NCBI GenBank assembly: GCA_030041495.1
Contig: JASHNT010000141.1
Location: 237,559 to 301,558 of the forward strand
DNA: 64,000 nt
Source: Bryobacteraceae bacterium
GTDB taxonomy: Bacteria > Acidobacteriota > Terriglobia > Bryobacterales > Bryobacteraceae
Direction: 5' to 3'
Positions 1 through 64,000 of this stretch are shown here, piece by piece. A program made the position numbers and the translations under genes. Under the pieces are notes generated by a model. That model worked only from the letters and a program-made list of their open reading frames with translations. It made no database searches and was not told the origin of the DNA. Position 1 is the first letter of the stretch. Each line of letters begins with the position of its first letter.

Positions 1-145
1 TGGCATCAAGGAACTTAGCTACCAGAGGATTGGTGGCTTCACTAGAATCGAAGGCCCACGTGGATCCGGCGAAAACAGTTGCCAGAATGGCCGATCCAAG
101 AATCAGTCCGCGTAGCCGCAATTCAAGCGTCCTCAGGCGAACCAC
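1..145 (-). CDS. N-terminal part of a secreted protein, runs off the left edge
   Basis: Reading leftward from a GTG at 145, an open frame continues to the window edge (48 codons). It begins VVRLRTLELRLRGLILGSA and continues with a hydrophobic stretch ending FAGSTWAF, which has the layout of a signal peptide: basic n-region, hydrophobic core, small residues before the likely cleavage site. A purine-rich GGAGAAG lies directly upstream, rather close to the start. It starts 17 bases after the comEC stop and could be co-transcribed with it. The rest of the protein is outside the window, so no family can be named. Confidence 0.5.
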   Translation of the reverse strand, partial: MVRLRTLELRLRGLILGSAILATVFAGSTWAFDSSEATNPLVAKFLDA

Positions 146-162
146 CTTCTCCGCCCCTAGAG

Positions 163-2718
163 CTAGTGTACCAAATCCGCCTGAAACGGGTACCAGGGAG
201 CCCGATCTACAGGATGCCACGCCATCTGGTCGAACCAGAGGTGTTGGCCGTCGGTTGAGACCGTCACCAAACCGTCAAGATCGGTTCGCAGGACGTCGGC
301 GTGCACGCCCGCCAGGCGCTTTAGAACCTCGGCGTTAGGGTGACCGAAGGAGTTCTCGTAACCCGCCGAAATGATCGCCACCGACGGCGATACGGAGTCC
401 AGGAAAGGCTGAATGCTGGAGGTCCGCGAGCCGTGATGGCCGACTTTCAGGACATCGGCATGGCCGGCCAAGTCCTCGGTCAGGAGGCGAGCCTCCATGG
501 GTCTCTCAAGGTCTCCGGTGAGGAGAAATGAGCGCGCGCCGTAGCTCACTCGGAACGCCAGCGAGTCGTTATTACCGAGTTTGGCCGCGAAGTAGTCCGG
601 GGGCGGCGAGACGATGGTGATCGTGGTTCCGGAGAAGGCGAACGGTGGCTCCGCGCGCAGTTCGCGCACGCGAATTCCGAGCCGCTCCGCTTGCTGCTCC
701 AGTGCAGCCGATGGATTCGCACCGACCCATAATTCCGTGGGGCGGAAGTTGTCGAGGATCGCCGGCAAGCCTCCGATGTGATCCTCGTGCGCATGCGTGG
801 CTACAACGACGTCAAGCCTCTTGATCCCGCGCGTCCAGAGATATGGCGAGACCACGTCTTCGCCGATGTTCAGGTTCGCTTTGCGTGTGCGTCCGAACTG
901 GAGCAGCCCTCCTCCATCCACCAGCATGCGAGCCCCTCCCGGAAACATCAGCAGCAGGCTGTCGCCCTGGCCCACGTCGATGGAAGTGAGCTCGAGCGTG
1001 CGCGGCTGCGCCTGGGGCGGCCAGGGATGCCAGATCAGCAGCGCGAACAGCACCAGCACGATCGCCATCGCCGGAGTCCAGATGATCTTGCGGCGCGCGG
1101 CTTCGTTTCGGCCCGCAGCCGCCGCTAGCGCGATCAGCGATACTGTGAGCACCGCGGCCAGCCACAAAGGTGGGTCGGGAACGCGCCAGGAAGGCTCCAG
1201 AGCGGCGTGCCATTCCGCGATCCGAGCCGACAGCTTCAACAGCCACCCGGCTAACGCCGCCAGCCAGCGCCAATTGCTAAAGATGGCCGCAAAACCCAGA
1301 GGCACCACCGCTTCCATGACAGGACAGATCAAGAGATTCGCTGTTAACCCAGTAAAAGACACGCGATGGAAATATTCGGCCATGGGCAGAGCCAGGCCGA
1401 TCTGAATCACCGTGGACAGGATGGCCATCTCCACGGCGAAGAATGCGAATCGCGCGCTCCACTCGGTAACCAGCTCGGCACCGCGCCGGGGCAACCGGGT
1501 CCACAACGTAATGGTTTCGGCGACCAGCCGCAGTTCGACTCGCAAGTGCGCCGCGTGGCGGTCCAGATGAACGTCGCGAGCCAGATCGCTGAGCGAGCGG
1601 ATGCCGCGTGCCAGCGGCACGATGCGCGGATCGAGGATCGGCGATGCCAGCGCGCCAATCGCAGCCACGGAGAGAAAGGAGAGTTGGAAGCTCGCGTCGA
1701 ACAGTGAATCGGGGTCCCATAGCGTGTAGAGCAGCGCTATCGCCGCCAGCAGATTCATGATCCGGGTGCGGCGGAACAGGAACCGGGCGGCCAGGAACAG
1801 GCTGAAACCCGCTGCCGCGCGCACCACCGGCGCCGAGAATCCGGAGACGAAAGCATACAGCCAAGCGGCTGCCGATGTCGCGCCAAGCGCTCCCAGCTCT
1901 GGAACACCACAGGCTCGCAGCAGAAACAGCAGCACTCCGGCGAGCACACTGACATGCACGCCGGAGATCACCAGTGCGTGAAACGTTCCCGTGCGGCGGA
2001 AATCTTCGGTCCACACCCGCTCTAGTCCCGAGGTCTCGCCGATCAGGATCGCCTCCATCATTGCTGTGGCGTACGGATCGCCCGAATAGAGCTTGTCGAG
2101 CCGTTCCAGTGCACCTGTGCGCAGCGCGTACACCATGGCCATGAATCTCGATCCGCAACGCCCGGGCAAAATCTTCGCCTGCGTTTCAGGCGTCATGGCG
2201 GCAGTCCAGAAAATGTTCTGCCGTGCGAGGTAGCTCACGTAATCGAAGCCGCCGGGGTTGTTGTAGTTGTGCGGACTGCGCACGCGAGCTTCTATTTCCA
2301 CGCGCTGCCCGTAAGCCAGTTTTTGCGGCGGCGCGGAATCGCCCGCGGCATTTTCGTCCAACGGCAGGCTGACCCGTGCCCGCGCACGCCAATCCAATTC
2401 CAGAGTGAACTGCTCCCGCCCGGGAGAGAACACGGTCGGCTCGACTACACAGCCGTCGAGCAAGACTGTCTCGCGAAACCCGGCATCGATTTGAGGTGGA
2501 GGAGGAGGGCGATGCAGCACGTAATCCAGCGTGCCGGCGAACACCAGCGCGCCGCCGATACAGGTCGCCCGCTGCCGGCGCGAGCCTCGCGCCAGGGTCG
2601 CCAACAACAGGAACGCCACGATCGGCCACCCGGCCTCGAAGGGCGTAAAAGACAACCACCGTCCGGCGAGCACGCCGGCAAAAACGGCGGCGAAGGGAAA
2701 AACCAGGGGATCGCGCAT
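163..2718 (-). CDS. comEC: ComEC/Rec2-family DNA uptake channel protein
   Basis: This 851-residue inner-membrane protein is a likely channel moving single-stranded DNA into the cytoplasm during natural transformation. The N-terminal third has membrane segments and a soluble OB-like region. The middle holds the Competence domain (GETSGLERVWTEDFRRTGTF, then the LVISGVHVSVLAGV helix). The C-terminal 250 residues are a metallo-beta-lactamase-like domain with ATHAHEDHIGGL, LLTGDLE and KVGHHGS. Domain order and length match full ComEC/Rec2. The start is an ATG at 2718. dprA, whose product protects incoming DNA, lies 9 kb away, so two competence genes occur in this window. Confidence in family is high; competence of the strain itself is inference. 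Confidence 0.95.
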   Translation of the reverse strand: MRDPLVFPFAAVFAGVLAGRWLSFTPFEAGWPIVAFLLLATLARGSRRQRATCIGGALVFAGTLDYVLHRPPPPPQIDAGFRETVLLDGCVVEPTVFSPGREQFTLELDWRARARVSLPLDENAAGDSAPPQKLAYGQRVEIEARVRSPHNYNNPGGFDYVSYLARQNIFWTAAMTPETQAKILPGRCGSRFMAMVYALRTGALERLDKLYSGDPYATAMMEAILIGETSGLERVWTEDFRRTGTFHALVISGVHVSVLAGVLLFLLRACGVPELGALGATSAAAWLYAFVSGFSAPVVRAAAGFSLFLAARFLFRRTRIMNLLAAIALLYTLWDPDSLFDASFQLSFLSVAAIGALASPILDPRIVPLARGIRSLSDLARDVHLDRHAAHLRVELRLVAETITLWTRLPRRGAELVTEWSARFAFFAVEMAILSTVIQIGLALPMAEYFHRVSFTGLTANLLICPVMEAVVPLGFAAIFSNWRWLAALAGWLLKLSARIAEWHAALEPSWRVPDPPLWLAAVLTVSLIALAAAAGRNEAARRKIIWTPAMAIVLVLFALLIWHPWPPQAQPRTLELTSIDVGQGDSLLLMFPGGARMLVDGGGLLQFGRTRKANLNIGEDVVSPYLWTRGIKRLDVVVATHAHEDHIGGLPAILDNFRPTELWVGANPSAALEQQAERLGIRVRELRAEPPFAFSGTTITIVSPPPDYFAAKLGNNDSLAFRVSYGARSFLLTGDLERPMEARLLTEDLAGHADVLKVGHHGSRTSSIQPFLDSVSPSVAIISAGYENSFGHPNAEVLKRLAGVHADVLRTDLDGLVTVSTDGQHLWFDQMAWHPVDRAPWYPFQADLVH

Positions 2719-2788
2719 GGCGCTACCCCCCTAGTTAAGATTTCAGCGGAAAATTCTCAGCCTAGCTTACTTCCAAGCCGGCTTACTC

Positions 2789-3979
2789 TTAAGCCCTCTT
2801 GCCGAAAATCCCAGACTCTTTCGTCGGAAGCCGGTCGATGGTCGCCCGCGAGATGCCGAAGTTGGTCTCCAGGATCGACACCGGATTCCCGCCCAGCCAG
2901 TTGCTTAGCGAAATCTCCTGATACACGCCGCTGTTGAACAGCACCAGGATTTCGGTCTCTTCGTTGCCGAGCTGCTCGATGTAGTGCCCGTATCCTTGTT
3001 TGATGAACGCCACCTGGCCGGGCCCGAACTCCTCTTCCTTGGCGCGTCCGTGCGAGCCGAAAATGCGCACCCGGGAGCGGCCCTTGACGTAGTACTGCCA
3101 CTCATCGGCGTGCGGGTGCCAATGCATCTCGCGCAGAGCGCCCGGCTGCAGCGTCATCTTCACCGCGGTGAGCGTGGTCTGCATCGGAAACTCGACCGAA
3201 GACACCACGTACTCCGAGCCGCCCGGATAAACGTGCGGCTTGACATGATCCAGCCGGTATTTGTGATTGCCTTGCGCCGGTTGAATATCGGCGTTGCGGA
3301 AGGGCTCTAGGTTCTGCGGCGGAACGCGCCCCGGACCGATATACAGCTCCTTTTTGGGGAAAGCTCCGAACGCGCTGGTGGGCAGGCCGAGGTTGCGGCT
3401 GAGGATTTCCGGCGGCGTGTTGTTGATCCAATCGGTCGCGCTGAAGGTGCCGAATTCGGAGAAGTGGCCGTTATCGAAAACCAGCAGGAAGTGGCACGGG
3501 CCGGGACCCAGGTTCTGCAGCACGTGGCCGTGCCCGCGCGGAAAATACCAGGTATCGCCGACGCCGAAATCGGCGATGTCGGCTTGACCCTCCGGCGTGA
3601 TCACGGTAGCCCGGCAGCGGCCTTCCAGCATGTAGGCCCACTCCGCGGCTAAGGAATGCCAATGCAACTCGCGAATCGCGCCAGGATCGAGACGCATCGA
3701 CACACCCGCGATGCTCTGCGAAACCGGAAACTCCTCGACCGTGGCTTCTTTGGCCGAGCCTCCGGGCCCGACCCAATGCGTCTGTTTTTCGAGATCGTAC
3801 TTGAACTCTTCGAGCGGCTCGACCTTCTTGCCTTCCTGCGCCGCCGCTTTCTGCGCCGGCAGACCGGTGAGCGCGGCTCCGCCGATCGCGGCCAATGAGG
3901 CCGCATTGAACACCCGGCGGCGGGTCCAGCCCTGCTGATTGGACGCTTCCTCGATGATCTCTTTTTGTTCGTCCGGCAT
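2789..3979 (-). CDS. oxdC: Tat-exported bicupin oxalate decarboxylase
   Basis: A 396-residue bicupin that should convert oxalate to formate and CO2 with manganese. The start at 3979 is chosen because AGGAGA precedes it and because a twin-arginine signal (WTRRRVFNAASLAAIGGAA) follows at about residue 18, so the enzyme is probably folded before export. Each cupin has its metal set: RELHWH with GHGHVLQ in the first, REMHWHPHADEW with GHYIEQ in the second. The Arg before each ELHWH/EMHWH matches the substrate-contact arginines of OxdC. The active-site lid reads FSEFGTF where the Bacillus enzyme has FSENSTF; the catalytic Glu is kept. The gene stands alone between comEC and transposon debris. The reading frame stays open upstream to 4285, but that part is transposase debris. 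Confidence 0.9.
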   Translation of the reverse strand: MPDEQKEIIEEASNQQGWTRRRVFNAASLAAIGGAALTGLPAQKAAAQEGKKVEPLEEFKYDLEKQTHWVGPGGSAKEATVEEFPVSQSIAGVSMRLDPGAIRELHWHSLAAEWAYMLEGRCRATVITPEGQADIADFGVGDTWYFPRGHGHVLQNLGPGPCHFLLVFDNGHFSEFGTFSATDWINNTPPEILSRNLGLPTSAFGAFPKKELYIGPGRVPPQNLEPFRNADIQPAQGNHKYRLDHVKPHVYPGGSEYVVSSVEFPMQTTLTAVKMTLQPGALREMHWHPHADEWQYYVKGRSRVRIFGSHGRAKEEEFGPGQVAFIKQGYGHYIEQLGNEETEILVLFNSGVYQEISLSNWLGGNPVSILETNFGISRATIDRLPTKESGIFGKRA

Positions 3980-4010
3980 TGGAATTCTCCTGAAAAGTAA
4001 GTATACAACT

Positions 4011-4069
4011 GTGGGGCAGACCCCTGGTCTTGTGGGGCGGACCCCTGGTCCGCGGGCGACCTCCTGGTC
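4011..4069. repeat. REP-type palindrome with a degenerate tandem copy
   Basis: A perfect 7-bp stem with a 3-base loop (GCGGACC CCT GGTCCGC) lies at 4037-4053. The unit GTGGGGC(A/G)GACCCCTGGTC occurs twice with a 21-base period, at 4011-4029 and 4032-4050. A third partial unit (GCGACCTCCTGGTC) follows to 4069. Such palindromes are the usual partners of REP-associated tyrosine transposases. This group sits right after the 3' end of a transposase remnant, which supports calling it a REP element. Confidence 0.75.
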
Positions 4070-4369
4070 ACCCAGCCTCCCTTTGAGCGCAGCCGGCACT
4101 AGACCGACGATACTCAGCCGCACGGCGAACCAGACCCGCGCGCACTGGATTTTCTTCGATGTAGTGGCGAATCCTCTCAAAGTCCCGCTGGTCACGCGTG
4201 AGGTGATCGTAGCTCTCCTCCTGCCAGAAGGGCTTTCCAGTGGATGCCAGCATCCCAGCATCGCATTGGCCAAGAATATCCTCAACCACCATGTCGGCCA
4301 AGCTGACTAACGCAGGTAGAAGGGACCGGTTCGGGCCTTGTCTAGAAGGCGGTCCAGTGCGCCGAAGAC
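4068..4369 (-). pseudogene. Remnant of a REP-associated tyrosine transposase (RAYT, Y1_Tnp)
   Basis: Two frames together spell a RAYT with its middle missing. The upstream piece (4307-4369) reads VFGALDRLLDKARTGPFYLR and hits a TAG. The downstream piece (4068-4301) reads LADMVVEDILG and then jumps to KPFWQEESYDHLTRDQ and HYIEENPVRAGLV, ending near EYRRSS, the family's typical C-terminus. The catalytic HxH (MPNHVH) region expected between the two is gone. So there is one frameshift, one stop and an internal deletion. It cannot make an active enzyme. The neighbouring REP palindrome is presumably its former substrate. Confidence 0.8.
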
Positions 4370-4489
4370 TTGTCCGGAAGCCAACCTACCCCCTCGAAAT
4401 GGCCGATGCGGAGGCAGACTGCCATGGAGACGCCAAGTCAGAAATACAGGAGGGAGCCGGCCGCAGAGCAAGGGGTCCGGCCACATCCA

Positions 4490-4545
4490 CTTCACTTGAC
4501 AAACTAGTGAAGAGGATGCATACTTCACTTGGATGTCTAGTGAAA
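4490..4545 (+). promoter_or_regulatory. padR promoter with two tandem inverted-repeat operators
   Basis: Two inverted repeats of identical geometry (7-9-7) are spaced 33 bases apart: CTTCACT/AGTGAAG at 4490-4512 and CTTCACT/AGTGAAA at 4523-4545. A -35 TTGACA (4496-4501) lies mostly in the spacer of the first, with a -10-like CATACT (4519-4524) 17 bases downstream. The second repeat covers the padR start codon (4533). A start site seven bases after the -10 would fall at about 4531, so the message may be almost leaderless; no Shine-Dalgarno sits at normal distance. Autorepression by the PadR encoded here is the natural reading. Confidence 0.7.
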
Positions 4546-4877
4546 TTGGAAAAATCGCCCTGTTGCAGGGCACTCTGGACCTGATCGTGCTCCGCACGCT
4601 CCAGAGCCTGGGACCGCAACATGCCTACGCGATCGCCACGCGGCTTGAGCAGGTCTCCAATGATTCGCTCCGCCTCAACCAGGGCACGCTATACCCGGCG
4701 CTGGTGCGGCTGGAGCAGCAGGGGCGTATAAAGGGAACCTGGGGCCGGACTGAATCCAGCCGCGAGGCGAAATTCTACGCCATCACCAATGCCGGCGAGC
4801 GGGCCCTCGCCGAAGAAACCCGGCGCTGGCGGAGGATGTCCGGGCTGGTGGAAAAGTTGCTCACCGAAGGAGCCTGA
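4533..4877 (+). CDS. PadR-family transcriptional regulator
   Basis: A 114-residue winged-helix repressor of the short PadR class. It shows the family pattern: GTLDLIVLRTL, the HAYAIATRLE helix, LNQGTLYPALVRLEQQG (recognition helix) and a wing ending YAITNAGERAL. It ends 3 bases before the permease gene, a pairing typical of Acidobacteriota, where PadR regulators precede ADOP permeases. Tandem inverted repeats over its own promoter and start codon suggest autoregulation. The inducing ligand is unknown. Confidence 0.93.
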   Translation: MSSEIGKIALLQGTLDLIVLRTLQSLGPQHAYAIATRLEQVSNDSLRLNQGTLYPALVRLEQQGRIKGTWGRTESSREAKFYAITNAGERALAEETRRWRRMSGLVEKLLTEGA

Positions 4878-4880
4878 ACC

Positions 4881-6581
4881 GTGCGGCGCGCCTGGGCACG
4901 ATTCCTAAATCTCTTCCGGCTGAATCATGCCGAGCAGGAAATGTCGCGCGAAATCGACGCACATCTGGCGCTGCTCCAGGAAAATTTCGAGCAGCGCGGC
5001 ATGTCGCCCGAAGAGGCCGCGCTCGCGGCTCGACGCGCTTTCCGTGAGCATGGGGGCATCGAGCAGGTCAAGGAGCTGCATCGCGAGACGCGCTCCTTTG
5101 TGTGGATCGAGCAGTTCTTCAAAGACCTGCGCTACGGCTGGACCAATCTGCGCCGCAATCCTGGCTTCACATTGACCGCGGTGATCGCGCTGGCCTTGGG
5201 TATCGGAACCAACGCAACTGTTTTCGGCATCTACAACGCCATCGCGCTCAAGCAGCTTCCCGTGGCCGATCCAGACCGGGTTGTGCGCCTGGAACGCTGG
5301 TTCGTCAGCGGCTCCCGCGGAAACATTCAATACAACTTCGCCTATCCCGAGTACGAATACCTGCGCGATCAGCACAGCGTGTTCTCCTCGGTCGTCGCCG
5401 CGGTGTCCGGCGTGCAGGTGTTCTCGGAAATCGGCGAGACCGACGCACCGGCGACCGGCTACGCCGTCTCCGCGAACTATTTCCGCGACCTGGGCGTGAA
5501 GCCGCTGCTGGGCCGGACGTTTCTCGCCGACGAGGATCGCGTTCCCGGAGCGAACCCGGTGGTGGTGCTCGATTATCGCTTCTGGCAGGCGAAATATCAT
5601 GGCGACGCCCGCGCGCTGGGCCAAAGCATCAAGTTGAACGGCGTCGCCTACACCATCGTCGGCGTGGCCCCGCGCGAATTTACCGGCACGGAGGCGTACT
5701 TTCCCACCGCCTACGACTTCTTTGCACCGATCTCGATGCTGGATCAGCTCGACCCGACGTTCGGTCCGGCTGTAGATCCGGGTTGGCGCGGCAAGTGGCG
5801 CGATTCCTCGGGCCGCCCGGGCATGGAATTGCTCGCGCGCCTGAAGCCGGGAGTTTCGCGCTCGCAAGCGCAGGCTGCGGCCGATCTGGCGCTGCGGCGA
5901 TATCTGGCCGGCCAGAAGGAAATTGACCGCACAACCGCGCTCGCTCTTCAGAAGGCGAATTATTTCGGATCCACGGATGACTGGCGAGTGCAAGTGTCGG
6001 TTGCGGGAGTGCTGCTAGTGGTCAGCCTGGTTCTGCTGGTGGCTTGCGCCAACGTCGCCAACATGCTGCTGGCGACGGGCATCGCGCGGCAGCGTGAAAT
6101 CGGCATCCGGCTGGCCCTCGGCGCGGGCCGCGGACGCGTGGTGCGCCAGTTGTTGACCGAAAGCCTGCTGCTGTCGCTGATCGCCGGAGCCGCGGGCATG
6201 CTTCTCTCGGTCTGGGCAGGGCGCGTGGTGTGGGTCGCGTTGATCAACGTCATTCAAGGCTTCCACGTCACGATGATCGACCTGGATTTGAGCCTCGACG
6301 TCCACGCTTTGCTGTACGGCCTCGCTCTGAGCCTTCTGACCGGACTCCTGTTCGGACTGACTCCGGCGCTGCAGGCCACGCGCTTCGGCCTGCTCACGGC
6401 AATCAAGCAGGATACGCCGGATTCGCGGCCCGGACGCTCCAGGCTGAGAGGCCTGTTGCTGGGAACCCAGGTAACCGTATCGGTAGTCCTGCTGGTGCTG
6501 GGCTTGGCCGTAGCGGGAACGGCCTCTAGTTCGCTCAAGGACGATCCGGGTTATGATGCGCGGACACCTACGCGGTTATGA
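4881..6581 (+). CDS. ADOP-type MacB/FtsX permease, first half (split gene)
   Basis: This GTG-initiated frame encodes 566 residues of an Acidobacterial duplicated orphan permease. It has the amphipathic N-terminal region (DAHLALLQENFEQRGMSPEE), then LRRNPGFTLTAVIALALGIG (first membrane helix), a periplasmic MacB-like domain (about 125-340) and an FtsX domain with ANMLLATGIARQREIGIRLA. A membrane helix of the second half begins (LLLGTQVTVSVVLLVLGLAV), but the frame is lost after LKDDPGYDAR and stops at 6579-6581. Intact ADOPs are about 800-900 residues, so this is the first part of one protein. Its stop overlaps the next start as ATGA. Such permeases lack their own ATPase and are presumed to work with a separate one. 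Confidence 0.88.
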   Translation: MRRAWARFLNLFRLNHAEQEMSREIDAHLALLQENFEQRGMSPEEAALAARRAFREHGGIEQVKELHRETRSFVWIEQFFKDLRYGWTNLRRNPGFTLTAVIALALGIGTNATVFGIYNAIALKQLPVADPDRVVRLERWFVSGSRGNIQYNFAYPEYEYLRDQHSVFSSVVAAVSGVQVFSEIGETDAPATGYAVSANYFRDLGVKPLLGRTFLADEDRVPGANPVVVLDYRFWQAKYHGDARALGQSIKLNGVAYTIVGVAPREFTGTEAYFPTAYDFFAPISMLDQLDPTFGPAVDPGWRGKWRDSSGRPGMELLARLKPGVSRSQAQAAADLALRRYLAGQKEIDRTTALALQKANYFGSTDDWRVQVSVAGVLLVVSLVLLVACANVANMLLATGIARQREIGIRLALGAGRGRVVRQLLTESLLLSLIAGAAGMLLSVWAGRVVWVALINVIQGFHVTMIDLDLSLDVHALLYGLALSLLTGLLFGLTPALQATRFGLLTAIKQDTPDSRPGRSRLRGLLLGTQVTVSVVLLVLGLAVAGTASSSLKDDPGYDARTPTRL

Positions 6582-7579
6582 TGAACGCTCGTCCCGATCA
6601 AGCCCTGGCGCTGCGTGAGCGGCTCGAAAACCTGCCGGAACTGGCCGGCACGGCTATCGGACGCGTGCCCTTCAATGGCACGCAGACCGTGCCCGCCAAG
6701 ATCGGCAAGCTGCAGATCCCGACGCTAATAACCCCCTCCTCCGACGGATTCCTGGAAACCCTTGGAATCCCTCTGCTGCGCGGACGCAGCTACACCCGCG
6801 AAGAGGCCAAGCGGAACACGCGCACCGCGGTAGTGAGTGAGTCCACGGCCAGGCAGTTTTGGCCGGGCCAGGACCCGCTCGGCAAAATCATCTCCTTCGA
6901 TCTCGACTTTCACAACCAGTTCACGGATTTCGAAGTGATCGGCGTGGCCAAAGACGCGCGCTTCGTGAGCATTTCGGAGGTCGACCCGTTGCACGTATAT
7001 CTGCCCGCTGCGGAGGTTCCGAATTCAGGAAAACTCGCGTTCCGCGTGCGGGGGGATCGCAATGCCGCTCTGGCAGCGGTCCGCTCCGCGGTGGGATCGA
7101 TGGATTCGAGCCTCCTTCCGAGCCTCGATATGGTCAGCCTGGACAGCTTCGTCTCCGCCGAGCGCAGTCTCTACCGCGTGCTGCTCTCGGTTTCTGGGAT
7201 TCTCGCCGTACTGGCGGTAATCCTCGCGGGAGTCGGAGTGTACGGAGTGATGGCCTTCCTGGTCAGCCAGCAAACTCGCGAAATTGGAATCCGTGTAGCG
7301 CTGGGCGCGACGGCGCGAAGCGTGCTGAAAACCATCGTGGCTCGCGGCCTGCGGCCGGTGTTTATCGGGATGGCCGTCGGATTCGCGCTTGGTGCGGCCG
7401 CCAATGTGATCGAGCAAGCTACCGAGCCGAGCCGCGTCTCGCTGCTGCTTGCCGTTTTCGGCGATGTGGCTATCTACGCCTGCCTTGCGTTCATGCTGGC
7501 GATCGCCGTCCTGGCGAGCGTCATCCCGGCGCGGCGGGCTCTGCGCGTCGATCCGGCGGTCGCCCTGCGGCATGAGTGA
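6578..7579 (+). CDS. ADOP-type MacB/FtsX permease, second half (split gene)
   Basis: These 333 residues supply what the upstream frame lacks: the second periplasmic domain (FLETLGIPLLRGRSYTREEA, ESTARQFWPGQDPLGK, GVAKDARFVSI) and the second FtsX domain with three membrane helices, the QQTREIGIRVALGAT signature and the terminal IPARRALRVDPAVALRHE. The shift lies between about 6555 and 6580; roughly ten residues also seem to be missing relative to the family. The ATGATGA junction would permit termination-reinitiation, so a two-chain permease is possible, but a frameshift mutation or sequencing error is simpler. Confidence 0.85.
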   Translation: MMNARPDQALALRERLENLPELAGTAIGRVPFNGTQTVPAKIGKLQIPTLITPSSDGFLETLGIPLLRGRSYTREEAKRNTRTAVVSESTARQFWPGQDPLGKIISFDLDFHNQFTDFEVIGVAKDARFVSISEVDPLHVYLPAAEVPNSGKLAFRVRGDRNAALAAVRSAVGSMDSSLLPSLDMVSLDSFVSAERSLYRVLLSVSGILAVLAVILAGVGVYGVMAFLVSQQTREIGIRVALGATARSVLKTIVARGLRPVFIGMAVGFALGAAANVIEQATEPSRVSLLLAVFGDVAIYACLAFMLAIAVLASVIPARRALRVDPAVALRHE

Positions 7580-7633
7580 AACTGCAAAACCTTTGGCCGC
7601 GAATGCACGCGAATCAAAGCCTGCGCCTCACTC

Positions 7634-7846
7634 TCACAAATCTTCCGGGCGTAGTCCTGTGCTCTTGGCAATTTCGGCGAGCATAACGGAGCCGATTTCT
7701 TCGCGGTCGTCCCAGGCAAACCGGTATTGCGGCCAACCGTCGCGGCGCAGCGTTCGATGGGAACCCGAGGTCCGTACAATACGCCAGCCGATGCGTTGAG
7801 GAGCGGTGAGAACTCGCCGTGCCTTCGTGGCAGGCCATCGGCTCAC
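7634..7846 (-). CDS. hicA: HicA-type mRNA interferase toxin
   Basis: A 70-residue small basic protein with the HicA core: a helix followed by GWRIVRTSGSHRTLRRDGW, where the His of GSH is the catalytic residue of the double-stranded-RNA-binding-like fold. A C-terminal helix follows (GSVMLAEIAKSTGLRPEDL). HicA cleaves mRNA in a translation-independent way in characterised systems. It starts with GTG at 7846, overlapping the stop of hicB as GTGA, so the pair is translationally coupled with the antitoxin first. The length is normal and nothing is missing, so the toxin looks functional. Confidence 0.82.
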   Translation of the reverse strand: MSRWPATKARRVLTAPQRIGWRIVRTSGSHRTLRRDGWPQYRFAWDDREEIGSVMLAEIAKSTGLRPEDL

Positions 7847-8052
7847 GCCGCGATGGAAAAGCGCAGAATGTCAGCAGGTGGTTTCATCTCGCCGTGCTCG
7901 ATCTCTTCCGCGATGACGCGAAGCGCGAGCGCCTTCGCCTTGTTGGTCGCCTCTTCGGGCGTCGCACGGTAAACACTCACGCCAGGCAGTTCGGGAACGT
8001 CGCCAATCCAGCGGCCATCCGTTTCCCGAAGCAGGCGGATAGTGAGTTGCAT
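7843..8052 (-). CDS. hicB: HicB-type antitoxin, short form
   Basis: A 69-residue protein with the HicB partial RNase H-like fold: a first strand followed by DGRWIGDVPELPGVSVYRATP, then EEATNKAKALALRVIAEEIEHGE. No DNA-binding domain is fused at the C-terminus, so it is the minimal form and autoregulation may need the HicAB complex. It is the first gene of the pair and overlaps hicA by 4 bases. Putting the antitoxin first fits the need for early antitoxin supply. Confidence 0.85.
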   Translation of the reverse strand: MQLTIRLLRETDGRWIGDVPELPGVSVYRATPEEATNKAKALALRVIAEEIEHGEMKPPADILRFSIAA

Positions 8053-8114
8053 ACCCCTCTATCCTAACTCGGCCGGGAGCGGGTGCCTCATCTGGTCCCT
8101 GACATCATCGAGCC

Positions 8115-8585
8115 ATGATCTGCGCTGCGCGCAAAACGACGCTTGGATTTGCCCAGAGGACCAAGGAGAACCTCGACTTCATCCGAAGTGCTCGGCGATC
8201 CGGCCAGCACGTGCACGAGGTGGTGCAAATTGTAAACTCCCTCCTCGGTTTGGTGATTTTTCCATGGGAAAAGCACTTCTTTGATGCGATCAAGACCGGG
8301 AAGCTGAAGGATCTCGAAGCAAAGGACTGGCCGCGGCTGAAGACCGCACTCGGAGCCTGTGAAACGCTCGGAGAACTGATATACCACCTGCGGAATGGCG
8401 CTGCACACGGGCATATCAAGTTCCTGAGTGACTCACCTCAGCCGCGGGAGGTCGCCGTCATTGTCCGTGATCGCCCCATGAAACCCAAGAACGGTCCGTT
8501 CACTTTCAGAATTGAGCTCACCTCTGAACAGATGGGCACGCTTTGCGACAAGATCATCGAATCCGTCGACCAGATTGTCAACTGA
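8115..8585 (+). CDS. HEPN-domain protein (pEK499-p136-like), possible RNase toxin
   Basis: A 156-residue protein with the HEPN hallmark. The helix with VNSLLGLVIFPWEK (about 40-53) and the motif HLRNGAAHGH give R93-x4-H98, the arrangement used as RNase active site by many HEPN toxins. It resembles the family named after plasmid pEK499 protein p136. No MNT-like nucleotidyltransferase antitoxin is adjacent; the nearest neighbour is the divergently transcribed hicBA pair. The two systems together suggest a small acquired defence or addiction islet. Activity is inferred from the motif only. Confidence 0.75.
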   Translation: MICAARKTTLGFAQRTKENLDFIRSARRSGQHVHEVVQIVNSLLGLVIFPWEKHFFDAIKTGKLKDLEAKDWPRLKTALGACETLGELIYHLRNGAAHGHIKFLSDSPQPREVAVIVRDRPMKPKNGPFTFRIELTSEQMGTLCDKIIESVDQIVN

Positions 8586-8607
8586 GTGCCTGAGGCGTCG
8601 AGACGAT

Positions 8608-9324
8608 TTACTTCCGCGCCGTCACGATCCGCGCTGGCTGGATGCCGTACCAGATCATGGGTGAGAGCTCGACGCTCTGTGCTCCGGAGGAGCGCAGCAC
8701 TTCGGCGTAGCCGCTGACGCCCGTGGTATCGAAGATGGCCAGCCTCCCGCCGGGCTTGAGAACCCGGAAGATCTCGCGCACCATCAGTTCGCGCACGTCG
8801 GATTCACCCAGCCCGCGCAGGGCCAGCGCGCTCACCACCACGTCGTAGTGATTGTCGGGATAAACCAGTTTGGCAGAAACGCCGGTATCGACGCGCAGCT
8901 TCTCGGCCACGCCTTCGATCTTGGCGTTCTCCTTGATGGCCTCGGCTTCCTCGGATTGATCGAGGCCGGTGACGCGGCCGGATTTAAGCCGCTTGGCCGC
9001 GCCGATCGCCATCAGCCCGGTCCCGCAGCCGACGTCGAGCACCCGTTCCTCACCGGTTAGCTGGAGCGAGTCCAGAATGCGATCGCGAATCTGGAAGCGC
9101 GCGGTCTTGCTCGCCTGGATGCTGATCCAGCCCGCAACGAAGAATCCCAGAGCGATCAGCCCCAGCACGATGAGGATTCGCGCGGACGGGCCCGGATATT
9201 GAGCACGGTTGACGACGAACACGATCAGCGCAAATACCAATGTCCAGCCGCCGCGGCTGAACATGTGCCGCACCATTAGCGGCGAATCGAGACCGTAATC
9301 GGGATGGGTCGCGGCGGCAGCCAT
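8608..9324 (-). CDS. Membrane-anchored class I SAM-dependent methyltransferase
   Basis: A 238-residue protein. Two hydrophobic helices lie at the N-terminus (about 28-42 and 48-68). A Rossmann methyltransferase follows: VLDVGCGTGLMAIGAAKRL (SAM motif I), GLDQSEE, YDVVVSALALRG and LKPGGRLAIFDTTG. The substrate is unknown; anchoring suggests a lipid or membrane-near target. The ATG follows the TAA of topA with no gap, so it is almost certainly translated from the topA transcript. The ending (YGIQPARIVTARK) is typical for this family. Confidence 0.85.
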   Translation of the reverse strand: MAAAATHPDYGLDSPLMVRHMFSRGGWTLVFALIVFVVNRAQYPGPSARILIVLGLIALGFFVAGWISIQASKTARFQIRDRILDSLQLTGEERVLDVGCGTGLMAIGAAKRLKSGRVTGLDQSEEAEAIKENAKIEGVAEKLRVDTGVSAKLVYPDNHYDVVVSALALRGLGESDVRELMVREIFRVLKPGGRLAIFDTTGVSGYAEVLRSSGAQSVELSPMIWYGIQPARIVTARK

Positions 9325-11787
9325 TTAGACTCTGGTCTCCACCGGCGTCTCAGCCGATTCCGGAGCGGCCTGCTCCAGCGGCTTCTTAAACTTGCACTCG
9401 TTGTTGGGGCACTGCGCGAACGCGCCGGCCTTCAAGTACTTCTCGATCAAGTAACTGCCGCCGCATTCCGGACAGCGCTCCGGAATGGGTTTGCCCCACG
9501 CGACGAAATCGCAATCCGGGTAGCGATTGCAACCGTAGAAGGTCTTGCCGCGCTTGCTGCGCCGCTCCACCACCTCGCCTTCGGAGCAGTTGGGGCACTT
9601 GACCCCGATGGTCTTCTGCTTGACGAATTTGCAAGTGGGGTAGTTGGAGCACGCCACGAACTCGCCGTAGCGCCCGTACTTCTTGATCAGTTGATTGCCG
9701 CATTGCGGGCATTTTTCGTCCAGCGGGACGTCCTTGGGCTTCTGCGCCTCCCCGAGCTGCTTGGTGGTCTTGCAATCCGGGTAGCCGGAACAGGCCAGGA
9801 ACTGCCCGAAGCGGCCCTTCTTCAGAACCATCGGACGGCCGCAGTTGGGGCAATATTCGACTTCGTCCTGCTCGCCCAGATCGGCCTTGCCCTCCTCGAT
9901 GTCAGGAAGGTCGACCGTAAGCTCGCGCGTGTTCTTGCACTCCGGATAGCCGGTGCAGGCGACGAAGCTGCCGTGCTTGCCCCACTTGATGACCATGGGC
10001 TTGCCGCATTTGTCGCACACCAGATCCGTCGGGCGCTCCATGCGTTTGATGTCGGTCATGTTGCGCTCGGCGTGCTCCAGGTCTTTCTGGAAGCGCTCGT
10101 AGAACTCGCCCATGGAGATGCGCCAATCGACCTTGCCCTCTTCGATATCGTCCAGCTCGGTCTCCATCCGAGCGGTATACGTAACATCAAAGAGATCCTT
10201 GAAGCTTTCGAGCAACAGGTCCGTCACCACCATCCCGAGCTCGGTGGGGATGAATTTGCCGCCCTCCTTGCGAACGTACTCGCGCTCCTGAATGGTCGAA
10301 AGAATCGAAGCGTAAGTCGACGGCCGGCCGACGCCGTCGGCTTCCAGTTCCTTGACCAAAGTCGCTTCGGTGAAGCGCGGCGGAGGCTCGGTGAAGTGCT
10401 GCTCGGGCTCGATGGAGCGGAACTTGAGCGATTCGCCTTCGGCAACCGCCGGAAGGCGATGCTTCAACTCCTCATCGTCTTCGTCCTTTTGGTCCTTGCC
10501 CTCCTCGTAAACCTTGAGGAAGCCGTCGAACTTGGGCACGCTGCCGGTGGCGCGGAATAGATACGCCGCTCCATCTTTGCCCTTGGCCTCGACGTCGATG
10601 GTGGTCTGGTCGAAGACCGCGGGCGTCATCTGCGACGCGACGAACCTCATCCAGATCAACCGGTACAACTTGAGCTCGTCCTCTTGGAGGAACCTCTCGA
10701 CGCTCTCCGGCGTCCGCAAGGACGACGTTGGACGAATCGCTTCGTGCGCGTCCTGCGCTTCCTTTTTGCTCTTGTAAACGTTGGGCGAGGCCGGGCGATA
10801 CTCCGCGCCGTAGCGCTCGCCGATCATTGCACGCACTTCGTCCAGCGCGTCGTTGGAGATGCGCGTCGAATCGGTACGCATGTAGCTGATCAATCCGGTG
10901 GGGCCTTCGTCCGAGCTCAACTCGACCCCTTCGTACAGTTTCTGCGCCAGCATCATGGTGCGCTTGACGCTGAACCGCAACTTGCGCGAGGCCTCCTGCT
11001 GAAGCGTTGAAGTAATAAACGGCGGCACCGGGTTGCGCCGCTTTTCGCGGTTGGTGACCGACTTAACCACGTAGCCGGCTCCGTCCAGCGTGCTGAGGAT
11101 GGCCTGGGCTCCGGCTTCGTTGGAGATTTCGACGTTTTCATTATTCTTTTTAGCGAGATGAGCGGAGAGCTGCGGTGGCTTCTTGCCGGCGAGATGAACG
11201 TCGATGGTCCAGTACTCGCGCTTCTGGAAGGCGCGAATTTCGCGCTCCCGGTCGACAATCAAGCGCAAAGCGACGGTCTGCACCCGCCCGGCCGAAAGCC
11301 CCCGGCGAACCTTGTCCCACAAAAGCGGCGAAATCTTGTACCCCACCAGCCGGTCCAGGATGCGCCGGGCTTGCTGCGCGTCCACCAGGTGCAGGTTGAC
11401 CGTAGCCGGCTTCTCGAATGCCTTCTGAATGGCATTCTTGGTGATCTCGTTGAACATCACCCGAAAGATCCTGGCGCCGTTCTTCTTATCCCCCAGTTCT
11501 TCCTGGAGATGGTAGCAGATGGCTTCGCCTTCCCGGTCTGGGTCAGCCGCCAGGTAGACGGCGTCGGACTTCTTGGCCTCCTGCTTCAGCTCCGCAATCA
11601 GCTTCTTCTTGCCTTCGATGACTTCGTAGATGGGGGTGAAGTCGTGATCCACATCCACCGCGAGGTCTTTCTTGGGTAGGTCCTTGACGTGGCCCAGCGA
11701 GGCTTTGACGACGAAATTCTTTCCCAGGTATTTCCCGATCGTTTTCGCCTTCGCCGGAGATTCGACGATGACGAGATTCCTTGCCAT
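9325..11787 (-). CDS. topA: DNA topoisomerase I (type IA)
   Basis: An 820-residue enzyme relaxing negative supercoils. It has the TOPRIM domain (VIVESPAKAKTIGKYLG, with ADPDREGEAI at 81-90), then the type IA core with active-site Tyr302 in LISYMRTDSTR. The C-terminus carries five four-cysteine zinc ribbons (CDKCGKP, CPNCGRP, CPQCGNQ, CPNCSEG, CPECGGS); the last three are shorter or altered. Length and order match full TopA. dprA lies upstream on the same strand and the methyltransferase is immediately downstream. It is an essential housekeeping gene. Confidence 0.97.
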   Translation of the reverse strand: MARNLVIVESPAKAKTIGKYLGKNFVVKASLGHVKDLPKKDLAVDVDHDFTPIYEVIEGKKKLIAELKQEAKKSDAVYLAADPDREGEAICYHLQEELGDKKNGARIFRVMFNEITKNAIQKAFEKPATVNLHLVDAQQARRILDRLVGYKISPLLWDKVRRGLSAGRVQTVALRLIVDREREIRAFQKREYWTIDVHLAGKKPPQLSAHLAKKNNENVEISNEAGAQAILSTLDGAGYVVKSVTNREKRRNPVPPFITSTLQQEASRKLRFSVKRTMMLAQKLYEGVELSSDEGPTGLISYMRTDSTRISNDALDEVRAMIGERYGAEYRPASPNVYKSKKEAQDAHEAIRPTSSLRTPESVERFLQEDELKLYRLIWMRFVASQMTPAVFDQTTIDVEAKGKDGAAYLFRATGSVPKFDGFLKVYEEGKDQKDEDDEELKHRLPAVAEGESLKFRSIEPEQHFTEPPPRFTEATLVKELEADGVGRPSTYASILSTIQEREYVRKEGGKFIPTELGMVVTDLLLESFKDLFDVTYTARMETELDDIEEGKVDWRISMGEFYERFQKDLEHAERNMTDIKRMERPTDLVCDKCGKPMVIKWGKHGSFVACTGYPECKNTRELTVDLPDIEEGKADLGEQDEVEYCPNCGRPMVLKKGRFGQFLACSGYPDCKTTKQLGEAQKPKDVPLDEKCPQCGNQLIKKYGRYGEFVACSNYPTCKFVKQKTIGVKCPNCSEGEVVERRSKRGKTFYGCNRYPDCDFVAWGKPIPERCPECGGSYLIEKYLKAGAFAQCPNNECKFKKPLEQAAPESAETPVETRV

Positions 11788-11896
11788 AGATGAGTGCGCG
11801 ACCTTCCTTTTATAAAGAACCCGAACCGGCCCATGACAGCCAGCCGGCCCTGGAACGAAACAACCGAAATCTTAGCACGAGGAGAACGTGGCCGGT

Positions 11897-13123
11897 TTAC
11901 TCAGCCCAGACCCTCAGAAAGTTCTTCCCCGGGAGTTGCCTCACCAATCCGGTCATCTCCAGATCGAACAAGGCTGCAATCACCTCTGACGGAGAACAGC
12001 CCGGAATCGCCTCAATCAGGCGGTCCAACCCTAACGGGCAGTCTGGCGCAAGCGCCGCCAACACCGCCCTCGCGACGGCTTTCATTGGTTCGGCTTTCAG
12101 TGTTTCGGTTGGATAGGATGCAGAATGGGCCCCCGAGGTTACAGCCTCCCCGATCTCATTTAGATTCAGTTGCTTGCGGAATCGGTCTCCGAGCCGGCGG
12201 CGATCCTCAGCCGCCAGTTCCGCTACCACGTCGTTCCATTCCTGGACCAGTTTCGCCCCCTGCTTGATGAGCAGATTCGGCCCCCAGCTCATCTTCGAGG
12301 TGATGTTGCCGGGAATCGCGAAGATCTCCCGGTTCTGCTCCGCCGCGAGCTTGGCCGTGATCGCGGAGCCCGAATATTCGCCACCCTCAACTACCAGTAC
12401 CCCGAGGCTCATTCCGCTGACGACCCGGTTACGGACCGGGAAGTTTTGGGGGTAAGGCGGCGTGCCCATTGGAAACTCGGAAAGGATCAGGCCTTTTTCG
12501 GCTATCTCCTTGGACAGCTTGCGGTTCTCGATGGGATAGAGCTCATCGACCCCGCAGCCGAACACCGCGATGGTATCGCCCTGGGCATCCAGAGCGGCAC
12601 GATGGGCCGCCGTATCGATGCCGCGCGCCATCCCGCTGACGATGGTCAGCCCAGCCGTCGCCAGGTCCTGCGAAAGGCGCGTCGCGGCCGCGATTCCGTA
12701 GGCGGTCGGTCGGCGAGTACCGACAATCGCCAGCATTAGCGAGCCGAGCAGCTCCAGGCGGCCTTTGGCGTAAAGCAACGGGGGAGGATCGAAGATCTCC
12801 TTGAGCCGGGAGGGATAGCGAGGGTCGGTGATCGGCACCAGCTCGGCGCCGGCCTGAAGAAGCTTTTCGCGCTGCGCGACCGCGTCTTCGAAAGCGCAAC
12901 CGCTGGCCACGCTTTGCGCTACCGCCGGGGCGAGTCCCGCGGCCTCCAGCTCAGACCGCGAGGCCTGAAAGATCGTCTGCGGCGTCCGGAAAGTGGCGAT
13001 GAGCTGCCCGGCCTTACGCGTTCCCAGCCCGGCCGCCATCCGCAAGGCGAGCCAATGGATCTGATCGTCCTCCGTGAGGAAAGGATTCTCCGGGGTAGGG
13101 TTCGCAAACCAGGGCCGGGCCAT
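11897..13123 (-). CDS. dprA: DNA-processing protein DprA
   Basis: A 408-residue RecA loader for transforming single-stranded DNA. It has an N-terminal SAM-like region (LRMAAGLGTRKAGQLIATF), then the Rossmann-like DprA domain with VGTRRPTAYG, VSGMARGIDTAAHRAAL, FGCGVDELYP, LILSEFPMGTPPYPQNFPVR and EGGEYSGSAITAKLAAEQ. The C-terminal winged helix spans about 330-408 (SPSEVIAALFDLEMTGLVRQ). It is upstream of topA on the same strand, an order seen in many bacteria, with a 109-base gap. Together with comEC it suggests at least part of a transformation apparatus. Confidence 0.96.
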   Translation of the reverse strand: MARPWFANPTPENPFLTEDDQIHWLALRMAAGLGTRKAGQLIATFRTPQTIFQASRSELEAAGLAPAVAQSVASGCAFEDAVAQREKLLQAGAELVPITDPRYPSRLKEIFDPPPLLYAKGRLELLGSLMLAIVGTRRPTAYGIAAATRLSQDLATAGLTIVSGMARGIDTAAHRAALDAQGDTIAVFGCGVDELYPIENRKLSKEIAEKGLILSEFPMGTPPYPQNFPVRNRVVSGMSLGVLVVEGGEYSGSAITAKLAAEQNREIFAIPGNITSKMSWGPNLLIKQGAKLVQEWNDVVAELAAEDRRRLGDRFRKQLNLNEIGEAVTSGAHSASYPTETLKAEPMKAVARAVLAALAPDCPLGLDRLIEAIPGCSPSEVIAALFDLEMTGLVRQLPGKNFLRVWAE

Positions 13124-13215
13124 CCAATGGGATGTGGCGGAGCCGCGAAGGAATTCTCAGTTGAAACGGCCTGGCACAATCACGGCGAATGGTGCTGCTC
13201 CAAGCCCCCATGGGC

Positions 13216-13465
13216 TGCGCCGCGCTGGCGAACGCCCAAACAATCACGCGATGCTGCCGGGAGGAAACTCGATAGATCATTCGGTAAAGGCCTCAATAGA
13301 GGCGTGCCGCGAAAATGGCGGAGTGGCCTTCCAGAATTGTGTCTGCACCTGGATCGGTAGGTCGTAAAGGGTAAGGATCAGTTGACGAGCCTCTTGTTTT
13401 ACGGCGTCGGGTAGCGACCGCAATTCCCTCGACGCCGAGGGCTTGATCTCGACGAGCCAGCTCAC
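13216..13465 (-). pseudogene. Decayed RelE/ParE-type toxin
   Basis: All three minus-strand frames hold successive parts of one RelE-like toxin. From 13465, VSWLVEIKPSASRELRSLPD ends near LILTLYDLP. A second frame continues as DPGADTILEGHSAIFAAR. A third ends with GLYRMIYRVSSRQHRVIVWAF, the typical RelE C-terminus. The order matches the family (basic helix, PPGAKKLEG-like loop, final beta strands), so two single-base indels explain the pattern. No intact toxin can be made. The GTG start overlaps the end of the upstream antitoxin-like frame. Confidence 0.7.
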
Positions 13466-13655
13466 GATCGATTGCCCGCAATACTGTGCTCACAGGGATT
13501 GACTTTTCGCCGTCCAACAAACGCTCGATGGCGACGATGGTATCGGCCTCGTCCTCCGTAAGAGGGCGCCGTTTCGCGATCGAGCGAAGGCGCACGCCGG
13601 ACTTCCGACGGGAAGACTCTTCTGTCCGGGGCTCCGCTGGTTTGAGGCTGCTCAC
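13463..13655 (-). pseudogene. Probable antitoxin remnant of the RelE-type pair
   Basis: From a GTG at 13655 the frame reads KRRPLTEDEADTIVAIERL, then IPVSTVLRAIDRELA. The LTEDEAD...IPVSTVLR pattern resembles the small antitoxins that precede RelE-type toxins. Instead of stopping at the toxin start, the frame runs on into toxin sequence until 13293, so the original stop has probably been lost by an indel. The family is not certain. It is recorded because it explains the otherwise gene-poor stretch between dprA and 13748. Confidence 0.4.
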
Positions 13656-13747
13656 GATCTAAGTCCAGTTTCGCCGCCCTGGGCGAAATAGGCAACAAAC
13701 ATTCTTGTGCTGGCAGGCCGCTGGAATTCTCAGCTACCCTGTAGGTT

Positions 13748-14182
13748 ATGTCCAAAGCCACCTATGACGATGTGAATCTGATTCTGAGGCTGTATGAGCT
13801 GCGCAGGGAAGACAAGATGCGCGCGGCGCGGTCGTGGTTCGTCGCCAACTTCAAGTGCAAGACCATGGCCGAGTTCGGCCAACTCTGCCCTCCTGGCTCG
13901 GATGCCAACGCGATGTTCCGCCAAACCGCCAGCTACTGGGACATGGCCGCCTCATTTATTACTTCAGGCGTGTTAAACGAAGAGCTGTTCTTCCAGAACA
14001 ATCGCGAAATGCTGTTAGTCTGGCTGCGCATCGAGCCGATCGTGGCGGAAATCCGCACGGCGTTCAAGGATCCCGGCTACATGAAGAACCTGGAAACGGT
14101 CGCGAAATCCTACGGCGAGTTCCTCAACCGCACCAGCAGCCCGGAAACGTTACCGGCGTTCAAAGCCCGCGTGGGAGGCTAA
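13748..14182 (+). CDS. Conserved hypothetical protein
   Basis: A 144-residue, largely helical protein with a long basic N-terminal helix (LILRLYELRREDKMRAARSW) and a central hydrophobic stretch (YWDMAASFITSGVLNEELFF). It lacks a signal peptide, metal motif or nucleotide-binding loop. Similar short proteins recur in Acidobacteriota, as far as I recall, but I know no function. It begins a plus-strand run with the next two genes; only 17 bases separate it from the following gene, so they are probably co-transcribed. Confidence 0.75.
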   Translation: MSKATYDDVNLILRLYELRREDKMRAARSWFVANFKCKTMAEFGQLCPPGSDANAMFRQTASYWDMAASFITSGVLNEELFFQNNREMLLVWLRIEPIVAEIRTAFKDPGYMKNLETVAKSYGEFLNRTSSPETLPAFKARVGG

Positions 14183-14199
14183 GGAAGGTTCGCCCGAGC

Positions 14200-14457
14200 A
14201 TGCGCCGCGAGCCCGACTTTTTCGGCGATCAGGAGCTGACCCTGGTATACGTGGCCAGGAAGCTCGCTGAAGCTCTGCGCGCCGAGGAAGCTTTGACCGG
14301 CGCCGGTTTCGACTATCTGGCCGAGCCAGACACTTATAAAGGCGGTGTGGTGTTCCAATCCGAACGCGTCGGCGTGTTCATTTATGTCGCGCCCGCCGAC
14401 GACAGCGCGGCTCGGGAAGCACTAACCCGGGCCGGCTTCCGTCCGCAGCCGACTTGA
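14200..14457 (+). CDS. Small protein, possibly DUF2007-like
   Basis: The open frame extends upstream, but the real start is most likely the ATG at 14200, preceded by AAGGAAGG and just past the end of the previous gene. The 85-residue product reads LTLVYVARKLAEALRAEEAL, then GFDYLAEPDTY, GGVVFQSERVGVFIYVAPAD and AREALTRAGF. This alternating helix/strand layout is that of DUF2007, a small ferredoxin-like fold of unknown role. No membrane segment or signal is visible. Assignment to the family is tentative. Confidence 0.6.
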   Translation: MRREPDFFGDQELTLVYVARKLAEALRAEEALTGAGFDYLAEPDTYKGGVVFQSERVGVFIYVAPADDSAAREALTRAGFRPQPT

Positions 14458-14467
14458 CAGGGACCGC

Positions 14468-15782
14468 ATGGCGCCAAGCACGGACCATCCATACCGCACG
14501 TGGGTGCTTCTTCCATTAGCCACCTGCGCGTCACTTATCGCCACGCGCTGGCCCATCGCTCCGCCATTCCTGTTCGATTACGACAACGTCAATTTCGCGC
14601 TTGCACTTCGGAAGTTTGCGCCACTTTCAGACCAGCCCCATCGCGGCTACCCGCTGTACGTCGGCGTCAGCCGGATAATCCATTTGCTCGGGCTCTCCCC
14701 CGAAAGAACGGGTGAAGTGATGGGCGTGCTGGGCTCAGCCGTCGCTCTCCTCCTGTTAGCTGCACTGGCTCGCGATATGTTCGGCCGCAACGCCGCTGTC
14801 ATCGCCCCGCTCCTATTGTTCTTTCATCCCACCTTCATCCTAGCTGGTGCAGTGGACCACGTCCGGACGTTCCTCGCTGCCGGAGCGGTGGCAGTGGCGC
14901 TGTGCGTCTGGCGGGAGCGGCTCCATCTTGCCGCGTTCGTCTTAGGTATCGCCGGAGGGTTTCGAATGGATCTTCTCTTGACGATGCTTCCGCTTCTGGT
15001 GGTGTATCCCCTTGTCGTGCAGCGTGTCGGGTGGCGGCGCTTAGTCGGCCCGCTCGGAGTCCTGGTCTTGACGGTTACGCCATGGCTCGTGTTCCTGATT
15101 TTCGAGATCAGGGGGAATGGCGACTGCCTTCCACTATCACTCCGTCATGCTGCGCGACAACTCCCATGCGTTCTTCTACGAGGGTTTTACCCGAAAAGCG
15201 GCCGTCATGGCGCTATTTGCCGCCTATTGGAACGGAATCGGCGTTTTGAGTTGGTTCTGGGCCATTCCCGCAGGGATTCGGCGCGGATGGGCCACCGACC
15301 CGTGGAAGCATTTTGCATTTCTGGCCATATGGTTTCTCCCGCCTTTTCTGTTTAATGCAGTGGTTCAAGTGACCGATCCGGATCAGACTCTGGCGAGCGT
15401 CACAGCGACCTGTTTGGCCGGCGCCTGGGCGCTGTCGGCCCTCCCTCGCCCGTATACTTTGCTCGGTTGCGTCATCAGCGCGGGCCTTTTTCTGTTTCCG
15501 CTGGTGCGCTTGGGCCGCGAAGCGAGTCTGCCCTGGATGCGACGCGTGACCGCCACGGAAGCGCAAGCGCTCGATGGTGTGGTGCGTACTCCCGGACCGC
15601 GATTCATCCGCATCCGGGGCGAGTTTCCGACCTGGAGGGTCGTATCCTACTACTTTCCCGAGGACTGGATCGAGCAAAGCGGTAAGATCTACCACGCGAA
15701 TTGGGAGGCGATAGAGCCCCTGCCCGACGTTCGCAGCCGGCTTTCGATCGATAAAGCCGGGCACGTCTCAGTGTCGAACTAA
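14468..15782 (+). pseudogene. Multi-helix membrane glycosyltransferase-like (PMT/GT39-type) gene, frameshifted
   Basis: Two overlapping frames encode one membrane protein of about 437 residues. The first (from 14468) has PFLFDYDNVNFALALRKFAP, an early acidic loop as in dolichyl-phosphate-mannose-type transferases, then PHRGYPLYVG and at least six hydrophobic helices. It loses sense after FEIRGN. The second resumes at 15117 with MATAFHYHSVMLRDNSHAFF, more helices and a soluble tail. The break lies in a run of five G at 15111-15115; deleting one G joins the frames exactly. As read, the first frame ends at 15355. Function is inferred from topology only, and a sequencing error is possible. Confidence 0.7.
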
Positions 15783-15827
15783 CCAACATGTGGGTCCCCA
15801 GATAACTGGTCGTAAGATAAAAAGACC

Positions 15828-17153
15828 GTGAATCACCGGCTTCCAGCGTGGCTGCGCCACGCGATGTACAACCTGCGCGGCGGATTTCTGGTCCGCCCGT
15901 TGATCATCGCGCTGACGCTGGGCTGCGCGGGAGCCGTGTTTTCCTGGCTGGAAGAGACCTTTCCCTTTTTGAGCGACGTCGTTCCGCACGCGCTGTTCCC
16001 TTCGCACGCCGACCCGCAGGTGGCGCAGGTGGTGCTGGCTGGAATCGCCGCCTCGATCATGACCGTGGTCTCGATTGTGTTCGCGATCGTGTTGATGACG
16101 CTGACGCTGGCCTCGATGCAGTTTTCCCCGCGCATCATCGTCGGTTTCGCGAGAGATCGCGTCACGCAGTGGACCCTGGGCATCTTCCTGGGCACGTTCT
16201 GCTATTGCATGGCGGCGCTGCCTGCGGCGCGCTCCCAGCCGAAACCGTTCGCTCCGGTGGCGACCGTGCTGGGCGCCATGCTTCTCGCCATCGCCTGCGT
16301 CGGCTGGCTGCTGTTTTTCATTCATCACATCACGCAGGCCATCAGCGTCAGCCACATCGTGGACCGCATCGCCACCGAAACCGTCGTGATGCTCGATACC
16401 CTGATGCCGGAACCCCGTAGAGCCGGCGCGATCCCACAACCTGCCGAGCCGCACGGGCCCGAGGAAACGCCAATCCTCAGCGATGCCTCCGGATACATCC
16501 GCTTCATCGACATCCCCGCTCTGGTTGGCGTGGCCAAGAGCTGCCACGTGACCCTGCGCGTGGCTCGGCGAGTGGGACAGTTCGTGCCGGCCGGAACGCG
16601 GCTGCTATTGGCGACCAAGGCCAGCCGGATTACTCCCGAAAAGCTCGCCGATATTCAGGACGCATTCGACCTGGGCCCAGCGCGCACGCTCGAACAGGAC
16701 GTCGAGTTTGGCGTCTTGCAAATTGTGGACATCGCCCTCAAGGCGATCTCGCCGGCGGTGAACGATCCCACCACTGCGATCTCCTCCATCGACCAGTTGA
16801 GCCGCATCCTGATTTGCTTCGTCTCGCGGGCGTCGCTCCCCGGCTCCTATTTCGACCCTCCCGGCATCCTGCGCTTGACCGTTCCCTGGATCGATTTCGA
16901 CCACCTGGTGGCCTCGGCATTCGAGCAGATACGGATGTACTCGAAAGGCGATGTTGCGGTCAGCCTGCGGCTGTTGCGCGCGCTGGGCGATATCTCAGCC
17001 TCATCGCTCGATCCGGAGGAGCAGCGGAGGCTGCTGGAGCAGGCCCGCCGCACTGTGGCCGGATGCACGGAGCGGCTCAGCGAGGACGAAATGGAGCCTC
17101 TGCGGGCACGTCTGGCCACAATGGAACACGCGGCCGTAACCGGCGTGCGGTAG
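15828..17153 (+). CDS. DUF2254 membrane protein
   Basis: A 441-residue protein that starts with GTG at 15828. Four membrane helices fill the first 180 residues (FLVRPLIIALTLGCAGAVFS, SIMTVVSIVFAIVLMTLTLA and two more), with QFSPRIIVGFARDRVTQWTL between the second and third. A large soluble part follows, including the SPAVNDPTTAISSIDQLSRI segment that marks DUF2254. The family is widespread but has no proven function; the channel-like arrangement suggests transport, which is inference. It stands alone, convergent with the following dehydrogenase gene. Confidence 0.85.
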   Translation: MNHRLPAWLRHAMYNLRGGFLVRPLIIALTLGCAGAVFSWLEETFPFLSDVVPHALFPSHADPQVAQVVLAGIAASIMTVVSIVFAIVLMTLTLASMQFSPRIIVGFARDRVTQWTLGIFLGTFCYCMAALPAARSQPKPFAPVATVLGAMLLAIACVGWLLFFIHHITQAISVSHIVDRIATETVVMLDTLMPEPRRAGAIPQPAEPHGPEETPILSDASGYIRFIDIPALVGVAKSCHVTLRVARRVGQFVPAGTRLLLATKASRITPEKLADIQDAFDLGPARTLEQDVEFGVLQIVDIALKAISPAVNDPTTAISSIDQLSRILICFVSRASLPGSYFDPPGILRLTVPWIDFDHLVASAFEQIRMYSKGDVAVSLRLLRALGDISASSLDPEEQRRLLEQARRTVAGCTERLSEDEMEPLRARLATMEHAAVTGVR

Positions 17154-17199
17154 AGCCCGCAGGATCTGACGGCCGCGGGGCCCGACCTGGAAGCGGCGG

Positions 17200-18225
17200 C
17201 TAAATCGAACTGACGCGCGCTTTCAGGGCCGCGATTACCCCGTCGGTGAACTCCCTGGTTCCCGCCTTTCCGCCGACATCTTTGGTGAGGTGACGCTGCT
17301 CTGCGTACACGCCCTCCACAGCGGAGCGCAGGCGGTTGGCAGCGGACTGTTCCTTCAGATGCACCAGCATCATCGCCGCCGATAGCATCATGGCCGTAGG
17401 GTTGGCGATGCCCTGTCCGGCGATATCCGGCGCGGAGCCGTGCACGGCTTCGAACACCGCGTGCCGCTCGCCCAGATTAGCTCCGGGGACTACCCCCAGC
17501 CCCCCAACCAGCCCCGCGGCGAGATCGGACACGATATCGCCATACAGATTCGGCAACAGCAGGATGTCGAACTGCTCCGGGCGAATCACCAGTTGCATGG
17601 AAGCGTTGTCGACGATCAGTTCCTTGTATTCAATGTGCGGAAAACGCGCCGCCACTTCGCGGCAGCAGCGCAGAAACAAGCCGTCGGCCAGCTTCATGAT
17701 GTTCGCCTTGTGGATGGCAGTGACCTTCTTTCTCCCGAGTTCATGGGCGAACGAGAACGCTGCTTCCGCAATGCGGATGGACGCCGTGCGGGTGATGACC
17801 TTGAGACTGGTGACCACGTCGCGCACTACTTCATGCTCCAGGCCGGAGTAAAGGTCTTCTGTATTTTCGCGGAAGATCACCATGTCGATCTTCACGTCGC
17901 TGAAGCGCGTGACCAGGCCCGGAAGCGAGCGCACCGGCCGCACATTGGCGTACAGATCCAAACGCTTGCGCAGAGCCACGTTGACGCTGGTATAGCCTCC
18001 CGCAATGGGCGTAGTGACCGGGCCTTTCAATCCGGCGCCGGTCCGCTCCAGGCTTTCGATCACATGCGGCGGCAGGCTCTGGCCGGTTTTGGCCATGATG
18101 TCCGGGTTCAGTTCGGCGACTTCCCATTCGATCTTCACGCCCGTGGCATCGACAGCTTCACGCGCGGCGGCGGACACCTCCGGACCGATGCCGTCGCCGG
18201 GAATCAGGGTAACTTTGTGGGACAC
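17200..18225 (-). CDS. NAD-type isocitrate dehydrogenase (isocitrate/isopropylmalate family)
   Basis: A 341-residue decarboxylating dehydrogenase that would turn isocitrate into 2-oxoglutarate in the TCA cycle. Motifs are VTLIPGDGIGPEV, LKGPVTTPIAGGYTSVNVAL with RKRLDLYANVRPVRSLPG, FRENTEDLYSGLEHEV, the IHKANIMKLADGLF lysine region and DAS/GDIVSDLAAGLVGG for metal. The ENTEDLYSG sequence and short length fit the NAD-linked isocitrate group (mitochondrial IDH3-like) better than isopropylmalate dehydrogenase. No leucine genes are nearby. It starts with GTG. Homoisocitrate or tartrate dehydrogenase cannot be fully excluded. Confidence 0.82.
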   Translation of the reverse strand: MSHKVTLIPGDGIGPEVSAAAREAVDATGVKIEWEVAELNPDIMAKTGQSLPPHVIESLERTGAGLKGPVTTPIAGGYTSVNVALRKRLDLYANVRPVRSLPGLVTRFSDVKIDMVIFRENTEDLYSGLEHEVVRDVVTSLKVITRTASIRIAEAAFSFAHELGRKKVTAIHKANIMKLADGLFLRCCREVAARFPHIEYKELIVDNASMQLVIRPEQFDILLLPNLYGDIVSDLAAGLVGGLGVVPGANLGERHAVFEAVHGSAPDIAGQGIANPTAMMLSAAMMLVHLKEQSAANRLRSAVEGVYAEQRHLTKDVGGKAGTREFTDGVIAALKARVSSI

Positions 18226-18244
18226 TGAGGTCTATTGTAAAAGG

Positions 18245-18613
18245 TCAAGCCTGGAAACTGCCCGCGACCACCCCGGGTAGTTCCGGCAAAACTTGGCGGA
18301 GGGTCCGGCGCAGGACGCTCGACAGGTTCGATGCGCCGATCAGAACTCGCTGCAATTCCACGCCGGCCTGGCACTGCGGGGTTCCCTGGCTGGCGTGTGC
18401 GACGATTCCGAACAAGCGGGTGTCTTCTACCTCGATCTGCAAGATATCGCCTGCGGCGAGCTCGAACGGTACGGTCAGGCCCATGCCGGATTCCGAGATG
18501 TCGGTTATCTGCCCATCGGCCGTCCGCTCCGATTTGCTCAAATCGGTGACCCGCACCGGGACGGAAGCCAAGCCCAGGCCGATGAGGTAGCGACGGTCGA
18601 AGCGGCGTTCCAC
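18245..18613 (-). CDS. PilZ-domain protein, possible c-di-GMP receptor
   Basis: A 122-residue single-domain protein. It has an N-terminal arginine-rich RRFDRR and a downstream DISESGMGL, which correspond to the two c-di-GMP contact motifs of PilZ (RxxxR and D/NxSxxG), and a beta-barrel pattern after them. It would report the second messenger to motility or surface functions. It starts with ATG at 18613, ends 20 bases before the dehydrogenase start on the same strand, and may be co-transcribed with it. No partner is visible. Confidence 0.8.
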   Translation of the reverse strand: MERRFDRRYLIGLGLASVPVRVTDLSKSERTADGQITDISESGMGLTVPFELAAGDILQIEVEDTRLFGIVAHASQGTPQCQAGVELQRVLIGASNLSSVLRRTLRQVLPELPGVVAGSFQA

Positions 18614-18737
18614 AAATCACTTATCGGAGGTTGAGGAAGGTCGCAATAGGGGGTTGGAAGCGCGGTAAGACTCAGGTCAAGCCCGATTGTAATCAACGCC
18701 AACCCTTTTGACGCGCCGGGCGTCTACCCTTTTAAGT

Positions 18738-19700
18738 ATGCGCAGCGCAATCCTGACGATCAGCGTGTTCGTCCTGGCGTTCGTGGCGGCATTCGCCCAA
18801 ACTCCGGCCCAGGCCCCCGAAAGGCTCACCTTCGATGTGGCGTCGATCAAGCCCTTCGAGATGCCCAAGCCCGGCGAGGGCCGCGGCGTGTTCTTCGGGC
18901 GAGGCGGGGGGCCGGGCACCAAAGATCCGGGTCGCGTCAACTGGGCGGGCGCGGCTCTGCGCGACCTGATGATGAACGCCTACGACGTCAAGCGCTACCA
19001 GATCGAAGGTCCGTCTTGGATTGACACGGAGCGCTATGACATCGTTGCCAAGGTGCCCGAGGGAGCCACCAAGGAACAAGTCAAGGTGATGTGGCAGAAT
19101 CTGCTGGCGGACCGTTTCGGACTGGCGTTTCATCGCATTTCGAGGGAGTTTAACGTGCAGGAGCTAACGGTGGCGAAAGGAGGCTCCAAGCTCAAGCCTT
19201 CGGAAGTGGATCCGAACGCGCAGCCGCCGGGTGCGCCCGGCGCGCTGCTGCCTCCAGGACCTCCCAAGCTCGACTCCAACGGGTTCCCGCAGCTACCCGG
19301 GCCGGGGCTGATCATCATGCTTTCACCCGGGCAAAATGGCCAGCCCATTGGGCACTTGAGCGCACGGGAGCGTACGGCTCAGGATATTGCAGATTTTCTG
19401 GGGAACGAACTGAACAAGCCGGTGATCGATAAAACGGGATTGACCGGAAAGTACGATTTCAATATCGAATACACACCGGACCTTGCCGGAAGGGGCTTGC
19501 CGATGCCGCCTCCGCCACCGGGCGCCGTCGCCGTGCCGGGACCGGGAGGCGTGGGAGCAGCTCCCGCCGACAGCGCCGCCGAACCCGGCTCGAACCTGGC
19601 CACCGCCATCCAGCAGCTTGGGCTGAGGCTGAGCTCGGGCAAGGCCAACCTGCACGTGCTGGTGATCGACAAAGCGCAACAAACCCCGACGGACAATTGA
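18738..19700 (+). CDS. TIGR03435-family secreted protein
   Basis: A 320-residue exported protein of a family expanded in soil Acidobacteriota. The start at 18738 gives a clean signal peptide (MRSAILTISVFVLAFVAAFA); the frame also has an upstream TTG at 18708. Family marks are LTFDVASIKPFEMPKPGEG, AALRDLMMNAYDVKRYQIEG, WIDTERYDIVAKVPEGATKE, FGLAFHRISREFNVQELTVA and PVIDKTGLTGKYDFNIEYTP. Gly/Pro-rich linkers lie in the middle and near the end. The function of the family is unknown. Confidence 0.9.
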   Translation: MRSAILTISVFVLAFVAAFAQTPAQAPERLTFDVASIKPFEMPKPGEGRGVFFGRGGGPGTKDPGRVNWAGAALRDLMMNAYDVKRYQIEGPSWIDTERYDIVAKVPEGATKEQVKVMWQNLLADRFGLAFHRISREFNVQELTVAKGGSKLKPSEVDPNAQPPGAPGALLPPGPPKLDSNGFPQLPGPGLIIMLSPGQNGQPIGHLSARERTAQDIADFLGNELNKPVIDKTGLTGKYDFNIEYTPDLAGRGLPMPPPPPGAVAVPGPGGVGAAPADSAAEPGSNLATAIQQLGLRLSSGKANLHVLVIDKAQQTPTDN

Positions 19701-19707
19701 ATCCTGG

Positions 19708-21438
19708 TCAAGCCCCCGCGGCGTCGCGGCCCGAGTACATCTCGCTCACCAGATCGCGGTGATTTTCAAGCACGCGGCTGCGGCGCAGCTTCATGGTCGG
19801 CGTGAGCTCGCCTTGCTCGATCGAAAATTCGCGGTCGAGGATTTTGAATTTGCGAATCCGCTCGAAGTCGGCCAGCTCGCGATTCGCCGTTTTGACTGCG
19901 GCTTCCACCGCCCGCTGCGCTTCCTCCGCCTTGGTGCCAGGGCCCACGGATACCAGGGCGCAGACGTAAGGCAGGCGGTCGCCGGTCAGCAGCACGTGAC
20001 TGATCAGAGGCTCGCGCTTGAGCAGAGCCTCGATGCGCGCGGGATAAATCTTCTTACCGTTGGAAGAAACGATCAGCTCCTTCTTGCGCCCGGTGATGTA
20101 GTAGTAACCCTCCTCATCCACTTCCGCGATATCGCCGGTCGCCAACCAGCCGTCGCGCAGAACGGCCGCCGTTGCGTCCGGATCGTTGAAGTACCCGGAG
20201 AACAGACTGGGACTGCGCAGCAATAGCTCGCCGTCCTCTTCGATGCGCGCTTCGACGCCCGGCAGTAGCTTGCCGATGCTGCCGGCTTTGGGCCGATCGA
20301 GAGGATTCAGCATGGTCACACCGCCCTCGGTCAACCCGTAGCCTTCGATCAGCGGCATGCCGATGGCCGCGTAGAATTCGGCCAGGTCCTTGCCGAGCGG
20401 CGCGGCTCCGGAAGCGGCCACCCGAATGCGCCCGCCCAATCGCTCGCGAATCTTCGCAAACATGATTTTGTCGAATCCGCGCAGAGCAGTGCTCATCCAC
20501 TTTGGCACGGGTTTCGATTGTTGCCGCAGCCGGGACGCCTCCGAGCCCAGTCCAACCCCGAAGTAGAACAACCGGCGCAACGGCGCGGGCTTCTTGCGGA
20601 TTTCCACCGAAACCGAGGAGTACACGCGCTCCCACACGCGCGGCGGGGCGAGGAAGAAGGTCGGCTTGATGGTGCGCATCTCATTCGGGAGCTTGCTCAG
20701 GCCTTCGGAAAACCACACACAAGCGCCATCGCGCGCCGGAAGCAGCTCGACCACAACGCGCTGTGCGATGTGAGCCGACGGCAGGAAGGCGATGGTGGAA
20801 TCCCCGGTCGAAAGCGGGAGCACGTAGGGGCCCATGTCGAGATTGCTGACGATGGCGTAATGCGTCACCAGGCCCATCTTCGGCTCGCCCGTCGCGCCGG
20901 AGGTCATGTAGAGGATTGCGTAATCGGAAGCGTCGAATTCGGCGCTGATTTTTTTAAACATCCCCGGATCGCCCGCCAGAGCCTTGCGGCCCGCGGCGCG
21001 TAGCGCGTCGAGGCTCTCGCACCCGTCCGCTTCGCCCGTCAGAAGAATCCAGCGCATCGGCTCGCCAGGTCGCGCCAGCGCTCGCATCGTCTTCTCGTTT
21101 TCCGCAAACGCCACGCACGCGCCACAGGCGTGCAGAGTCCGGCGCTGCTCTTCCTGAGGCAGGCTGGTGTAGAGCGCCGCGGCGATGGCCCCGCAGGCCA
21201 TCACGCCGATGTCAGCGAGGTAGAACTCGGCGCGCGTTTCGGCGGCCAGCGCGACCATGTCGCCCTTCGAGACTCCGGTGGCGCGCAGACCGACGGCGAT
21301 CTCGCGCACGGCATCGGCGTATTCCCGCCACGTCCAGGTCTGGTATTTGCCGCCGCCTAGCGGTTGTTGCAGGGCGATCTTGTCAGGATGCTTCGCCGCG
21401 GTCGATTCCAGCACCGCCCAAACCGTTCGCACGCTCAT
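19708..21438 (-). CDS. Long-chain acyl-CoA synthetase (AMP-forming)
   Basis: A protein of about 576 residues from the ATG at 21438 (the frame is open to 21477). It should activate fatty acids through an acyl-adenylate. Motifs include YMTSGATGEPKMGLVTHYAI (P-loop; note Ala and Met where most have Thr and Gly), GYGLTEGGVTM, DGWLATGDIAEVDEEGYYYI, TGRKKELIVSSNGKKIYPAR and the catalytic lysine region LTPTMKLRRSRVLE near the end. The layout matches FadD15/FAA-type synthetases. It is divergent from the following methyltransferase with almost no intergenic space, so their starts are approximate. Confidence 0.9.
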   Translation of the reverse strand: MSVRTVWAVLESTAAKHPDKIALQQPLGGGKYQTWTWREYADAVREIAVGLRATGVSKGDMVALAAETRAEFYLADIGVMACGAIAAALYTSLPQEEQRRTLHACGACVAFAENEKTMRALARPGEPMRWILLTGEADGCESLDALRAAGRKALAGDPGMFKKISAEFDASDYAILYMTSGATGEPKMGLVTHYAIVSNLDMGPYVLPLSTGDSTIAFLPSAHIAQRVVVELLPARDGACVWFSEGLSKLPNEMRTIKPTFFLAPPRVWERVYSSVSVEIRKKPAPLRRLFYFGVGLGSEASRLRQQSKPVPKWMSTALRGFDKIMFAKIRERLGGRIRVAASGAAPLGKDLAEFYAAIGMPLIEGYGLTEGGVTMLNPLDRPKAGSIGKLLPGVEARIEEDGELLLRSPSLFSGYFNDPDATAAVLRDGWLATGDIAEVDEEGYYYITGRKKELIVSSNGKKIYPARIEALLKREPLISHVLLTGDRLPYVCALVSVGPGTKAEEAQRAVEAAVKTANRELADFERIRKFKILDREFSIEQGELTPTMKLRRSRVLENHRDLVSEMYSGRDAAGA

Positions 21439-21454
21439 TCGCCCAAATGCTAAC

Positions 21455-22231
21455 ATGCTCTGGCGTGTCCAGCCCAATTACAAGTTCATGAACCCGGCCG
21501 AATTCGACAACATCGCCCGGTCGGAGCGTGATTTTTGGTGGTACCGCGGCATGCGCAAGATTCTGTACCGGCTGCTGGATTCGCGCAAGATCCCCGCGAG
21601 CGCCTCCGTGTTGGAAGCCGGCTGCGGCACCGGCTACATGTCCAAGCTGCTCGCCGAGCGCTACGGCTGGCGCATGACTCCGCTCGATCTGGTGCGCGAA
21701 GGGCTGGAATATGCACGCGGCTACGGCCTCGGCGAATTGGTTCAGGGTGACATCTCCGCGCTGCCTTTTCGCGGCGGCGCGTTCGACGCGGTGGTCTCGC
21801 TCGATGTGATCGTGCATTTGCCGCGTGGGGCTGAAGGCGCCGCGCTGGCCGAGTTTGCTCGCGTGACGAAGCCAGGCGGAATTTTGGTACTGCGGGCTTC
21901 GGCGCTGGACGCTTTGCACAGCCGCCACTCGGATTTCGCGCGGGAGCAGCAACGCTTCACGCGGAAGCGTCTGGTGAACGCCGTCGAAGCGGCCGGATTC
22001 GCAGTCGAACGCGTAACGTACCTGAACTCCCTGCTGCTTCCGGCGGCGCTCTTCAAATTTCGCCTATGGGAGCCGTTTACGCGAGCTCCTGCGGCCAGCG
22101 GCGTTGCGCCCGTGCCACGATGGCTGGACCGGCTGCTGTATTTGCCCTTGCGCGCTGAGGCGGCCTGGGTCGCGCGCGGCGGGAGTTTCCCCTTGGGACA
22201 ATCGTTGGTGCTGATCGCCAGGAGGCGTTGA
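21455..22231 (+). CDS. Class I SAM-dependent methyltransferase
   Basis: A 258-residue protein from the ATG at 21455; an ATG at 21488 (MNPAEFDNIARSERDFWWYR) is an equally good start, since related proteins begin there. The SAM-binding site is VLEAGCGTGYMSKLLAERYG, followed by GDISALPF, FDAVVSLDVIVHLP and TKPGGILVLR. The substrate is unknown; lipid or small-molecule methylation is likely from the family. The C-terminal part contains Leu/Pro-rich hydrophobic stretches. No operon partner on its strand. Confidence 0.82.
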   Translation: MLWRVQPNYKFMNPAEFDNIARSERDFWWYRGMRKILYRLLDSRKIPASASVLEAGCGTGYMSKLLAERYGWRMTPLDLVREGLEYARGYGLGELVQGDISALPFRGGAFDAVVSLDVIVHLPRGAEGAALAEFARVTKPGGILVLRASALDALHSRHSDFAREQQRFTRKRLVNAVEAAGFAVERVTYLNSLLLPAALFKFRLWEPFTRAPAASGVAPVPRWLDRLLYLPLRAEAAWVARGGSFPLGQSLVLIARRR

Positions 22232-22313
22232 CCGGCGTACAAGCGCCGTTCGCCGATTCTTCGATGGCAGGGAGCCTGGGGCTTGGTAGGATCGCAATCG
22301 AGAGGAGACGAAT

Positions 22314-23186
22314 ATGACACCGAATGAAGGTAGTCCCGGCGGTCAAAATCCTGGATCGCCGCGCCCTCCGGATTGGCGGCAGATGCGGGACCAGGAGCGC
22401 TGGCAGCGCCGGGAAGCGATGCGTCAATGGCGCGACCAGAGGAGGGCGGCGCGGTGGGGATCCGGGAGGCGCGACCCTGGACCGATCATTCCCGGGCTGA
22501 TCCTGCTCATCATCGGCACGGCATTCCTGCTGAGCAACCTCGGATTCTTCGACATCCGGATCGTTCGCGACTATTGGCCGGTGTTATTAATCATCGTGGG
22601 AGCCGCGCACCTGTTGTTTCCGCGGCATGGCGCACGTTCGGCGTTGTGGAGCGGAGCCTTGATCGTCATGGGCTGCCTGCTGGAGGCCCAGACGCTGGGC
22701 TACATTCGCGGCAACATCTGGGAAATCATCTGGCCGGTCTTTCTGATTTTTTTGGGCCTTTCTTTTTTGTTCCGGGGGCGCGCGGGATTTTCGGGCTGTG
22801 CCGGCGCGCCCCCGTGGGGACAGTGGACACCGCAGACCGGAACCGCCAGCAGACTAAATGAAAATACCCTCTTCGGCGGAATCAAACAGCGCGTCGATTC
22901 TCAAGAATTCGCAGGAGGCTTTCTATCATCCGTATTCGGCGGAATCGAGATCGATTTACGCGCGGCCAACACCAAACTGGACGAACTATACATTCAGGCC
23001 GATGCCATCTTTGGGGGTATCGACCTGCTTCTGCCGGATCGCTGGGACATCACCGTTCGCGGCGCCGGAGTTTTTGGAGGTTTCGAGGATAAAACGCACC
23101 CGCCCCCGGCTGTGGCCGGGACTAAGCGTCCGCACTTGACCGTAACGGGCAGCGCCGTGTTCGGCGGAGTCACGGTGAGGAACTAG
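22314..23186 (+). CDS. LiaF/LiaI-like membrane protein (DUF5668 plus cell-wall-response domain)
   Basis: A 290-residue protein. A basic, charged N-terminal helix (QERWQRREAMRQWRDQRRAA) is followed by four short hydrophobic helices arranged as two pairs, each beginning with an IxPGLILLIIG-like turn, which is the DUF5668/LiaI pattern. The C-terminal 110 residues carry repeated strands with FGGI/VFGGV turns (TLFGGIKQRV, SVFGGIEIDL, AIFGGIDLLL, GVFGGFED, AVFGGVTV), a beta-helix-like domain as in LiaF and VraT-type sensors. It sits just upstream of a LytS/LytTR pair and may modulate it. The RBS GAGAGGAGA is good. Confidence 0.8.
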   Translation: MTPNEGSPGGQNPGSPRPPDWRQMRDQERWQRREAMRQWRDQRRAARWGSGRRDPGPIIPGLILLIIGTAFLLSNLGFFDIRIVRDYWPVLLIIVGAAHLLFPRHGARSALWSGALIVMGCLLEAQTLGYIRGNIWEIIWPVFLIFLGLSFLFRGRAGFSGCAGAPPWGQWTPQTGTASRLNENTLFGGIKQRVDSQEFAGGFLSSVFGGIEIDLRAANTKLDELYIQADAIFGGIDLLLPDRWDITVRGAGVFGGFEDKTHPPPAVAGTKRPHLTVTGSAVFGGVTVRN

Positions 23187-23192
23187 CAAGCG

Positions 23193-24248
23193 ATGCATCC
23201 GATCTTCCGCAACCGGCGCTGGTTCGCGGCGTATGTGGGATTGTGGGTGGCTCTCGGACTCATGCTCGCCGCGCTACTCCACTTGCCCGGCATGCTGGCG
23301 TGGCGCGAAGCAGCAGAGCTTGCGGCTCCGCTGTGCCTGTTCTTCGCATTTGTGTGCCTGGCACCGTGGTACATGTGCAAGCAGCTTCCCTTGGGTTCGG
23401 CGGCGATTGGCGAAATGGTAGTGTATCACCTGGGCGCTGGCGTGCTCGCGACCGCTCTGTGGGTCGCGCTGGCGCGGGTGGCGGCGAGCGCGTTGGCCAT
23501 CGGAGGGCGCCTGGATGCCGAGATCCCGCACCTGATCGTTGTCGGGCTGATGCTGTATCTGCTCTCCGTGGCGCTACACTATTCGGCACTGGCCGTGGAG
23601 GCATCGCGCCAGGCGGCGATCGACGCCCGGGAAGCCGAACTGCGCGCGCTGAAGGCGCAGATCAATCCGCACTTTCTCTTCAACTGCCTCAATTCGATCA
23701 CCGCGCTGACCACATCCGATCCGGGCCGCGCGAGAGAGATGTGCATTCGCCTAGCCGATTTTCTGCGCAACACGCTCGGCCTGGGCGAGCGCGAAAGCGT
23801 CTCCTGGCACGAGGAATTGGATCTGGCGCAGGCGTATCTGGATGTCGAGCAGGTGCGGTTCGGCTCCCGCCTGCACGTGGAAGTAGACGTCGACGAAGCC
23901 TGCGCGGAATGCCAGGTACCGCCGCTGATCCTGCAGCCGCTGATCGAGAACGCGGTCAAACACGGCATCACCACATTGGTCGAAGGCGGCACCATTCACG
24001 TGCGCAGCCACGTCCGCAACGGAATGCTGGAGGTGAGCGTGGAAAACGGCTTCGATCCGGAATCGCCCACGCCCCGGCGCAGCGGTTTGGGATTGCGCAA
24101 CGTGCGGACGCGGCTGGAGCGGCGCTTTGGACCGGCTGCCCGGCTCGCCGCCCAAACCCAGGAGAACCGCTTTCGCGCCGAGTTCGCGGTGCCTTGCCGC
24201 ATCAGCGAACCGGGCCGGATCGGCGAACCGGACCGGAGGTCTGAATGA
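23193..24248 (+). CDS. LytS-type sensor histidine kinase
   Basis: A 351-residue kinase with four hydrophobic helices in the first 150 residues and no large extracellular domain. The His_kinase domain (PF06580 type) starts at AELRALKAQINPHFLFNCLN, where the His of NPHF is the phosphorylation site. The ATP-binding lobe has PLILQPLIENAVKHGI (N box) and GLGLRNVRTRLERRFG (G box). It follows the LiaF-like gene by 6 bases and overlaps the response regulator by 4 bases, so it forms a three-gene operon. The signal is unknown; the LiaF-like neighbour suggests cell-envelope stress. Confidence 0.9.
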   Translation: MHPIFRNRRWFAAYVGLWVALGLMLAALLHLPGMLAWREAAELAAPLCLFFAFVCLAPWYMCKQLPLGSAAIGEMVVYHLGAGVLATALWVALARVAASALAIGGRLDAEIPHLIVVGLMLYLLSVALHYSALAVEASRQAAIDAREAELRALKAQINPHFLFNCLNSITALTTSDPGRAREMCIRLADFLRNTLGLGERESVSWHEELDLAQAYLDVEQVRFGSRLHVEVDVDEACAECQVPPLILQPLIENAVKHGITTLVEGGTIHVRSHVRNGMLEVSVENGFDPESPTPRRSGLGLRNVRTRLERRFGPAARLAAQTQENRFRAEFAVPCRISEPGRIGEPDRRSE

Positions 24249-25006
24249 GCGGGAATTTGCGGGCGGTGATCGTGGATGATGAGGAGCTGGCGCGGCAGCT
24301 TCTGCGCGAATACCTGTGGGAAGCCGGCGGCGTCGATGTTGTGGCCGAATGCGGCGACGGCTTCGATGCGGTGAAAGCCATCACGGAGCTGAAGCCGGAT
24401 CTTGTTTTCCTCGACGTACAGATGCCCAAGCTCGATGGATTCGAGGTGCTGGAGCTGATCGATTCGCCGCCTGGCGTGATCTTCGTCACCGCGTACGATC
24501 AATACGCCATGCGCGCCTTCGAGGCCAACGCCGTGGATTATCTGCTGAAACCCTTCCGCGTGGACCGGCTCAAGAAGGCTTTGGAGAAGGCCCGCGCGAG
24601 TTTGAAGGATCACCAGCCGCCGCAGGTTACGGCGTCGGAGCTGGCTGCCGCGGCTCGCGCTCCGGGGCAGACTCTGGACCGCATTGTGGTGCGCGATGGA
24701 TCGAAGATCCACATCATTCCCATCGCCAAGCTGGATTATGTGGAAGCGCAGGACGATTATGCCGCGCTGCACAGCGAAAAGAAGAGCTACTTGAAGCAGC
24801 AGACCATCGCGAGCCTCGAAAGGCAGCTCGACCCGCAGCGCTTCGTGCGCATCCACCGCTCCTACATCGTGAACCTGGACCGCATCGTGCGCATCGAGCC
24901 CTACACCCGCGACAGCCGCGTCGTGGTGCTCCGCGACGGAGAGCAGTTGCCCGTCAGCCGCCCCGGCTACGCGCGGCTGAAGGCCCTGCTCGGCGAGAAT
25001 GCCTAG
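24245..25006 (+). CDS. LytTR-family response regulator
   Basis: A 253-residue protein with a receiver domain ([13 protein letters not shown], phospho-acceptor Asp in [13 protein letters not shown], then [10 protein letters not shown] and [12 protein letters not shown]) and a C-terminal LytTR DNA-binding domain ([40 protein letters not shown]). It is translated from an ATG that overlaps the kinase stop (ATGA) and is evidently the kinase's partner. Its end overlaps the end of thiG on the other strand by 4 bases. Confidence 0.93.
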
Positions 25007-25785
25007 GACCTTGAGCCGACCACTCCCGCCATGGGGCTGCTGGCCGAGGCGTAGAGCTTCTTGGGCATCCGTCCGGCGAGATAAGCGTGGCGGCCGGCCT
25101 CGATGCCCAGCTTCATCGCCAGCGCCATCTGCTCCGGATCCCCGGCGGCGGCGATCGCGGTGTTGAGGAGGACGCCGTCGTAACCTAGTTCCATCGCCAG
25201 GGCGACGTCGGAAGCGGTGCCGACTCCGGCATCGACGATCAGCGGAACTTCGCTGATCATCTCGCGCAGGATGCGGAGATCGGTCAGGTTCTGGATGCCG
25301 AGCCCACTGCCGATCGGCGCAGCCAGAGGCATCACCGCCGAAGCGCCCGCATCAATCAGCCGGCGCGCGTTCACCAAGTCGTCGGTAGTGTACGGCAGCA
25401 CCACGAAGCCTTCTTTGACCAAAATTCGCGTAGCTTCCAGCAACCCCGCGTTATCGGGGAACAACGTGCGCTCATCCCCGATCACTTCCAGCTTGACCCA
25501 ATTTGACATACCGGCCTCGCGACCCAGCCGCGCTGTCCGAATGGCGTCTTCGGCAGTGTAACATCCGGCCGTGTTGGGCAGCAGAAAAATCTTTGAACGA
25601 TCGATGTAATCGAGCAGCGACTCCTTGGAGCGGTCGGAGAGATTAACGCGCCGCACTGCGACCGTCACCACCTCTGCACCCGATGCCTGGTGGCAGCGAG
25701 CCATTTCAGGAAAGCTACGGTACTTGCCTGTGCCTACGAGAAGCCGGGAATGGAACTCGCGATCAGCTATCTTCAGCGTATCCAT
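25003..25785 (-). CDS. thiG: Thiazole synthase ThiG
   Basis: A 260-residue TIM-barrel enzyme that builds the thiazole phosphate of thiamin from deoxyxylulose phosphate, dehydroglycine (or glycine imine) and the ThiS thiocarboxylate. It has [20 protein letters not shown], the Schiff-base lysine in [33 protein letters not shown] and [20 protein letters not shown]. thiS, thiH/thiO and thiF are not adjacent, so the gene is an orphan here. I did not recognise a THI-box riboswitch upstream. Confidence 0.95.
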
Positions 25786-25813
25786 ACCCTCATTTTAGGG
25801 TTTCTCCCTACCG

Positions 25814-25846
25814 CCGATAGGTGCGTACCCTCAATCACCCTATCGG
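25814..25846 (+). promoter_or_regulatory. Inverted repeat upstream of cpaB
   Basis: CCGATAGGTG (25814-25823) and CACCCTATCGG (25836-25846) pair almost perfectly, with one bulged base and a 12-base loop. It lies between divergent thiG and cpaB, about 80 bases before the cpaB start. It could be an operator or a hairpin in the cpaB leader. There is no T-run after it, so it is not a typical terminator. Confidence 0.4.
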
Positions 25847-25927
25847 TGTGCTCCGGCCGCGCCGATTAATAGAGAGAACCATTCATCCGGTTCCCCCAAC
25901 AAAGCGAGGTCGCCAGACAAAGCAGCG

Positions 25928-26695
25928 ATGAAGAAAAACAACTTACTCAAGCTCCTCGGGATTGCGCTGATCGTTGCCATCGTGTCGACGGGCGTCTTTT
26001 ACGGCTTGTTCGTGGGCAAGCTGACCAGCAGCCAGGGAAGCGGGAAAACACTGGTGGTCGCGGCCCATGCGTTGAAGGTCGGCACACAACTGCAAAATAC
26101 GGATCTGAAGACCATCCCCTGGCCCTCCGATCAAGTGCCTGCCGGCTTTTACGGAACCATCGACCAGGTGACCGGCAATACGGTGTTCGATCCGATCGGC
26201 GAAGGCGAGCCGGTGACCGCATCGCGGCTGGCCTCGAGCCGGTCCGGCGGTGGAGCGGGCGTGCCCGCGGGCATGCGCGCGGTCTCGATTCACGTGACAG
26301 ATTCCAGCGGAGTGCTGGCGTTGTTGCGGGGCGGACAAAAGGTCGACGCGCAAGTGGTCGTTCACGAAAAGGACAACTCCACTGAGGTGCGCACGGTGCT
26401 GGAAGACTTGAGTGTGCTTTCGGTGCAGCCGCAGACGGAAGTGAGTTCGCAAGGCGCGACGCTTCCCGTAGTGACTCTGCTCGCCAAGCCCACCGAAGCG
26501 GATATCCTGGCGACAGCCGATTCCGGCGCACGAGTTCGCCTGACGTTGCGCAATCCTCTGGATGATGCAACCCGTACGCGGGCGCCTCTGTCGCTCGATG
26601 CCGTGATGCGCGCCAGTGGTCCGGCCCTTACTTCCGACGGCGCAAGCGCCCCAGGAGCCCCTTCGCGCCAAACCGCCACTTTGCAGAAGCCGTAA
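25928..26695 (+). CDS. cpaB: Flp/Tad pilus assembly protein CpaB (RcpC)
   Basis: A 255-residue periplasmic pilus assembly factor. A single N-terminal membrane helix (LLKLLGIALIVAIVSTGVFY) is followed by an SAF domain (VVAAHALKVGTQLQNTDLKT, IDQVTGNTVFDPIGEGEPVT) and a C-terminal beta-rich part with GMRAVSIHVTDSSGVLALLR and GGQKVDAQVVV. These are CpaB/RcpC marks. It starts a three-gene plus-strand run with tadB and tadC; the flp pilin, cpaC secretin and tadA ATPase are absent from the window. Confidence 0.85.
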   Translation: MKKNNLLKLLGIALIVAIVSTGVFYGLFVGKLTSSQGSGKTLVVAAHALKVGTQLQNTDLKTIPWPSDQVPAGFYGTIDQVTGNTVFDPIGEGEPVTASRLASSRSGGGAGVPAGMRAVSIHVTDSSGVLALLRGGQKVDAQVVVHEKDNSTEVRTVLEDLSVLSVQPQTEVSSQGATLPVVTLLAKPTEADILATADSGARVRLTLRNPLDDATRTRAPLSLDAVMRASGPALTSDGASAPGAPSRQTATLQKP

Positions 26696-26710
26696 CAATC
26701 TCAGGGCTTT

Positions 26711-27676
26711 ATGTTCTTTGCGTCTCTGCTCGCATTCTTCACTTTCATCTTCCTGCTGGCGACCGTTACCGTGGCCATCGCGTGGATCGCTTTCCTCAAG
26801 CGTCAGGCCGAAGAAACCGAAGCCGGCAATGCCGCAGAGGAAGAAACGGACGGGATCGAGCAGAGTTCGCCGCTGCTGCGCAGCGACCGCTTGAGCACGC
26901 TTACCTTCTGGGACAGTCTGCTGGAGAAGCTCGATATTGGAGAAATCCTGAGAGCGCGGCTGGCCGAGGCGGAGCTGGATTGGTCGGTGGGACGTGTCAC
27001 GCTGACGATGCTCTTGGGTTCGACCGTCGCGTTCCTGCTGTGCTGGAAATTCCTGCCCCTGTGGGCCGCTCTGGTTGCAGCGGTTGCAGTGGCGTTCGCC
27101 CCTTACGCCTACATCCTGCGCATGCGCGCCAGGCGCTTCGACCGTTTCCGCGAAGGTTTTCCGGATGTGCTGGATTCATTGGCGCGGGCGCTGCGCGCCG
27201 GTTATCCGTTGTCTGCCGCGATGGACACCGTGGTTGCCGAATCCTCGCCGACGGTTGCGGCGGAGATCCGCAGAACCTCCGCGGAAGCGAACTTAGGAAT
27301 GGGTTGGAGCCGCGCCTTGGAGAACATGGGCCGCCGGATGCCGATTCTGGAAGTCAATCTGTTTGCGGCCGCAGTGCAACTGCATTCGCGAACCGGCGGA
27401 AAGCTGGGTGAGGTGATGTCCACGTTGGCCGAGAACATGCGCGAATCGCTATCGCTGCGCGGCGAAGTCCGCGCGTTGGCGGCGCACGGCAAACTCACCG
27501 GCGCGATTCTGACGGTGCTGCCGGTCGTCATTGCGCTGATGATGATGATCGTCAGTCCGGATTACATGATGATTCTTTACAACCACCCGTGGGGCAAGAA
27601 CCTCATCGCCATCGCCATCGGCTGCCTGGTGCTGGCGCATTTGGTGATTCGGAAGATTGTGAATATTCAAGTATGA
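26711..27676 (+). CDS. tadB: Tad secretion inner-membrane protein TadB
   Basis: A 321-residue protein of the type II secretion F superfamily. It has an N-terminal membrane helix and a charged loop, a pair of helices near residues 97-135 (LTMLLGSTVAFLLCWKFLPL), then the T2SSF cytoplasmic helical bundle (FPDVLDSLARALRAGYPLSA, ESSPTVAAEIRRTSAEANLG, KLGEVMSTLAENMRESLSLR) and two C-terminal membrane helices. TadB forms the platform that the TadA ATPase drives. Its stop overlaps the tadC start as ATGA. Confidence 0.9.
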   Translation: MFFASLLAFFTFIFLLATVTVAIAWIAFLKRQAEETEAGNAAEEETDGIEQSSPLLRSDRLSTLTFWDSLLEKLDIGEILRARLAEAELDWSVGRVTLTMLLGSTVAFLLCWKFLPLWAALVAAVAVAFAPYAYILRMRARRFDRFREGFPDVLDSLARALRAGYPLSAAMDTVVAESSPTVAAEIRRTSAEANLGMGWSRALENMGRRMPILEVNLFAAAVQLHSRTGGKLGEVMSTLAENMRESLSLRGEVRALAAHGKLTGAILTVLPVVIALMMMIVSPDYMMILYNHPWGKNLIAIAIGCLVLAHLVIRKIVNIQV

Positions 27677-28599
27677 GTGTCCCGGCGCTGCTGATTCTGT
27701 TCTTCATGTTCACGGCCGCGGCGGTGAGCGCGGCGGGCTACGTGTTTGTGCTTCGGCCCGCCCGCCCGCAGCCGGCGCAGCAAGAAACGCCCGCCCCAGC
27801 AGTGTTAAATCAACCGGACTTGCCCCTTGCGCAGGCAGCGGTGCTGGACATGTTCCGGCTGATCGGCGACGCAATGCCGGGCACGAAATCCCAGCAGGCC
27901 GCCGCGCGAGCGTTGCTTTCCGCCGCGGGTTTCCGTTGGCCTGCGTCGGTATCGGTGTTTCTTGGTATCAAGTGCGGCATCGCCCTGATGTTTGGGGCTG
28001 CGTGTTTGTGGGCCGGCATCGCATTGCAATCCGGCACCGGGGCCCTGTTTCTGCCGGTAATCTGCGGCGCCGCCTTCGGCTACATGGTTCCGGACCGCGT
28101 TCTGGAGCGGCTTGCCGCGCGCAGAGTCAATCAACTGCGGCGTGCATTGCCGGCGGCCATCGATCTGATGGTGCTGGCCGTCGAGGCTGGACACAGCTTG
28201 GACGCGGCGATTCTGGAGGCCAGCCGAGGCTTGCGGGTGACCCATCCGGCGCTGGCGTCCGAATTCACGCAATTGCACGTGGAGTTGCGGGCCAATCCTT
28301 CCCGCGTAGAGGCGCTGCAGAACTTCGCGACTCGCGGCCGCGACCTGGAGCTGCGCAAGTTCACGAACCTGCTGCTCGATACGGACCGCTTCGGCACCAG
28401 CTTGGGACCGGCGTTGCGCACCCATGCACGCTATCTGCGGACACGTTTCCGTCAGAACGCGCAGGAGCGGGCACGCAAGGTCGGCGTGAAGCTGATCTTC
28501 CCGGTGTTCTTCCTGATTTTTCCTTCCGTGATTCTGGTTACCCTAGGCCCGGCTGTCATTCTGCTCTACGGGCAGTTGCAGGTTTTGCTGGGGCAATAA
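27673..28599 (+). CDS. tadC: Tad secretion inner-membrane protein TadC
   Basis: A 308-residue paralogue of TadB. The start at 27673 overlaps the tadB stop and gives an N-terminal membrane helix (LLILFFMFTAAAVSAAGYVF). The T2SSF bundle follows (RALPAAIDLMVLAVEAGHSL, ILEASRGLRVTHPALASEF, LDTDRFGTSLGPALRTHARY, KVGVKLIFPVFFLIFPSVIL). It has the canonical TadB-TadC order. The missing ATPase, secretin and pilin genes must lie elsewhere if the machine is complete. Confidence 0.9.
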   Translation: MSVPALLILFFMFTAAAVSAAGYVFVLRPARPQPAQQETPAPAVLNQPDLPLAQAAVLDMFRLIGDAMPGTKSQQAAARALLSAAGFRWPASVSVFLGIKCGIALMFGAACLWAGIALQSGTGALFLPVICGAAFGYMVPDRVLERLAARRVNQLRRALPAAIDLMVLAVEAGHSLDAAILEASRGLRVTHPALASEFTQLHVELRANPSRVEALQNFATRGRDLELRKFTNLLLDTDRFGTSLGPALRTHARYLRTRFRQNAQERARKVGVKLIFPVFFLIFPSVILVTLGPAVILLYGQLQVLLGQ

Positions 28600-28615
28600 C
28601 GCCTAGCGACGCGGG

Positions 28616-29746
28616 CTAGGAATACGAGGCTTCCAAAAGTTTCAGAACCTCTCCGCTCGTGAGGGGCCGGCCGGTCACGCCCATCTTTTCCAGCTCATGC
28701 TTGACCGGTTCGACAATCTCTCCGATCTCTTCTCGCGGGACCCCGGCGGCTTCGAGCGTGCGCGGAACGTCGAACTGCGCGATGAACTGTTCGGTCCTGT
28801 CCGCACAGGCTAACGCGGCAGGCTTGGGGTGGGCCGGATCGAAGGGGATGCCGAAGCCTTCGGCGATGGGTCCGAAGCGCTCTGCCGCCAGCTCCGCCAT
28901 GAAGCGCATGGCGTGCGGCAGAGTGATGCAACTGGTGACGCCGTGCGGGACGTTCCAGCGCGGACCGATCTGATGCCCCAGCAGATGCGACAGGCCGAAG
29001 CGCGTATTCATTGCGCCGAAGATCGAAAACCAGGAAGCCATCAGGCAATGGCCGCGGTGCGCGGCGCTCTCTTCGCCCTTGGTCGCTATGGAGGCGGGCA
29101 GGTGCTTCACCAGCAGCCCGATGGCCTTGGACGCAAGTGCATCGCTGATGGGCTGATGGCGGATGGCGTAGGCGCATTCGATGGCGTGATCCAGAGCGCG
29201 CATTCCGGTCGAGACCCACAACCAGTCGGGCGTGTCCATGCATAGCAAAGGATCCGCGATGACGGTGCGCGGCACGACACGCGGATCGTAGACGCCGCCC
29301 TTGACGCGCGAAGTTTCGTCGGTAACGCCGCCGGCCCAGGTATATTCGGCGGCGGACAAGGTTGTAGGCACGGCGATGTGGATCAGCTCACGGGCCCCAC
29401 GCTCCTTGTTGATCATCCCGTAGATGGCGACCTTGCACGAGTCGATGGGGCTGCCGCCGCCGAAGCTGACCAGGCAATCGGCATTTACGCGCTCGATTTC
29501 GGCTTCGAGCGCGTTGACCGTGCCGCGCGGAACATGCTGCACGATTCCTCCGAAGACTCCCGCGCAGCGCGAGCCCATGGCGGCCGTCACGCGGTCGAGA
29601 ACAGGAAAACCCACTAGCGTGGTGACAGCCAGCGCCCGGCTCAGGCCGCGCCGTTCGAGATCCGCGCCCAGGGCTTCGATTTTTCCAGGACCGTAGATGA
29701 CTCGCTCCAGACGGGTGGTGAGAAATTCGCCAACAGGTGCTTGCAC
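28616..29746 (-). CDS. Iron-containing alcohol dehydrogenase (maleylacetate reductase-like)
   Basis: A 376-residue enzyme of the group III Fe-ADH superfamily. The NAD-binding half has LVSFGGGSPIDSCKVAIYGM and HIAVPTTLSAAEYTWAGGVT; the second half has GMRALDHAIECAYA, LSHLLGHQIGPRWNVPHGVT and ITLPHAMRFM. In iron enzymes the metal ligands are an Asp, two His and a third His. Here the Asp position (GMDAL) is Arg and an Asp precedes the His instead, as in maleylacetate-reductase-like members that can act without iron. Substrate unknown. It is divergent from the tannase genes, so a link to aromatic breakdown is possible but unproven. Confidence 0.75.
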   Translation of the reverse strand: MQAPVGEFLTTRLERVIYGPGKIEALGADLERRGLSRALAVTTLVGFPVLDRVTAAMGSRCAGVFGGIVQHVPRGTVNALEAEIERVNADCLVSFGGGSPIDSCKVAIYGMINKERGARELIHIAVPTTLSAAEYTWAGGVTDETSRVKGGVYDPRVVPRTVIADPLLCMDTPDWLWVSTGMRALDHAIECAYAIRHQPISDALASKAIGLLVKHLPASIATKGEESAAHRGHCLMASWFSIFGAMNTRFGLSHLLGHQIGPRWNVPHGVTSCITLPHAMRFMAELAAERFGPIAEGFGIPFDPAHPKPAALACADRTEQFIAQFDVPRTLEAAGVPREEIGEIVEPVKHELEKMGVTGRPLTSGEVLKLLEASYS

Positions 29747-29794
29747 GGGGGAAAGTATAGCAACTGGAGGGAGGTTGTGATAGGTTCAACTGTT

Positions 29795-29800
29795 GGAGGT
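29795..29800 (+). promoter_or_regulatory. Ribosome binding site that fixes a TTG start
   Basis: GGAGGT lies 7 bases before the TTG at 29808. The frame also has a TTG at 29793, but that overlaps this RBS. The signal peptide begins properly at 29808, so that is the start used. Confidence 0.7.
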
Positions 29801-29807
29801 TTCACTC

Positions 29808-31409
29808 TTGTTACGCGCATTCCTGTTTCTGGCTTCCGGCTCACTCACGCTGGCGTTGGCGCAGACGCCGTGCGACAACTTGAAATCGGTCTCTCTTCCG
29901 GATGCGACCATCACCGCGCTGGAATTGGTTCCGGCTGGTCCGGCTCCGCCTCTACCGGCCCCGGCGCGAGCACCGGATGCGGCCCCGGCAGATGGCGCTC
30001 CGGCAGCTCCTGCGGAGGTGGAGGCTCCGGGACCGAGGGCGCCTGGCGCTCGCGGCGGACGAGGCGGCGCTCCGGCCGCTCCGCCCGTGATTCTGCCGGC
30101 GTATTGCCGCGTGGCCCTCACTCTGAAACCGTCGACCGACTCCGACATCAAGATGGAAGTATGGATGCCCGCCGAGAGCTGGAACAACAAGTTCGAGATG
30201 GCGGGCAACGGCGGTTGGGCCGGCTCGATTCAAGGCTTCGCCGTGATGCGCCAGGCGTTGCGCGAAGGCTACGCGACGGCCGGCACCGATGCCGGCCACA
30301 CCGGCTCGGATCCCAAGTTCAGCCTGGGGCATCCCGAAAAATTGGTGGACTTCGCCTATCGTTCGGTGCACGAGACCGTGCTGAAGTCGAAGGCGCTGAT
30401 CAAGGCCTACTACGGACACGACCCGAAGCTGTCGTATTGGAATAGTTGCTCCACCGGAGGGCGCGAGGGCTTGATGGAGGCCCAGAAATATCCCGCCGAT
30501 TTCGATGCGGTGATTGCCGGAGCTCCGGCGAATTACCAGACCCATCTGCACGCCTGGGACATGATGGTGGCGACGGCAGTCCGCAAGGACGATAGTTTTG
30601 TCAGCACCGCGAAACTGAACGCGCTGAACAAAGCCGTGATGGAGGCTTGCGACGCGGCCGACGGCGTCAAAGACGGCCTTTTGAACGACCCCCGCAAGTG
30701 CAAATTCGATCCCGCGACGCTGCTGTGCAAGGGCGAGAGCAAGGACGATTGCCTGACGCCGGCGGAGCTCGAGTCCGTGAAGCTGGTTTATTCGCCGGCC
30801 AAGAGGAAAGATGGTACGCTGATCTTTCCCGGCAAGGAACCGGGCAGCGAATCCACTTGGACCATGCTCTCCCAGCGCACTGCCGCACCGGCAGCGCTTT
30901 CCATGGGAACTTTCCAATATGCGACCTATCAGGACGCGAATTGGAACTGGCGCAATTTCGATCTGGATCGAGACACCGCGGCGGCCGATGAAAAGTTCGG
31001 CTACGTGAACGCGACCGCGGATCTGACGGCGTTCAAGAATCGCGGCGGCAAGCTGGTGCTGTATCACGGCTGGAACGATACCGGCATCTCCCCCGAGAAC
31101 ACCATCAATCTGTACAACGCCATCGTTCAGAAGACCGGATCGAAACCCGACAACTGGATCAAGCTGTACATGATTCCGGGGATGGGTCACTGCCAGGGCG
31201 GTCCAGGGACCGATCAATTCAACAAGATGGCGATTATCGAGCGATGGCGCGAGGCGAATACCGCACCGGAGGCGGTGATCGCCGCGCACGTTACCGGCAA
31301 CAACGTGACTATGACTCGTCCACTGTGCCCGTATCCGCAGGTGGCGACGTACAACGGCGTGGGCTCGACCAACGACGCCGCCAGCTTTAGCTGTAAAGCC
31401 CCGAAATAG
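29808..31409 (+). CDS. Secreted tannase/feruloyl esterase family hydrolase (first of two)
   Basis: A 533-residue exported esterase acting on plant phenolic esters, by family. The signal peptide is LLRAFLFLASGSLTLALA. A Pro/Ala-rich, then Arg/Gly-rich linker (about 40-90) precedes the conserved core. Catalytic elements: the nucleophile Ser215 in SCSTGGREG, Asp in YHGWNDTGISP and His in MGHCQGGPGTD, with the cysteines beside Ser and His forming the CS-D-HC arrangement of the family. GNGGWAGSIQG and VIAGAPANYQTH are also typical. It starts with TTG. The next gene, a close paralogue, begins 11 bases later. Confidence 0.88.
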   Translation: MLRAFLFLASGSLTLALAQTPCDNLKSVSLPDATITALELVPAGPAPPLPAPARAPDAAPADGAPAAPAEVEAPGPRAPGARGGRGGAPAAPPVILPAYCRVALTLKPSTDSDIKMEVWMPAESWNNKFEMAGNGGWAGSIQGFAVMRQALREGYATAGTDAGHTGSDPKFSLGHPEKLVDFAYRSVHETVLKSKALIKAYYGHDPKLSYWNSCSTGGREGLMEAQKYPADFDAVIAGAPANYQTHLHAWDMMVATAVRKDDSFVSTAKLNALNKAVMEACDAADGVKDGLLNDPRKCKFDPATLLCKGESKDDCLTPAELESVKLVYSPAKRKDGTLIFPGKEPGSESTWTMLSQRTAAPAALSMGTFQYATYQDANWNWRNFDLDRDTAAADEKFGYVNATADLTAFKNRGGKLVLYHGWNDTGISPENTINLYNAIVQKTGSKPDNWIKLYMIPGMGHCQGGPGTDQFNKMAIIERWREANTAPEAVIAAHVTGNNVTMTRPLCPYPQVATYNGVGSTNDAASFSCKAPK

Positions 31410-31419
31410 GAGGAATATC

Positions 31420-32988
31420 ATGAAGACCATGTTCGTCTCGTTCGCCTTGCTAGGCGCGTCGCTGGCGTATGGCGCGGCGCTGAGCGCCGATAATTGCGAA
31501 AAGCTGAAGGCCGTGCAACCGGCTGATGCTGTGTTCACGACGGTCGAACTGGTTCCCGCGGGTCCGGCTCCGGTGCCTCCGGGAAGGGGCGGCGGCGCTG
31601 CGGTGGCAGCTCCGGCCGGACGTGGGGCGCGCGGTGGGCGCGGAGCGGCGGCGGCGCCTCCCCCGCTGCCCGCCTATTGCCGCGTGGCCGCGACGCTCAA
31701 GCCTTCCACGGACTCCGATATCAAGATGGAGCTGTATCTGCCCGCAGAAGACTGGAACGGCAAATTCGTGATGCAGGGTAATGGCGGATGGGCCGGATCA
31801 ATCCAAGGCATTGGGGCGATGCAGTCGGCGCTGCGAGAGGGCTACGCGACCTCCGCTACCGACACCGGCCACACCGGCGCCAATGGCATGTTTGCGCTAG
31901 GCCATCCGGAGAAGATCATCGACTTCGCTTATCGCGCCGTGCATGACACCGCAGTCACGTCGAAGATGCTGATCAAGGCATATTACGGCAAGGACCCGAA
32001 GTATTCGTATTGGAACGGATGCTCCACCGGTGGCCGGCAAGGGCTGGTGGAGGTGACCAAGTTCCCGGACGATTTTGACGGCGTGATCGCAGGCGCTCCG
32101 GCGAATCCGCACATTCATTTGCACGCGGCAGGCGTGGAGCGATCGATCGAACTGATGAAGAATAACGCTCCGCTGACGCGCCCCAAGCTGGAGGCTCTGC
32201 ACAAGGCGATTCTCGAACAGTGCGACGCGCTGGACGGCGTGAAGGACGGCCTGATCGGCGATCCCACCAAGTGTAAGTTCGATCCGGAGACCATGCTGTG
32301 CAAGGGCGCGGATTCGGACAATTGCCTCACACCGGGCCAGGTGGAAACAGTGAAGATCGAGTTCACCGACGTCAAGACCAAGAAGGGCGAGGTCATCTGG
32401 ACCGGATATGAGCCGGGGAGCGAATTGCAGGTCTCGTCCTTCCTTTCGGTGCCTACTGCGCCGGGCGGCGGCTGGGACAGCATTCGCATTCTGGGCCACC
32501 AGGACGCCGACTACGACTGGCACAAGTTCGATCTGGATTCGGACGTCACACTGGCAGATAAGGCCGGCATCGACGCGCTGACTTCGGATCTTTCGCCGTT
32601 TAAGAAACACGGCGGCAAGCTGCTGCTGTATCACGGATGGGCCGATCAAGCCATTCCTCCGGGGCACACCGTGCTGTTCTACGAGAGTGTGCTGCGGACG
32701 ATGGGCAAGAAGCAGGACGACCAGAGCCAGGAAAGTTGGATGCGCCTATTTATGGTCCCCGGAATGATGCACTGCAGCGGCGGCTCAGGCACGGATCAAT
32801 TCAACAAGATGGCGGTGATCGAACGCTGGCGGGAAGCGAATCAGGCTCCCGGCGAAATCGTCGCGGAACACGTTTCAGGGGGCCAGGTGGATATGAGCCG
32901 TCCGCTGTGCCCATATCCGCAAGTCGCGGTGTACAAGGGCGTGGGCTCGACCAGCGACGCCGCGAGTTTTTCGTGTAAAGTCCAGTAG
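31420..32988 (+). CDS. Secreted tannase/feruloyl esterase family hydrolase (second of two)
   Basis: A 522-residue paralogue of the preceding gene, so a tandem duplication. It has a signal peptide (MKTMFVSFALLGASLAYGAA), a Gly/Arg/Ala-rich linker at about 52-80 and the same catalytic set: Ser202 in NGCSTGGRQG, Asp in YHGWADQAIPP, His in MMHCSGGSGTD. A good RBS (AGGAGG) precedes the ATG. The loop contents differ most between the copies in the middle region (about 310-350), suggesting different substrates. It is likely co-transcribed with the first. Confidence 0.88.
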   Translation: MKTMFVSFALLGASLAYGAALSADNCEKLKAVQPADAVFTTVELVPAGPAPVPPGRGGGAAVAAPAGRGARGGRGAAAAPPPLPAYCRVAATLKPSTDSDIKMELYLPAEDWNGKFVMQGNGGWAGSIQGIGAMQSALREGYATSATDTGHTGANGMFALGHPEKIIDFAYRAVHDTAVTSKMLIKAYYGKDPKYSYWNGCSTGGRQGLVEVTKFPDDFDGVIAGAPANPHIHLHAAGVERSIELMKNNAPLTRPKLEALHKAILEQCDALDGVKDGLIGDPTKCKFDPETMLCKGADSDNCLTPGQVETVKIEFTDVKTKKGEVIWTGYEPGSELQVSSFLSVPTAPGGGWDSIRILGHQDADYDWHKFDLDSDVTLADKAGIDALTSDLSPFKKHGGKLLLYHGWADQAIPPGHTVLFYESVLRTMGKKQDDQSQESWMRLFMVPGMMHCSGGSGTDQFNKMAVIERWREANQAPGEIVAEHVSGGQVDMSRPLCPYPQVAVYKGVGSTSDAASFSCKVQ

Positions 32989-33043
32989 GAATGACCTCAT
33001 CCCGGCGCCAATCTCCACGCGCCGGCACTTCCTACAGTCTTTA

Positions 33044-33208
33044 TTACACTCTTCGGCCGACGTGTGCTATCAGAGAGATGATGAACAGCACCAGGAAGAT
33101 AAAGAACAGGATCTTCGCGATCCCTGCGGCCGCAATCGCGATTCCTCCAAATCCGAGGACTGCCGCAATCAGGGCGATCACGAAAAAGACCAACGCATAA
33201 TAAAGCAT
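33044..33208 (-). CDS. DUF1328 small membrane protein
   Basis: A 54-residue protein that is almost entirely hydrophobic: [20 protein letters not shown], a [20 protein letters not shown] segment and an ending in HVGRRV. This is the two-helix pattern of DUF1328 (YtjA type), often induced in stress. A GAGGAG lies 9 bases before the ATG at 33208. It stops at tandem stop codons (TAA TAA). The function is unknown. Confidence 0.85.
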
Positions 33209-33297
33209 CTTGCGTGCTCCTCGTTTTTACAATGGCAGGCCCGATGCCAAATCGCGGTTGGTTACAGTTGCGCCGGCACGGCGGGAAATTTTTCCGG

Positions 33298-34890
33298 CTA
33301 TTCGTTGCGGTGAGGCCTTCCGAACTCAAGACCGATCCTGGGAGCGTCCCCGGTTCCGCTGATTTTGATCCGCAACACGGTACCCGCGCCGGGTTTGGAA
33401 AAGAACGGATCGGCGAGCCGGAGAAGAAACGATTTCACGCCCGTGGTCATCTGCGAGAGCTTAGCCGCCAGACGAGCCTGGCCTTCGAAGGAAAACTCCT
33501 CATGCTTTAGCTGGTAGTTCCCGGCAAGCGTGATCAGTCCGCCCGGAATTTGGAAGGTGAGACTCGGCACGGAAATCACGCCGTCGCCCAGCGTGAACTT
33601 GCCCTGAAGCTCCGAGAGGACATCCGGGGCGTCGTCCTGCTGCGCCTCCTTGGGGTTGCCGCTCGCCCGCGCGCTCAGCTTGTCCAGCTTGTCTTGCACT
33701 CCGGGGTGCAGAAACCGAACCTCAGTCAGATGAAATGAACCATCCAGCCGCAGGCGATCCGGCACACTCGCGCCGCCTGGCGGAAGCACGAAGCTGGCGT
33801 GAAACGTCACCGGACCGCTCAGCGCGGGTGGAGTGGTTTTAACGGCAACGGTCAGCAGGTCCTGAATGCGTGTGTTCCCGGAGCTGACATCCAGCGTAAT
33901 GCGATGGCCACCGTTCTCATGCAGGACGGAGCCGGAGGCGGTGAACGTCGACGACCCGAGCCTTGCGTTCACCGGGTGCAAATACGTGTCTCCCGTGGTG
34001 CCGTCCACCCTCGCGTCGAAATCGGTGTGCAGGGGCATGGCGTGGTTGCCGGTGGTGACCAGGAAATTGGGCGTGTCCGTCTGGCCGCGCACTTCGATCT
34101 GATCGAGTACACCCCTGAACTGACCGTCGGATTTTAGAATGCCGCCGATGCCTTTGATCGTGCCCAGATCCGCGTTCATGAAGGAATAAATTCCGGATAT
34201 GGGCGTGTCGCGCGGCTCCTCAGCGGCCCACGGCCCGAACTCGCCATTTGTGGAGATGTCGCCGAGTGGCTTGGGGTTGGTCAACTCGGCGGTGAATCGC
34301 ATGGCCTGGCCGGGCCCAGCGGAGGCCAGCGTCAGATTCCGGATGTCGAATACCAGGGGCAGCTTGCCTGCCTTGGATGGAAGAATCTCCAGATGCGCTG
34401 TGTTGCTGATGAGGCGTCCGATCACAAATTCGGGTTGCTGTGTCCCCGTTTGCTGCTGGGAACCGTGGGATGAGGTCAATTTCGGACGCTCGTCGCGCGG
34501 AGGCAAGACGATGGACAAGCCGTCCAGATGCACGGCATCGATATGGATCGGCCGCCGCAGCAGTTCCCAAGGGCTGACCTGCACGGAGAAGTGGGGGATG
34601 GACAGGAACGGCTGCGGGTCGCCCCCTTGCTGTAGTGTAAGATTCTCTCCAGTCACGCGAAAACGCGGAAAAGCCGAAACGTTTAAAACGCCTAACTCGG
34701 CCTCCGCACCGAACCGTGAATCCAAGTCCCGGATTACCTGCTCCCGCAAGTACGGGCCGGCGTGGCGCACCGCGACGGCCAACGCGGTCCAGGCCAGGAT
34801 AACTACCCCCGCCAGCACGCCCAGGCACCACTTCAGGACGCGAACCTTCCCTGGGCGGCAGGGAACCTGGTCCTCGGTGTGCATCATCAT
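33298..34890 (-). CDS. AsmA-family envelope protein
   Basis: A large protein with one N-terminal membrane helix (LGVLAGVVILAWTALAVAVR) and a long beta-rich periplasmic domain. AsmA marks are YLREQVIRDLDSRFGAEAEL, ENLTLQQGGDPQPFLSIPHF and HIDAVHLDGLSIVLPPRDE near the N-terminus, with an AsmA-like C-terminal repeat (GDGVISVPSLTFQIPGGLIT). AsmA relatives are linked to outer-membrane lipid homeostasis. The ATG at 34890 is chosen because it overlaps the end of a small upstream gene as ATGA; the frame is open to 34929. The product from 34890 has 530 residues. Confidence 0.8.
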   Translation of the reverse strand: MMMHTEDQVPCRPGKVRVLKWCLGVLAGVVILAWTALAVAVRHAGPYLREQVIRDLDSRFGAEAELGVLNVSAFPRFRVTGENLTLQQGGDPQPFLSIPHFSVQVSPWELLRRPIHIDAVHLDGLSIVLPPRDERPKLTSSHGSQQQTGTQQPEFVIGRLISNTAHLEILPSKAGKLPLVFDIRNLTLASAGPGQAMRFTAELTNPKPLGDISTNGEFGPWAAEEPRDTPISGIYSFMNADLGTIKGIGGILKSDGQFRGVLDQIEVRGQTDTPNFLVTTGNHAMPLHTDFDARVDGTTGDTYLHPVNARLGSSTFTASGSVLHENGGHRITLDVSSGNTRIQDLLTVAVKTTPPALSGPVTFHASFVLPPGGASVPDRLRLDGSFHLTEVRFLHPGVQDKLDKLSARASGNPKEAQQDDAPDVLSELQGKFTLGDGVISVPSLTFQIPGGLITLAGNYQLKHEEFSFEGQARLAAKLSQMTTGVKSFLLRLADPFFSKPGAGTVLRIKISGTGDAPRIGLEFGRPHRNE

Positions 34891-35084
34891 GTCAGCGGAG
34901 GAACCCCGTACGGCGCCAGTTGAGACCACATGCCCGAGACTCGCAGGACCCAGACCAGGACCGCAATCACAACCACTGCGTTGGGGATGGTCCGGATGCT
35001 GCCGGCCATCGGTATGTAATTATATACCAGTCACATTACGAGGCCGATGATGATCAACCAGATGACGATGCTGATGATAGGCAC
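34887..35084 (-). pseudogene. Small two-helix membrane protein (Thivi_2564-like) with an in-frame TGA
   Basis: From a GTG at 35084, with AGGAG 8 bases upstream, the frame reads VPIISIVIWLIIIGLVM, then TGA at 35031-35033, then LVYNYIPMAGSIRTIPNAVV and VIAVLVWVLRVSGMW. The family has Trp or another residue at the TGA position and the LVxxYIPM motif right after it, so a TGG-to-TGA change fits. The frame otherwise stays open to a stop overlapping the asmA-like ATG (ATGA). It may be a pseudogene, a sequencing error, or a readthrough gene. Confidence 0.6.
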
Positions 35085-35152
35085 GGCTTCTGCTCCTTCC
35101 GTGGCCATGCAATCTCTACGCCAAACTTAGCCAGCGGCCAACCTGCGAGCGA

Positions 35153-35998
35153 TCAACGCGATGTGGCGACGGCCCGCAAAATGTGACCCCCCGCTTCATG
35201 CGCGTTCGCTGCTCGATCCGGAAAATAACGCGCGGCGATTTGCGACGGCCCTAAATCTTCGATCTCCGTGAAGCCTAAGCCGGCGAGCCGGGCATGCAGC
35301 GCCGCGGGCTCGAAGAAACTGACCCAGGCTTCGCCGAGCTCACCCACCCGAGCCGCACGGGCGTCATGCCGGGCGCGCTGCTCCGTTGTGAGGGATTCCG
35401 GAGGGTTGCTGTAGTCGAAGACCACCTGCGCTCCGCCGGCCAAGCCGGCGATGAATCCGAGAGCGCCGAAGATGGCGGATTCGGTAAGGTACGGAACCAC
35501 CCCGAGCCATGTGAAGAAGCTTGCTTGGGCCGGATCGAAGCCCGCGGCGTCGAGACCATCGGCCAGAGTCTTTTGCTCAAAATCGATGGGAGCGAAGGTC
35601 AGCCAGTCAGGGATCGGAATGCCGGCTTCAGCGAGGCGACCGCGCTTCCAGGCTTGGGTGGCCGGATGGTCCACTTCGAAGATGCGCAGGCGATCGCCGA
35701 AGGGGCTGCGGTAGGCGTAGGTATCGAGGCCCGCGCCCAGCACGACCAGTTGGCTCACACCCTGCTCCACTGCCTCCGCAAGACGATCCTCGGCAAAGCG
35801 GCTCCGCACGGCGATAAAAATTCGAATCCGGCGCCGCGACGGATGCTCTTCGGCTTCGCAGGCCAGCGCTTCGGGGTCCGTGCCCAAAATTTTCAGCGCG
35901 AGCGGGTCGCGGAAGAACCGGCCCTGTTCCAGGATTTGATATGCGGCGCGATGCGCCGCCGCGGCAAAAGCGGTCCGGCTGGGTTGTCCGTTCTGCAT
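35153..35998 (-). CDS. Class I SAM-dependent methyltransferase, LCM/TIGR00027-like
   Basis: A 281-residue protein from the ATG at 35998; the same frame is open upstream to 36232 but overlaps the small gene there. The SAM motif is VVLGAGLDTYAYRSPFGDRL, followed by FEVDHPATQAWKRGRL and THFD-like WLTFAPIDFEQKTLADGL, the marks of leucine-carboxyl-methyltransferase-like small-molecule enzymes. YLTESAIFGALGFIAGLAGG and FDYSNPP follow. Substrate unknown, often a secondary metabolite or polyketide carboxylate in this family. Confidence 0.82.
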   Translation of the reverse strand: MQNGQPSRTAFAAAAHRAAYQILEQGRFFRDPLALKILGTDPEALACEAEEHPSRRRIRIFIAVRSRFAEDRLAEAVEQGVSQLVVLGAGLDTYAYRSPFGDRLRIFEVDHPATQAWKRGRLAEAGIPIPDWLTFAPIDFEQKTLADGLDAAGFDPAQASFFTWLGVVPYLTESAIFGALGFIAGLAGGAQVVFDYSNPPESLTTEQRARHDARAARVGELGEAWVSFFEPAALHARLAGLGFTEIEDLGPSQIAARYFPDRAANAHEAGGHILRAVATSR

Positions 35999-36017
35999 GA
36001 ATCGGTACCTGGGCTGA

Positions 36018-36266
36018 CTAAACGCTGCTGAAATGAGAGCTGGTTGCGGGCCAGACCAGCGAGGCGGTCCCCTCCACCGAAAGCGCCCGCCAGAATGCAT
36101 CTCTTGCCGAGGGAGATGTCTGCAGCATCTGGATCTTCTCCCTGAGCTGGTCCGCATTCTGGGGCTTGCTCCACGGCGTCTCTGAAAGCGGACCTGCCAG
36201 CCCCGTGAACCGCGACACGAGCAGTCCCTCATGGTTCACCTTCGCAACCAGCCTCTTCTCAGTCAT
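36018..36266 (-). CDS. Small hypothetical protein
   Basis: An 82-residue protein with a good RBS (TGGAGA, 6 bases before the ATG). It begins MTEKRLVAKVNHEGLLVSRF and ends VWPATSSHFSSV. No motif, signal or membrane helix is seen. It lies 19 bases before the methyltransferase start on the same strand and may be cotranslated with it. I do not recognise the family. Confidence 0.55.
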   Translation of the reverse strand: MTEKRLVAKVNHEGLLVSRFTGLAGPLSETPWSKPQNADQLREKIQMLQTSPSARDAFWRALSVEGTASLVWPATSSHFSSV

Positions 36267-36288
36267 ACATTTCTCCAGGCATAGCGGA

Positions 36289-36666
<378 letters not shown>

Positions 36667-36684
36667 ACACTAAGCTTGGCCATA

Positions 36685-37863
36685 TCACACCTGATTCCAG
36701 ATTCCGGCGCGCGGATCTTCGGAATGGATCTGCGCGTACTCGCGCAGCAGCTCTTTGGTGCGCTCGTCCTGCACCACAGGCGCGAGTACCTGCACCTCGA
36801 CAATTTGATCGCCGCGCTGGCCTGACCGCGAATTCAGCACGCCCTTCTCCCGCAAACGGAACTTCTGGCCATTGTGCGTGCCCTGCGGGATTTTGAGCAG
36901 CGCGCGGCCGTCGATGGTGGGGACCTCGATCTTCGCGCCCAGGCCCGCTTCGTCGATGCGCACCGGCACGCTGATCTCAATATCGTCGCCGTTGCGATGG
37001 AACAACGGGTGCGGCTCGACGCGCACGGTGATGTAGAGGTCGCCGGAGGGCGCGCCCATGGTTCCCGCATTTCCCTTCCCTGCCACACGCAGACGCGAGC
37101 CTTGCTGCGCTCCGGGCGGGATGCGGACCTCGACGGTTTCAGTGGTGGAAATGCGTCCATCACCCCCGCAATTCCCGCACTTATTGCGCAGACGCCCGGT
37201 GCCTTCGCAACGCGGGCAGCTCAGGCTGAAGCGCATGGCGCCGGCTTGTTGCGTCACGTTGCCGCTGCCGTTGCATTCGGGGCAAATGGTGTTGGCTCCG
37301 CTGCGCGCGCCGGTGCCGCCGCAAACCGTGCAGATCTCCTGGCGGGCGATGTTCAGGCGGACTTGCGTGCCGCGGATCGCCTGCCAGAAATCGATGTTCA
37401 GAGCGTATTCGAGATCGGAGCCTTTTTCAGGCGCGGCCGACGGAGCTTCCCCGTGCTGGCGGCCGAACCACTGATGAAAAATATCGGAGAATGCGCCGGT
37501 TGAAGTGGAGGCCGAGGGTCCCGCGCCGGGGCGCGCTCCAGCACCGCGCGCGAACATGTCGGAAAAATCGAAGCCGCCAAAATCCATATTGGGGCCGTGC
37601 TGCGGGCTCGCGCCCGGTCTGGCGCCACCACCCGGCATCCCGTTCTCCGAATAGAACCCGACCTGATCGTACATCTGGCGTTTCTTGTCGTCGCTCAGAA
37701 CGTCGTAGGCTTCCTGGACCTTCTTGAAACGATCCTCCGCCGCTTTGTCGCCGGGGTTCAGATCGGGGTGATGCTTACGCGCCAGCTTGCGGTACGCCTT
37801 GCGGATGTCGTCCGCGCTGGCGTTGCGCTCCACCCCGAGTGTCTGGTAGTAGTCCTGCGACAT
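36685..37863 (-). CDS. dnaJ: Chaperone DnaJ
   Basis: A 392-residue Hsp40 from the ATG at 37863. It has a J domain ([20 protein letters not shown] with the HPD tripeptide in [11 protein letters not shown]), a Gly/Phe-rich region (about 80-135), four zinc-binding CxxCxGxG repeats ([32 protein letters not shown]) and the C-terminal substrate-binding domain. It feeds unfolded proteins to DnaK. It lies 72 bases after dnaK; the gap holds a repeat-like hairpin. Confidence 0.95.
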
Positions 37864-37871
37864 TTTCTTAG

Positions 37872-37934
37872 CCCGCACAACGGAGCCTGGGCCGCGGCGT
37901 GCACCGCGACCCGCCCTGTGCGGGCCACTCCGTT
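37872..37934. repeat. Intergenic palindromic element between dnaK and dnaJ
   Basis: Nested inverted repeats fill the gap: CCCGCACA (37872-37879) pairs with TGTGCGGG (37917-37924), and AACGGAG (37879-37885) has its complement CTCCGTT (37928-37934). A 19-base part, CGCACAACGGAGCCTGGGC (37874-37892), recurs exactly at 49112-49130. It looks like a dispersed intergenic repeat; as RNA it could also adjust the dnaK/dnaJ expression ratio. Confidence 0.55.
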
Positions 37935-37935
37935 C

Positions 37936-39870
<1,935 letters not shown>

Positions 39871-39923
39871 TTTTCAGGTTCTTTCCTTCCGAGGAATCTG
39901 CGGCCTTCTCTTAGCCTATGTTC

Positions 39924-39953
39924 ATTATGCGATATGAGTGCGGTATTGTCAAG
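39924..39953 (-). promoter_or_regulatory. dnaK promoter with a HAIR-like HspR operator
   Basis: On the minus strand: -35 TTGACA (39952-39947), 17-base spacer, -10 CATAAT (39929-39924). CTTGACA-N7-ACTCATA (39953-39933) resembles the HspR site CTTGAGT-N7-ACTCAAG, matching CTTGA and ACTCA of the half-sites. It overlaps the -35 and spacer. The predicted start is near 39917, leaving about 47 leader bases with GGAAGGAAAG before the dnaK ATG. Confidence 0.65.
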
Positions 39954-40046
39954 TTTTGGCGAAAGAGGCCAGCCAAGGGATTCATGGCTCTCGTCTAAGC
40001 TATTAATGGAGCTGAAGATCCGCTGTAGAACCCGCAGATTCCGGCG

Positions 40047-40631
40047 CTAGTGAAGCGTTCCGGCGGTTGCTGGCGCGCCGAAGGGTCGTGGCATGTAAGT
40101 CAGGATGAAGTGCTGCATCCCTTTTTCCATCCAGCTCATTCCCAGGGAGCGCGCTTCCGCCAAGGCTTTGTCATTTTGCCAATGATCGTGTTCGACACGA
40201 TAACAAGCGATTACGCTGCCGGTGCGATCCGCGCCGCGCCTGCAGTGAACGAAGACGGGGCCTATGGAGCGATCCTCCAGAAGATCCAGCACACGCGCGA
40301 CAGCGGCGCCGGACGGCGCATGCATTCCGTTCATCGGAATGGGAACGTAACGCATGCCGTCGGCTGTGACGGCTTTTTCTTCGCCGCGCGACCGGTCGCC
40401 TACCTCGCGCAGGTCGACCACGATCTTGATTCCCAATTTCGCAAGACTGCGGAATCCCTCAGCCGTCGGCTGCGCTCCACGATAAACCTGGTCGTCAACT
40501 TTGTGGAAGTTGCCGACTCCTTCGAGGAACGTAGATCCAGCCACGGACCCACCCAGGGCTGAGAGCGATGCAGCACATATTGTAAGGAGAGCGGCGGCAG
40601 AGCGCCGGTGAAGGAACTTCAGAGACTGCAT
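40047..40631 (-). CDS. Exported dual-specificity/tyrosine-type phosphatase
   Basis: A 194-residue protein. An N-terminal signal-like segment (FLHRRSAAALLTICAASLSA) is followed by a DSP-type domain: VYRGAQPTAEGFRSLAKLGI, VVDLREVGDRSRGEE and the CX5R catalytic loop PVFVHCRRGADRTGSVIACY. The YRGAQP...VVDLR pattern is that of fused-DSP-PTPase/IP3-phosphatase-like bacterial enzymes. It would act in the periplasm on phosphoproteins or inositol/lipid phosphates. It sits just downstream of the aminopropyltransferase gene on the same strand (47-base gap) and may belong to that module. Confidence 0.82.
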   Translation of the reverse strand: MQSLKFLHRRSAAALLTICAASLSALGGSVAGSTFLEGVGNFHKVDDQVYRGAQPTAEGFRSLAKLGIKIVVDLREVGDRSRGEEKAVTADGMRYVPIPMNGMHAPSGAAVARVLDLLEDRSIGPVFVHCRRGADRTGSVIACYRVEHDHWQNDKALAEARSLGMSWMEKGMQHFILTYMPRPFGAPATAGTLH

Positions 40632-40678
40632 AGTACAAGCCGCGGAAATTCAATCGTAGCAAAAGGCTACCAGACGCA

Positions 40679-42172
40679 TCACCGCGCGATCTCTTTCCAC
40701 TCCTTTTCGTAATAGCGCACCAGCACCTGATCGTTCAACCGATTCACTTCTGCAGGGACAGGTTGCATGTCGCGGGCGAAGTCGAACATCTCGGGCACCC
40801 CTTCGAGGGTCAAGAAGCGCAGTCCATCGGGAAGCTTTTGCGGCGGCGACCAGGATTCGCCAGCCAAGGTATAGCCCCATTCGCCGAAGCTCGGAACATA
40901 GACATGATACGGCCAGGTGTGAAAACCAGCCTGCTTGAGCGTCTCGACAATGCACCAATACGATTGGCGCGAGAACATGGGCGATGTGCTCTGCACCACG
41001 GTAAGTCCGTTAGCGCTGAGGTGCTTCTTCAGAAGGCGATAGAACGCGGTGGTGTAGAGCTTGCCCAGGGAGAAGCTGGTGGGATCGGGAAAATCGACAA
41101 CGATGAAATCCCAGGAGCCTTGGTTTCGATCCAGCCATACAAAGGCATCGTCATTGATGACGTGGACTCGGCGGTTCTTGAATGCGCCTCCGTTCAGCGG
41201 AGCGAGCAAGGGGTTATCGGTGAACAGGCGCGTCATCTCCGGATCGAGATCGATCAAGGTGATGCTTTCGAGATTGGGGTAACGAAGCAGCTCGCGGACG
41301 GCGAGTCCGTCGCCGCCGCCCAGCACCAGTGCACGACGGGCCCAGGGCAGCGAAGCCAAGCCGGGGTGCACGAGGGCTTCATGATAACGGTACTCATCGC
41401 GCGAGCTGAATTGAAGATGTGAATTCAGAAACAGCCGCAGGTCGTCCTTCCAGCGCGTGATGACGATGCGCTGGTAGCGAGTCTCCCGCTGGAAGATGAC
41501 ATCGTCGGCGTAGAGCTGGGTGTCGGCAGCGGAGGCAATCCAATTCGAGGCGTACATGCCGCTGCACAGCAGCGTCAACACCGCTACGCAGCCCACGCGC
41601 ATCGCCCGGGGACTCCGCAGTTGATCGCGAAATAGATGCGTCGACCACAAGGCCACCAGAGCATTGATCATGCCGAACATGATTGCGGCTCGCACCAGGC
41701 CGAGCTTCGGAACCAGCCACAGAGGGAAGGCGATGGAGGCTCCCAGAGCGCCTAGATAGTCGAAAGTCAGCACGTGGCTGACAAGATCGCGGAAGCGGAA
41801 TCGGCCTTCCAGGATGCGCATCAGCAAAGGGATTTCGAGGCCGACCAGCACGCCGATTGCGATCACCAATGCGTATAAGGCGAAGACAAAGCTGTGCGTG
41901 TAGGCGAAGGCCAGGAACAACAGCGAAGAAGAAAATCCTCCCACCACCCCCACCATCAGCTCCAGAGAGACAAAGCGTTCGACCAAGCCACCGCTCAAGA
42001 ATCTCGAAAGCCAGCTCCCGACGCCCATGGCGAATAGGTAGGAGCCGATGACGGTGGAAAATTGAAGGACGCTATCGCCGAGCAGATAGCTGGCGAGGGT
42101 CCCGGCGATCAGCTCATAGATGAGGCCGCAGGCGGCGATCAGGAGGACGGAAAGAAATAGGGCGACTGCCAT
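40679..42172 (-). CDS. Membrane-embedded spermidine synthase-like aminopropyltransferase
   Basis: A 497-residue protein with seven or so hydrophobic helices in the first 220 residues (IAACGLIYELIAGTLASYLL, FSTVIGSYLFAMGVGSWLSR, LEIPLLMRILEGRFRFRDLV and others), then a soluble SpeE-like domain: LVLGGGDGLAVRELLRYPNL (motif with GGGDG), LIDLDPEMTRLF, FIVVDFPDPTSFSLGKLYTT. It should use decarboxylated SAM, whose producing enzyme is encoded a few genes upstream. The membrane part is not found in ordinary SpeE and suggests work at the membrane. The start follows DUF350 after a strong hairpin. Confidence 0.88.
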   Translation of the reverse strand: MAVALFLSVLLIAACGLIYELIAGTLASYLLGDSVLQFSTVIGSYLFAMGVGSWLSRFLSGGLVERFVSLELMVGVVGGFSSSLLFLAFAYTHSFVFALYALVIAIGVLVGLEIPLLMRILEGRFRFRDLVSHVLTFDYLGALGASIAFPLWLVPKLGLVRAAIMFGMINALVALWSTHLFRDQLRSPRAMRVGCVAVLTLLCSGMYASNWIASAADTQLYADDVIFQRETRYQRIVITRWKDDLRLFLNSHLQFSSRDEYRYHEALVHPGLASLPWARRALVLGGGDGLAVRELLRYPNLESITLIDLDPEMTRLFTDNPLLAPLNGGAFKNRRVHVINDDAFVWLDRNQGSWDFIVVDFPDPTSFSLGKLYTTAFYRLLKKHLSANGLTVVQSTSPMFSRQSYWCIVETLKQAGFHTWPYHVYVPSFGEWGYTLAGESWSPPQKLPDGLRFLTLEGVPEMFDFARDMQPVPAEVNRLNDQVLVRYYEKEWKEIAR

Positions 42173-42194
42173 TTAGGCGCAGCGCACAGCGAAG

Positions 42195-42243
42195 CGTTGT
42201 GCGCGATACCTTTCTTGAGTCGCGCACAACGGGCTAGTAGCCC
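42195..42243 (-). promoter_or_regulatory. Strong hairpins between DUF350 and the aminopropyltransferase gene
   Basis: CGTTGTGCGCGA (42195-42206) and TCGCGCACAACG (42220-42231) form a perfect 12-bp stem with a 13-base loop. It is followed on the right by a smaller stem, GGGCT/AGCCC (42231-42243). They lie between genes transcribed in the same direction and have no T-tract, so they may be an attenuator, an RNA-processing site or a copy of an intergenic repeat (CGCACAACGG is shared with the elements at 37874 and 49112). Confidence 0.55.
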
Positions 42244-42255
42244 GGTGCGCTCGAT

Positions 42256-42456
42256 TTAGTGCACTGCCGCGGCAATGATGATGCAAATTCCCAGGGCCAC
42301 TGAGCCCACAAGAATCGCCAGCGCGACGTTCTTGCCGTCCACCACTTCGCGCCACAAGTGATACGGCGTCAATTTGTCGATAATCACGAAAACGAACACG
42401 AAGATCAGAGTGCCCAAAAGGGCGTAGATCAGGGCATTGCCGAGATTCTGGGCCAT
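42256..42456 (-). CDS. DUF350 membrane protein
   Basis: A 66-residue protein with two hydrophobic helices: ALIYALLGTLIFVFVFVIID and VALAILVGSVALGICIIIAA, separated by a short charged turn (KLTPYHLWREVVDGKN). That is one DUF350 unit; longer members have two or more. In E. coli the related YjfL lies in the yjfIJKLMC operon with a PspA homologue and a polyamine-modifying enzyme; here it also sits beside a polyamine enzyme. It is probably an envelope protein. Confidence 0.85.
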   Translation of the reverse strand: MAQNLGNALIYALLGTLIFVFVFVIIDKLTPYHLWREVVDGKNVALAILVGSVALGICIIIAAAVH

Positions 42457-42459
42457 GAA

Positions 42460-42645
42460 TCACTTGCCTCCGACATAGCGTGGATAGAAACCATAGTGGG
42501 CGCGCCAAGCGCCGGGGTTGTCGCGAACAGTTTTGGGAACGTTATTAAGCTGGTTGACGCGATTGAGAGTCCAGCCGCGGTATTCAGCCACCGTTGTTCC
42601 GGTGAGCAGCAGCATGCTGTACACGAGATAGCCGGCGAAGCGCAT
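42460..42645 (-). CDS. Small exported protein of the polyamine cassette
   Basis: A 61-residue protein. It has an N-terminal hydrophobic segment (FAGYLVYSMLLLTGTTVAE), then a polar tail with RGWTLNRVNQLNNVPKTVRD and AHYGFYPRYVGGK. It is likely exported or anchored. Intergenic distances are tiny (3 bases on each side), so it is part of the operon between DUF4178 and DUF350. Family not recognised. Confidence 0.6.
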   Translation of the reverse strand: MRFAGYLVYSMLLLTGTTVAEYRGWTLNRVNQLNNVPKTVRDNPGAWRAHYGFYPRYVGGK

Positions 42646-42648
42646 AGG

Positions 42649-43989
42649 CTAGTTGTCTCCTGCGAAGGCATCGGCAATCGCCGGGTCGATCCCGGCTGGT
42701 GAATGATCGCTGTTCATCCAGCGTTGCGTTTCGAAGCCGCGCGCGCGGATGGTGTACCAGACCGGCGGAATCAGCAGCAAGGCAAAGGCGATCAAGAACC
42801 AAGTATAGTTGGGGACGTCGTGGCGCAGGGTCAGGTTATAGGCGACCGCGCCGGAGTCCATTTCCGGCTCGACCCGCAGATAATATTTGCCGGGCGCCAC
42901 CGAAGGCAGCATTACGGTGGAACCGCGGGAGCCTTCGTCCCAAGGGCCGTCGCTATCGGCGCCGTGATAATAGCTGACCTCGCGCCCGAAATCGTAGCCC
43001 TGCCCGGTATCTTCGTTGACTAGAGCGAAGTTGAAATAGGTCCAGTTGTTGTCGAGATCGGTGTTGACGCCAAGCTCGAGCGTCGCCGGACGGCCGGTGA
43101 GATTGAAATCCGGCGTGACGAAGCTCGGCTCGGCGGTCGAGCCGCTCGCATACGAATAGGAATTGTGGAAGACGGTTTCCTGGCGGCTGAAAGTCGCGAA
43201 GAAGATGGCGAGCGCCACGAGCATCGCCGTCATGAGCGCGAAAGCGCGCCAGATGCCGCCGACGTTGCCGGCCATCGGCGAGGGCTGGTTCAGATAGATT
43301 CCGCGAGCCGGAGGAGCGCTGCCTGTGAGCGTAAACGCTTTCCAGATCGCGCTGCCCGGAACGTATTCGCCTTGGGACCAGTTGATTTCGCCGGCAGTGA
43401 TTTCCGCCGAAAGGACGTAAGGAGGGGCAACGTAATCGTGCGTATCCACGGTGTCGCCGGTCTTGACGCGCCAGGGAAACTCACCCAGGACGAAGGTGGT
43501 GGTGGCCGGGCCACCGGAGAAATGTTTATAGACGCGGCCGTCGTAAAAAACAGGAAACTGGCCTCGCGATTGACTGCTCCGGGGCATGGCTTCCAGCGGG
43601 GTGATGAAATTCCAATGCCCGTCGTATTGAGAGAGATAGCGGAAGCCTTTGTAGGGGTTGAAGAGGAGATACTCTTCCCATTCGAAGGTTTCGCCATCCT
43701 CTTCGACGGCGCGGGCCTGGAAGCCGATGACCTCGTACGTGGCGCCCCGAAGCGTTCCGCGGGACCCCAGCGGGATGAGCGGCGTGCGGCGATTCTGCGC
43801 TCCTTCGACTTTCTGGAGGATCTGGAGCTGCGGCGAAGATGCGTCCAGCACGGTCAGACATTGCGGGCAAACGGCGGTGATCGAGTAGCCGAAGCCGCGG
43901 CGTTCGACCGGCCCTCCGCAATTGGGGCAGGCCAGTGCTTGCGGTTTGGCGACTACGGACTGCGCCGAAGGGTTCATGCGGCGGCCCAC
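42649..43989 (-). CDS. DUF4178 protein with zinc ribbon and membrane/extracytoplasmic part
   Basis: A 446-residue protein. A zinc ribbon opens it (ACPNCGGPVERRGFG...CPQC, about 18-43), followed by a DUF4178 domain (LIPLGSRGTLRGATYEVIGF, WEEYLLFNPYKGFRYLSQYD). A membrane helix at about 255-275 (ALMTAMLVALAIFFATFSRQ) leads to a beta-rich extracytoplasmic domain (LGVNTDLDNNWTYFNFALVN, GKYYLRVEPEMDSGAVAYNL) and a last helix (WFLIAFALLLIPPVWYTIRA). It overlaps the preceding DUF4178 gene by 16 bases. It couples a cytosolic zinc-binding head with an outward-facing domain; function unproven. Confidence 0.82.
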   Translation of the reverse strand: MGRRMNPSAQSVVAKPQALACPNCGGPVERRGFGYSITAVCPQCLTVLDASSPQLQILQKVEGAQNRRTPLIPLGSRGTLRGATYEVIGFQARAVEEDGETFEWEEYLLFNPYKGFRYLSQYDGHWNFITPLEAMPRSSQSRGQFPVFYDGRVYKHFSGGPATTTFVLGEFPWRVKTGDTVDTHDYVAPPYVLSAEITAGEINWSQGEYVPGSAIWKAFTLTGSAPPARGIYLNQPSPMAGNVGGIWRAFALMTAMLVALAIFFATFSRQETVFHNSYSYASGSTAEPSFVTPDFNLTGRPATLELGVNTDLDNNWTYFNFALVNEDTGQGYDFGREVSYYHGADSDGPWDEGSRGSTVMLPSVAPGKYYLRVEPEMDSGAVAYNLTLRHDVPNYTWFLIAFALLLIPPVWYTIRARGFETQRWMNSDHSPAGIDPAIADAFAGDN

Positions 43990-44618
43990 CCTTCAAACTG
44001 CTTCAGATTCCTAAGCTGCAACTCCTCAAACTCCACCCATTCGCCGAGATACAACGCCGGCGTGGGATCGCTATAGTCGAGCGTTCCAAACGGGCGGCCC
44101 GCGGTACGCAAGTCGGCGAACAGCATGTTGGATTTGCCGTAAAAGGGAAACGGCAGCTCGCCTTCGACGCCTTTGTATGAGGCTCGCGTGATGGTGGCGA
44201 CTTCGTAGGTGACTTGATTGAACTCGAACTGATGGCCGCGGGTGACCGCGCCGGCCGCAGGAAGCGACGAAGGAGCGGTTACGAGAAATGACACGGCGTA
44301 CTGTAACTGTGCGTCGGAGAGCCAGCCGCTGGAGCCATCGGAGAACACGATGTGCCATTCGTTCCAGCCGCCGCCTTCCCATTCGTAGATGATGCGGCCC
44401 AGGACCTGAAAAGTTTTTCCCCGATAGGTGCCTTCGGTCCACAAGGTGATGGGCGAAGGATCGGGAGGTAGATCGGCGACCTGGCCGACTTTGCGGAGAT
44501 CGAGATCGGTGCGGACCAGGATGGAATGGCAGAATGAGCACACGGTCTCGACCGCGCTCGACCAGCGGAACTGGACCGGCGCGCCGCAGCTCGGGCAGTT
44601 GGCGGAGACTTGGCTCAT
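43974..44618 (-). CDS. DUF4178 protein, short form
   Basis: A 214-residue soluble protein with an N-terminal zinc ribbon (NCPSCGAPVQFRW...CSFC) and a DUF4178 domain: LWTEGTYRGKTFQVLGRIIY, EWHIVFSDGSSGWLSDAQLQ, GHQFEFNQVTYEVATITRAS, KSNMLFADLRTAGRPFGTLD. It lacks the membrane part of its neighbour. It overlaps the next gene (start 43989) by 16 bases, which implies coupled translation. Together the two DUF4178 proteins may form a complex. Confidence 0.82.
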   Translation of the reverse strand: MSQVSANCPSCGAPVQFRWSSAVETVCSFCHSILVRTDLDLRKVGQVADLPPDPSPITLWTEGTYRGKTFQVLGRIIYEWEGGGWNEWHIVFSDGSSGWLSDAQLQYAVSFLVTAPSSLPAAGAVTRGHQFEFNQVTYEVATITRASYKGVEGELPFPFYGKSNMLFADLRTAGRPFGTLDYSDPTPALYLGEWVEFEELQLRNLKQFEGWAAA

Positions 44619-44640
44619 AGACTGCTCATGAAGCTGCTGC

Positions 44641-45000
44641 TCATAAAGCTTCGATCGGCCGCTCGACGCGCCGCACTTGCACGGAGACCGCGCCGAACTC
44701 GAGCGCCAGTTCCTCTTCGAAATCCCAAATGGGGCGTGGGCGGCAGCAGAAGACGTTGAGGCACAGCGATTGATGCTCGGGAAAGGTGTGGCAGGCGATG
44801 TGCGACTCTTTGAGCAGCGTCAGGCCGGTGATGCCGCCGGTCTCGGGGAACTGATGCCAGGAGGTTTCGCCGACCAAATGCAAGCTCATCCCGTCGATCA
44901 AGCGCGCGAAGAATCGCTTCATGCGGGCGAGGTCGGCAAGGTTCGCCGGGGCGCACCCGTGAGCCTCCACGATCCACTCGCAGCCGGACATTTGTAACAT
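44641..45000 (-). CDS. speD: S-adenosylmethionine decarboxylase proenzyme
   Basis: A 119-residue prokaryotic class 1B-type proenzyme from the ATG at 45000 (the frame is open to 45099, overlapping the SPFH gene). It self-cleaves at Ser66 in LLKESHIACHTFPEH to form the pyruvoyl group. His and Cys of that motif, which assist processing and catalysis, are present. Decarboxylated SAM is the aminopropyl donor for the spermidine-synthase-like protein encoded downstream. So donor and transferase are in one cassette. An ATG at 44991 is the alternative start. Confidence 0.88.
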   Translation of the reverse strand: MLQMSGCEWIVEAHGCAPANLADLARMKRFFARLIDGMSLHLVGETSWHQFPETGGITGLTLLKESHIACHTFPEHQSLCLNVFCCRPRPIWDFEEELALEFGAVSVQVRRVERPIEAL

Positions 45001-45038
45001 TATTGCCGAATCGCGGTATCGCCGAATCGCGCTCGCGG

Positions 45039-46124
45039 TTACTGCTGGCCGCCGCACTCCGGGCAGAATTTGGCCCGGCGAGGAATCGATTTGCCGCACT
45101 CGACACAGAACTTGGTTTCGGCTCCGGCAGCGGGCGCAGGTCCGCCGCCGGCGGCGTTGGGCGATTGCACTGGAGCCGCGGGCGCAGCAGGCGGAGGAGG
45201 AGGTTGAGGAGAAGGAGCCCCTCCGCCGCCGGAATTGGGATTCTGAGGATTGGGATTCTGAGCGCCGGGGTTCATGGCGTTCATCATTTGGCTGGCCATC
45301 GTCATGCCGGCGCCCAGCCCCACGCCGATTCCCGCGAAACCGCCGCCTTCATTGGCCGCGGCGATAGGCATCGAATTGGCAACCTGGAACTGCGTGTATT
45401 TGTTCATATCGCCCAGCATGTTCATGCCGACGCGAGTGTCGAGCATCTTCTGCAACTCTTCGGGCAGCGAGAGATTTTCGACCACGAAGCTATCGAGCGC
45501 CACGCCCAGTTCGGCGAACAGCGGCTTTAAACCTTCGGCGATCTTCGCGCCAAGTTCCACCTGATTGGCGGCCATATCGAGGAACGGCACGCCGCTTTCG
45601 GCGAAGGCTCCGGTCATGCGCCCGACGATGGTGTTGCGGAGCTGGCCTTCGAGATCGGCGAGTTTATACAGCTCGCGCGTGCCGCTCACCTTGGTGTAGA
45701 AGGTGCGCGGATTATCGATGTGCCAGGAATAGATGCCGTAGCCGCGCACGCGCACCGCACCGAATTCCTTGTCGCGGATGGTGATGGGCGTGGCGGTGCC
45801 CCAGCGCTGGTCGGTTTTGATGCGCGTGGAGAAGAAGTAGACGTCGCTCTTGAAGGGCGACTTGAACTCCTTACTCCAGTTCATCAGGTCGGTGAGGATG
45901 GGCAGGTTCTGCGTGGTAAGGGTGTACAGTCCGGGGCCGAAGATGTCGGCGATGCGGCCTTCGTTGACGAACGCCGCGGCTTGCGAATCGCGCACGGTGA
46001 GCTGGCCGCCGTTCATGATCTCCATGTCCGCCGTAGGGAAACGCCAGGCGAGCGTGTCCTGGTCGGACTCCGTCCACTGGATTACTTTGATGAATTGTTT
46101 TTCTAGGAAATCCCGCAGCGCCAT
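45039..46124 (-). CDS. SPFH/virion-core-like protein (YdjI type) with C-terminal zinc ribbon
   Basis: A 361-residue protein. The SPFH-like part (about 1-250) reads KQFIKVIQWTESDQDTLAWR, IFGPGLYTLTTQNLPILTDL, KEFGAVRVRGYGIYSWHIDN and ESGVPFLDMAANQVELGAKI, typical of the YdjI/virion core family. It is followed by a Gly/Met-rich stretch and a Pro/Asn-rich linker, and ends with the double-cysteine zinc ribbon CVECGKSIPRRAKFCPECG. Such proteins form membrane-associated assemblies. It lies between the AIM24 genes and speD in the same operon. Confidence 0.88.
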   Translation of the reverse strand: MALRDFLEKQFIKVIQWTESDQDTLAWRFPTADMEIMNGGQLTVRDSQAAAFVNEGRIADIFGPGLYTLTTQNLPILTDLMNWSKEFKSPFKSDVYFFSTRIKTDQRWGTATPITIRDKEFGAVRVRGYGIYSWHIDNPRTFYTKVSGTRELYKLADLEGQLRNTIVGRMTGAFAESGVPFLDMAANQVELGAKIAEGLKPLFAELGVALDSFVVENLSLPEELQKMLDTRVGMNMLGDMNKYTQFQVANSMPIAAANEGGGFAGIGVGLGAGMTMASQMMNAMNPGAQNPNPQNPNSGGGGAPSPQPPPPPAAPAAPVQSPNAAGGGPAPAAGAETKFCVECGKSIPRRAKFCPECGGQQ

Positions 46125-46227
46125 ACAACGGTCCCCCCTTTATGGAACTGATGTGTCACTAGAAAGCATAACGCTAACCGGCGGCGGGAAGTTCCGTGGA
46201 TGTAGTGGGGACATAGTCAAGGGATCG

Positions 46228-46395
46228 TCAACGGTTAGCCGAGCCTAAGAAAAGAAGATAGTTGACGGCGAAGAGCACGACAGCGAGGATAAGCCAACGG
46301 CCCTGAGTGCGCTTGGAAGCGAACACGCTTAGCGCAATGCTGAATAGAAATGCGACGGTAGAAGCGATCAACATTTCGCTGGTCAGCTTACGCAT
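46228..46395 (-). CDS. Small two-helix membrane protein
   Basis: A 55-residue protein with two hydrophobic helices: MLIASTVAFLFSIALSVFAS and WLILAVVLFAVNYLLFLG, separated by a basic turn (KRTQGR). It fills most of the gap between the second AIM24 gene and the SPFH gene, in the same direction. No clear RBS is seen just before the ATG. Family unknown. Confidence 0.55.
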   Translation of the reverse strand: MRKLTSEMLIASTVAFLFSIALSVFASKRTQGRWLILAVVLFAVNYLLFLGSANR

Positions 46396-46446
46396 GGTTA
46401 AGTTCCAATCGCCGCAACGCGAGCGGCGACTCCTCTCGTATAGTTG

Positions 46447-46472
46447 GTGTCACTCCCAGAGACGAGTGACAC
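46447..46472 (-). promoter_or_regulatory. Hairpin between AIM24 and the small membrane gene
   Basis: GTGTCACTC (46447-46455) and GAGTGACAC (46464-46472) form a perfect 9-bp stem with an 8-base loop. It is in the only wide gap of the cassette. There is no T-run. It could be a transcription attenuator, a binding site for a dimeric regulator, or an mRNA stabiliser separating upstream and downstream expression. Confidence 0.5.
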
Positions 46473-46536
46473 TGGCAGAAAGACCGTCCGATCTCGTCAC
46501 TAAGAGACCACTCCCAGGATCTTGCCTGTGAAGGCC

Positions 46537-47562
46537 TTACCAGGTCCGTTCCGTCGCGTAGGAGAAGTTGGACAGATTGCGGGTCTCGCCTTCGATGCGG
46601 TCGAAGACCGATTGCACGCCGACTCGTCCCGGTCCCATCAGCCGCAGCCAGATGTAGCGATTGCCCCAGGAGCCCCAACCGCTCCAAATGGTGCCGGGAC
46701 GCTCGAAGTGAAGGTGCATCTGCACAGAAGGATCCTTGAAGACCAGCGCCGTGGGTTTGATGAGGATGGTATCGCCCGGGCCGAGCTCGCGGATGAAGAC
46801 GTTGCCGGCGGCATGAAGCATCAGTAAACCTGGGTCACCGGGAGCGGCGAACCGGTCCATGAATTGGCCCACGGGATAATGCGTTTCGGTGTCGTTGCCA
46901 TTGCGGCTGGTCAGCCAGACGCCGGTCTGGAACCAGTCGTATTTGACGTTGGAGGTCGCGGCCAGGAAAAGATGTTCGCGCACGTCAATGGACTGGCCGG
47001 GCTGCAGGGGGACGGTGATGAGCTCGCCGGGAGCGTCGCGCGAAAAGGCGATGTGACCGGGGCCGTGAGCCTCGGTCATCACCAGAGGCATGCCCGCGAA
47101 GAGGCGGTTCAAGGCTCCGGCGAGAGACATAGCATTGACGTTGACCTGCGGGTCCTTCCATAGGATCACGTGATGCGCGAAATAGACGCCATCGCCCGAG
47201 GCAAGGTTCACGTCGGCGACGGGAACGTAGGCTCCTTCGATCTGGCAGGATGACCTGCCGAAGTTGAGCTTGGCCATGTCCTTGCGCCCGGGCAACTCCT
47301 TCCAGCCGGACTCGGTAACGATCTGGTCTGCGCGCAAGGCTGCACCGCAGTGGGGGCAACTGGAAACCGCCTCGGTGATCGAGGCTCCGCACCAAATGCA
47401 TTTTGCAGAAGCATGAGATGCGGGAGGAGGAGCCGGCGGCTTGGGTGGTTCCGTGTGCGGAACGGGGGGCGGGACTGGCGGCGCGGCTCCAAGTTTTGTC
47501 CCGCAGGAGACGCAGAAGTTGGCTCCATCCCGAATCTGTGATCCGCAATGAACACAAAACAT
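46537..47562 (-). CDS. AIM24-family protein with double zinc ribbon
   Basis: A 341-residue protein. Two cysteine pairs at the N-terminus (CVHCGSQIRDGANFCVSCG) and a second ribbon (CIWCGASITEAVSSCPHCG) precede a Pro-rich linker and the AIM24 (DUF124) beta-sandwich: FGRSSCQIEGAYVPVADVNL, GDGVYFAHHVILWKDPQVNV, GPGHIAFSRDAPGELITVPL and the C-terminal GPGRVGVQSVFDRIEGE. AIM24 proteins resemble the TRAP-like fold and are linked to membrane organisation in mitochondria. It starts 7 bases after the other AIM24 gene. Confidence 0.85.
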   Translation of the reverse strand: MFCVHCGSQIRDGANFCVSCGTKLGAAPPVPPPVPHTEPPKPPAPPPASHASAKCIWCGASITEAVSSCPHCGAALRADQIVTESGWKELPGRKDMAKLNFGRSSCQIEGAYVPVADVNLASGDGVYFAHHVILWKDPQVNVNAMSLAGALNRLFAGMPLVMTEAHGPGHIAFSRDAPGELITVPLQPGQSIDVREHLFLAATSNVKYDWFQTGVWLTSRNGNDTETHYPVGQFMDRFAAPGDPGLLMLHAAGNVFIRELGPGDTILIKPTALVFKDPSVQMHLHFERPGTIWSGWGSWGNRYIWLRLMGPGRVGVQSVFDRIEGETRNLSNFSYATERTW

Positions 47563-47569
47563 GATCAGG

Positions 47570-48397
47570 CTACTCCGTTTTATGGTGCACGTACATGGAT
47601 TGAATCCCGACCCGGCCCGGCCCGGTCATGCGCGCCATGTTCATAGTCGTGCCGCCGAACAGGCCGGAGCCAAGGCGCTGGAACTCGACATCCATGGTGA
47701 CGCTGGAATCTTTGTAGAGGAACGCGCCGGGCTCGACCATGATGCTTTCACCGGCGGCGAGCCGACGCTCGAAGACATTGCCGTAGCCGTGCAGGATCAG
47801 CAGGCCGGGAGTGTTGGTGGTGACGAAGCGGTCCATGTACATGCCCTGGCCGCCGAACAAAATGTTGGCGAGCCCCTTGATGCGCACGAATGAATAGGAG
47901 ATCTGGTGGGAGCAAAGCAGGAAAGCATGCTCGCGCGCGTCGATTTCCATGCCGGGGTGCAGTGGCAGAACCACCAGCTCACCTGTGGCGTCGCGGGAGA
48001 ACGCGATGCGGCCGGGACCTTGCGCCACGCTGATCAGGAACGGCATGCCAGAGAAGGCTCGCGCGATACCGCCAGAGAGGGGTAACAGCGAGAGCGGTAC
48101 CTGCTCGTCTTTCCACAGCATGACGTGATGCTCGAAGAAGATGGCGTCGCCCTGGCCTAGGTTGATCTCGGCGACCGGAACGACGTCGCCTTCCACCTGG
48201 CACGTGCTCGAGTTGAATGTGATCTCGGTCATGTCGCGAATGCGCGGCGCTTCGCGCCAGCCGGATTCGCTCACCAGATTCTTTACGTCAAGCGGCGCTC
48301 CGCAGGCGCGGCAGGTGGTCGCGCCGGCCGTGTTCAGGCTCTGGCACCACTGGCACTGCAGGCGATCGAGCGATTCGCCCATCGGCAAACTGGACAT
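47570..48397 (-). CDS. AIM24-family protein with one zinc ribbon
   Basis: A 275-residue paralogue of the following gene. It has a single ribbon (CQWCQSLNTAGATTCRACG), then the AIM24 domain: FNSSTCQVEGDVVPVAEINL, GDAIFFEHHVMLWKDEQVPL, GPGRIAFSRDATGELVVLPL, GMYMDRFVTTNTPGLLILHG and GPGRVGIQSMYVHHK. It is the first of the pair on the minus strand. The duplication predates the current arrangement, since the copies differ at many positions. Confidence 0.85.
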   Translation of the reverse strand: MSSLPMGESLDRLQCQWCQSLNTAGATTCRACGAPLDVKNLVSESGWREAPRIRDMTEITFNSSTCQVEGDVVPVAEINLGQGDAIFFEHHVMLWKDEQVPLSLLPLSGGIARAFSGMPFLISVAQGPGRIAFSRDATGELVVLPLHPGMEIDAREHAFLLCSHQISYSFVRIKGLANILFGGQGMYMDRFVTTNTPGLLILHGYGNVFERRLAAGESIMVEPGAFLYKDSSVTMDVEFQRLGSGLFGGTTMNMARMTGPGRVGIQSMYVHHKTE

Positions 48398-48452
48398 GTT
48401 TTGTACCCTAGCATACGGGTACGGAGCGGCGCGCGGCGAAGTTCCCGCGACG

Positions 48453-48956
48453 TTACTGATTCGACAGCCCGGGCACGCCGGACACCGGGCCCAGATACGC
48501 CAGCAGCCGGCCGGCGGTGATGGCGGCGGCCCAGCAGAACAGCGAGAGCCAGGCCAGGCGCTTGACGTTATCCGGGACGGGGCCGTTGTCGAGATTGGGA
48601 TCGCGGAAGATCTTCTTTCGCATAATCACAATAAGCGCGACGCCGGAAAATACGAACACCATCTTGATATAGAAGTCGTAATTGGTGAGCTTGGTGGTCG
48701 CGTCGGCGATCATCAACGTGGTGCCGGTGACCGCGTTGACCCAGAAACCGGTCCACATCAGCGGATACAGTTTCTCAAGTGGGCGAATCGGGATGGTGGG
48801 TGAGACGCCGAGCAGGCGCAGATTGATCACGGCCGCCACGCCGGCTACGATTCCCATCCCGATGGTGTGCGCCGTGAGGATGTAGGCGTAGGCCTGGGTC
48901 TGCAGGACCCACATGGAGAACCGGAGATGTTCGAGATAGGAGAGAAACTCCATCAT
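48453..48956 (-). CDS. Four-helix membrane protein, DUF6644/DUF2214-like
   Basis: A 167-residue protein with four hydrophobic helices: YILTAHTIGMGIVAGVAAVI, YPLMWTGFWVNAVTGTTLMI, FYIKMVFVFSGVALIVIMRK and LAWLSLFCWAAAITAGRLLA. The first helix carries a conserved His (TAHTIGMG) and NLRLLGVS follows. It closely resembles the C-terminal half of the protein from 49197-50144. The start at 48956 overlaps the stop of the tiny upstream gene (ATGATG). Electron transfer or haem binding is conceivable from the conserved histidine, but unproven. Confidence 0.7.
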   Translation of the reverse strand: MMEFLSYLEHLRFSMWVLQTQAYAYILTAHTIGMGIVAGVAAVINLRLLGVSPTIPIRPLEKLYPLMWTGFWVNAVTGTTLMIADATTKLTNYDFYIKMVFVFSGVALIVIMRKKIFRDPNLDNGPVPDNVKRLAWLSLFCWAAAITAGRLLAYLGPVSGVPGLSNQ

Positions 48957-49096
48957 TGCTTTAGCTCCTGGGGATGGCGGGGTTCCTCGGGCTTAGAGTT
49001 GTCTTTCGATTCCGGGCTCTTTTCGATGAGAAAGCCCACAATGGCGGTGAGGATGATGGCTCCGAAAACCAGCCCAGCTACTTGCAGGCCCAACAT
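48953..49096 (-). CDS. Very small single-helix membrane protein
   Basis: A 47-residue protein: one membrane helix (GLQVAGLVFGAIILTAIVGF) and a charged tail rich in Lys, Glu and Pro. GGAG lies 7 bases before the ATG at 49096, and the stop overlaps the next start (ATGA), so it is translated in the same operon. Such short anchors are often subunits of the neighbouring membrane complex. Confidence 0.65.
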   Translation of the reverse strand: MLGLQVAGLVFGAIILTAIVGFLIEKSPESKDNSKPEEPRHPQELKQ

Positions 49097-49111
49097 TTTT
49101 ATTCTCCGCTC

Positions 49112-49130
49112 CGCACAACGGAGCCTGGGC
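49112..49130. repeat. Second copy of the 19-base intergenic element
   Basis: CGCACAACGGAGCCTGGGC, identical to 37874-37892. It lies in the 100-base gap between the 315-aa and 47-aa membrane protein genes. The flanks are also GC-rich and share CCCTG(T/C)GCG on the right, so the full repeat may be about 60-90 bases long. Confidence 0.5.
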
Positions 49131-49196
49131 GCGCGGGAAGCATCGTGCCCCGTCGAAGCTCGGCCGAGGTGCGCCCGGCCCTGCGCGGCGCGTTTC

Positions 49197-50144
49197 TCAA
49201 AACGCGTTCCCCAGGAATGGCAGCATGCGGCCGCAGAACAGAACTCCGACCATCAACACCACGGCGGATGCAGCCACGAACTTAGCGATGGGCGAGGCGT
49301 CTTGGCCGGCTTCGAGCTTCCAGGGCTCGTCGAAGATGGTGAAGTAGATCACGTTCAGGCTGGTGATCAGAATCAGCGCCATTTTCCAAATGAAAACCGG
49401 ATTGTGCGTGTACTGCTGCGGCGCGCCGACAAAGAAGAACATGCCGGTAATGGTGTTCAAGCCGTAGCCCAAAATTCCCCACGGAAGCATTCGATGCACG
49501 GCATGATACGGCACGCTCTTCATCAGACCCAGCAGGCGTAAATCCACCAGCGCGGCGATGCCGAAGAACAAAGACAGGCCGATGAAGTGCAACGTCTCGC
49601 AGGTCGGCCACACCCACTTGGTGCCGACCACAAAGTTGCCGACCTCGCGGCCTAACGGAGGAGCGGGAGCCGCGCTAGCATCGCGGATTTCGGGATGGCG
49701 GATATCGCCGCCGAGATTAGCGGTGCGCGCGATTGCAGCAAAAGTGACCAGCGAGAGAAGCAGGATGATCGCCGTATTCCAGGTGGGAACCTGGCGGGAG
49801 CGCCGGTATTGCCACAGACCGAGCCAGGCGAACGCGCCCACGAATTCCATCATCAGCATCGCCGGGAAGGCCGCGCCCTCGTGCGCTTCGATCAACTGGC
49901 GAATGACAGCCGGGTCTTGGCACGGTGAGTTGGGCGCGCTCATCTTGCAGATCTGTTCTTCAGCGGCGTTGCCGGTGACGTAGGTGGGAATGGTCACCAC
50001 GGCGACGCCCAAAAGCAGCACCAGGCTCACTTCCGTTATGTGATCGCGCTTGGCGGCCCAACCAAGGAGCAGCAGGCCGATGCCGATGAGGGTGCCGACG
50101 GTCGGGACGTGATTCAGCAGCAGGTGTATGTGAGTGAGATCCAT
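49197..50144 (-). CDS. Eight-helix membrane protein, DUF2231-like plus DUF6644-like halves
   Basis: A 315-residue protein. The N-terminal half (HIHLLLNHVPTVGTLIGIGL, AKRDHITEVSLVLLLGVAVV, LIEAHEGAAFPAMLMMEFVG) has the LNHVP/AHE pattern of DUF2231-like proteins. The C-terminal half (TCETLHFIGLSLFFGIAALV, DLRLLGLMKSVPYHAV, GYGLNTITGMFFFVGAPQQY) matches the next membrane gene, 48453-48956. It heads a minus-strand run leading into the AIM24 genes. Conserved histidines suggest metal or haem in the membrane. Function unknown. Confidence 0.7.
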   Translation of the reverse strand: MDLTHIHLLLNHVPTVGTLIGIGLLLLGWAAKRDHITEVSLVLLLGVAVVTIPTYVTGNAAEEQICKMSAPNSPCQDPAVIRQLIEAHEGAAFPAMLMMEFVGAFAWLGLWQYRRSRQVPTWNTAIILLLSLVTFAAIARTANLGGDIRHPEIRDASAAPAPPLGREVGNFVVGTKWVWPTCETLHFIGLSLFFGIAALVDLRLLGLMKSVPYHAVHRMLPWGILGYGLNTITGMFFFVGAPQQYTHNPVFIWKMALILITSLNVIYFTIFDEPWKLEAGQDASPIAKFVAASAVVLMVGVLFCGRMLPFLGNAF

Positions 50145-50171
50145 TTGAGGGCCACAAACGCGGGCGCGCCG

Positions 50172-51134
50172 CTATTTCGCCTCGCAAGGGGTTGGATTCC
50201 AGCCGGGCCCGCTATCGGCGAGTTTCTTGAAGTGCGTGCTGGTGATGAACTCGCCCGTCAAATATTCGGGATCGTCCACAATAGTGGTGACGATCAGCAG
50301 CGAATCGCCGTTGGGCTCATAGGTGCGATCGAAGTATTCGGTCAAAGTGGTCTTGGAGCCGTAGGGAACGCCGTTCTTGCGAAGATAGCCGGGACTCAGT
50401 TGCGTGGTGACGGCTTTGAGGGATCCCGGACGAATGTTGCTGGCGCGGCCCGTAGCACCAGGCGTGGGAGCGTTAAAATCGGTTGGCACGACGCCTACGG
50501 GAGTTCCGGCATTCGCCACGGGGCCGCCCAAACCGCCGGCTGCGCCGCCCGCTGGAGCTCCGCCGACCGCCGCAGGTCCACCTCGGCCGCCACCACCGCC
50601 GCGGCCTCCGCCACCGAGTCCGAATCCACGGCCGCGCGGGATGCCATCCCAATCGGCGACCGAGAATCCTTGCAGCGAATCGCCGGCGGGAGCAGTGGGT
50701 GTGCCGAAATGCAGCAGCCGGGTCTGAGTTCCGGCATCGGTTTCGATCTTGAGCGTGTTGGGGTCGGCCCAGGTGATGTGCAGACGAGTGGGCACGCGCA
50801 TCAGCGCGGCTGCTCCGTAGGCCTTGCACTGCTGTCCGGCGGCGATGTCTTTATCGGGATCCCATTGATCGGCGAGCGCGCGGCCGGCCGGGTTGATGGG
50901 CACACTGGCGTAGTCCCCCTTGGCGGGAGTGACCATGCGGTAGCGCCAGTCCTCGGTGACCAGCGAGACCCAGTAGCCGGTCAGATCGAGCGGCGCGGAG
51001 GCTTCCGGAGTTTGCGGGGGACCACCGCCTCTTCCGCCGCGGCCTCGTCCGCCTTGTCCGAATGCGGCGACGGTAAGCGCCGCCGAAACGGCCATCAAGA
51101 AAAAGAGCGGCGTGCGCAGGTTGCTACGAGGCAT
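50172..51134 (-). CDS. Secreted protein with Gly/Arg-rich insert, paralogue of 52669-53562
   Basis: A 320-residue protein from the ATG at 51134 (frame open to 51197), with a signal peptide (LRTPLFFLMAVSAALTVAAF). An RGRGGRGGG stretch follows at once, and a second Gly/Arg-rich insert (about 155-205) interrupts the domain. Conserved segments DLTGYWVSLVTEDWRYRM, GRALADQWDPDKDIAAGQQC, GVPYGSKTTLTEYFDR and DDPEYLTGEF are mirrored in the 52669-53562 protein. Only a family of exported proteins common in soil bacteria can be named; the role is unknown. Confidence 0.7.
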   Translation of the reverse strand: MPRSNLRTPLFFLMAVSAALTVAAFGQGGRGRGGRGGGPPQTPEASAPLDLTGYWVSLVTEDWRYRMVTPAKGDYASVPINPAGRALADQWDPDKDIAAGQQCKAYGAAALMRVPTRLHITWADPNTLKIETDAGTQTRLLHFGTPTAPAGDSLQGFSVADWDGIPRGRGFGLGGGGRGGGGGRGGPAAVGGAPAGGAAGGLGGPVANAGTPVGVVPTDFNAPTPGATGRASNIRPGSLKAVTTQLSPGYLRKNGVPYGSKTTLTEYFDRTYEPNGDSLLIVTTIVDDPEYLTGEFITSTHFKKLADSGPGWNPTPCEAK

Positions 51135-51156
51135 GGTCAATGATCCCCAAGCTGGT

Positions 51157-51567
51157 CTAGTTGAAAGTCTGGCCGTTCTGCGGATAATGGAAACCATCGG
51201 AGGGACGATCTATGGTCCGCAGCCGCAGGCGATGGTCGTTGGAGTTGCGCCCGGGACTGCCGGTCACGATCACGTGATCGCCGACCTTGAGCGACTGGCC
51301 ATTCAGGCCCTGCTGCGCCAATTGCCCGGCGGCGCCCCACTCGATCGACCAGCGGACCGGTTCGCCCTTTTCGTCTTTCAACTTATCGTCGGCGACGATG
51401 ACGAAAGAGTGCGGATTCCGCAGCAGAAACTCCTTGAGAGTTCCTTCCACTTTTACCGGAGGAGCGTCCTCCAGGTAGGTCCCGGCGAAGGAATGATGGG
51501 CAGCCGCTGGGATTCCCGCGATGAGAGCACCCACACCGGCCATGATTGCTGCAAGCTTGATCTTCAT
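51157..51567 (-). CDS. DUF6152 family secreted protein
   Basis: A 136-residue protein with a signal peptide (KIKLAAIMAGVGALIAGIPA) and AAHHSFAGTY right after it, the typical DUF6152 start. A small beta-barrel-like domain follows: KVEGTLKEFLLRNPHSFVIV, WSIEWGAAGQLAQQGLNGQS, GDHVIVTGSPGRN. The family often lies next to GxW-type secreted proteins like those on both sides here. It ends 22 bases before the 51134 start and is likely in the same transcript. Confidence 0.82.
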   Translation of the reverse strand: MKIKLAAIMAGVGALIAGIPAAAHHSFAGTYLEDAPPVKVEGTLKEFLLRNPHSFVIVADDKLKDEKGEPVRWSIEWGAAGQLAQQGLNGQSLKVGDHVIVTGSPGRNSNDHRLRLRTIDRPSDGFHYPQNGQTFN

Positions 51568-51700
51568 TCTGACAACACCCTCCCAAACTGTATACTGCTG
51601 ATTACTCCAACTTAAACGCTATCACGTGAACCGCCCCAAACCGAAGCCTTCGCCGGTCACGTACCGGTCACTGACCGGGCCTAAATCGCCGCAATTCCTG

Positions 51701-52672
51701 TTACTTCTTCAGGCTTTTGTATACTGCCTCCACCAGACCGTCGGAGCTGGCCGGACCGGACGGCGCGGCCCAACGCTTGTCGTATTCAAACGTCGGCTTG
51801 GCGGCCTTGATCTGCTCCAGCGTCATGCCTTTCTTGATCAGATACTGAACCCGGTCGCGAATGATGGTGAGCATGTCGCGGTACTCCAGCAGATCGTGCT
51901 CATCGGTCAGCCGGCCATGCCCCGGAACGATGTAGGTGCCGCCTTCCTGCTCATGCTCCGGAATGGCGATGTCCAGCATATGGTTCAGGCCATCCAGGAT
52001 CCCCTGGATGTTCCCGCCCGCGGCTAGGTCGATCACGGGGAAATAATTCATGTCAAAGATATTGCCGGCTGCGATCACGTCCGAGTGGCGGAAGAATACG
52101 ATCGAGTCGCCATCGGTGTGGCCGGGAGGAACCGGCATGGTGATCACCGGCTCGCCGTTGAAAAAGACTTCCTTGTTCCCCTCAAACCAGGTATCGGTGG
52201 GCCAAGCCGCTTGCGGCGTAGGCGCCTTCTGGCCGGTGGGCGCGCTCATCCGGTCCAGGACGTTTTCCCGAGCCAGAATCGCTGCTCCGTGGTTGCTGTT
52301 GCCGAGATTGCCTCCGACCACGGGCGCACCCAGCCGGGCCAGGTTTGCATTGCCGCCGGTGCGATCGGCATCGAAGCTGGTGTTAATGATGTAACGGATG
52401 GGCTTGTCGGAGAGAGTGCGAATGGCCGCGATCAGCTTTTCGCTGAGGTCCGCAGTCTGAGTATCGACAATCAGCACACCCATGGGACCCACCTGCACCA
52501 CGCTGTTGCCCGCAGGGCCCACCAGCATGTACACGTTGCCCTGGACTTTGAGAACGTGGATGTTGCCATCCGGTTTGACCTGCTGCGCACAAATCGCGAA
52601 GGAGGCCGTGGCCGCGATGGCCGCTAGTTGGAACGTCTTGGTCATGGGCGTGGGTTTCTCCAGGGCCTTCAC
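51701..52672 (-). CDS. Secreted metallo-beta-lactamase-fold protein with altered metal motif
   Basis: A 323-residue MBL-fold protein with an N-terminal signal (FQLAAIAATASFAICAQQ). Strand MGVLIVDTQTADLS is typical. The usual HxHxDH is YIINTSFDADRTGGNANLAR, where three His are replaced by Ser, Asp and Arg. PVPPGHTDGDSIVFFRHSDV and YIVPGHGRLTDEHD keep the downstream His residues. So zinc binding may be reduced or different; other soil MBL proteins have SxDxDH. The GTG at 52672 overlaps the previous stop (GTGA); an ATG at 52645 is the alternative. Confidence 0.85.
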   Translation of the reverse strand: MKALEKPTPMTKTFQLAAIAATASFAICAQQVKPDGNIHVLKVQGNVYMLVGPAGNSVVQVGPMGVLIVDTQTADLSEKLIAAIRTLSDKPIRYIINTSFDADRTGGNANLARLGAPVVGGNLGNSNHGAAILARENVLDRMSAPTGQKAPTPQAAWPTDTWFEGNKEVFFNGEPVITMPVPPGHTDGDSIVFFRHSDVIAAGNIFDMNYFPVIDLAAGGNIQGILDGLNHMLDIAIPEHEQEGGTYIVPGHGRLTDEHDLLEYRDMLTIIRDRVQYLIKKGMTLEQIKAAKPTFEYDKRWAAPSGPASSDGLVEAVYKSLKK

Positions 52673-53562
52673 CTTGCCGGCGCCGATGTCACGGGATGCT
52701 TGGGCGGGATCGGCATGTTCTTCAATTTCTTTTGGTACTCCGGATACATCGTCTCCGCTCCGCCCAGCACCGCCTGCGCCGGGATGCCGTATTTGGCGGC
52801 GAATTCGGTCGTGAAGGGGTTCTCGCCGGGCATGAAGCTGGGGACCTCCCCTTGCGGCCGCCCCGGCGCTTCATCGACATATTCGCACGGCCACAGCCAG
52901 TTTCCGTTCGAGCTTGTCGCCCGCACGTAATCCTGAGTCTTGACCAAGGGCTCAGTGAGATAGATAGGATCACTGACTAAGCTCACGTGGGTCAGGTGGT
53001 CGCCATGGCGAATGAAGTGTTCCGTCAGCGTGATCTCGTCGCTCGAAGGAATCCCGTTGCGGCGATGCCAACCTTGTTTGATATGGTCGGTGTTAACGGT
53101 CAGGACGTTGCCGTCCCAATGGCCGGTAGAAAAACCCATCCAGGTGTGCGCGGCGTAGTCCGGCGGATGGGGGCGGCCGTCCATCCAGATGGTCCGGTTT
53201 TGCTCGTACGTGCTGGTGTAATTATGAATCGCGACCAGTTCCTGGGTCTGCGGATCGCGCTCCTCCCAGATGCGCAGCTCCAGAGGACCGCGGTAGATGT
53301 AGGCGACGGTATGCACCTGGCACTGATGCTCGGGCAACGTAAGGCGATCCGGGTCCCAGCTCAAGGCCCATTGGCGAGCGTCGGCGTTGATCGGAATCCC
53401 AAGATAATCCACCAGATCGGGGCCCGGGATGCGCTCTGGCTGGTCTTCCATAAATTGCGGATTCCAGCTTCCGGAAAGGTCCTCTTGAGCAAAAGCAGGG
53501 GCGCTGAACAGTGCGGAGGTCAACAGCAGCGCCGGGGCTGTTGCTCGGGCCCAAAATTTCAT
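52669..53562 (-). CDS. Secreted protein, paralogue of 50172-51134
   Basis: A 297-residue protein from the ATG at 53562 (AGGAAC upstream; frame open to 53595) with a signal peptide (ARATAPALLLTSALFSAPAF). It reads DLSGSWNPQFMEDQPERIPG, ADARQWALSWDPDRLTLPEH with QC, NRTIWMDGRPHPPDYAAHTW, GHWDGNVLTVNTDHIKQGWH, RNGIPSSDEITLTEHFIRHG and DPIYLTEPLVKTQDYVR. That is the same backbone as the paralogue but without the Gly/Arg insert. It is first of a likely four-gene operon ending at 50172. No enzymatic motif is evident. Confidence 0.72.
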   Translation of the reverse strand: MKFWARATAPALLLTSALFSAPAFAQEDLSGSWNPQFMEDQPERIPGPDLVDYLGIPINADARQWALSWDPDRLTLPEHQCQVHTVAYIYRGPLELRIWEERDPQTQELVAIHNYTSTYEQNRTIWMDGRPHPPDYAAHTWMGFSTGHWDGNVLTVNTDHIKQGWHRRNGIPSSDEITLTEHFIRHGDHLTHVSLVSDPIYLTEPLVKTQDYVRATSSNGNWLWPCEYVDEAPGRPQGEVPSFMPGENPFTTEFAAKYGIPAQAVLGGAETMYPEYQKKLKNMPIPPKHPVTSAPAR

Positions 53563-53821
53563 TCGAGAGTTCCTGCCATCTGACATTCCTGCCACGTATC
53601 AATGACGCTGATGAGCGCGTCTAAAATTACACATTAGGGTGTGCAGGAACTCACTTTAGCACAAAATGGGATTCGAAAGAGCGGGGTTGCATGCAATGGC
53701 GGATTTTCTCAACCCGGCAGCGAAAGGCAATTTCCCGAGGGATCAACGGGACCTTCTTGGTGGACCTCGCACCTGTTGTAAGCTGGAAATCCTAAAGACG
53801 CTGGAGGAGGGCAACAAGACG

Positions 53822-55300
53822 ATGACTCGCTCCGTAGAGAAGATCGTAGTAACGGTGTTTGCGGTGACGGGCGGCGTAATGACGCTCTCCGGTCAGCTTC
53901 CGATCCCGGTGCCGGGACAAGGCCCGCAACGGGCGGGGAGGGGTGCGGGCCGCGGTGGCCGCGGCGCTCAACCCGCTCCAGCCCCGGTGAAACAGGTTGT
54001 TGCGCCCATTCCATCCGCGGTCGAGGTGACCGGCCCTGGCGAGTTTTTCGAAACTTTTATGGACGATTGGGACGACGCCCGCAAAATCGAAACTCCAGCC
54101 AGGGACACCTACGCCAAGTTCAATTACGAGGCGAAAGAGTACTTCGTTTCCGGCACGACGCAAGCCGGCGCGCCGTACAAAACCCGTATCGTGATACGGA
54201 AACCCAAGGACAATGCGAAGTTCAACCATCTGATCCTGGCGGAATCGATGCACCCCAGCGGCAATCCCTGGGTGTTTCATTTCACCCAGACCTATGCGAT
54301 GACGGAAGGAATCATCGGCCTGGAGATTCTGACCACAACGCCCGCCGGACTCGCCGCCGCCAATGCGGCGCGCTATCACGACCTGGTAGTTCCCAACGGA
54401 GCCGCCAACGACATCATTGCGCAAGTGGGTGCGCTCATTAAATCCGACCACCAGAACAATCCGCTCAACGCCCTGGTGGTTCGAAAGATGATTCTGGCCG
54501 GCTCCTCCGCCTCCGCGGCAGCGGCCCAGAATTACATGAACAACGCGTACATGGCGCTGCGGCTCGCCGATATGAAACCGATCTATGACGGGTTCATGCC
54601 CACCAGCGCCAACGGACAGGTTCCGGCGATCGACGTTCCTACCATCCTGGTTCCCACGATGCGCGAAACCTTTTCGGGCAACGGAACCACGCAGCATGAT
54701 AATGACGAGCTCCGGGTTTATGAGTTTGCCGGAATGGCCCACATCGATTCCCGCGTCGCCGGCGCCTATTACCCGGATCCTTGCAAATACCCGATCAGCC
54801 GGTACCCGTTGGGCTCGGAGATGGCGGTTGCTCTGGACAAGCTCTTCGCGTGGGTGGACAAAGGCGTTGAACCGCCGCACGCCGACCGGTTCTTCCTGGA
54901 CTTCAATCCTGACAATAAGCCGCAGCTCGACCGCGACAAGGGTTCCTTATTCGCGCTGGACGAGTTCGGCAACGTCCGGGGCGGAATCCGCAACACCTAC
55001 GTGGACGTTCCCGTGAAGACCTTCCACGTTCCGGACGAGCCGGCCGAACCGCGGATTCCGAATCCCCACTACACCATCTCGGCGCGGCGGGCTGACGGCG
55101 CCGACCCCGACGCTCAGCTCTGTGGCCTCGCCGATTTTGAAACCGCGCTGCCGAAGGAGGAGTTGAGGAAGCTTTATAAGAGCCCGAAGGACTATTACAA
55201 CAAGGTCGCGCAGAGGTATGATGCGCTGGTCAAGCAGGGTTGGGCGTTGCCGGTTTACCGCGCCATGGTCCTCGCCGAAGCCGCGAAGGTCAGTTTCTAA
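53822..55300 (+). CDS. Secreted alpha/beta-hydrolase-domain protein (PF20091-like)
   Basis: A 492-residue protein from the ATG at 53822 (GGAGGAGGG upstream; the frame is open to 53666). The signal-like segment (IVVTVFAVTGGVMTLSG) is followed by an RAGRGAGRGGRG linker. The core has YEAKEYFVSGTTQAGAPYKT, RIVIRKPKDNAKFNHLILAE, a nucleophile elbow GSSASAAAAQ, VPTILVPTMRETFSGNG and FAGMAHIDSRVAGAYYPDP with the likely catalytic His. This is the alpha/beta hydrolase domain of secreted acidobacterial proteins; substrate unknown. Confidence 0.78.
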   Translation: MTRSVEKIVVTVFAVTGGVMTLSGQLPIPVPGQGPQRAGRGAGRGGRGAQPAPAPVKQVVAPIPSAVEVTGPGEFFETFMDDWDDARKIETPARDTYAKFNYEAKEYFVSGTTQAGAPYKTRIVIRKPKDNAKFNHLILAESMHPSGNPWVFHFTQTYAMTEGIIGLEILTTTPAGLAAANAARYHDLVVPNGAANDIIAQVGALIKSDHQNNPLNALVVRKMILAGSSASAAAAQNYMNNAYMALRLADMKPIYDGFMPTSANGQVPAIDVPTILVPTMRETFSGNGTTQHDNDELRVYEFAGMAHIDSRVAGAYYPDPCKYPISRYPLGSEMAVALDKLFAWVDKGVEPPHADRFFLDFNPDNKPQLDRDKGSLFALDEFGNVRGGIRNTYVDVPVKTFHVPDEPAEPRIPNPHYTISARRADGADPDAQLCGLADFETALPKEELRKLYKSPKDYYNKVAQRYDALVKQGWALPVYRAMVLAEAAKVSF

Positions 55301-55439
55301 GCTTGGCGAGTTTGGGTTAGAGATTCGCGCTCGCACGCCGGACATGACGGCCATTTTCGCTCCGAAACCATCTTCAAACGCGGATTTGCTCCATTTTCTG
55401 CCACCACCTCTTGGCTTGGTAGCATTGGAGCAGTACCTT

Positions 55440-56531
55440 ATGAGATTTCAAATGTGGATCGGCATCGCGACGGCGTTCATGGTGTCCGCAGCGCCAGCTC
55501 CGAGCGATGCGCCGCTAGCGATGGTGCTGGTGGGGCGAGGGCCAAACCAGATCGGCGAAGCGGGGGTTGCGATTGCGATCCGAGCCAACGGAGTGCTGCT
55601 GACTTCCTACCGCCTCATTAAAGACGCCCGCGTAATGCAGGTGCGCTTGAAGAGCGGCGAAGTGTTCGACCGCGTACAGTTGCTGGGAACGGATGCACGG
55701 CGCGACATCGCAGCGATCAGAATCACCGGGTCTCTCTCCGTGCTTCCCGTGGCGACTGCCTCGCAATCGGCGGCCGGCGATGCCATCAGAGTGATTTCGC
55801 TATCGCCGGCTGGCGAATGGAGCCAGGCTGACGGATCCATCGCAGGTTATTCGATGGCGGATGAAATCCCCGGGGCCGGGCAAGGGTACCACGTCGTCCG
55901 TTTGACGGCGGCGGCTGGGACGGGGGCTAGCGGAGTAGTGCTGGATGCGCAGGGCAATCTACTGGGACTGATGACGGGGCCGAACTTTGCCGTCCCGGCG
56001 GACAGCGTAGCAGGCTTGGCGGAACAGGGCGTCGCCAAGACCTTCGCGAGTGGAGCGAGTCTGAAGCTTCCTGTGATCGCGGCCGCGGCGCCCGTAAAAC
56101 AGGCTGCAGTGAAGGAGTCGGCTCCCAAACCGGACCGGCGGGCGTTGCTGCGCGACCTCAAGTCGATCTATGTCGATGCTGAGAGCGTGAAGAGTTTCGA
56201 CGCGGGTGAAATGAAAATGGCGCTGTTCGAGGACAAAATCTTCCAGCGGCTAAACCTGGAAATCGTCGACGACCGCGACGCGGCCGATGGAGTGCTGACC
56301 ATCCGGCAGTCTTTGAAGACGGATTATCCTTTCGAGTTAACCAGCCGGAACAATCAGCTCTTGCTGCGCGGCACCGCGCTAGGCTACACCGGTGAGGCGG
56401 GAGCTCGCAGTCTGGCGCTCCTGTTTTCGCAAATGGTCAATGAATACCGGCCTCGGGCCGAGCAAGCGGGACGGCCCGACCCGGCTAAGCTGCCGGCCGA
56501 TCCAGACATCGGGTTTGGCGGAGTCAAATGA
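55440..56531 (+). CDS. Secreted HtrA-like serine-protease fold, probably inactive
   Basis: A 363-residue protein from the ATG at 55440 (frame open to 55218) with a signal peptide (MWIGIATAFMVSAAPAPSDA). A trypsin-like domain follows: AIRANGVLLTSYRLIKDARV occupies the place of GYILTNNHVV, so the catalytic His is Tyr/Arg. TDARRDIAAIRITG keeps the Asp. TGASGVVLDAQGNLLGL matches the GNSGGP serine loop with Ser but without the usual Gly pair. The remainder (about 215-363) resembles no family I know. A pseudo-protease or chaperone role is inferred. It is 24 bases before the fusion gene. Confidence 0.65.
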   Translation: MRFQMWIGIATAFMVSAAPAPSDAPLAMVLVGRGPNQIGEAGVAIAIRANGVLLTSYRLIKDARVMQVRLKSGEVFDRVQLLGTDARRDIAAIRITGSLSVLPVATASQSAAGDAIRVISLSPAGEWSQADGSIAGYSMADEIPGAGQGYHVVRLTAAAGTGASGVVLDAQGNLLGLMTGPNFAVPADSVAGLAEQGVAKTFASGASLKLPVIAAAAPVKQAAVKESAPKPDRRALLRDLKSIYVDAESVKSFDAGEMKMALFEDKIFQRLNLEIVDDRDAADGVLTIRQSLKTDYPFELTSRNNQLLLRGTALGYTGEAGARSLALLFSQMVNEYRPRAEQAGRPDPAKLPADPDIGFGGVK

Positions 56532-56555
56532 GGAAGCCCTTCACCAAGCGCGCCT

Positions 56556-59486
56556 ATGAGCGAACAACCTGTCCATCCCGACGAGCGCAGCCCGTCGCTC
56601 GATCCGGCTGACTGGACCGCGTTTCGCATGCAGGCGCATCGCATGCTGGACGACATCCTTTCGTATATCGAAGACATCCGCGAGCGCCCGGTGTGGCAGC
56701 CCGTTCCGGAGTCGGTGCGGGAGCGTCTCTCCGGGGAGCTGCCTGCCGGGCCTTCGGATCTAGCGGTAGTACACGAGGAATTTAGCCGGCTGATTCTGCC
56801 GTACACGGTCGGTAACGTACATCCGAGGTTCATGGGCTGGGTTCATGGAGCGGGAACCCCGGCCGGCGTCCTGGCCGAGATGCTGGCAGCGGGACTGGAT
56901 GCGAACCTCGGCGGACGCGACCACGCGCCTGTCGAAGTGGAAAAGCAGGTAGTGGCGTGGATGCGCGCCCTGTTCCGATTTCCGGAAGGCGCGACCGGGC
57001 TGTTCGTCACAGGGACGTCCATGGCCAATCTGGTCGCCGTGCTGGTTGCGCGGGACGCGGAGTTGGGATTCGGCACGCGCCGGGAGGGCGTCGCAGCGTG
57101 CGGCAAGCGGCTGACGGCCTACGCCTCGGCCGCGGTCCATGAGTGCGTCGGCAAAGCGCTCGATATAGCGGGCATCGGCAGTGATGCGCTGCGGCGCATT
57201 GCAGTGGATGGCCGGTACCGGATCGATCTCGATGCCCTTTCCAGCGCCATCGAGGAAGACAGACGGGCCGGATTCACCCCATTTCTTCTGGTGGGCACTG
57301 CGGGAACCGTGGACACAGGCGCGATTGACGATCTGAGCGCGTTAGCGGATGTGTCGAGCGCGAATCGCCTGTGGTTCCACGTCGACGGCGCGTGCGGAGC
57401 TTTGGCGATGCTCGCGCCGCAACTGGCGCCACGCCTGGCGGGAATCGAGCGAGCCGATTCGCTAGCCTTTGATTTTCATAAGTGGGGCCAGGCGCCGTAC
57501 GATGCCGGTTTCGTTCTGGTGCGCGACGGCATGCTGCACCGGCGCACATTCGCGACTACGGCGCCGTATCTGAGGCGAGAGGCGCGGGGGCTGGCAGGAG
57601 GGGACTGGTGGCCCTGCGACTACGGGCCGGATTTGTCCCGCGCATTCCGCGCGCTCAAGGTCTGGTTCACGCTTAAGACTCATGGCGCCGGAGCAATCGG
57701 GGCGTCGATCGTTCGCACCTGCGAGTTGGCGGATTATCTTGCCCACCGGATTATGACGACGCCAGAGCTGGAGCTGGCTGCGCCGGTCGAGCTGAACATC
57801 GTGTGCTTCCGGTATGTCACTCAGGAAAGCGATCGAGTGAATGCGCGCATCGCGATCGAACTCCAGGAGTCGGGCGTGGCCGCGCCGTCGACGACAATCC
57901 TCGAAGGGAGGCTGGCTATCCGGGCGGCGATTGTCAATCACCGGACCGCGAAGATGGATATCGATCTGCTCTTGGAGAAGGTCGTGGAGCAAGGGCGGAG
58001 GCTCGATGTACTCGCAGCCGGGAGCGTGCGGAAGGAGGGGACGGCACAACCGTCGCGCGAGGCGCGGGAGGCGGCCCTGCAGCAGATCGAAACGAAGTTT
58101 GCGGAGCAGCCCGAGGTCGACGCTCTGAGGATCGAGCGGGCACGCCTACTCGATTCCATGGGAAGAACAGCGGAGTCGAAGGAGGCTTATCTGGGAGTGC
58201 TGCTGCGCGATCCCTCCCATCTCGCCGCGCTGAACGAGTTCGGCAGGCTGTTGCACGCGACCGGTTACCGCACGGCGGCACGAACGGCATTCACCGAAGC
58301 GGTGGCGCAACACCCGGAGGATGCGGCCAGCCATCTGAATCTGGCCAGCGCACTCTGGGAAAATGGCGAGCTGGGACCGGCACAGGAACACTACCAGGCG
58401 GTGCTGCGTCTCGATCCGGATTGCGCCGAGGCGCACCGTGGGCTGTCGCATGTGCTGGCCGATCTGGGCGACGAAGAAGGCGCGGCGCGGCACCGGCGTA
58501 TTGGGTTCGCGGGCGGGGTGTTGCAAACGTTCCCTTACCGGGGCGAAGGCTCTCCGGTATCCGTGCTAATGCTGGTTTCCTCGGCTGGCGGCAATGTGCG
58601 GATGATGAATTTTTTGGACAGCCGGTGGTTCGAAACCACACTGTTGGAGCCGGAGTTCTTCGATACCGGTCAAACCCTGCCCCGGCACGATGTGGTCATA
58701 AATGCGATCGGCGACGCGGATCTGGCGGGTACGGCTCTGGCGGCGGCGGAATCGGTGCTGGCTCTCAGCCGCGCGCCGGTAGTGAACGCACCCGCGGCGG
58801 TGATGGCAACCGGGCGCGCAGACAACGCGGAAAGACTGGCAAAAATTCCGGGTGTCGTCGTGCCGGCGATGGTCACTCTGCCGCGGAACGTCTTCGGCGA
58901 ACCGGAGGCGGCCGCCCGCCTGGCGCGGCACGGACTTGATTTTCCGCTATTGGTGCGGACGCCAGGCTTCCACACCGGGCAGCATTTCGAGCGCGTCGAA
59001 CGGCCCGAGGATCTCGCCGGAGCCGTAGCGCTACTTCCCGGCCCCGTGCTGACGGCCATCTCCTTCCTGGACTCACGCCAGCCCGACGGAAAGGTTCGAA
59101 AGTACCGGGTCATGGCGATCGGTGGAGACCTCTACCCGCTGCACGCGGCCATTTCGAGTCACTGGAAGATCCATTACTTTACCGCCGAGATGGCTGATTC
59201 GGCCGAGCATCGCGCGGAAGACGCGGAGTTTTTGTCCAACATGCCGGACGTGCTAGGCAAGCGTGGCATAGCCGCGCTGCACGGCATCGGCCAAGCGCTT
59301 GGACTCGACTACGCGGGCATCGACTTTGGGCTGAGTGCGGCAGGCGAGATACTGCTGTATGAAGCCAACGCCACGATGGTGGTCAATCCCACGGACGCGG
59401 ATGGGAGATGGGATTACCGGCGTCCTGCCGTGAGACGAATTTACGAAGCCATTCAGCGGATGTTGCTGGCGCGTGCCCAGCGGTAA
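56556..59486 (+). CDS. Fusion: group II PLP decarboxylase - TPR - ATP-grasp ligase
   Basis: A 976-residue multidomain protein. Residues 1-480 are a group II PLP decarboxylase: NVHPRFMGWVHGAGTPAGVL, TGTSMANLVAVLVARDAELG, HVDGACGALAM and the PLP lysine K309 in DFHKWGQAPYDAGFVLVRDG. A linker and three or so TPR units lie at about 500-640 (AALNEFGRLLHATGYRTAAR, ASHLNLASALWENGELGPAQ, AEAHRGLSHVLADLGDEEGA). Residues about 665-976 are ATP-grasp-like: DFPLLVRTPGFHTGQHFERV, KYRVMAIGGDLYPLHAAISS and DFGLSAAGEILLYEANATMV with the Glu/Asn metal ligands. No signal. The logic is amine formation followed by amide-bond formation. Substrates are unknown. Confidence 0.88.
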   Translation: MSEQPVHPDERSPSLDPADWTAFRMQAHRMLDDILSYIEDIRERPVWQPVPESVRERLSGELPAGPSDLAVVHEEFSRLILPYTVGNVHPRFMGWVHGAGTPAGVLAEMLAAGLDANLGGRDHAPVEVEKQVVAWMRALFRFPEGATGLFVTGTSMANLVAVLVARDAELGFGTRREGVAACGKRLTAYASAAVHECVGKALDIAGIGSDALRRIAVDGRYRIDLDALSSAIEEDRRAGFTPFLLVGTAGTVDTGAIDDLSALADVSSANRLWFHVDGACGALAMLAPQLAPRLAGIERADSLAFDFHKWGQAPYDAGFVLVRDGMLHRRTFATTAPYLRREARGLAGGDWWPCDYGPDLSRAFRALKVWFTLKTHGAGAIGASIVRTCELADYLAHRIMTTPELELAAPVELNIVCFRYVTQESDRVNARIAIELQESGVAAPSTTILEGRLAIRAAIVNHRTAKMDIDLLLEKVVEQGRRLDVLAAGSVRKEGTAQPSREAREAALQQIETKFAEQPEVDALRIERARLLDSMGRTAESKEAYLGVLLRDPSHLAALNEFGRLLHATGYRTAARTAFTEAVAQHPEDAASHLNLASALWENGELGPAQEHYQAVLRLDPDCAEAHRGLSHVLADLGDEEGAARHRRIGFAGGVLQTFPYRGEGSPVSVLMLVSSAGGNVRMMNFLDSRWFETTLLEPEFFDTGQTLPRHDVVINAIGDADLAGTALAAAESVLALSRAPVVNAPAAVMATGRADNAERLAKIPGVVVPAMVTLPRNVFGEPEAAARLARHGLDFPLLVRTPGFHTGQHFERVERPEDLAGAVALLPGPVLTAISFLDSRQPDGKVRKYRVMAIGGDLYPLHAAISSHWKIHYFTAEMADSAEHRAEDAEFLSNMPDVLGKRGIAALHGIGQALGLDYAGIDFGLSAAGEILLYEANATMVVNPTDADGRWDYRRPAVRRIYEAIQRMLLARAQR

Positions 59487-59571
59487 CAGCGGTTACAACG
59501 AGTGGGATTCAGAGTTTGAGAGGGAGACAGGTGAAGGAGGCACGCGGTGGCGGTGCTGCCAACTCTACCCT

Positions 59572-59901
59572 TTAGTTGGTCTTGCGGAAGGTGAAGATCG
59601 TATCGGTGCCGCCAACGTCGATGGCGGTCAACACGGAGCCGTTCATCTCGAGTATGGTGTCGCTGAACTTAGACGAGGATTTTTCAATGTCTGTCGGAAT
59701 GCGAATCACTTCGTTGCCTCGCCTGAACACCGCATCCTTGCCGTCCAACGAGAGGCTGTATACGCCAGCTTTCAGCATCATTCCGTCCGCCGTCACCGGG
59801 GATGGCAGGACTACCCTGTAGCTGGGCGCTGCAAAACTGGTGGCGAGACCGAAGAGGAACCCTACACAGAGCATTGCGAGGATGCGGTTAAAGGTGGGCA
59901 T
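59572..59901 (-). CDS. Small secreted hypothetical protein
   Basis: A 109-residue protein with a signal peptide (ILAMLCVGFLFGLATSFA), then RVVLPSPVTADGMMLKAGVY with SLSLDGKDAVFRRGNEVIRI and a beta-rich end. It resembles small secreted beta-sandwich proteins in Acidobacteriota; I do not recognise the family. It is convergent with the fusion gene and stands alone. Its start is 436 bases from the next gene, whose promoter region lies between. Confidence 0.65.
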   Translation of the reverse strand: MPTFNRILAMLCVGFLFGLATSFAAPSYRVVLPSPVTADGMMLKAGVYSLSLDGKDAVFRRGNEVIRIPTDIEKSSSKFSDTILEMNGSVLTAIDVGGTDTIFTFRKTN

Positions 59902-60193
59902 GTCTTGGGGGTATTCGCGAAACAGTTAAGACGCGCGCCAGCGGTGAAAGGTTAGCTACGAAATTGTTAAACCGAGGCCATCGGCCCGAATTTCCGCGCT
60001 TGTTGAGATCGCCACATCCATTCCTCTCGAAGCGGAGGAACTGCAAGCGAAATCTGCTGGTGAGTACGCAACAGCGGAACTAAACCCCGAACTTGGGCGG
60101 CGGGTCCCGTCTCGACCCGCGTTGCCAAACCCAGGCTGGTCGACCCACGGGCCGATTCCGTGTACTTCGGCGTCCCTCGCGCGGCCGCGATTT

Positions 60194-60238
60194 GCAGAGG
60201 ACAGATCCGCGGAGGACAGATCTGCGGAGGACGCTTGA
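60194..60238 (+). repeat. Direct repeats of 15 bases before the TonB receptor promoter
   Basis: GCAGAGGACAGATCC (60194-60208), GCGGAGGACAGATCT (60209-60223) and a third partial unit GCGGAGGACGCTTGA (60224-60238) follow without spacing. The last unit overlaps the -35 box. This places a repeated site directly upstream of a promoter, as an activator array might be. The rest of the 59902-60193 gap showed no gene I can support. Confidence 0.5.
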
Positions 60239-60263
60239 CAGTCGCCACGACCTGATATATAAG
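60235..60263 (+). promoter_or_regulatory. Sigma-70-type promoter of the TonB receptor gene
   Basis: -35 TTGACA (60235-60240), spacer of 17 bases, -10 TATAAG (60258-60263). The start would be near 60270. The RBS AGGAGG at 60328-60333 lies 4 bases before the ATG at 60338. The -35 is perfect and the -10 differs from TATAAT at one base, so a strong constitutive or activator-helped promoter is likely. Confidence 0.65.
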
Positions 60264-60337
60264 TACCGTCGTAACGGGCTCCTGGGACCGGGGATTCGGC
60301 CTTATCGTTATTGGTCGCTTTAAACCCAGGAGGCTCC

Positions 60338-63300
60338 ATGCGTTCCCTGTTTGCCGCTGGCAGTCTGCTTCTGATTTCCGTGACAGCGCTCGGGCAAACC
60401 GATCGCGGCACGATTACGGGCACGATCTCCGACCCCGCGAGCGCGGTGGTCGCCAATGCGATGGTGGAGGCGAAGAACGAAGCCACCGGTGTCGTCTATC
60501 GCGCTTCCAGTTCCAACACGGGTAACTACACGGTCCCGCAGCTCCCCGCCGGCACTTACGACCTCAGCATTACTGTTACGGGATTCAAGAAGTTTCTGAG
60601 GCCGAAGATCACCGTAGATGTGGCGGCAATCGTCCGCATTGACGCCATGCTCGAAGTCGGCACCGCGAGCGAGAGCGTCACGGTCACCGAGGCTGCGCCC
60701 ATACTTGATACGGAAAGCACGCAGGTCGCTTACAACGTCGCGACGAGCAATTTGAACGATCTGCCGGTTCTCACTCTCTCCGGCTCGATGAACGCCTATC
60801 AGGGCTCGTCGAATTTCTTTGAAGGGAATGGCGGGTTGGGCAATATTCGCAACCCCCTCGCTGGTTTGGAACTGCTGCCGGGCACTAATTTCGCCACGGA
60901 TAACGTTCTGCGCGTCAACGGCATGCCCTCCAGCTCGGAATCCATCAATATCGAAGGCCAGAATGCGAATAACGGCTTGATGGGCCAGCTCACGCAGATG
61001 GTGCAGGGCTCGACCGACGCGATTCAGGAGGTGGCCATCCAAACCTCGAACTACGCGGCCGAGTTCGGCCAAGCCGGCGGAGGCTACTTCAACTACACCA
61101 TGAAGTCGGGGACGAACCAATTCCATGGCTCGGTGTATGACTACTTCACGAACGAAGCGCTGAACGCCGGCTTACCCTTTACGGATGCCGGCACCATCGA
61201 GTCCTCCAAGGCTGGCCAGCACATCCGCAATCCCATCCGGCAGAACGATTACGGCTTCACGTTTGGCGGCCCCGTCGTGATTCCCAAGATCTACAATGGC
61301 CACAACCGGTCATTCTTCTTTTTCAGCTTTGAACAGTTCCGGCAATCCAACTTCACCACCAACACCATTGCCGACGTGCCCACAACCGCATATCGCCAGG
61401 GAAACTTTGCGGGTGCGCTAGCGCCTTATATCCCTTGTAATGCGGATCCAAATGGACAGCAGGTCTGTTTAGACGAAGTCTTTGACCCGAATTCCAACCA
61501 TCTGGTCAACGGGATCATGGAGCGCACCCCGTTCCCCAACAACCAGGTTCCCGTCACCAGCATCGATCCCACGGCATTGATCATACAGAACCTGATTCCG
61601 CAGCCGAACCTGCCCAGCGCTTCGGGTTTGAACAACTACCTGGCGCCCGGTTATTCCGATTTCCGTCACACTACAATTCCTTCGATTAAAATCGATCACA
61701 ACATCAACGACAAGATGAAGCTGGCGGCTTACTATTCCGCGACCTACACCGATTCTCCCCAGTACAACGGCTTCAATCAGGTGTTCACCACCCGCGTGGC
61801 TCAGAGCATTCTCTCGCAGACCACGCGGCTCAACTTCGACTACACGATCAAACCTAATCTGTTGCTGCATATCGGGGCTGGCCTGTTGCACACGAGTTTT
61901 CCCGATCAGTCTCCGCCCTTCAATCAGTCCACGGGCATCAACGGCGGCCCTCTGTTTCCCCAAGGCGCGCCTTTTCCAGCCGCTTATTTTCCTTACCTCG
62001 GCGGATTGAGCAGCGCCTTCGGGGGCGGTTGGAGCGGCCCCGGCGGTTTTGGCAACGAAAGCGGCAATTTCAATGAGTCACCATCCCAGATCGATATCAA
62101 ACCGACCTTCAATTCCAGCGTCACTTGGGTCCGAGGCAATCACACGGTGAAGCTCGGCGCGACTGCCATGCTCGAGGGGATTCCGACTGTTTCGGACAGC
62201 CGCGGTCCCGCGGGTCTATATACATTCGCTCAGACAGAAACCGCCGATCCATCGCAGCTTGGCCAGCCCTGGGCGCAGTTCCTCGGCAGCGGACTGGGCT
62301 ATGCCAGCTTCTTTCTAGGCCAGGTGGACTCGGTGGGAGTGGGCGCGCCGTCAGACTCGCGCGTGGGCATGCACTCCTACGGTTTGTTCCTTCAGGACAC
62401 CTGGAAGGTAACACGGAAGGTTACTCTGAACCTCGGGCTGCGCTGGGATTATGCCAACCTCTGGAATGAGGAGTATGGCCGCATCGGTAGCGCGAATTTC
62501 TATATGCCCAACCCAACCCTTGGAGGCCGCGAGGGCGGTGTCGAGTATGAAGCGGACTGCCACTGTAGTTTCTCCCAACCCTACCCCTACTCGATCGGAC
62601 CCCACCTTGGCGTCGCCTACCAGATCAGTCCCAAGACTGTGTTCCGCGCCGGCGGCTCCATTGCTTATGGCGCACCTTCGGATAACGCCGGCTTCAATCT
62701 GATCTTCCAGGACGTCGTCAATGTGAATCCTGCAGGGTACGGATTGCCCGCCACCCTCTTGAAATATGGCGATCCTTACGGCGTGGGCAACGTTCTGGGC
62801 AATCCCGTGTTGACGTGGCCGAATTCCTTCCTCAACAACCAACTGGAACCCGCGCCCGCCGTTGGCGGCGCGATACCTCCCAGCTCGCCCTTTGTCTCGA
62901 TTACGAATACCACCGGCCGGTTGCCGCGCATCTTCCAATGGAGCATTGGGTTTCAACAGCAGGTCATGAAAGATTTGGTCGTGGAGGCCGACTACGTCGG
63001 CAATCGAGGCGCGTGGTGGGTAGCGCCCGTGATGGCGGGCTACCCAAACTACAACACGCTTACCCCACAGGGACTGTTGTCGCAATGGGGACTCAATGTC
63101 GCCAACGAGAACGATCACCTTCTGCTGAATGATCCCGTGGAATCCATAGCAGTGCAGCAGCGGTTCCCCGGTGTGTTCCCCTTGACCACGCTGCCAAACG
63201 GGACAGTGGTTGCCAACAGCGTCTACCCAGGCTTCCCCGCTTCCGAACCGCTCAACCAGGCTCTGCGGCCGTGGCCGCAGTGGCAAGGGGTCCCTCCGTT

Positions 63301-64000
63301 TCTCGGGCCTCCAGATGGCGACACTTGGTATGACGGGCTTCAGGTCAAAGCCACCAAGCGCTTTTCGCACGGACTGAGCGGGCTGATTGCGTACGCGTGG
63401 CAGAAGGAACAAGACCTCGGCTTGAACTCGCAGACCTCCTACGTCACGCCGGAAGATCCGCTCATCAACGATGTGTTCAATCGCCAGCAGAACAAGCAGC
63501 TTTCCGCCTTCGATCTGCCCCAGACCATAACCTTCTCTTTCAGCTACACCACTCCCAAACTGCCTAAGGCCGACAGCACGGGAATGAAGGCGCTCTCCTG
63601 GCTGGTCCGCGATTGGACTTACTCAGGCGTGCTGCGCTATCAGAGCGGATTCCTGATCCCCGTGCCGGGATCCAACAACCAGTTGTTCAACGATCTGGGC
63701 CGCGGATTCTTCGGTCCCGGCGCCAACAATCCCGCGATTTGGGGCGGTGCCGATACCTTCTACAACCGCGTGCCGGGCCAGCCTTTGTTCCTGGTTAGTC
63801 CCAACTCCCACTTTGACCCCACCACGCAACTGGTGCTGAACCCGAACGCCTGGACCGACGCGCCGTTGGGGCAATTCGGCACCTCCGCGGGTTTCTACAA
63901 TGACTTTCGCTGGCAGCGCCAGCCCGCGGAGAGCATGGCTTTCGGCCGCCTCTTCCCCATCGGCAAGGAAGGCCGTTATACCATCCAGATACGCGCCGAG
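60338..64000 (+). CDS. TonB-dependent receptor with N-terminal carboxypeptidase-regulatory-like domain, truncated by the window end
   Basis: The frame is open for 1221 codons to the right edge. The signal peptide is MRSLFAAGSLLLISVTALG. Residues about 22-105 are a carboxypeptidase-regulatory-like beta domain (GTITGTISDPASAVVANAMV, SNTGNYTVPQLPAGTYDLSI). A plug region follows (VNGMPSSSESINIEGQNANN, AEFGQAGGGYFNYTMKSGTN), then barrel segments (YGFTFGGPVVIPKIYNGHNR, GLFLQDTWKVTRKVTLNLGL). This is the OmpA-related, Oar-like receptor type common in Acidobacteriota, taking up large substrates such as glycans. The C-terminal beta strands are cut off. Confidence 0.93.
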   Translation, partial: MRSLFAAGSLLLISVTALGQTDRGTITGTISDPASAVVANAMVEAKNEATGVVYRASSSNTGNYTVPQLPAGTYDLSITVTGFKKFLRPKITVDVAAIVRIDAMLEVGTASESVTVTEAAPILDTESTQVAYNVATSNLNDLPVLTLSGSMNAYQGSSNFFEGNGGLGNIRNPLAGLELLPGTNFATDNVLRVNGMPSSSESINIEGQNANNGLMGQLTQMVQGSTDAIQEVAIQTSNYAAEFGQAGGGYFNYTMKSGTNQFHGSVYDYFTNEALNAGLPFTDAGTIESSKAGQHIRNPIRQNDYGFTFGGPVVIPKIYNGHNRSFFFFSFEQFRQSNFTTNTIADVPTTAYRQGNFAGALAPYIPCNADPNGQQVCLDEVFDPNSNHLVNGIMERTPFPNNQVPVTSIDPTALIIQNLIPQPNLPSASGLNNYLAPGYSDFRHTTIPSIKIDHNINDKMKLAAYYSATYTDSPQYNGFNQVFTTRVAQSILSQTTRLNFDYTIKPNLLLHIGAGLLHTSFPDQSPPFNQSTGINGGPLFPQGAPFPAAYFPYLGGLSSAFGGGWSGPGGFGNESGNFNESPSQIDIKPTFNSSVTWVRGNHTVKLGATAMLEGIPTVSDSRGPAGLYTFAQTETADPSQLGQPWAQFLGSGLGYASFFLGQVDSVGVGAPSDSRVGMHSYGLFLQDTWKVTRKVTLNLGLRWDYANLWNEEYGRIGSANFYMPNPTLGGREGGVEYEADCHCSFSQPYPYSIGPHLGVAYQISPKTVFRAGGSIAYGAPSDNAGFNLIFQDVVNVNPAGYGLPATLLKYGDPYGVGNVLGNPVLTWPNSFLNNQLEPAPAVGGAIPPSSPFVSITNTTGRLPRIFQWSIGFQQQVMKDLVVEADYVGNRGAWWVAPVMAGYPNYNTLTPQGLLSQWGLNVANENDHLLLNDPVESIAVQQRFPGVFPLTTLPNGTVVANSVYPGFPASEPLNQALRPWPQWQGVPPFLGPPDGDTWYDGLQVKATKRFSHGLSGLIAYAWQKEQDLGLNSQTSYVTPEDPLINDVFNRQQNKQLSAFDLPQTITFSFSYTTPKLPKADSTGMKALSWLVRDWTYSGVLRYQSGFLIPVPGSNNQLFNDLGRGFFGPGANNPAIWGGADTFYNRVPGQPLFLVSPNSHFDPTTQLVLNPNAWTDAPLGQFGTSAGFYNDFRWQRQPAESMAFGRLFPIGKEGRYTIQIRAE

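What the first reader, a model, noticed from the sequence alone, without database searches (positions are those of the whole stretch)
40679..48397. Polyamine-SPFH-AIM24-DUF4178-DUF350 cassette
Nine consecutive minus-strand genes: two AIM24 proteins, a 55-aa two-helix protein, a YdjI-type SPFH protein, SAM decarboxylase, two DUF4178 proteins (the second overlaps by 16 bases), a 61-aa exported protein, DUF350 and a membrane-embedded aminopropyltransferase. Five non-enzymatic proteins each carry zinc ribbons. The aminopropyl donor enzyme and the transferase are both present, yet arginine or ornithine decarboxylase is not. This suggests the system modifies a membrane component or a polyamine at the membrane. 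Related gene sets (yjfIJKLMC, DUF350/DUF4178 neighbours) are known, but I do not know this exact composition to be characterised.
Basis: partly seen in the sequence, partly recalled or inferred. Interest (0 to 1): 0.82.

Follow-up and report, generated by a model that had tools for sequence, protein, structure and literature searches.

The report
Membrane aminopropyl-transfer cassette with lysine-tailed microprotein
This gene cassette, found in three bacterial phyla, is predicted to make an aminopropyl donor and likely attaches it, at the outer face of the cell membrane, to a tiny partner protein that ends in lysine in every copy examined, instead of making the polyamine spermidine.

Summary
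The ten minus-strand genes are real, but form two units. The core is SPFH, SpeD, two DUF4178 proteins, a 61-aa microprotein, DUF350 and a 7TM aminopropyltransferase (SpdSyn); it recurs in Bryobacteraceae, Gemmatimonadota and Pseudomonadota, and mostly without SPFH in other Acidobacteriota. The AIM24 pair is a separate module: absent from all 90 other cassette neighbourhoods scanned, and elsewhere often beside an SPFH gene. In this genome it sits on another contig. Across 121 family genomes it co-occurs with SpdSyn almost perfectly (52 both, 1 and 0 discordant, 68 neither). Arginine decarboxylase exists elsewhere in the genome; no soluble SpeE was found. SpeD keeps AdoMet decarboxylase residues. 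The microprotein ends in lysine in all 92 loci where it was identified, including very divergent ones; three relatives carry a lipobox. Charge distribution over seven TM helices predicts a periplasmic SpdSyn active site. Most likely reading: periplasmic aminopropylation of the microprotein's C-terminal lysine, then oxidation; this is inferred, not shown. Related operons are published (Ravi 2024; Li 2019, recalled), so this is a new variant with a testable acceptor.

The parts
45039..46124 (-). Band_7_1 SPFH protein with C-terminal zinc ribbon (core in Bryobacteraceae)
   Evidence: Pfam PF13421 3.8e-75; found near SpdSyn in 37 of 39 family loci but in only 2 of 51 phylum loci; clusters with the cassette SPFH of two same-genus genomes, support 0.991; the only over-cut-off copy in the genome
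44641..45000 (-). SpeD, S-adenosylmethionine decarboxylase, class 1b (core); the longest ORF runs to 45099
   Evidence: PF02675 4.3e-23; only SpeD in the genome; equivalents of T. maritima S63, H68, C83, P71, E72 in 68 of 68 SpeDs from the fetched loci, window included
43974..44618 (-). DUF4178-A with N-terminal zinc ribbon (core)
   Evidence: PF13785 3.6e-16; fused with DUF4178-B in relatives L133 and L054 (two DUF4178 stretches in one protein)
42649..43989 (-). DUF4178-B: zinc ribbon, DUF4178, TM, predicted periplasmic domain, TM (core)
   Evidence: PF13785 1.3e-21; TM 249-267 and 392-410; in 38 of 39 family and 46 of 51 phylum loci
42460..42645 (-). 61-aa single-TM microprotein ending in Gly-Gly-Lys (core; predicted aminopropyl acceptor)
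   Evidence: Family alignment; C-terminal Lys in all 92 loci where the microprotein was identified (91, one)
42256..42456 (-). DUF350, half-length two-TM form (core)
   Evidence: PF03994 2.7e-14; TM 8-26 and 39-57; 37 of 39 family and 49 of 51 phylum loci
40679..42172 (-). Seven-TM aminopropyltransferase (SpdSyn; PRK03612/NF002956) (core)
47570..48397 (-). AIM24-A with zinc ribbon (separate AIM24 module)
   Evidence: PF01987 6.1e-34; in a tandem pair with AIM24-B away from any cassette in 12 of 120 other family genomes, one of them broken at a contig end
46537..47562 (-). AIM24-B with two zinc ribbons (separate AIM24 module)
   Evidence: PF01987 2.1e-24; orthologues at 62-69% identity; an SPFH lies within 2.3 kb of the pair in 7 of 12 loci
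46228..46395 (-). 55-aa two-TM ORF, coding status uncertain, no relative found
   Evidence: No hit in 90 cassette loci nor in 14 AIM24 loci

Best explanation
The core genes likely form a membrane machine that transfers an aminopropyl group to the C-terminal lysine of the 61-aa microprotein on the periplasmic side of the inner membrane, instead of making spermidine. Predicted steps: (1) SpeD decarboxylates AdoMet in the cytosol (residues shown, activity inferred). (2) The seven-TM domain of SpdSyn, perhaps helped by DUF350, passes dcAdoMet to a catalytic domain on the periplasmic face (topology predicted from charges, transport inferred). (3) That domain aminopropylates the lysine side chain, an aminobutyl amine like putrescine, in a hypusine-like way (inferred). 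(4) The amine oxidase, predicted to be Tat-exported and encoded elsewhere in this genome, oxidises the product, perhaps to a reactive aldehyde (inferred). (5) SPFH and the zinc-ribbon DUF4178 proteins would scaffold the complex; the AIM24 pair is an accessory of the SPFH protein (inferred).
For: Core found in three phyla. SpdSyn and amine oxidase co-occur in 52 genomes, discordant in 1 and 0, absent together in 68 (Fisher p 9e-34), also where unlinked. SpeD residues intact in 68 of 68; PMC10407285 section 7 (read) names S63, H68, C83 and a diagnostic Pro. No soluble SpeE found: the six PF01564 hits are this protein (497 aa) and five with open frames of 776-861 aa. Residues D288, D310, D342, D360, D363, Q394 and H264-E265 invariant in 56 SpdSyn sequences. 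C-terminal lysine in 92 of 92 microproteins against 55 of 1081 background genes; last codon AAA or AAG in 81 of 81, never AAT/AAC. A lipobox (read by eye) in the microproteins of B. stagnalis, B. arboris and N. resinovorum puts those tails outside. Positive-inside rule: K+R 9.38 against 3.11, N-terminus in and catalytic domain out, 56 of 56. The amine oxidase has an RR motif in 44 of 45 aligned proteins; its model resembles putrescine oxidase, monoamine oxidase and spermidine dehydrogenase.
Against: No step is experimentally shown. A periplasmic dcAdoMet-using enzyme would need dcAdoMet export, for which I know no precedent. Loop L5 of SpdSyn also carries positive charge (K+R 1.57), and the topology rests on the AlphaFold count of seven helices. 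The C-terminal GG-K overlaps a likely Shine-Dalgarno (GGA at codon -3 in 59 of 81; 44 of 56 near the DUF350 start and 14 of 23 farther away), so part of the tail conservation is at the DNA level. 74 of the 81 microproteins fall in one similarity cluster, so independent cases number about eight. Tails of the Acidobacteriota members are rich in Arg/Lys, which alone would favour a cytosolic tail. Six of 98 loci yielded no microprotein; in none of these six was DUF4178-B detected. SpeD is near SpdSyn in only 26 of 51 phylum loci and SPFH in only 2 of 51. Burkholderia encodes the microprotein on the strand opposite SpdSyn. No amine oxidase within 9 kb in Tritonibacter and Ensifer. The lipobox-like motif of the oxidase is in only 1 of 45 database proteins.
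Confidence: 0.38

Rival explanations
1. The acceptor is a small molecule or lipid at the membrane (for example an amino-lipid or a periplasmic amine). The microprotein is a structural subunit whose terminal lysine only makes a salt bridge, and the amine oxidase recycles the product.
For: The catalytic pocket residues are those of ordinary aminopropyltransferases; acidic residues E20, E71, E113 and D138 in the TM domain are invariant in 56 sequences and could hold a small amine; Ravi et al. propose polyamine sensing or aminopropylation of other substrates.
Against: Does not by itself explain why the last residue of a fast-changing microprotein is always lysine.
Confidence: 0.3
2. The cassette is an envelope-stress scaffold of the PspA/YdjI kind in which SPFH, DUF4178 and DUF350 sense or shape the membrane, and SpeD and SpdSyn simply make spermidine locally.
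For: SPFH with zinc ribbon is YdjI-like; related operons carry PspA; the genome has SpeA and so could make agmatine.
Against: No soluble SpeE found; no PspA family hit among the ten cassette proteins (not tested around other cassettes); the Li 2019 abstract (recalled, paper not held) reports that such fusions did not complement an E. coli spermidine synthase mutant; the co-occurring amine oxidase is unexplained.
Confidence: 0.15
3. The first reader's whole ten-gene set, AIM24 included, is one conserved system.
For: AIM24-A/B lie upstream on the same strand, and the AIM24 pair lies near an SPFH in 7 of 12 other loci, so a link through SPFH is plausible.
Against: AIM24 is in 0 of 90 other cassette loci; no genome-level association with SpdSyn (4 of 53 against 9 of 68, p 0.39); AIM24-B is followed by gaps of 141 and 103 bases around the 55-aa ORF before SPFH.
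Confidence: 0.07
4. The constant GG-K end of the microprotein is only a by-product of a Shine-Dalgarno site for DUF350.
For: GGA-GGN-AAR just before the DUF350 start in many loci.
Against: Lysine persists without GGAGG (Novosphingobium SHK, Methylophilus QHK, Tritonibacter RVK, Ensifer SGK) and in Burkholderia, where the microprotein does not precede DUF350; AAR 81 against AAY 0.
Confidence: 0.05

Closest known systems
PspA-CesT/Tir operon with 7TM-spermidine-synthase fusion, DUF350, 'Ctha_1186' lipoprotein and DUF4178 (Ravi et al. 2024, PMC11237479)
   Same: 7TM-fused aminopropyltransferase, DUF350, DUF4178 and a small exported or lipoprotein partner; a band-7 variant with AdoMet decarboxylase and polyamine oxidase is also mentioned there
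   Different: No PspA or CesT/Tir found here; YdjI-type SPFH instead; the passages read mention no C-terminal lysine or periplasmic active site, and the main text has no match for 'Acidobacteri'; whether Ctha_1186 is this microprotein could not be checked
SpeD plus MFS-SpdSyn fusion plus DUF350 clusters (Li et al. [quoted passage not shown] title seen in reference lists, abstract recalled, paper not held)
   Same: Class 1b SpeD, membrane-fused SpdSyn and DUF350 in one cluster; non-polyamine acceptor proposed
   Different: Acceptor not identified there as far as I recall; here a candidate acceptor and a predicted exported oxidase are named
Bacillus subtilis ydj operon with PspA and a band-7 zinc-ribbon protein
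   Same: SPFH (band-7) with C-terminal zinc ribbon
   Different: PspA, TPM and YdjG-like proteins not found among the cassette proteins; polyamine enzymes present here
Deoxyhypusine modification of eIF5A (described in passing in PMC9992855, passage)
   Same: A lysine side chain would be extended by an aminoalkyl group
   Different: Different enzyme family, donor (dcAdoMet instead of spermidine), target and compartment; resemblance of principle only

Membership tests
Polyamine aminopropyltransferase PRK03612 (NF002956) | Score over the curated cut-off along the full length | tested here: met
   677.8 bits against 472, residues 3-494
Polyamine aminopropyltransferase PRK03612 (NF002956) | Transfers aminopropyl to a polyamine | not testable with these tools
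   Catalytic residues present; acceptor unknown
AdoMet decarboxylase (not SpeD-derived arginine or ornithine decarboxylase) | S63, H68, C83 and the diagnostic Pro of T. maritima SpeD | tested here: met
   68 of 68 SpeDs for each; criteria from PMC10407285 section 7. That the Pro is P71 is my reading; the figure is not held. The four residues diagnostic for the ornithine decarboxylase group could not be placed
PspA-CesT/Tir polyamine operon (Ravi 2024, second group) | 7TM-SpdSyn, DUF350 and DUF4178 | tested here: met
PspA-CesT/Tir polyamine operon (Ravi 2024, second group) | PspA and CesT/Tir dyad in the operon | tested here: not met
   No such family among the ten cassette proteins at E <= 0.1 nor among the three flanking proteins scanned
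PspA-CesT/Tir polyamine operon (Ravi 2024, second group) | Small lipoprotein Ctha_1186 | tested here: inconclusive
   The window microprotein has no Cys; relatives in two Burkholderia and N. resinovorum have a lipobox by eye; Ctha_1186 itself not compared
Li 2019 SpeD/MFS-SpdSyn/DUF350 cluster | All three genes clustered | tested here: met
Li 2019 SpeD/MFS-SpdSyn/DUF350 cluster | Host lacks spermidine; SpdSyn does not complement speE | not testable with these tools
   No metabolite data; soluble SpeE not found in the genome
Flavin amine oxidase superfamily (partner gene, G000:C24) | PF01593 over cut-off and fold | tested here: met
   PF01593 over cut-off in two orthologues; the genome's own copy P0121 is listed with PF01593; its model (mean pLDDT 78.0) best matches putrescine and monoamine oxidases in the PDB, TM 0.6-0.7
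Flavin amine oxidase superfamily (partner gene, G000:C24) | Catalytic lysine and oxidase activity | not tested
   No residue-level alignment to a solved oxidase was made over the active site

The most novel reading that the evidence does not exclude
Bacteria of several phyla carry a periplasmic protein-modification pathway: dcAdoMet made by SpeD crosses the inner membrane through the transporter half of a transporter-synthase fusion and is used outside the cytosol to aminopropylate the C-terminal lysine of a dedicated membrane microprotein, a bacterial counterpart of hypusine, which a Tat-exported amine oxidase then converts into a reactive aldehyde for cross-linking or signalling in the envelope.
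Probability: 0.27. Interest if true: 0.92.

Novelty: new variant of a known kind. Interest (0 to 1): 0.62.

Why it matters
The acceptor of the membrane-fused spermidine synthases is, as far as I know, an open question. If the C-terminal lysine of the microprotein is the acceptor, one mass-spectrometry experiment could settle it, and it would add a hypusine-like modification and an extracytoplasmic use of decarboxylated AdoMet to bacterial biochemistry. The near-perfect co-occurrence with a predicted exported amine oxidase gives a second, independent handle on the product even if the lysine idea fails.

Tried and rejected
Rejected: AIM24 as a core member, though it keeps a link to SPFH. Rejected: SpeD as a disguised arginine decarboxylase. 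Rejected: a genome wholly lacking arginine decarboxylase. The phosphatase at 40047-40631 is not a conserved neighbour (window hit only). Shine-Dalgarno explanation of the tail: accepted for part of GG, rejected for K. The promoter and terminator scan gave no more than shuffles (2 against 2.6 and 7 against 7.4), so transcript boundaries remain unknown. The VIA look at SpdSyn covered the catalytic domain only; the fold of the 7TM part was barely tested. Foldseek matches of the amine oxidase rest on a model with pLDDT under 50 at residues 1-26, 96-115, 149-167, 266-271 and 386-390. By sequence alone the closest PDB chain of a relative's oxidase is a fragmentary match (residues 56-150) to a putative amine oxidase, 2b9w. 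No match of the Ensifer SpdSyn in phages. A second plasmid search with the Methylophilus SpdSyn gave the same ten records. Paper searches with no description of this exact set beyond the Ravi paper.


Full report
OBSERVATION. The ORFs are as described, all on the minus strand. Pfam and NCBIfam name AIM24 (two), Band_7_1 SPFH, AdoMet_dc, DUF4178 (two), DUF350 and polyamine aminopropyltransferase NF002956. The finding says nine genes but lists ten. Intergenic gaps: AIM24A-AIM24B 7, AIM24B-55aa 141, 55aa-SPFH 103, SPFH-SpeD -61 (longest ORF), SpeD-DUF4178A 22, DUF4178A-B -16, DUF4178B-microprotein 3, microprotein-DUF350 3, DUF350-SpdSyn 83.

WHAT IS CONSERVED. In the phylum, 52 of 297 genomes have an NF002956 protein over the cut-off; in the family, 50 of 121. 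I fetched the 52 phylum places outside the window, 36 of the 50 family places outside the window, and 4 places from a SpeD search. After dropping one duplicate and one stretch without SpdSyn, 90 loci remained; some stretches are cut by contig ends. Within the fetched stretch (up to about 18 kb), in 39 family loci: SPFH 37, SpeD 36, DUF4178A 37, DUF4178B 38, microprotein 38, DUF350 37, amine oxidase 26, AIM24 0, 55-aa ORF 0. In 51 phylum loci: SPFH 2, SpeD 26, DUF4178A as a separate match 4, DUF4178B 46, microprotein 41, DUF350 49, amine oxidase 45, AIM24 0. So SPFH is a constant member only in the family. Many phylum DUF4178B ORFs are about 650 aa; of two such proteins scanned (L054, L133) both carry two DUF4178 stretches, so the two overlapping genes here look like a split form of one protein.

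OTHER PHYLA. A Gemmatirosa plasmid (L145) has SPFH, SpeD, DUF4178A, DUF4178B, microprotein, DUF350, SpdSyn, amine oxidase in that order. The annotation of a Novosphingobium ES2-1 plasmid reads SPFH, DUF4178, DUF4178, hypothetical protein, DUF350, polyamine aminopropyltransferase, FAD-dependent oxidoreductase, speD. Methylophilus sp. 14 has SPFH with a SHOCT end, fused DUF4178, DUF350, SpdSyn, amine oxidase, with SpeD divergent. Burkholderia stagnalis has SpdSyn and oxidase on one strand and SPFH, DUF4178, microprotein and SpeD on the other. No amine oxidase was found within 9 kb in Tritonibacter and Ensifer.

THE MISSING PARTNER. The gene that commonly follows SpdSyn is a flavin amine oxidase (PF01593). 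It is not beside the window cassette, but the same genome has it on contig C24 at 55% identity to a relative's protein. Over the 121 family genomes I scored SpdSyn as present over the cut-off (50 genomes) or as a contig-end fragment (3), and the oxidase as present at 168 bits or more, fragments included; weak hits under 30 bits were counted as absent. Result: both 52, SpdSyn only 1 (G315), oxidase only 0, neither 68; Fisher p 9e-34. Related genomes are not independent, so the p value is only indicative, but the pair also holds where the two genes are far apart: in G359 on one contig about 2.75 Mb apart, in G398 on different large contigs. SpeD tracks SpdSyn as well: of 38 genomes listed in both, both 26, SpeD only 1 (G346), SpdSyn only 1 (G323), neither 10. 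In this count G298 is scored positive although its only SpeD match lies outside the cassette, and 53 negatives were not listed and could not be used.

AIM24. The AIM24 pair shows no genome-level association with SpdSyn (4 of 53 against 9 of 68, window genome included, p 0.39). In 12 other family genomes with the pair (one broken at a contig end), 7 of 12 loci have an SPFH gene within 2.3 kb; six of those seven genomes lack the SpdSyn cassette. In the SPFH tree the window protein clusters with the cassette SPFH of two same-genus genomes (support 0.991), while the AIM24-linked SPFHs form their own group within the cassette SPFHs (the supports printed for deeper nodes are 0.25-0.73). So AIM24 is likely a partner of SPFH, and the window shows two SPFH-using modules side by side.

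TOPOLOGY. Over 56 SpdSyn sequences, K+R counts are 9.38 on the N-terminus/L2/L4/L6 side and 3.11 on the L1/L3/L5/L7 side, the first larger in 56 of 56; the stretch before the catalytic domain is acidic (D+E 4.16, K+R 0.88). With seven helices this predicts an inside N-terminus and a periplasmic catalytic domain. Each helix has a best 19-residue hydropathy above 1 in all 56; the segment after them has a mean of -0.12. Ravi et al. also speak of a 7TM transporter-like domain. The amine oxidase carries an RR motif in 44 of 45 aligned proteins; in 59 longest-frame ORFs from the loci the motif is in 55 and a lipobox-like motif in 19 (1 of 45 in the aligned set), some perhaps by chance upstream of the true start. 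It is predicted to be exported. DUF4178B has two TM segments with a positive tail after the second, which puts the part between them outside.

THE MICROPROTEIN. It has one N-terminal hydrophobic stretch and a tail that diverges almost completely, yet always ends in lysine: GGK in most Acidobacteriota, HGK in Gemmatirosa, SHK in Novosphingobium, QHK in Methylophilus, RVK in Tritonibacter, SGK in Ensifer, SHK in Burkholderia. A rule that ignores the last residue gave 81 candidates in 98 loci (90 plus the window and seven others), all 81 ending in K. A profile of the family hits 82 loci at 18 bits or more, all 82 ending in K; the two together cover 91 loci, and B. stagnalis is added: 92 of 92. 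The remaining six loci have no detected DUF4178B and gave no microprotein. Background: 55 of 1081 gene calls of 120 aa or more end in K. The 81 fall into 8 clusters, one of which is the wrong candidate in L048. The tail often overlaps a GGAGG motif before DUF350 (GGA at codon -3 in 59 of 81), which can explain GG, but not AAA/AAG 81 against AAC/AAT 0, nor lysine in tails without GGAGG, nor Burkholderia, where the microprotein follows DUF4178 on the other strand. Three relatives have a lipobox by eye, which puts their tails in the periplasm; the others are assumed to share that orientation, although the Arg/Lys-rich tails of the Acidobacteriota members argue against it.

MECHANISM. A lysine side chain is an amine on a four-carbon chain, the same end that putrescine offers to spermidine synthase. 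The donor enzyme, the transferase, a partner ending in lysine and an amine oxidase are kept together, and the last three are all predicted to face the periplasm. I therefore favour aminopropylation of the microprotein's terminal lysine outside the cytosol, then oxidation by the amine oxidase. Shown: gene order, co-occurrence, residues, lysine. Predicted: topology, export. Inferred: dcAdoMet passage, acceptor, oxidation product, scaffold roles. The main weakness is that dcAdoMet would have to cross the membrane. If the catalytic domain is cytosolic after all, the small-molecule or lipid reading gains.

KNOWN WORK. Ravi et al. 2024 (passages read) describe operons with 7TM-SpdSyn, DUF350, a lipoprotein and DUF4178 beside PspA-CesT, and a band-7 variant with AdoMet decarboxylase and polyamine oxidase. 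Li et al. 2019 (title in reference lists; abstract recalled; not held) propose a non-polyamine acceptor. My searches, seen as listings except for the papers named here, and passages of PMC9992855 and PMC11107197, showed no mention of the terminal lysine or of a periplasmic catalytic domain; most subscription papers are not in that library.

VERDICT. A new variant of a known kind of operon, with one reader error (AIM24), one missed partner (amine oxidase) and a new, directly testable acceptor hypothesis.

Noticed in passing
G000:C24:21371-22906 (L144 8872-10407): The cassette's amine oxidase sits alone in this genome, among genes that look like glycosyltransferases, a deacetylase and a VgrG by eye, although it commonly follows SpdSyn in relatives.
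   Followed up: partly
L152-L157: In six genomes without SpdSyn the AIM24 pair faces an SPFH gene tail to tail with gaps of 0-18 bases; that SPFH group branches within the cassette SPFHs in the tree.
   Followed up: partly
window 40047-40631: Predicted dual-specificity phosphatase (best Pfam match PTP-NADK, PF22741) with an N-terminal hydrophobic segment, 47 bases after SpdSyn; not found beside other cassettes.
   Followed up: partly
G000 C44, C110, C91, C65, C26: Five further proteins (open frames 776-861 aa) with Spermine_synth domains of unknown role in the same genome.
   Followed up: no
L116 (G323), L118 (G298): Cassettes with SPFH, DUF4178, microprotein, DUF350 and SpdSyn but no SpeD found beside them; G298 has a weak SpeD match next to a SpeE-like match on another contig, G323 had no SpeD match.
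   Followed up: partly
L041, L043-L047, L053, L055, L056 (family f23): Cassettes with no SpeD in the fetched stretch but with DUF4178, microprotein, DUF350, SpdSyn and amine oxidase; the donor source was not looked for.
   Followed up: no
L051 (G077): Two SpdSyn genes on opposite strands about 4.5 kb apart with one amine oxidase between them and no DUF4178B detected.
   Followed up: no
window 48453-50144: Two membrane proteins, the longer weakly similar to DUF2214/DUF6644, upstream of the AIM24 pair.
   Followed up: no
L052, L054, L064, L067, L068, L076, L077, L082 (one genus, g43): Upstream of the cassette lies a conserved run that includes TatA/B- and TatC-like proteins (clusters c17, c11; named by eye), suggestive beside a predicted Tat-exported oxidase.
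   Followed up: no
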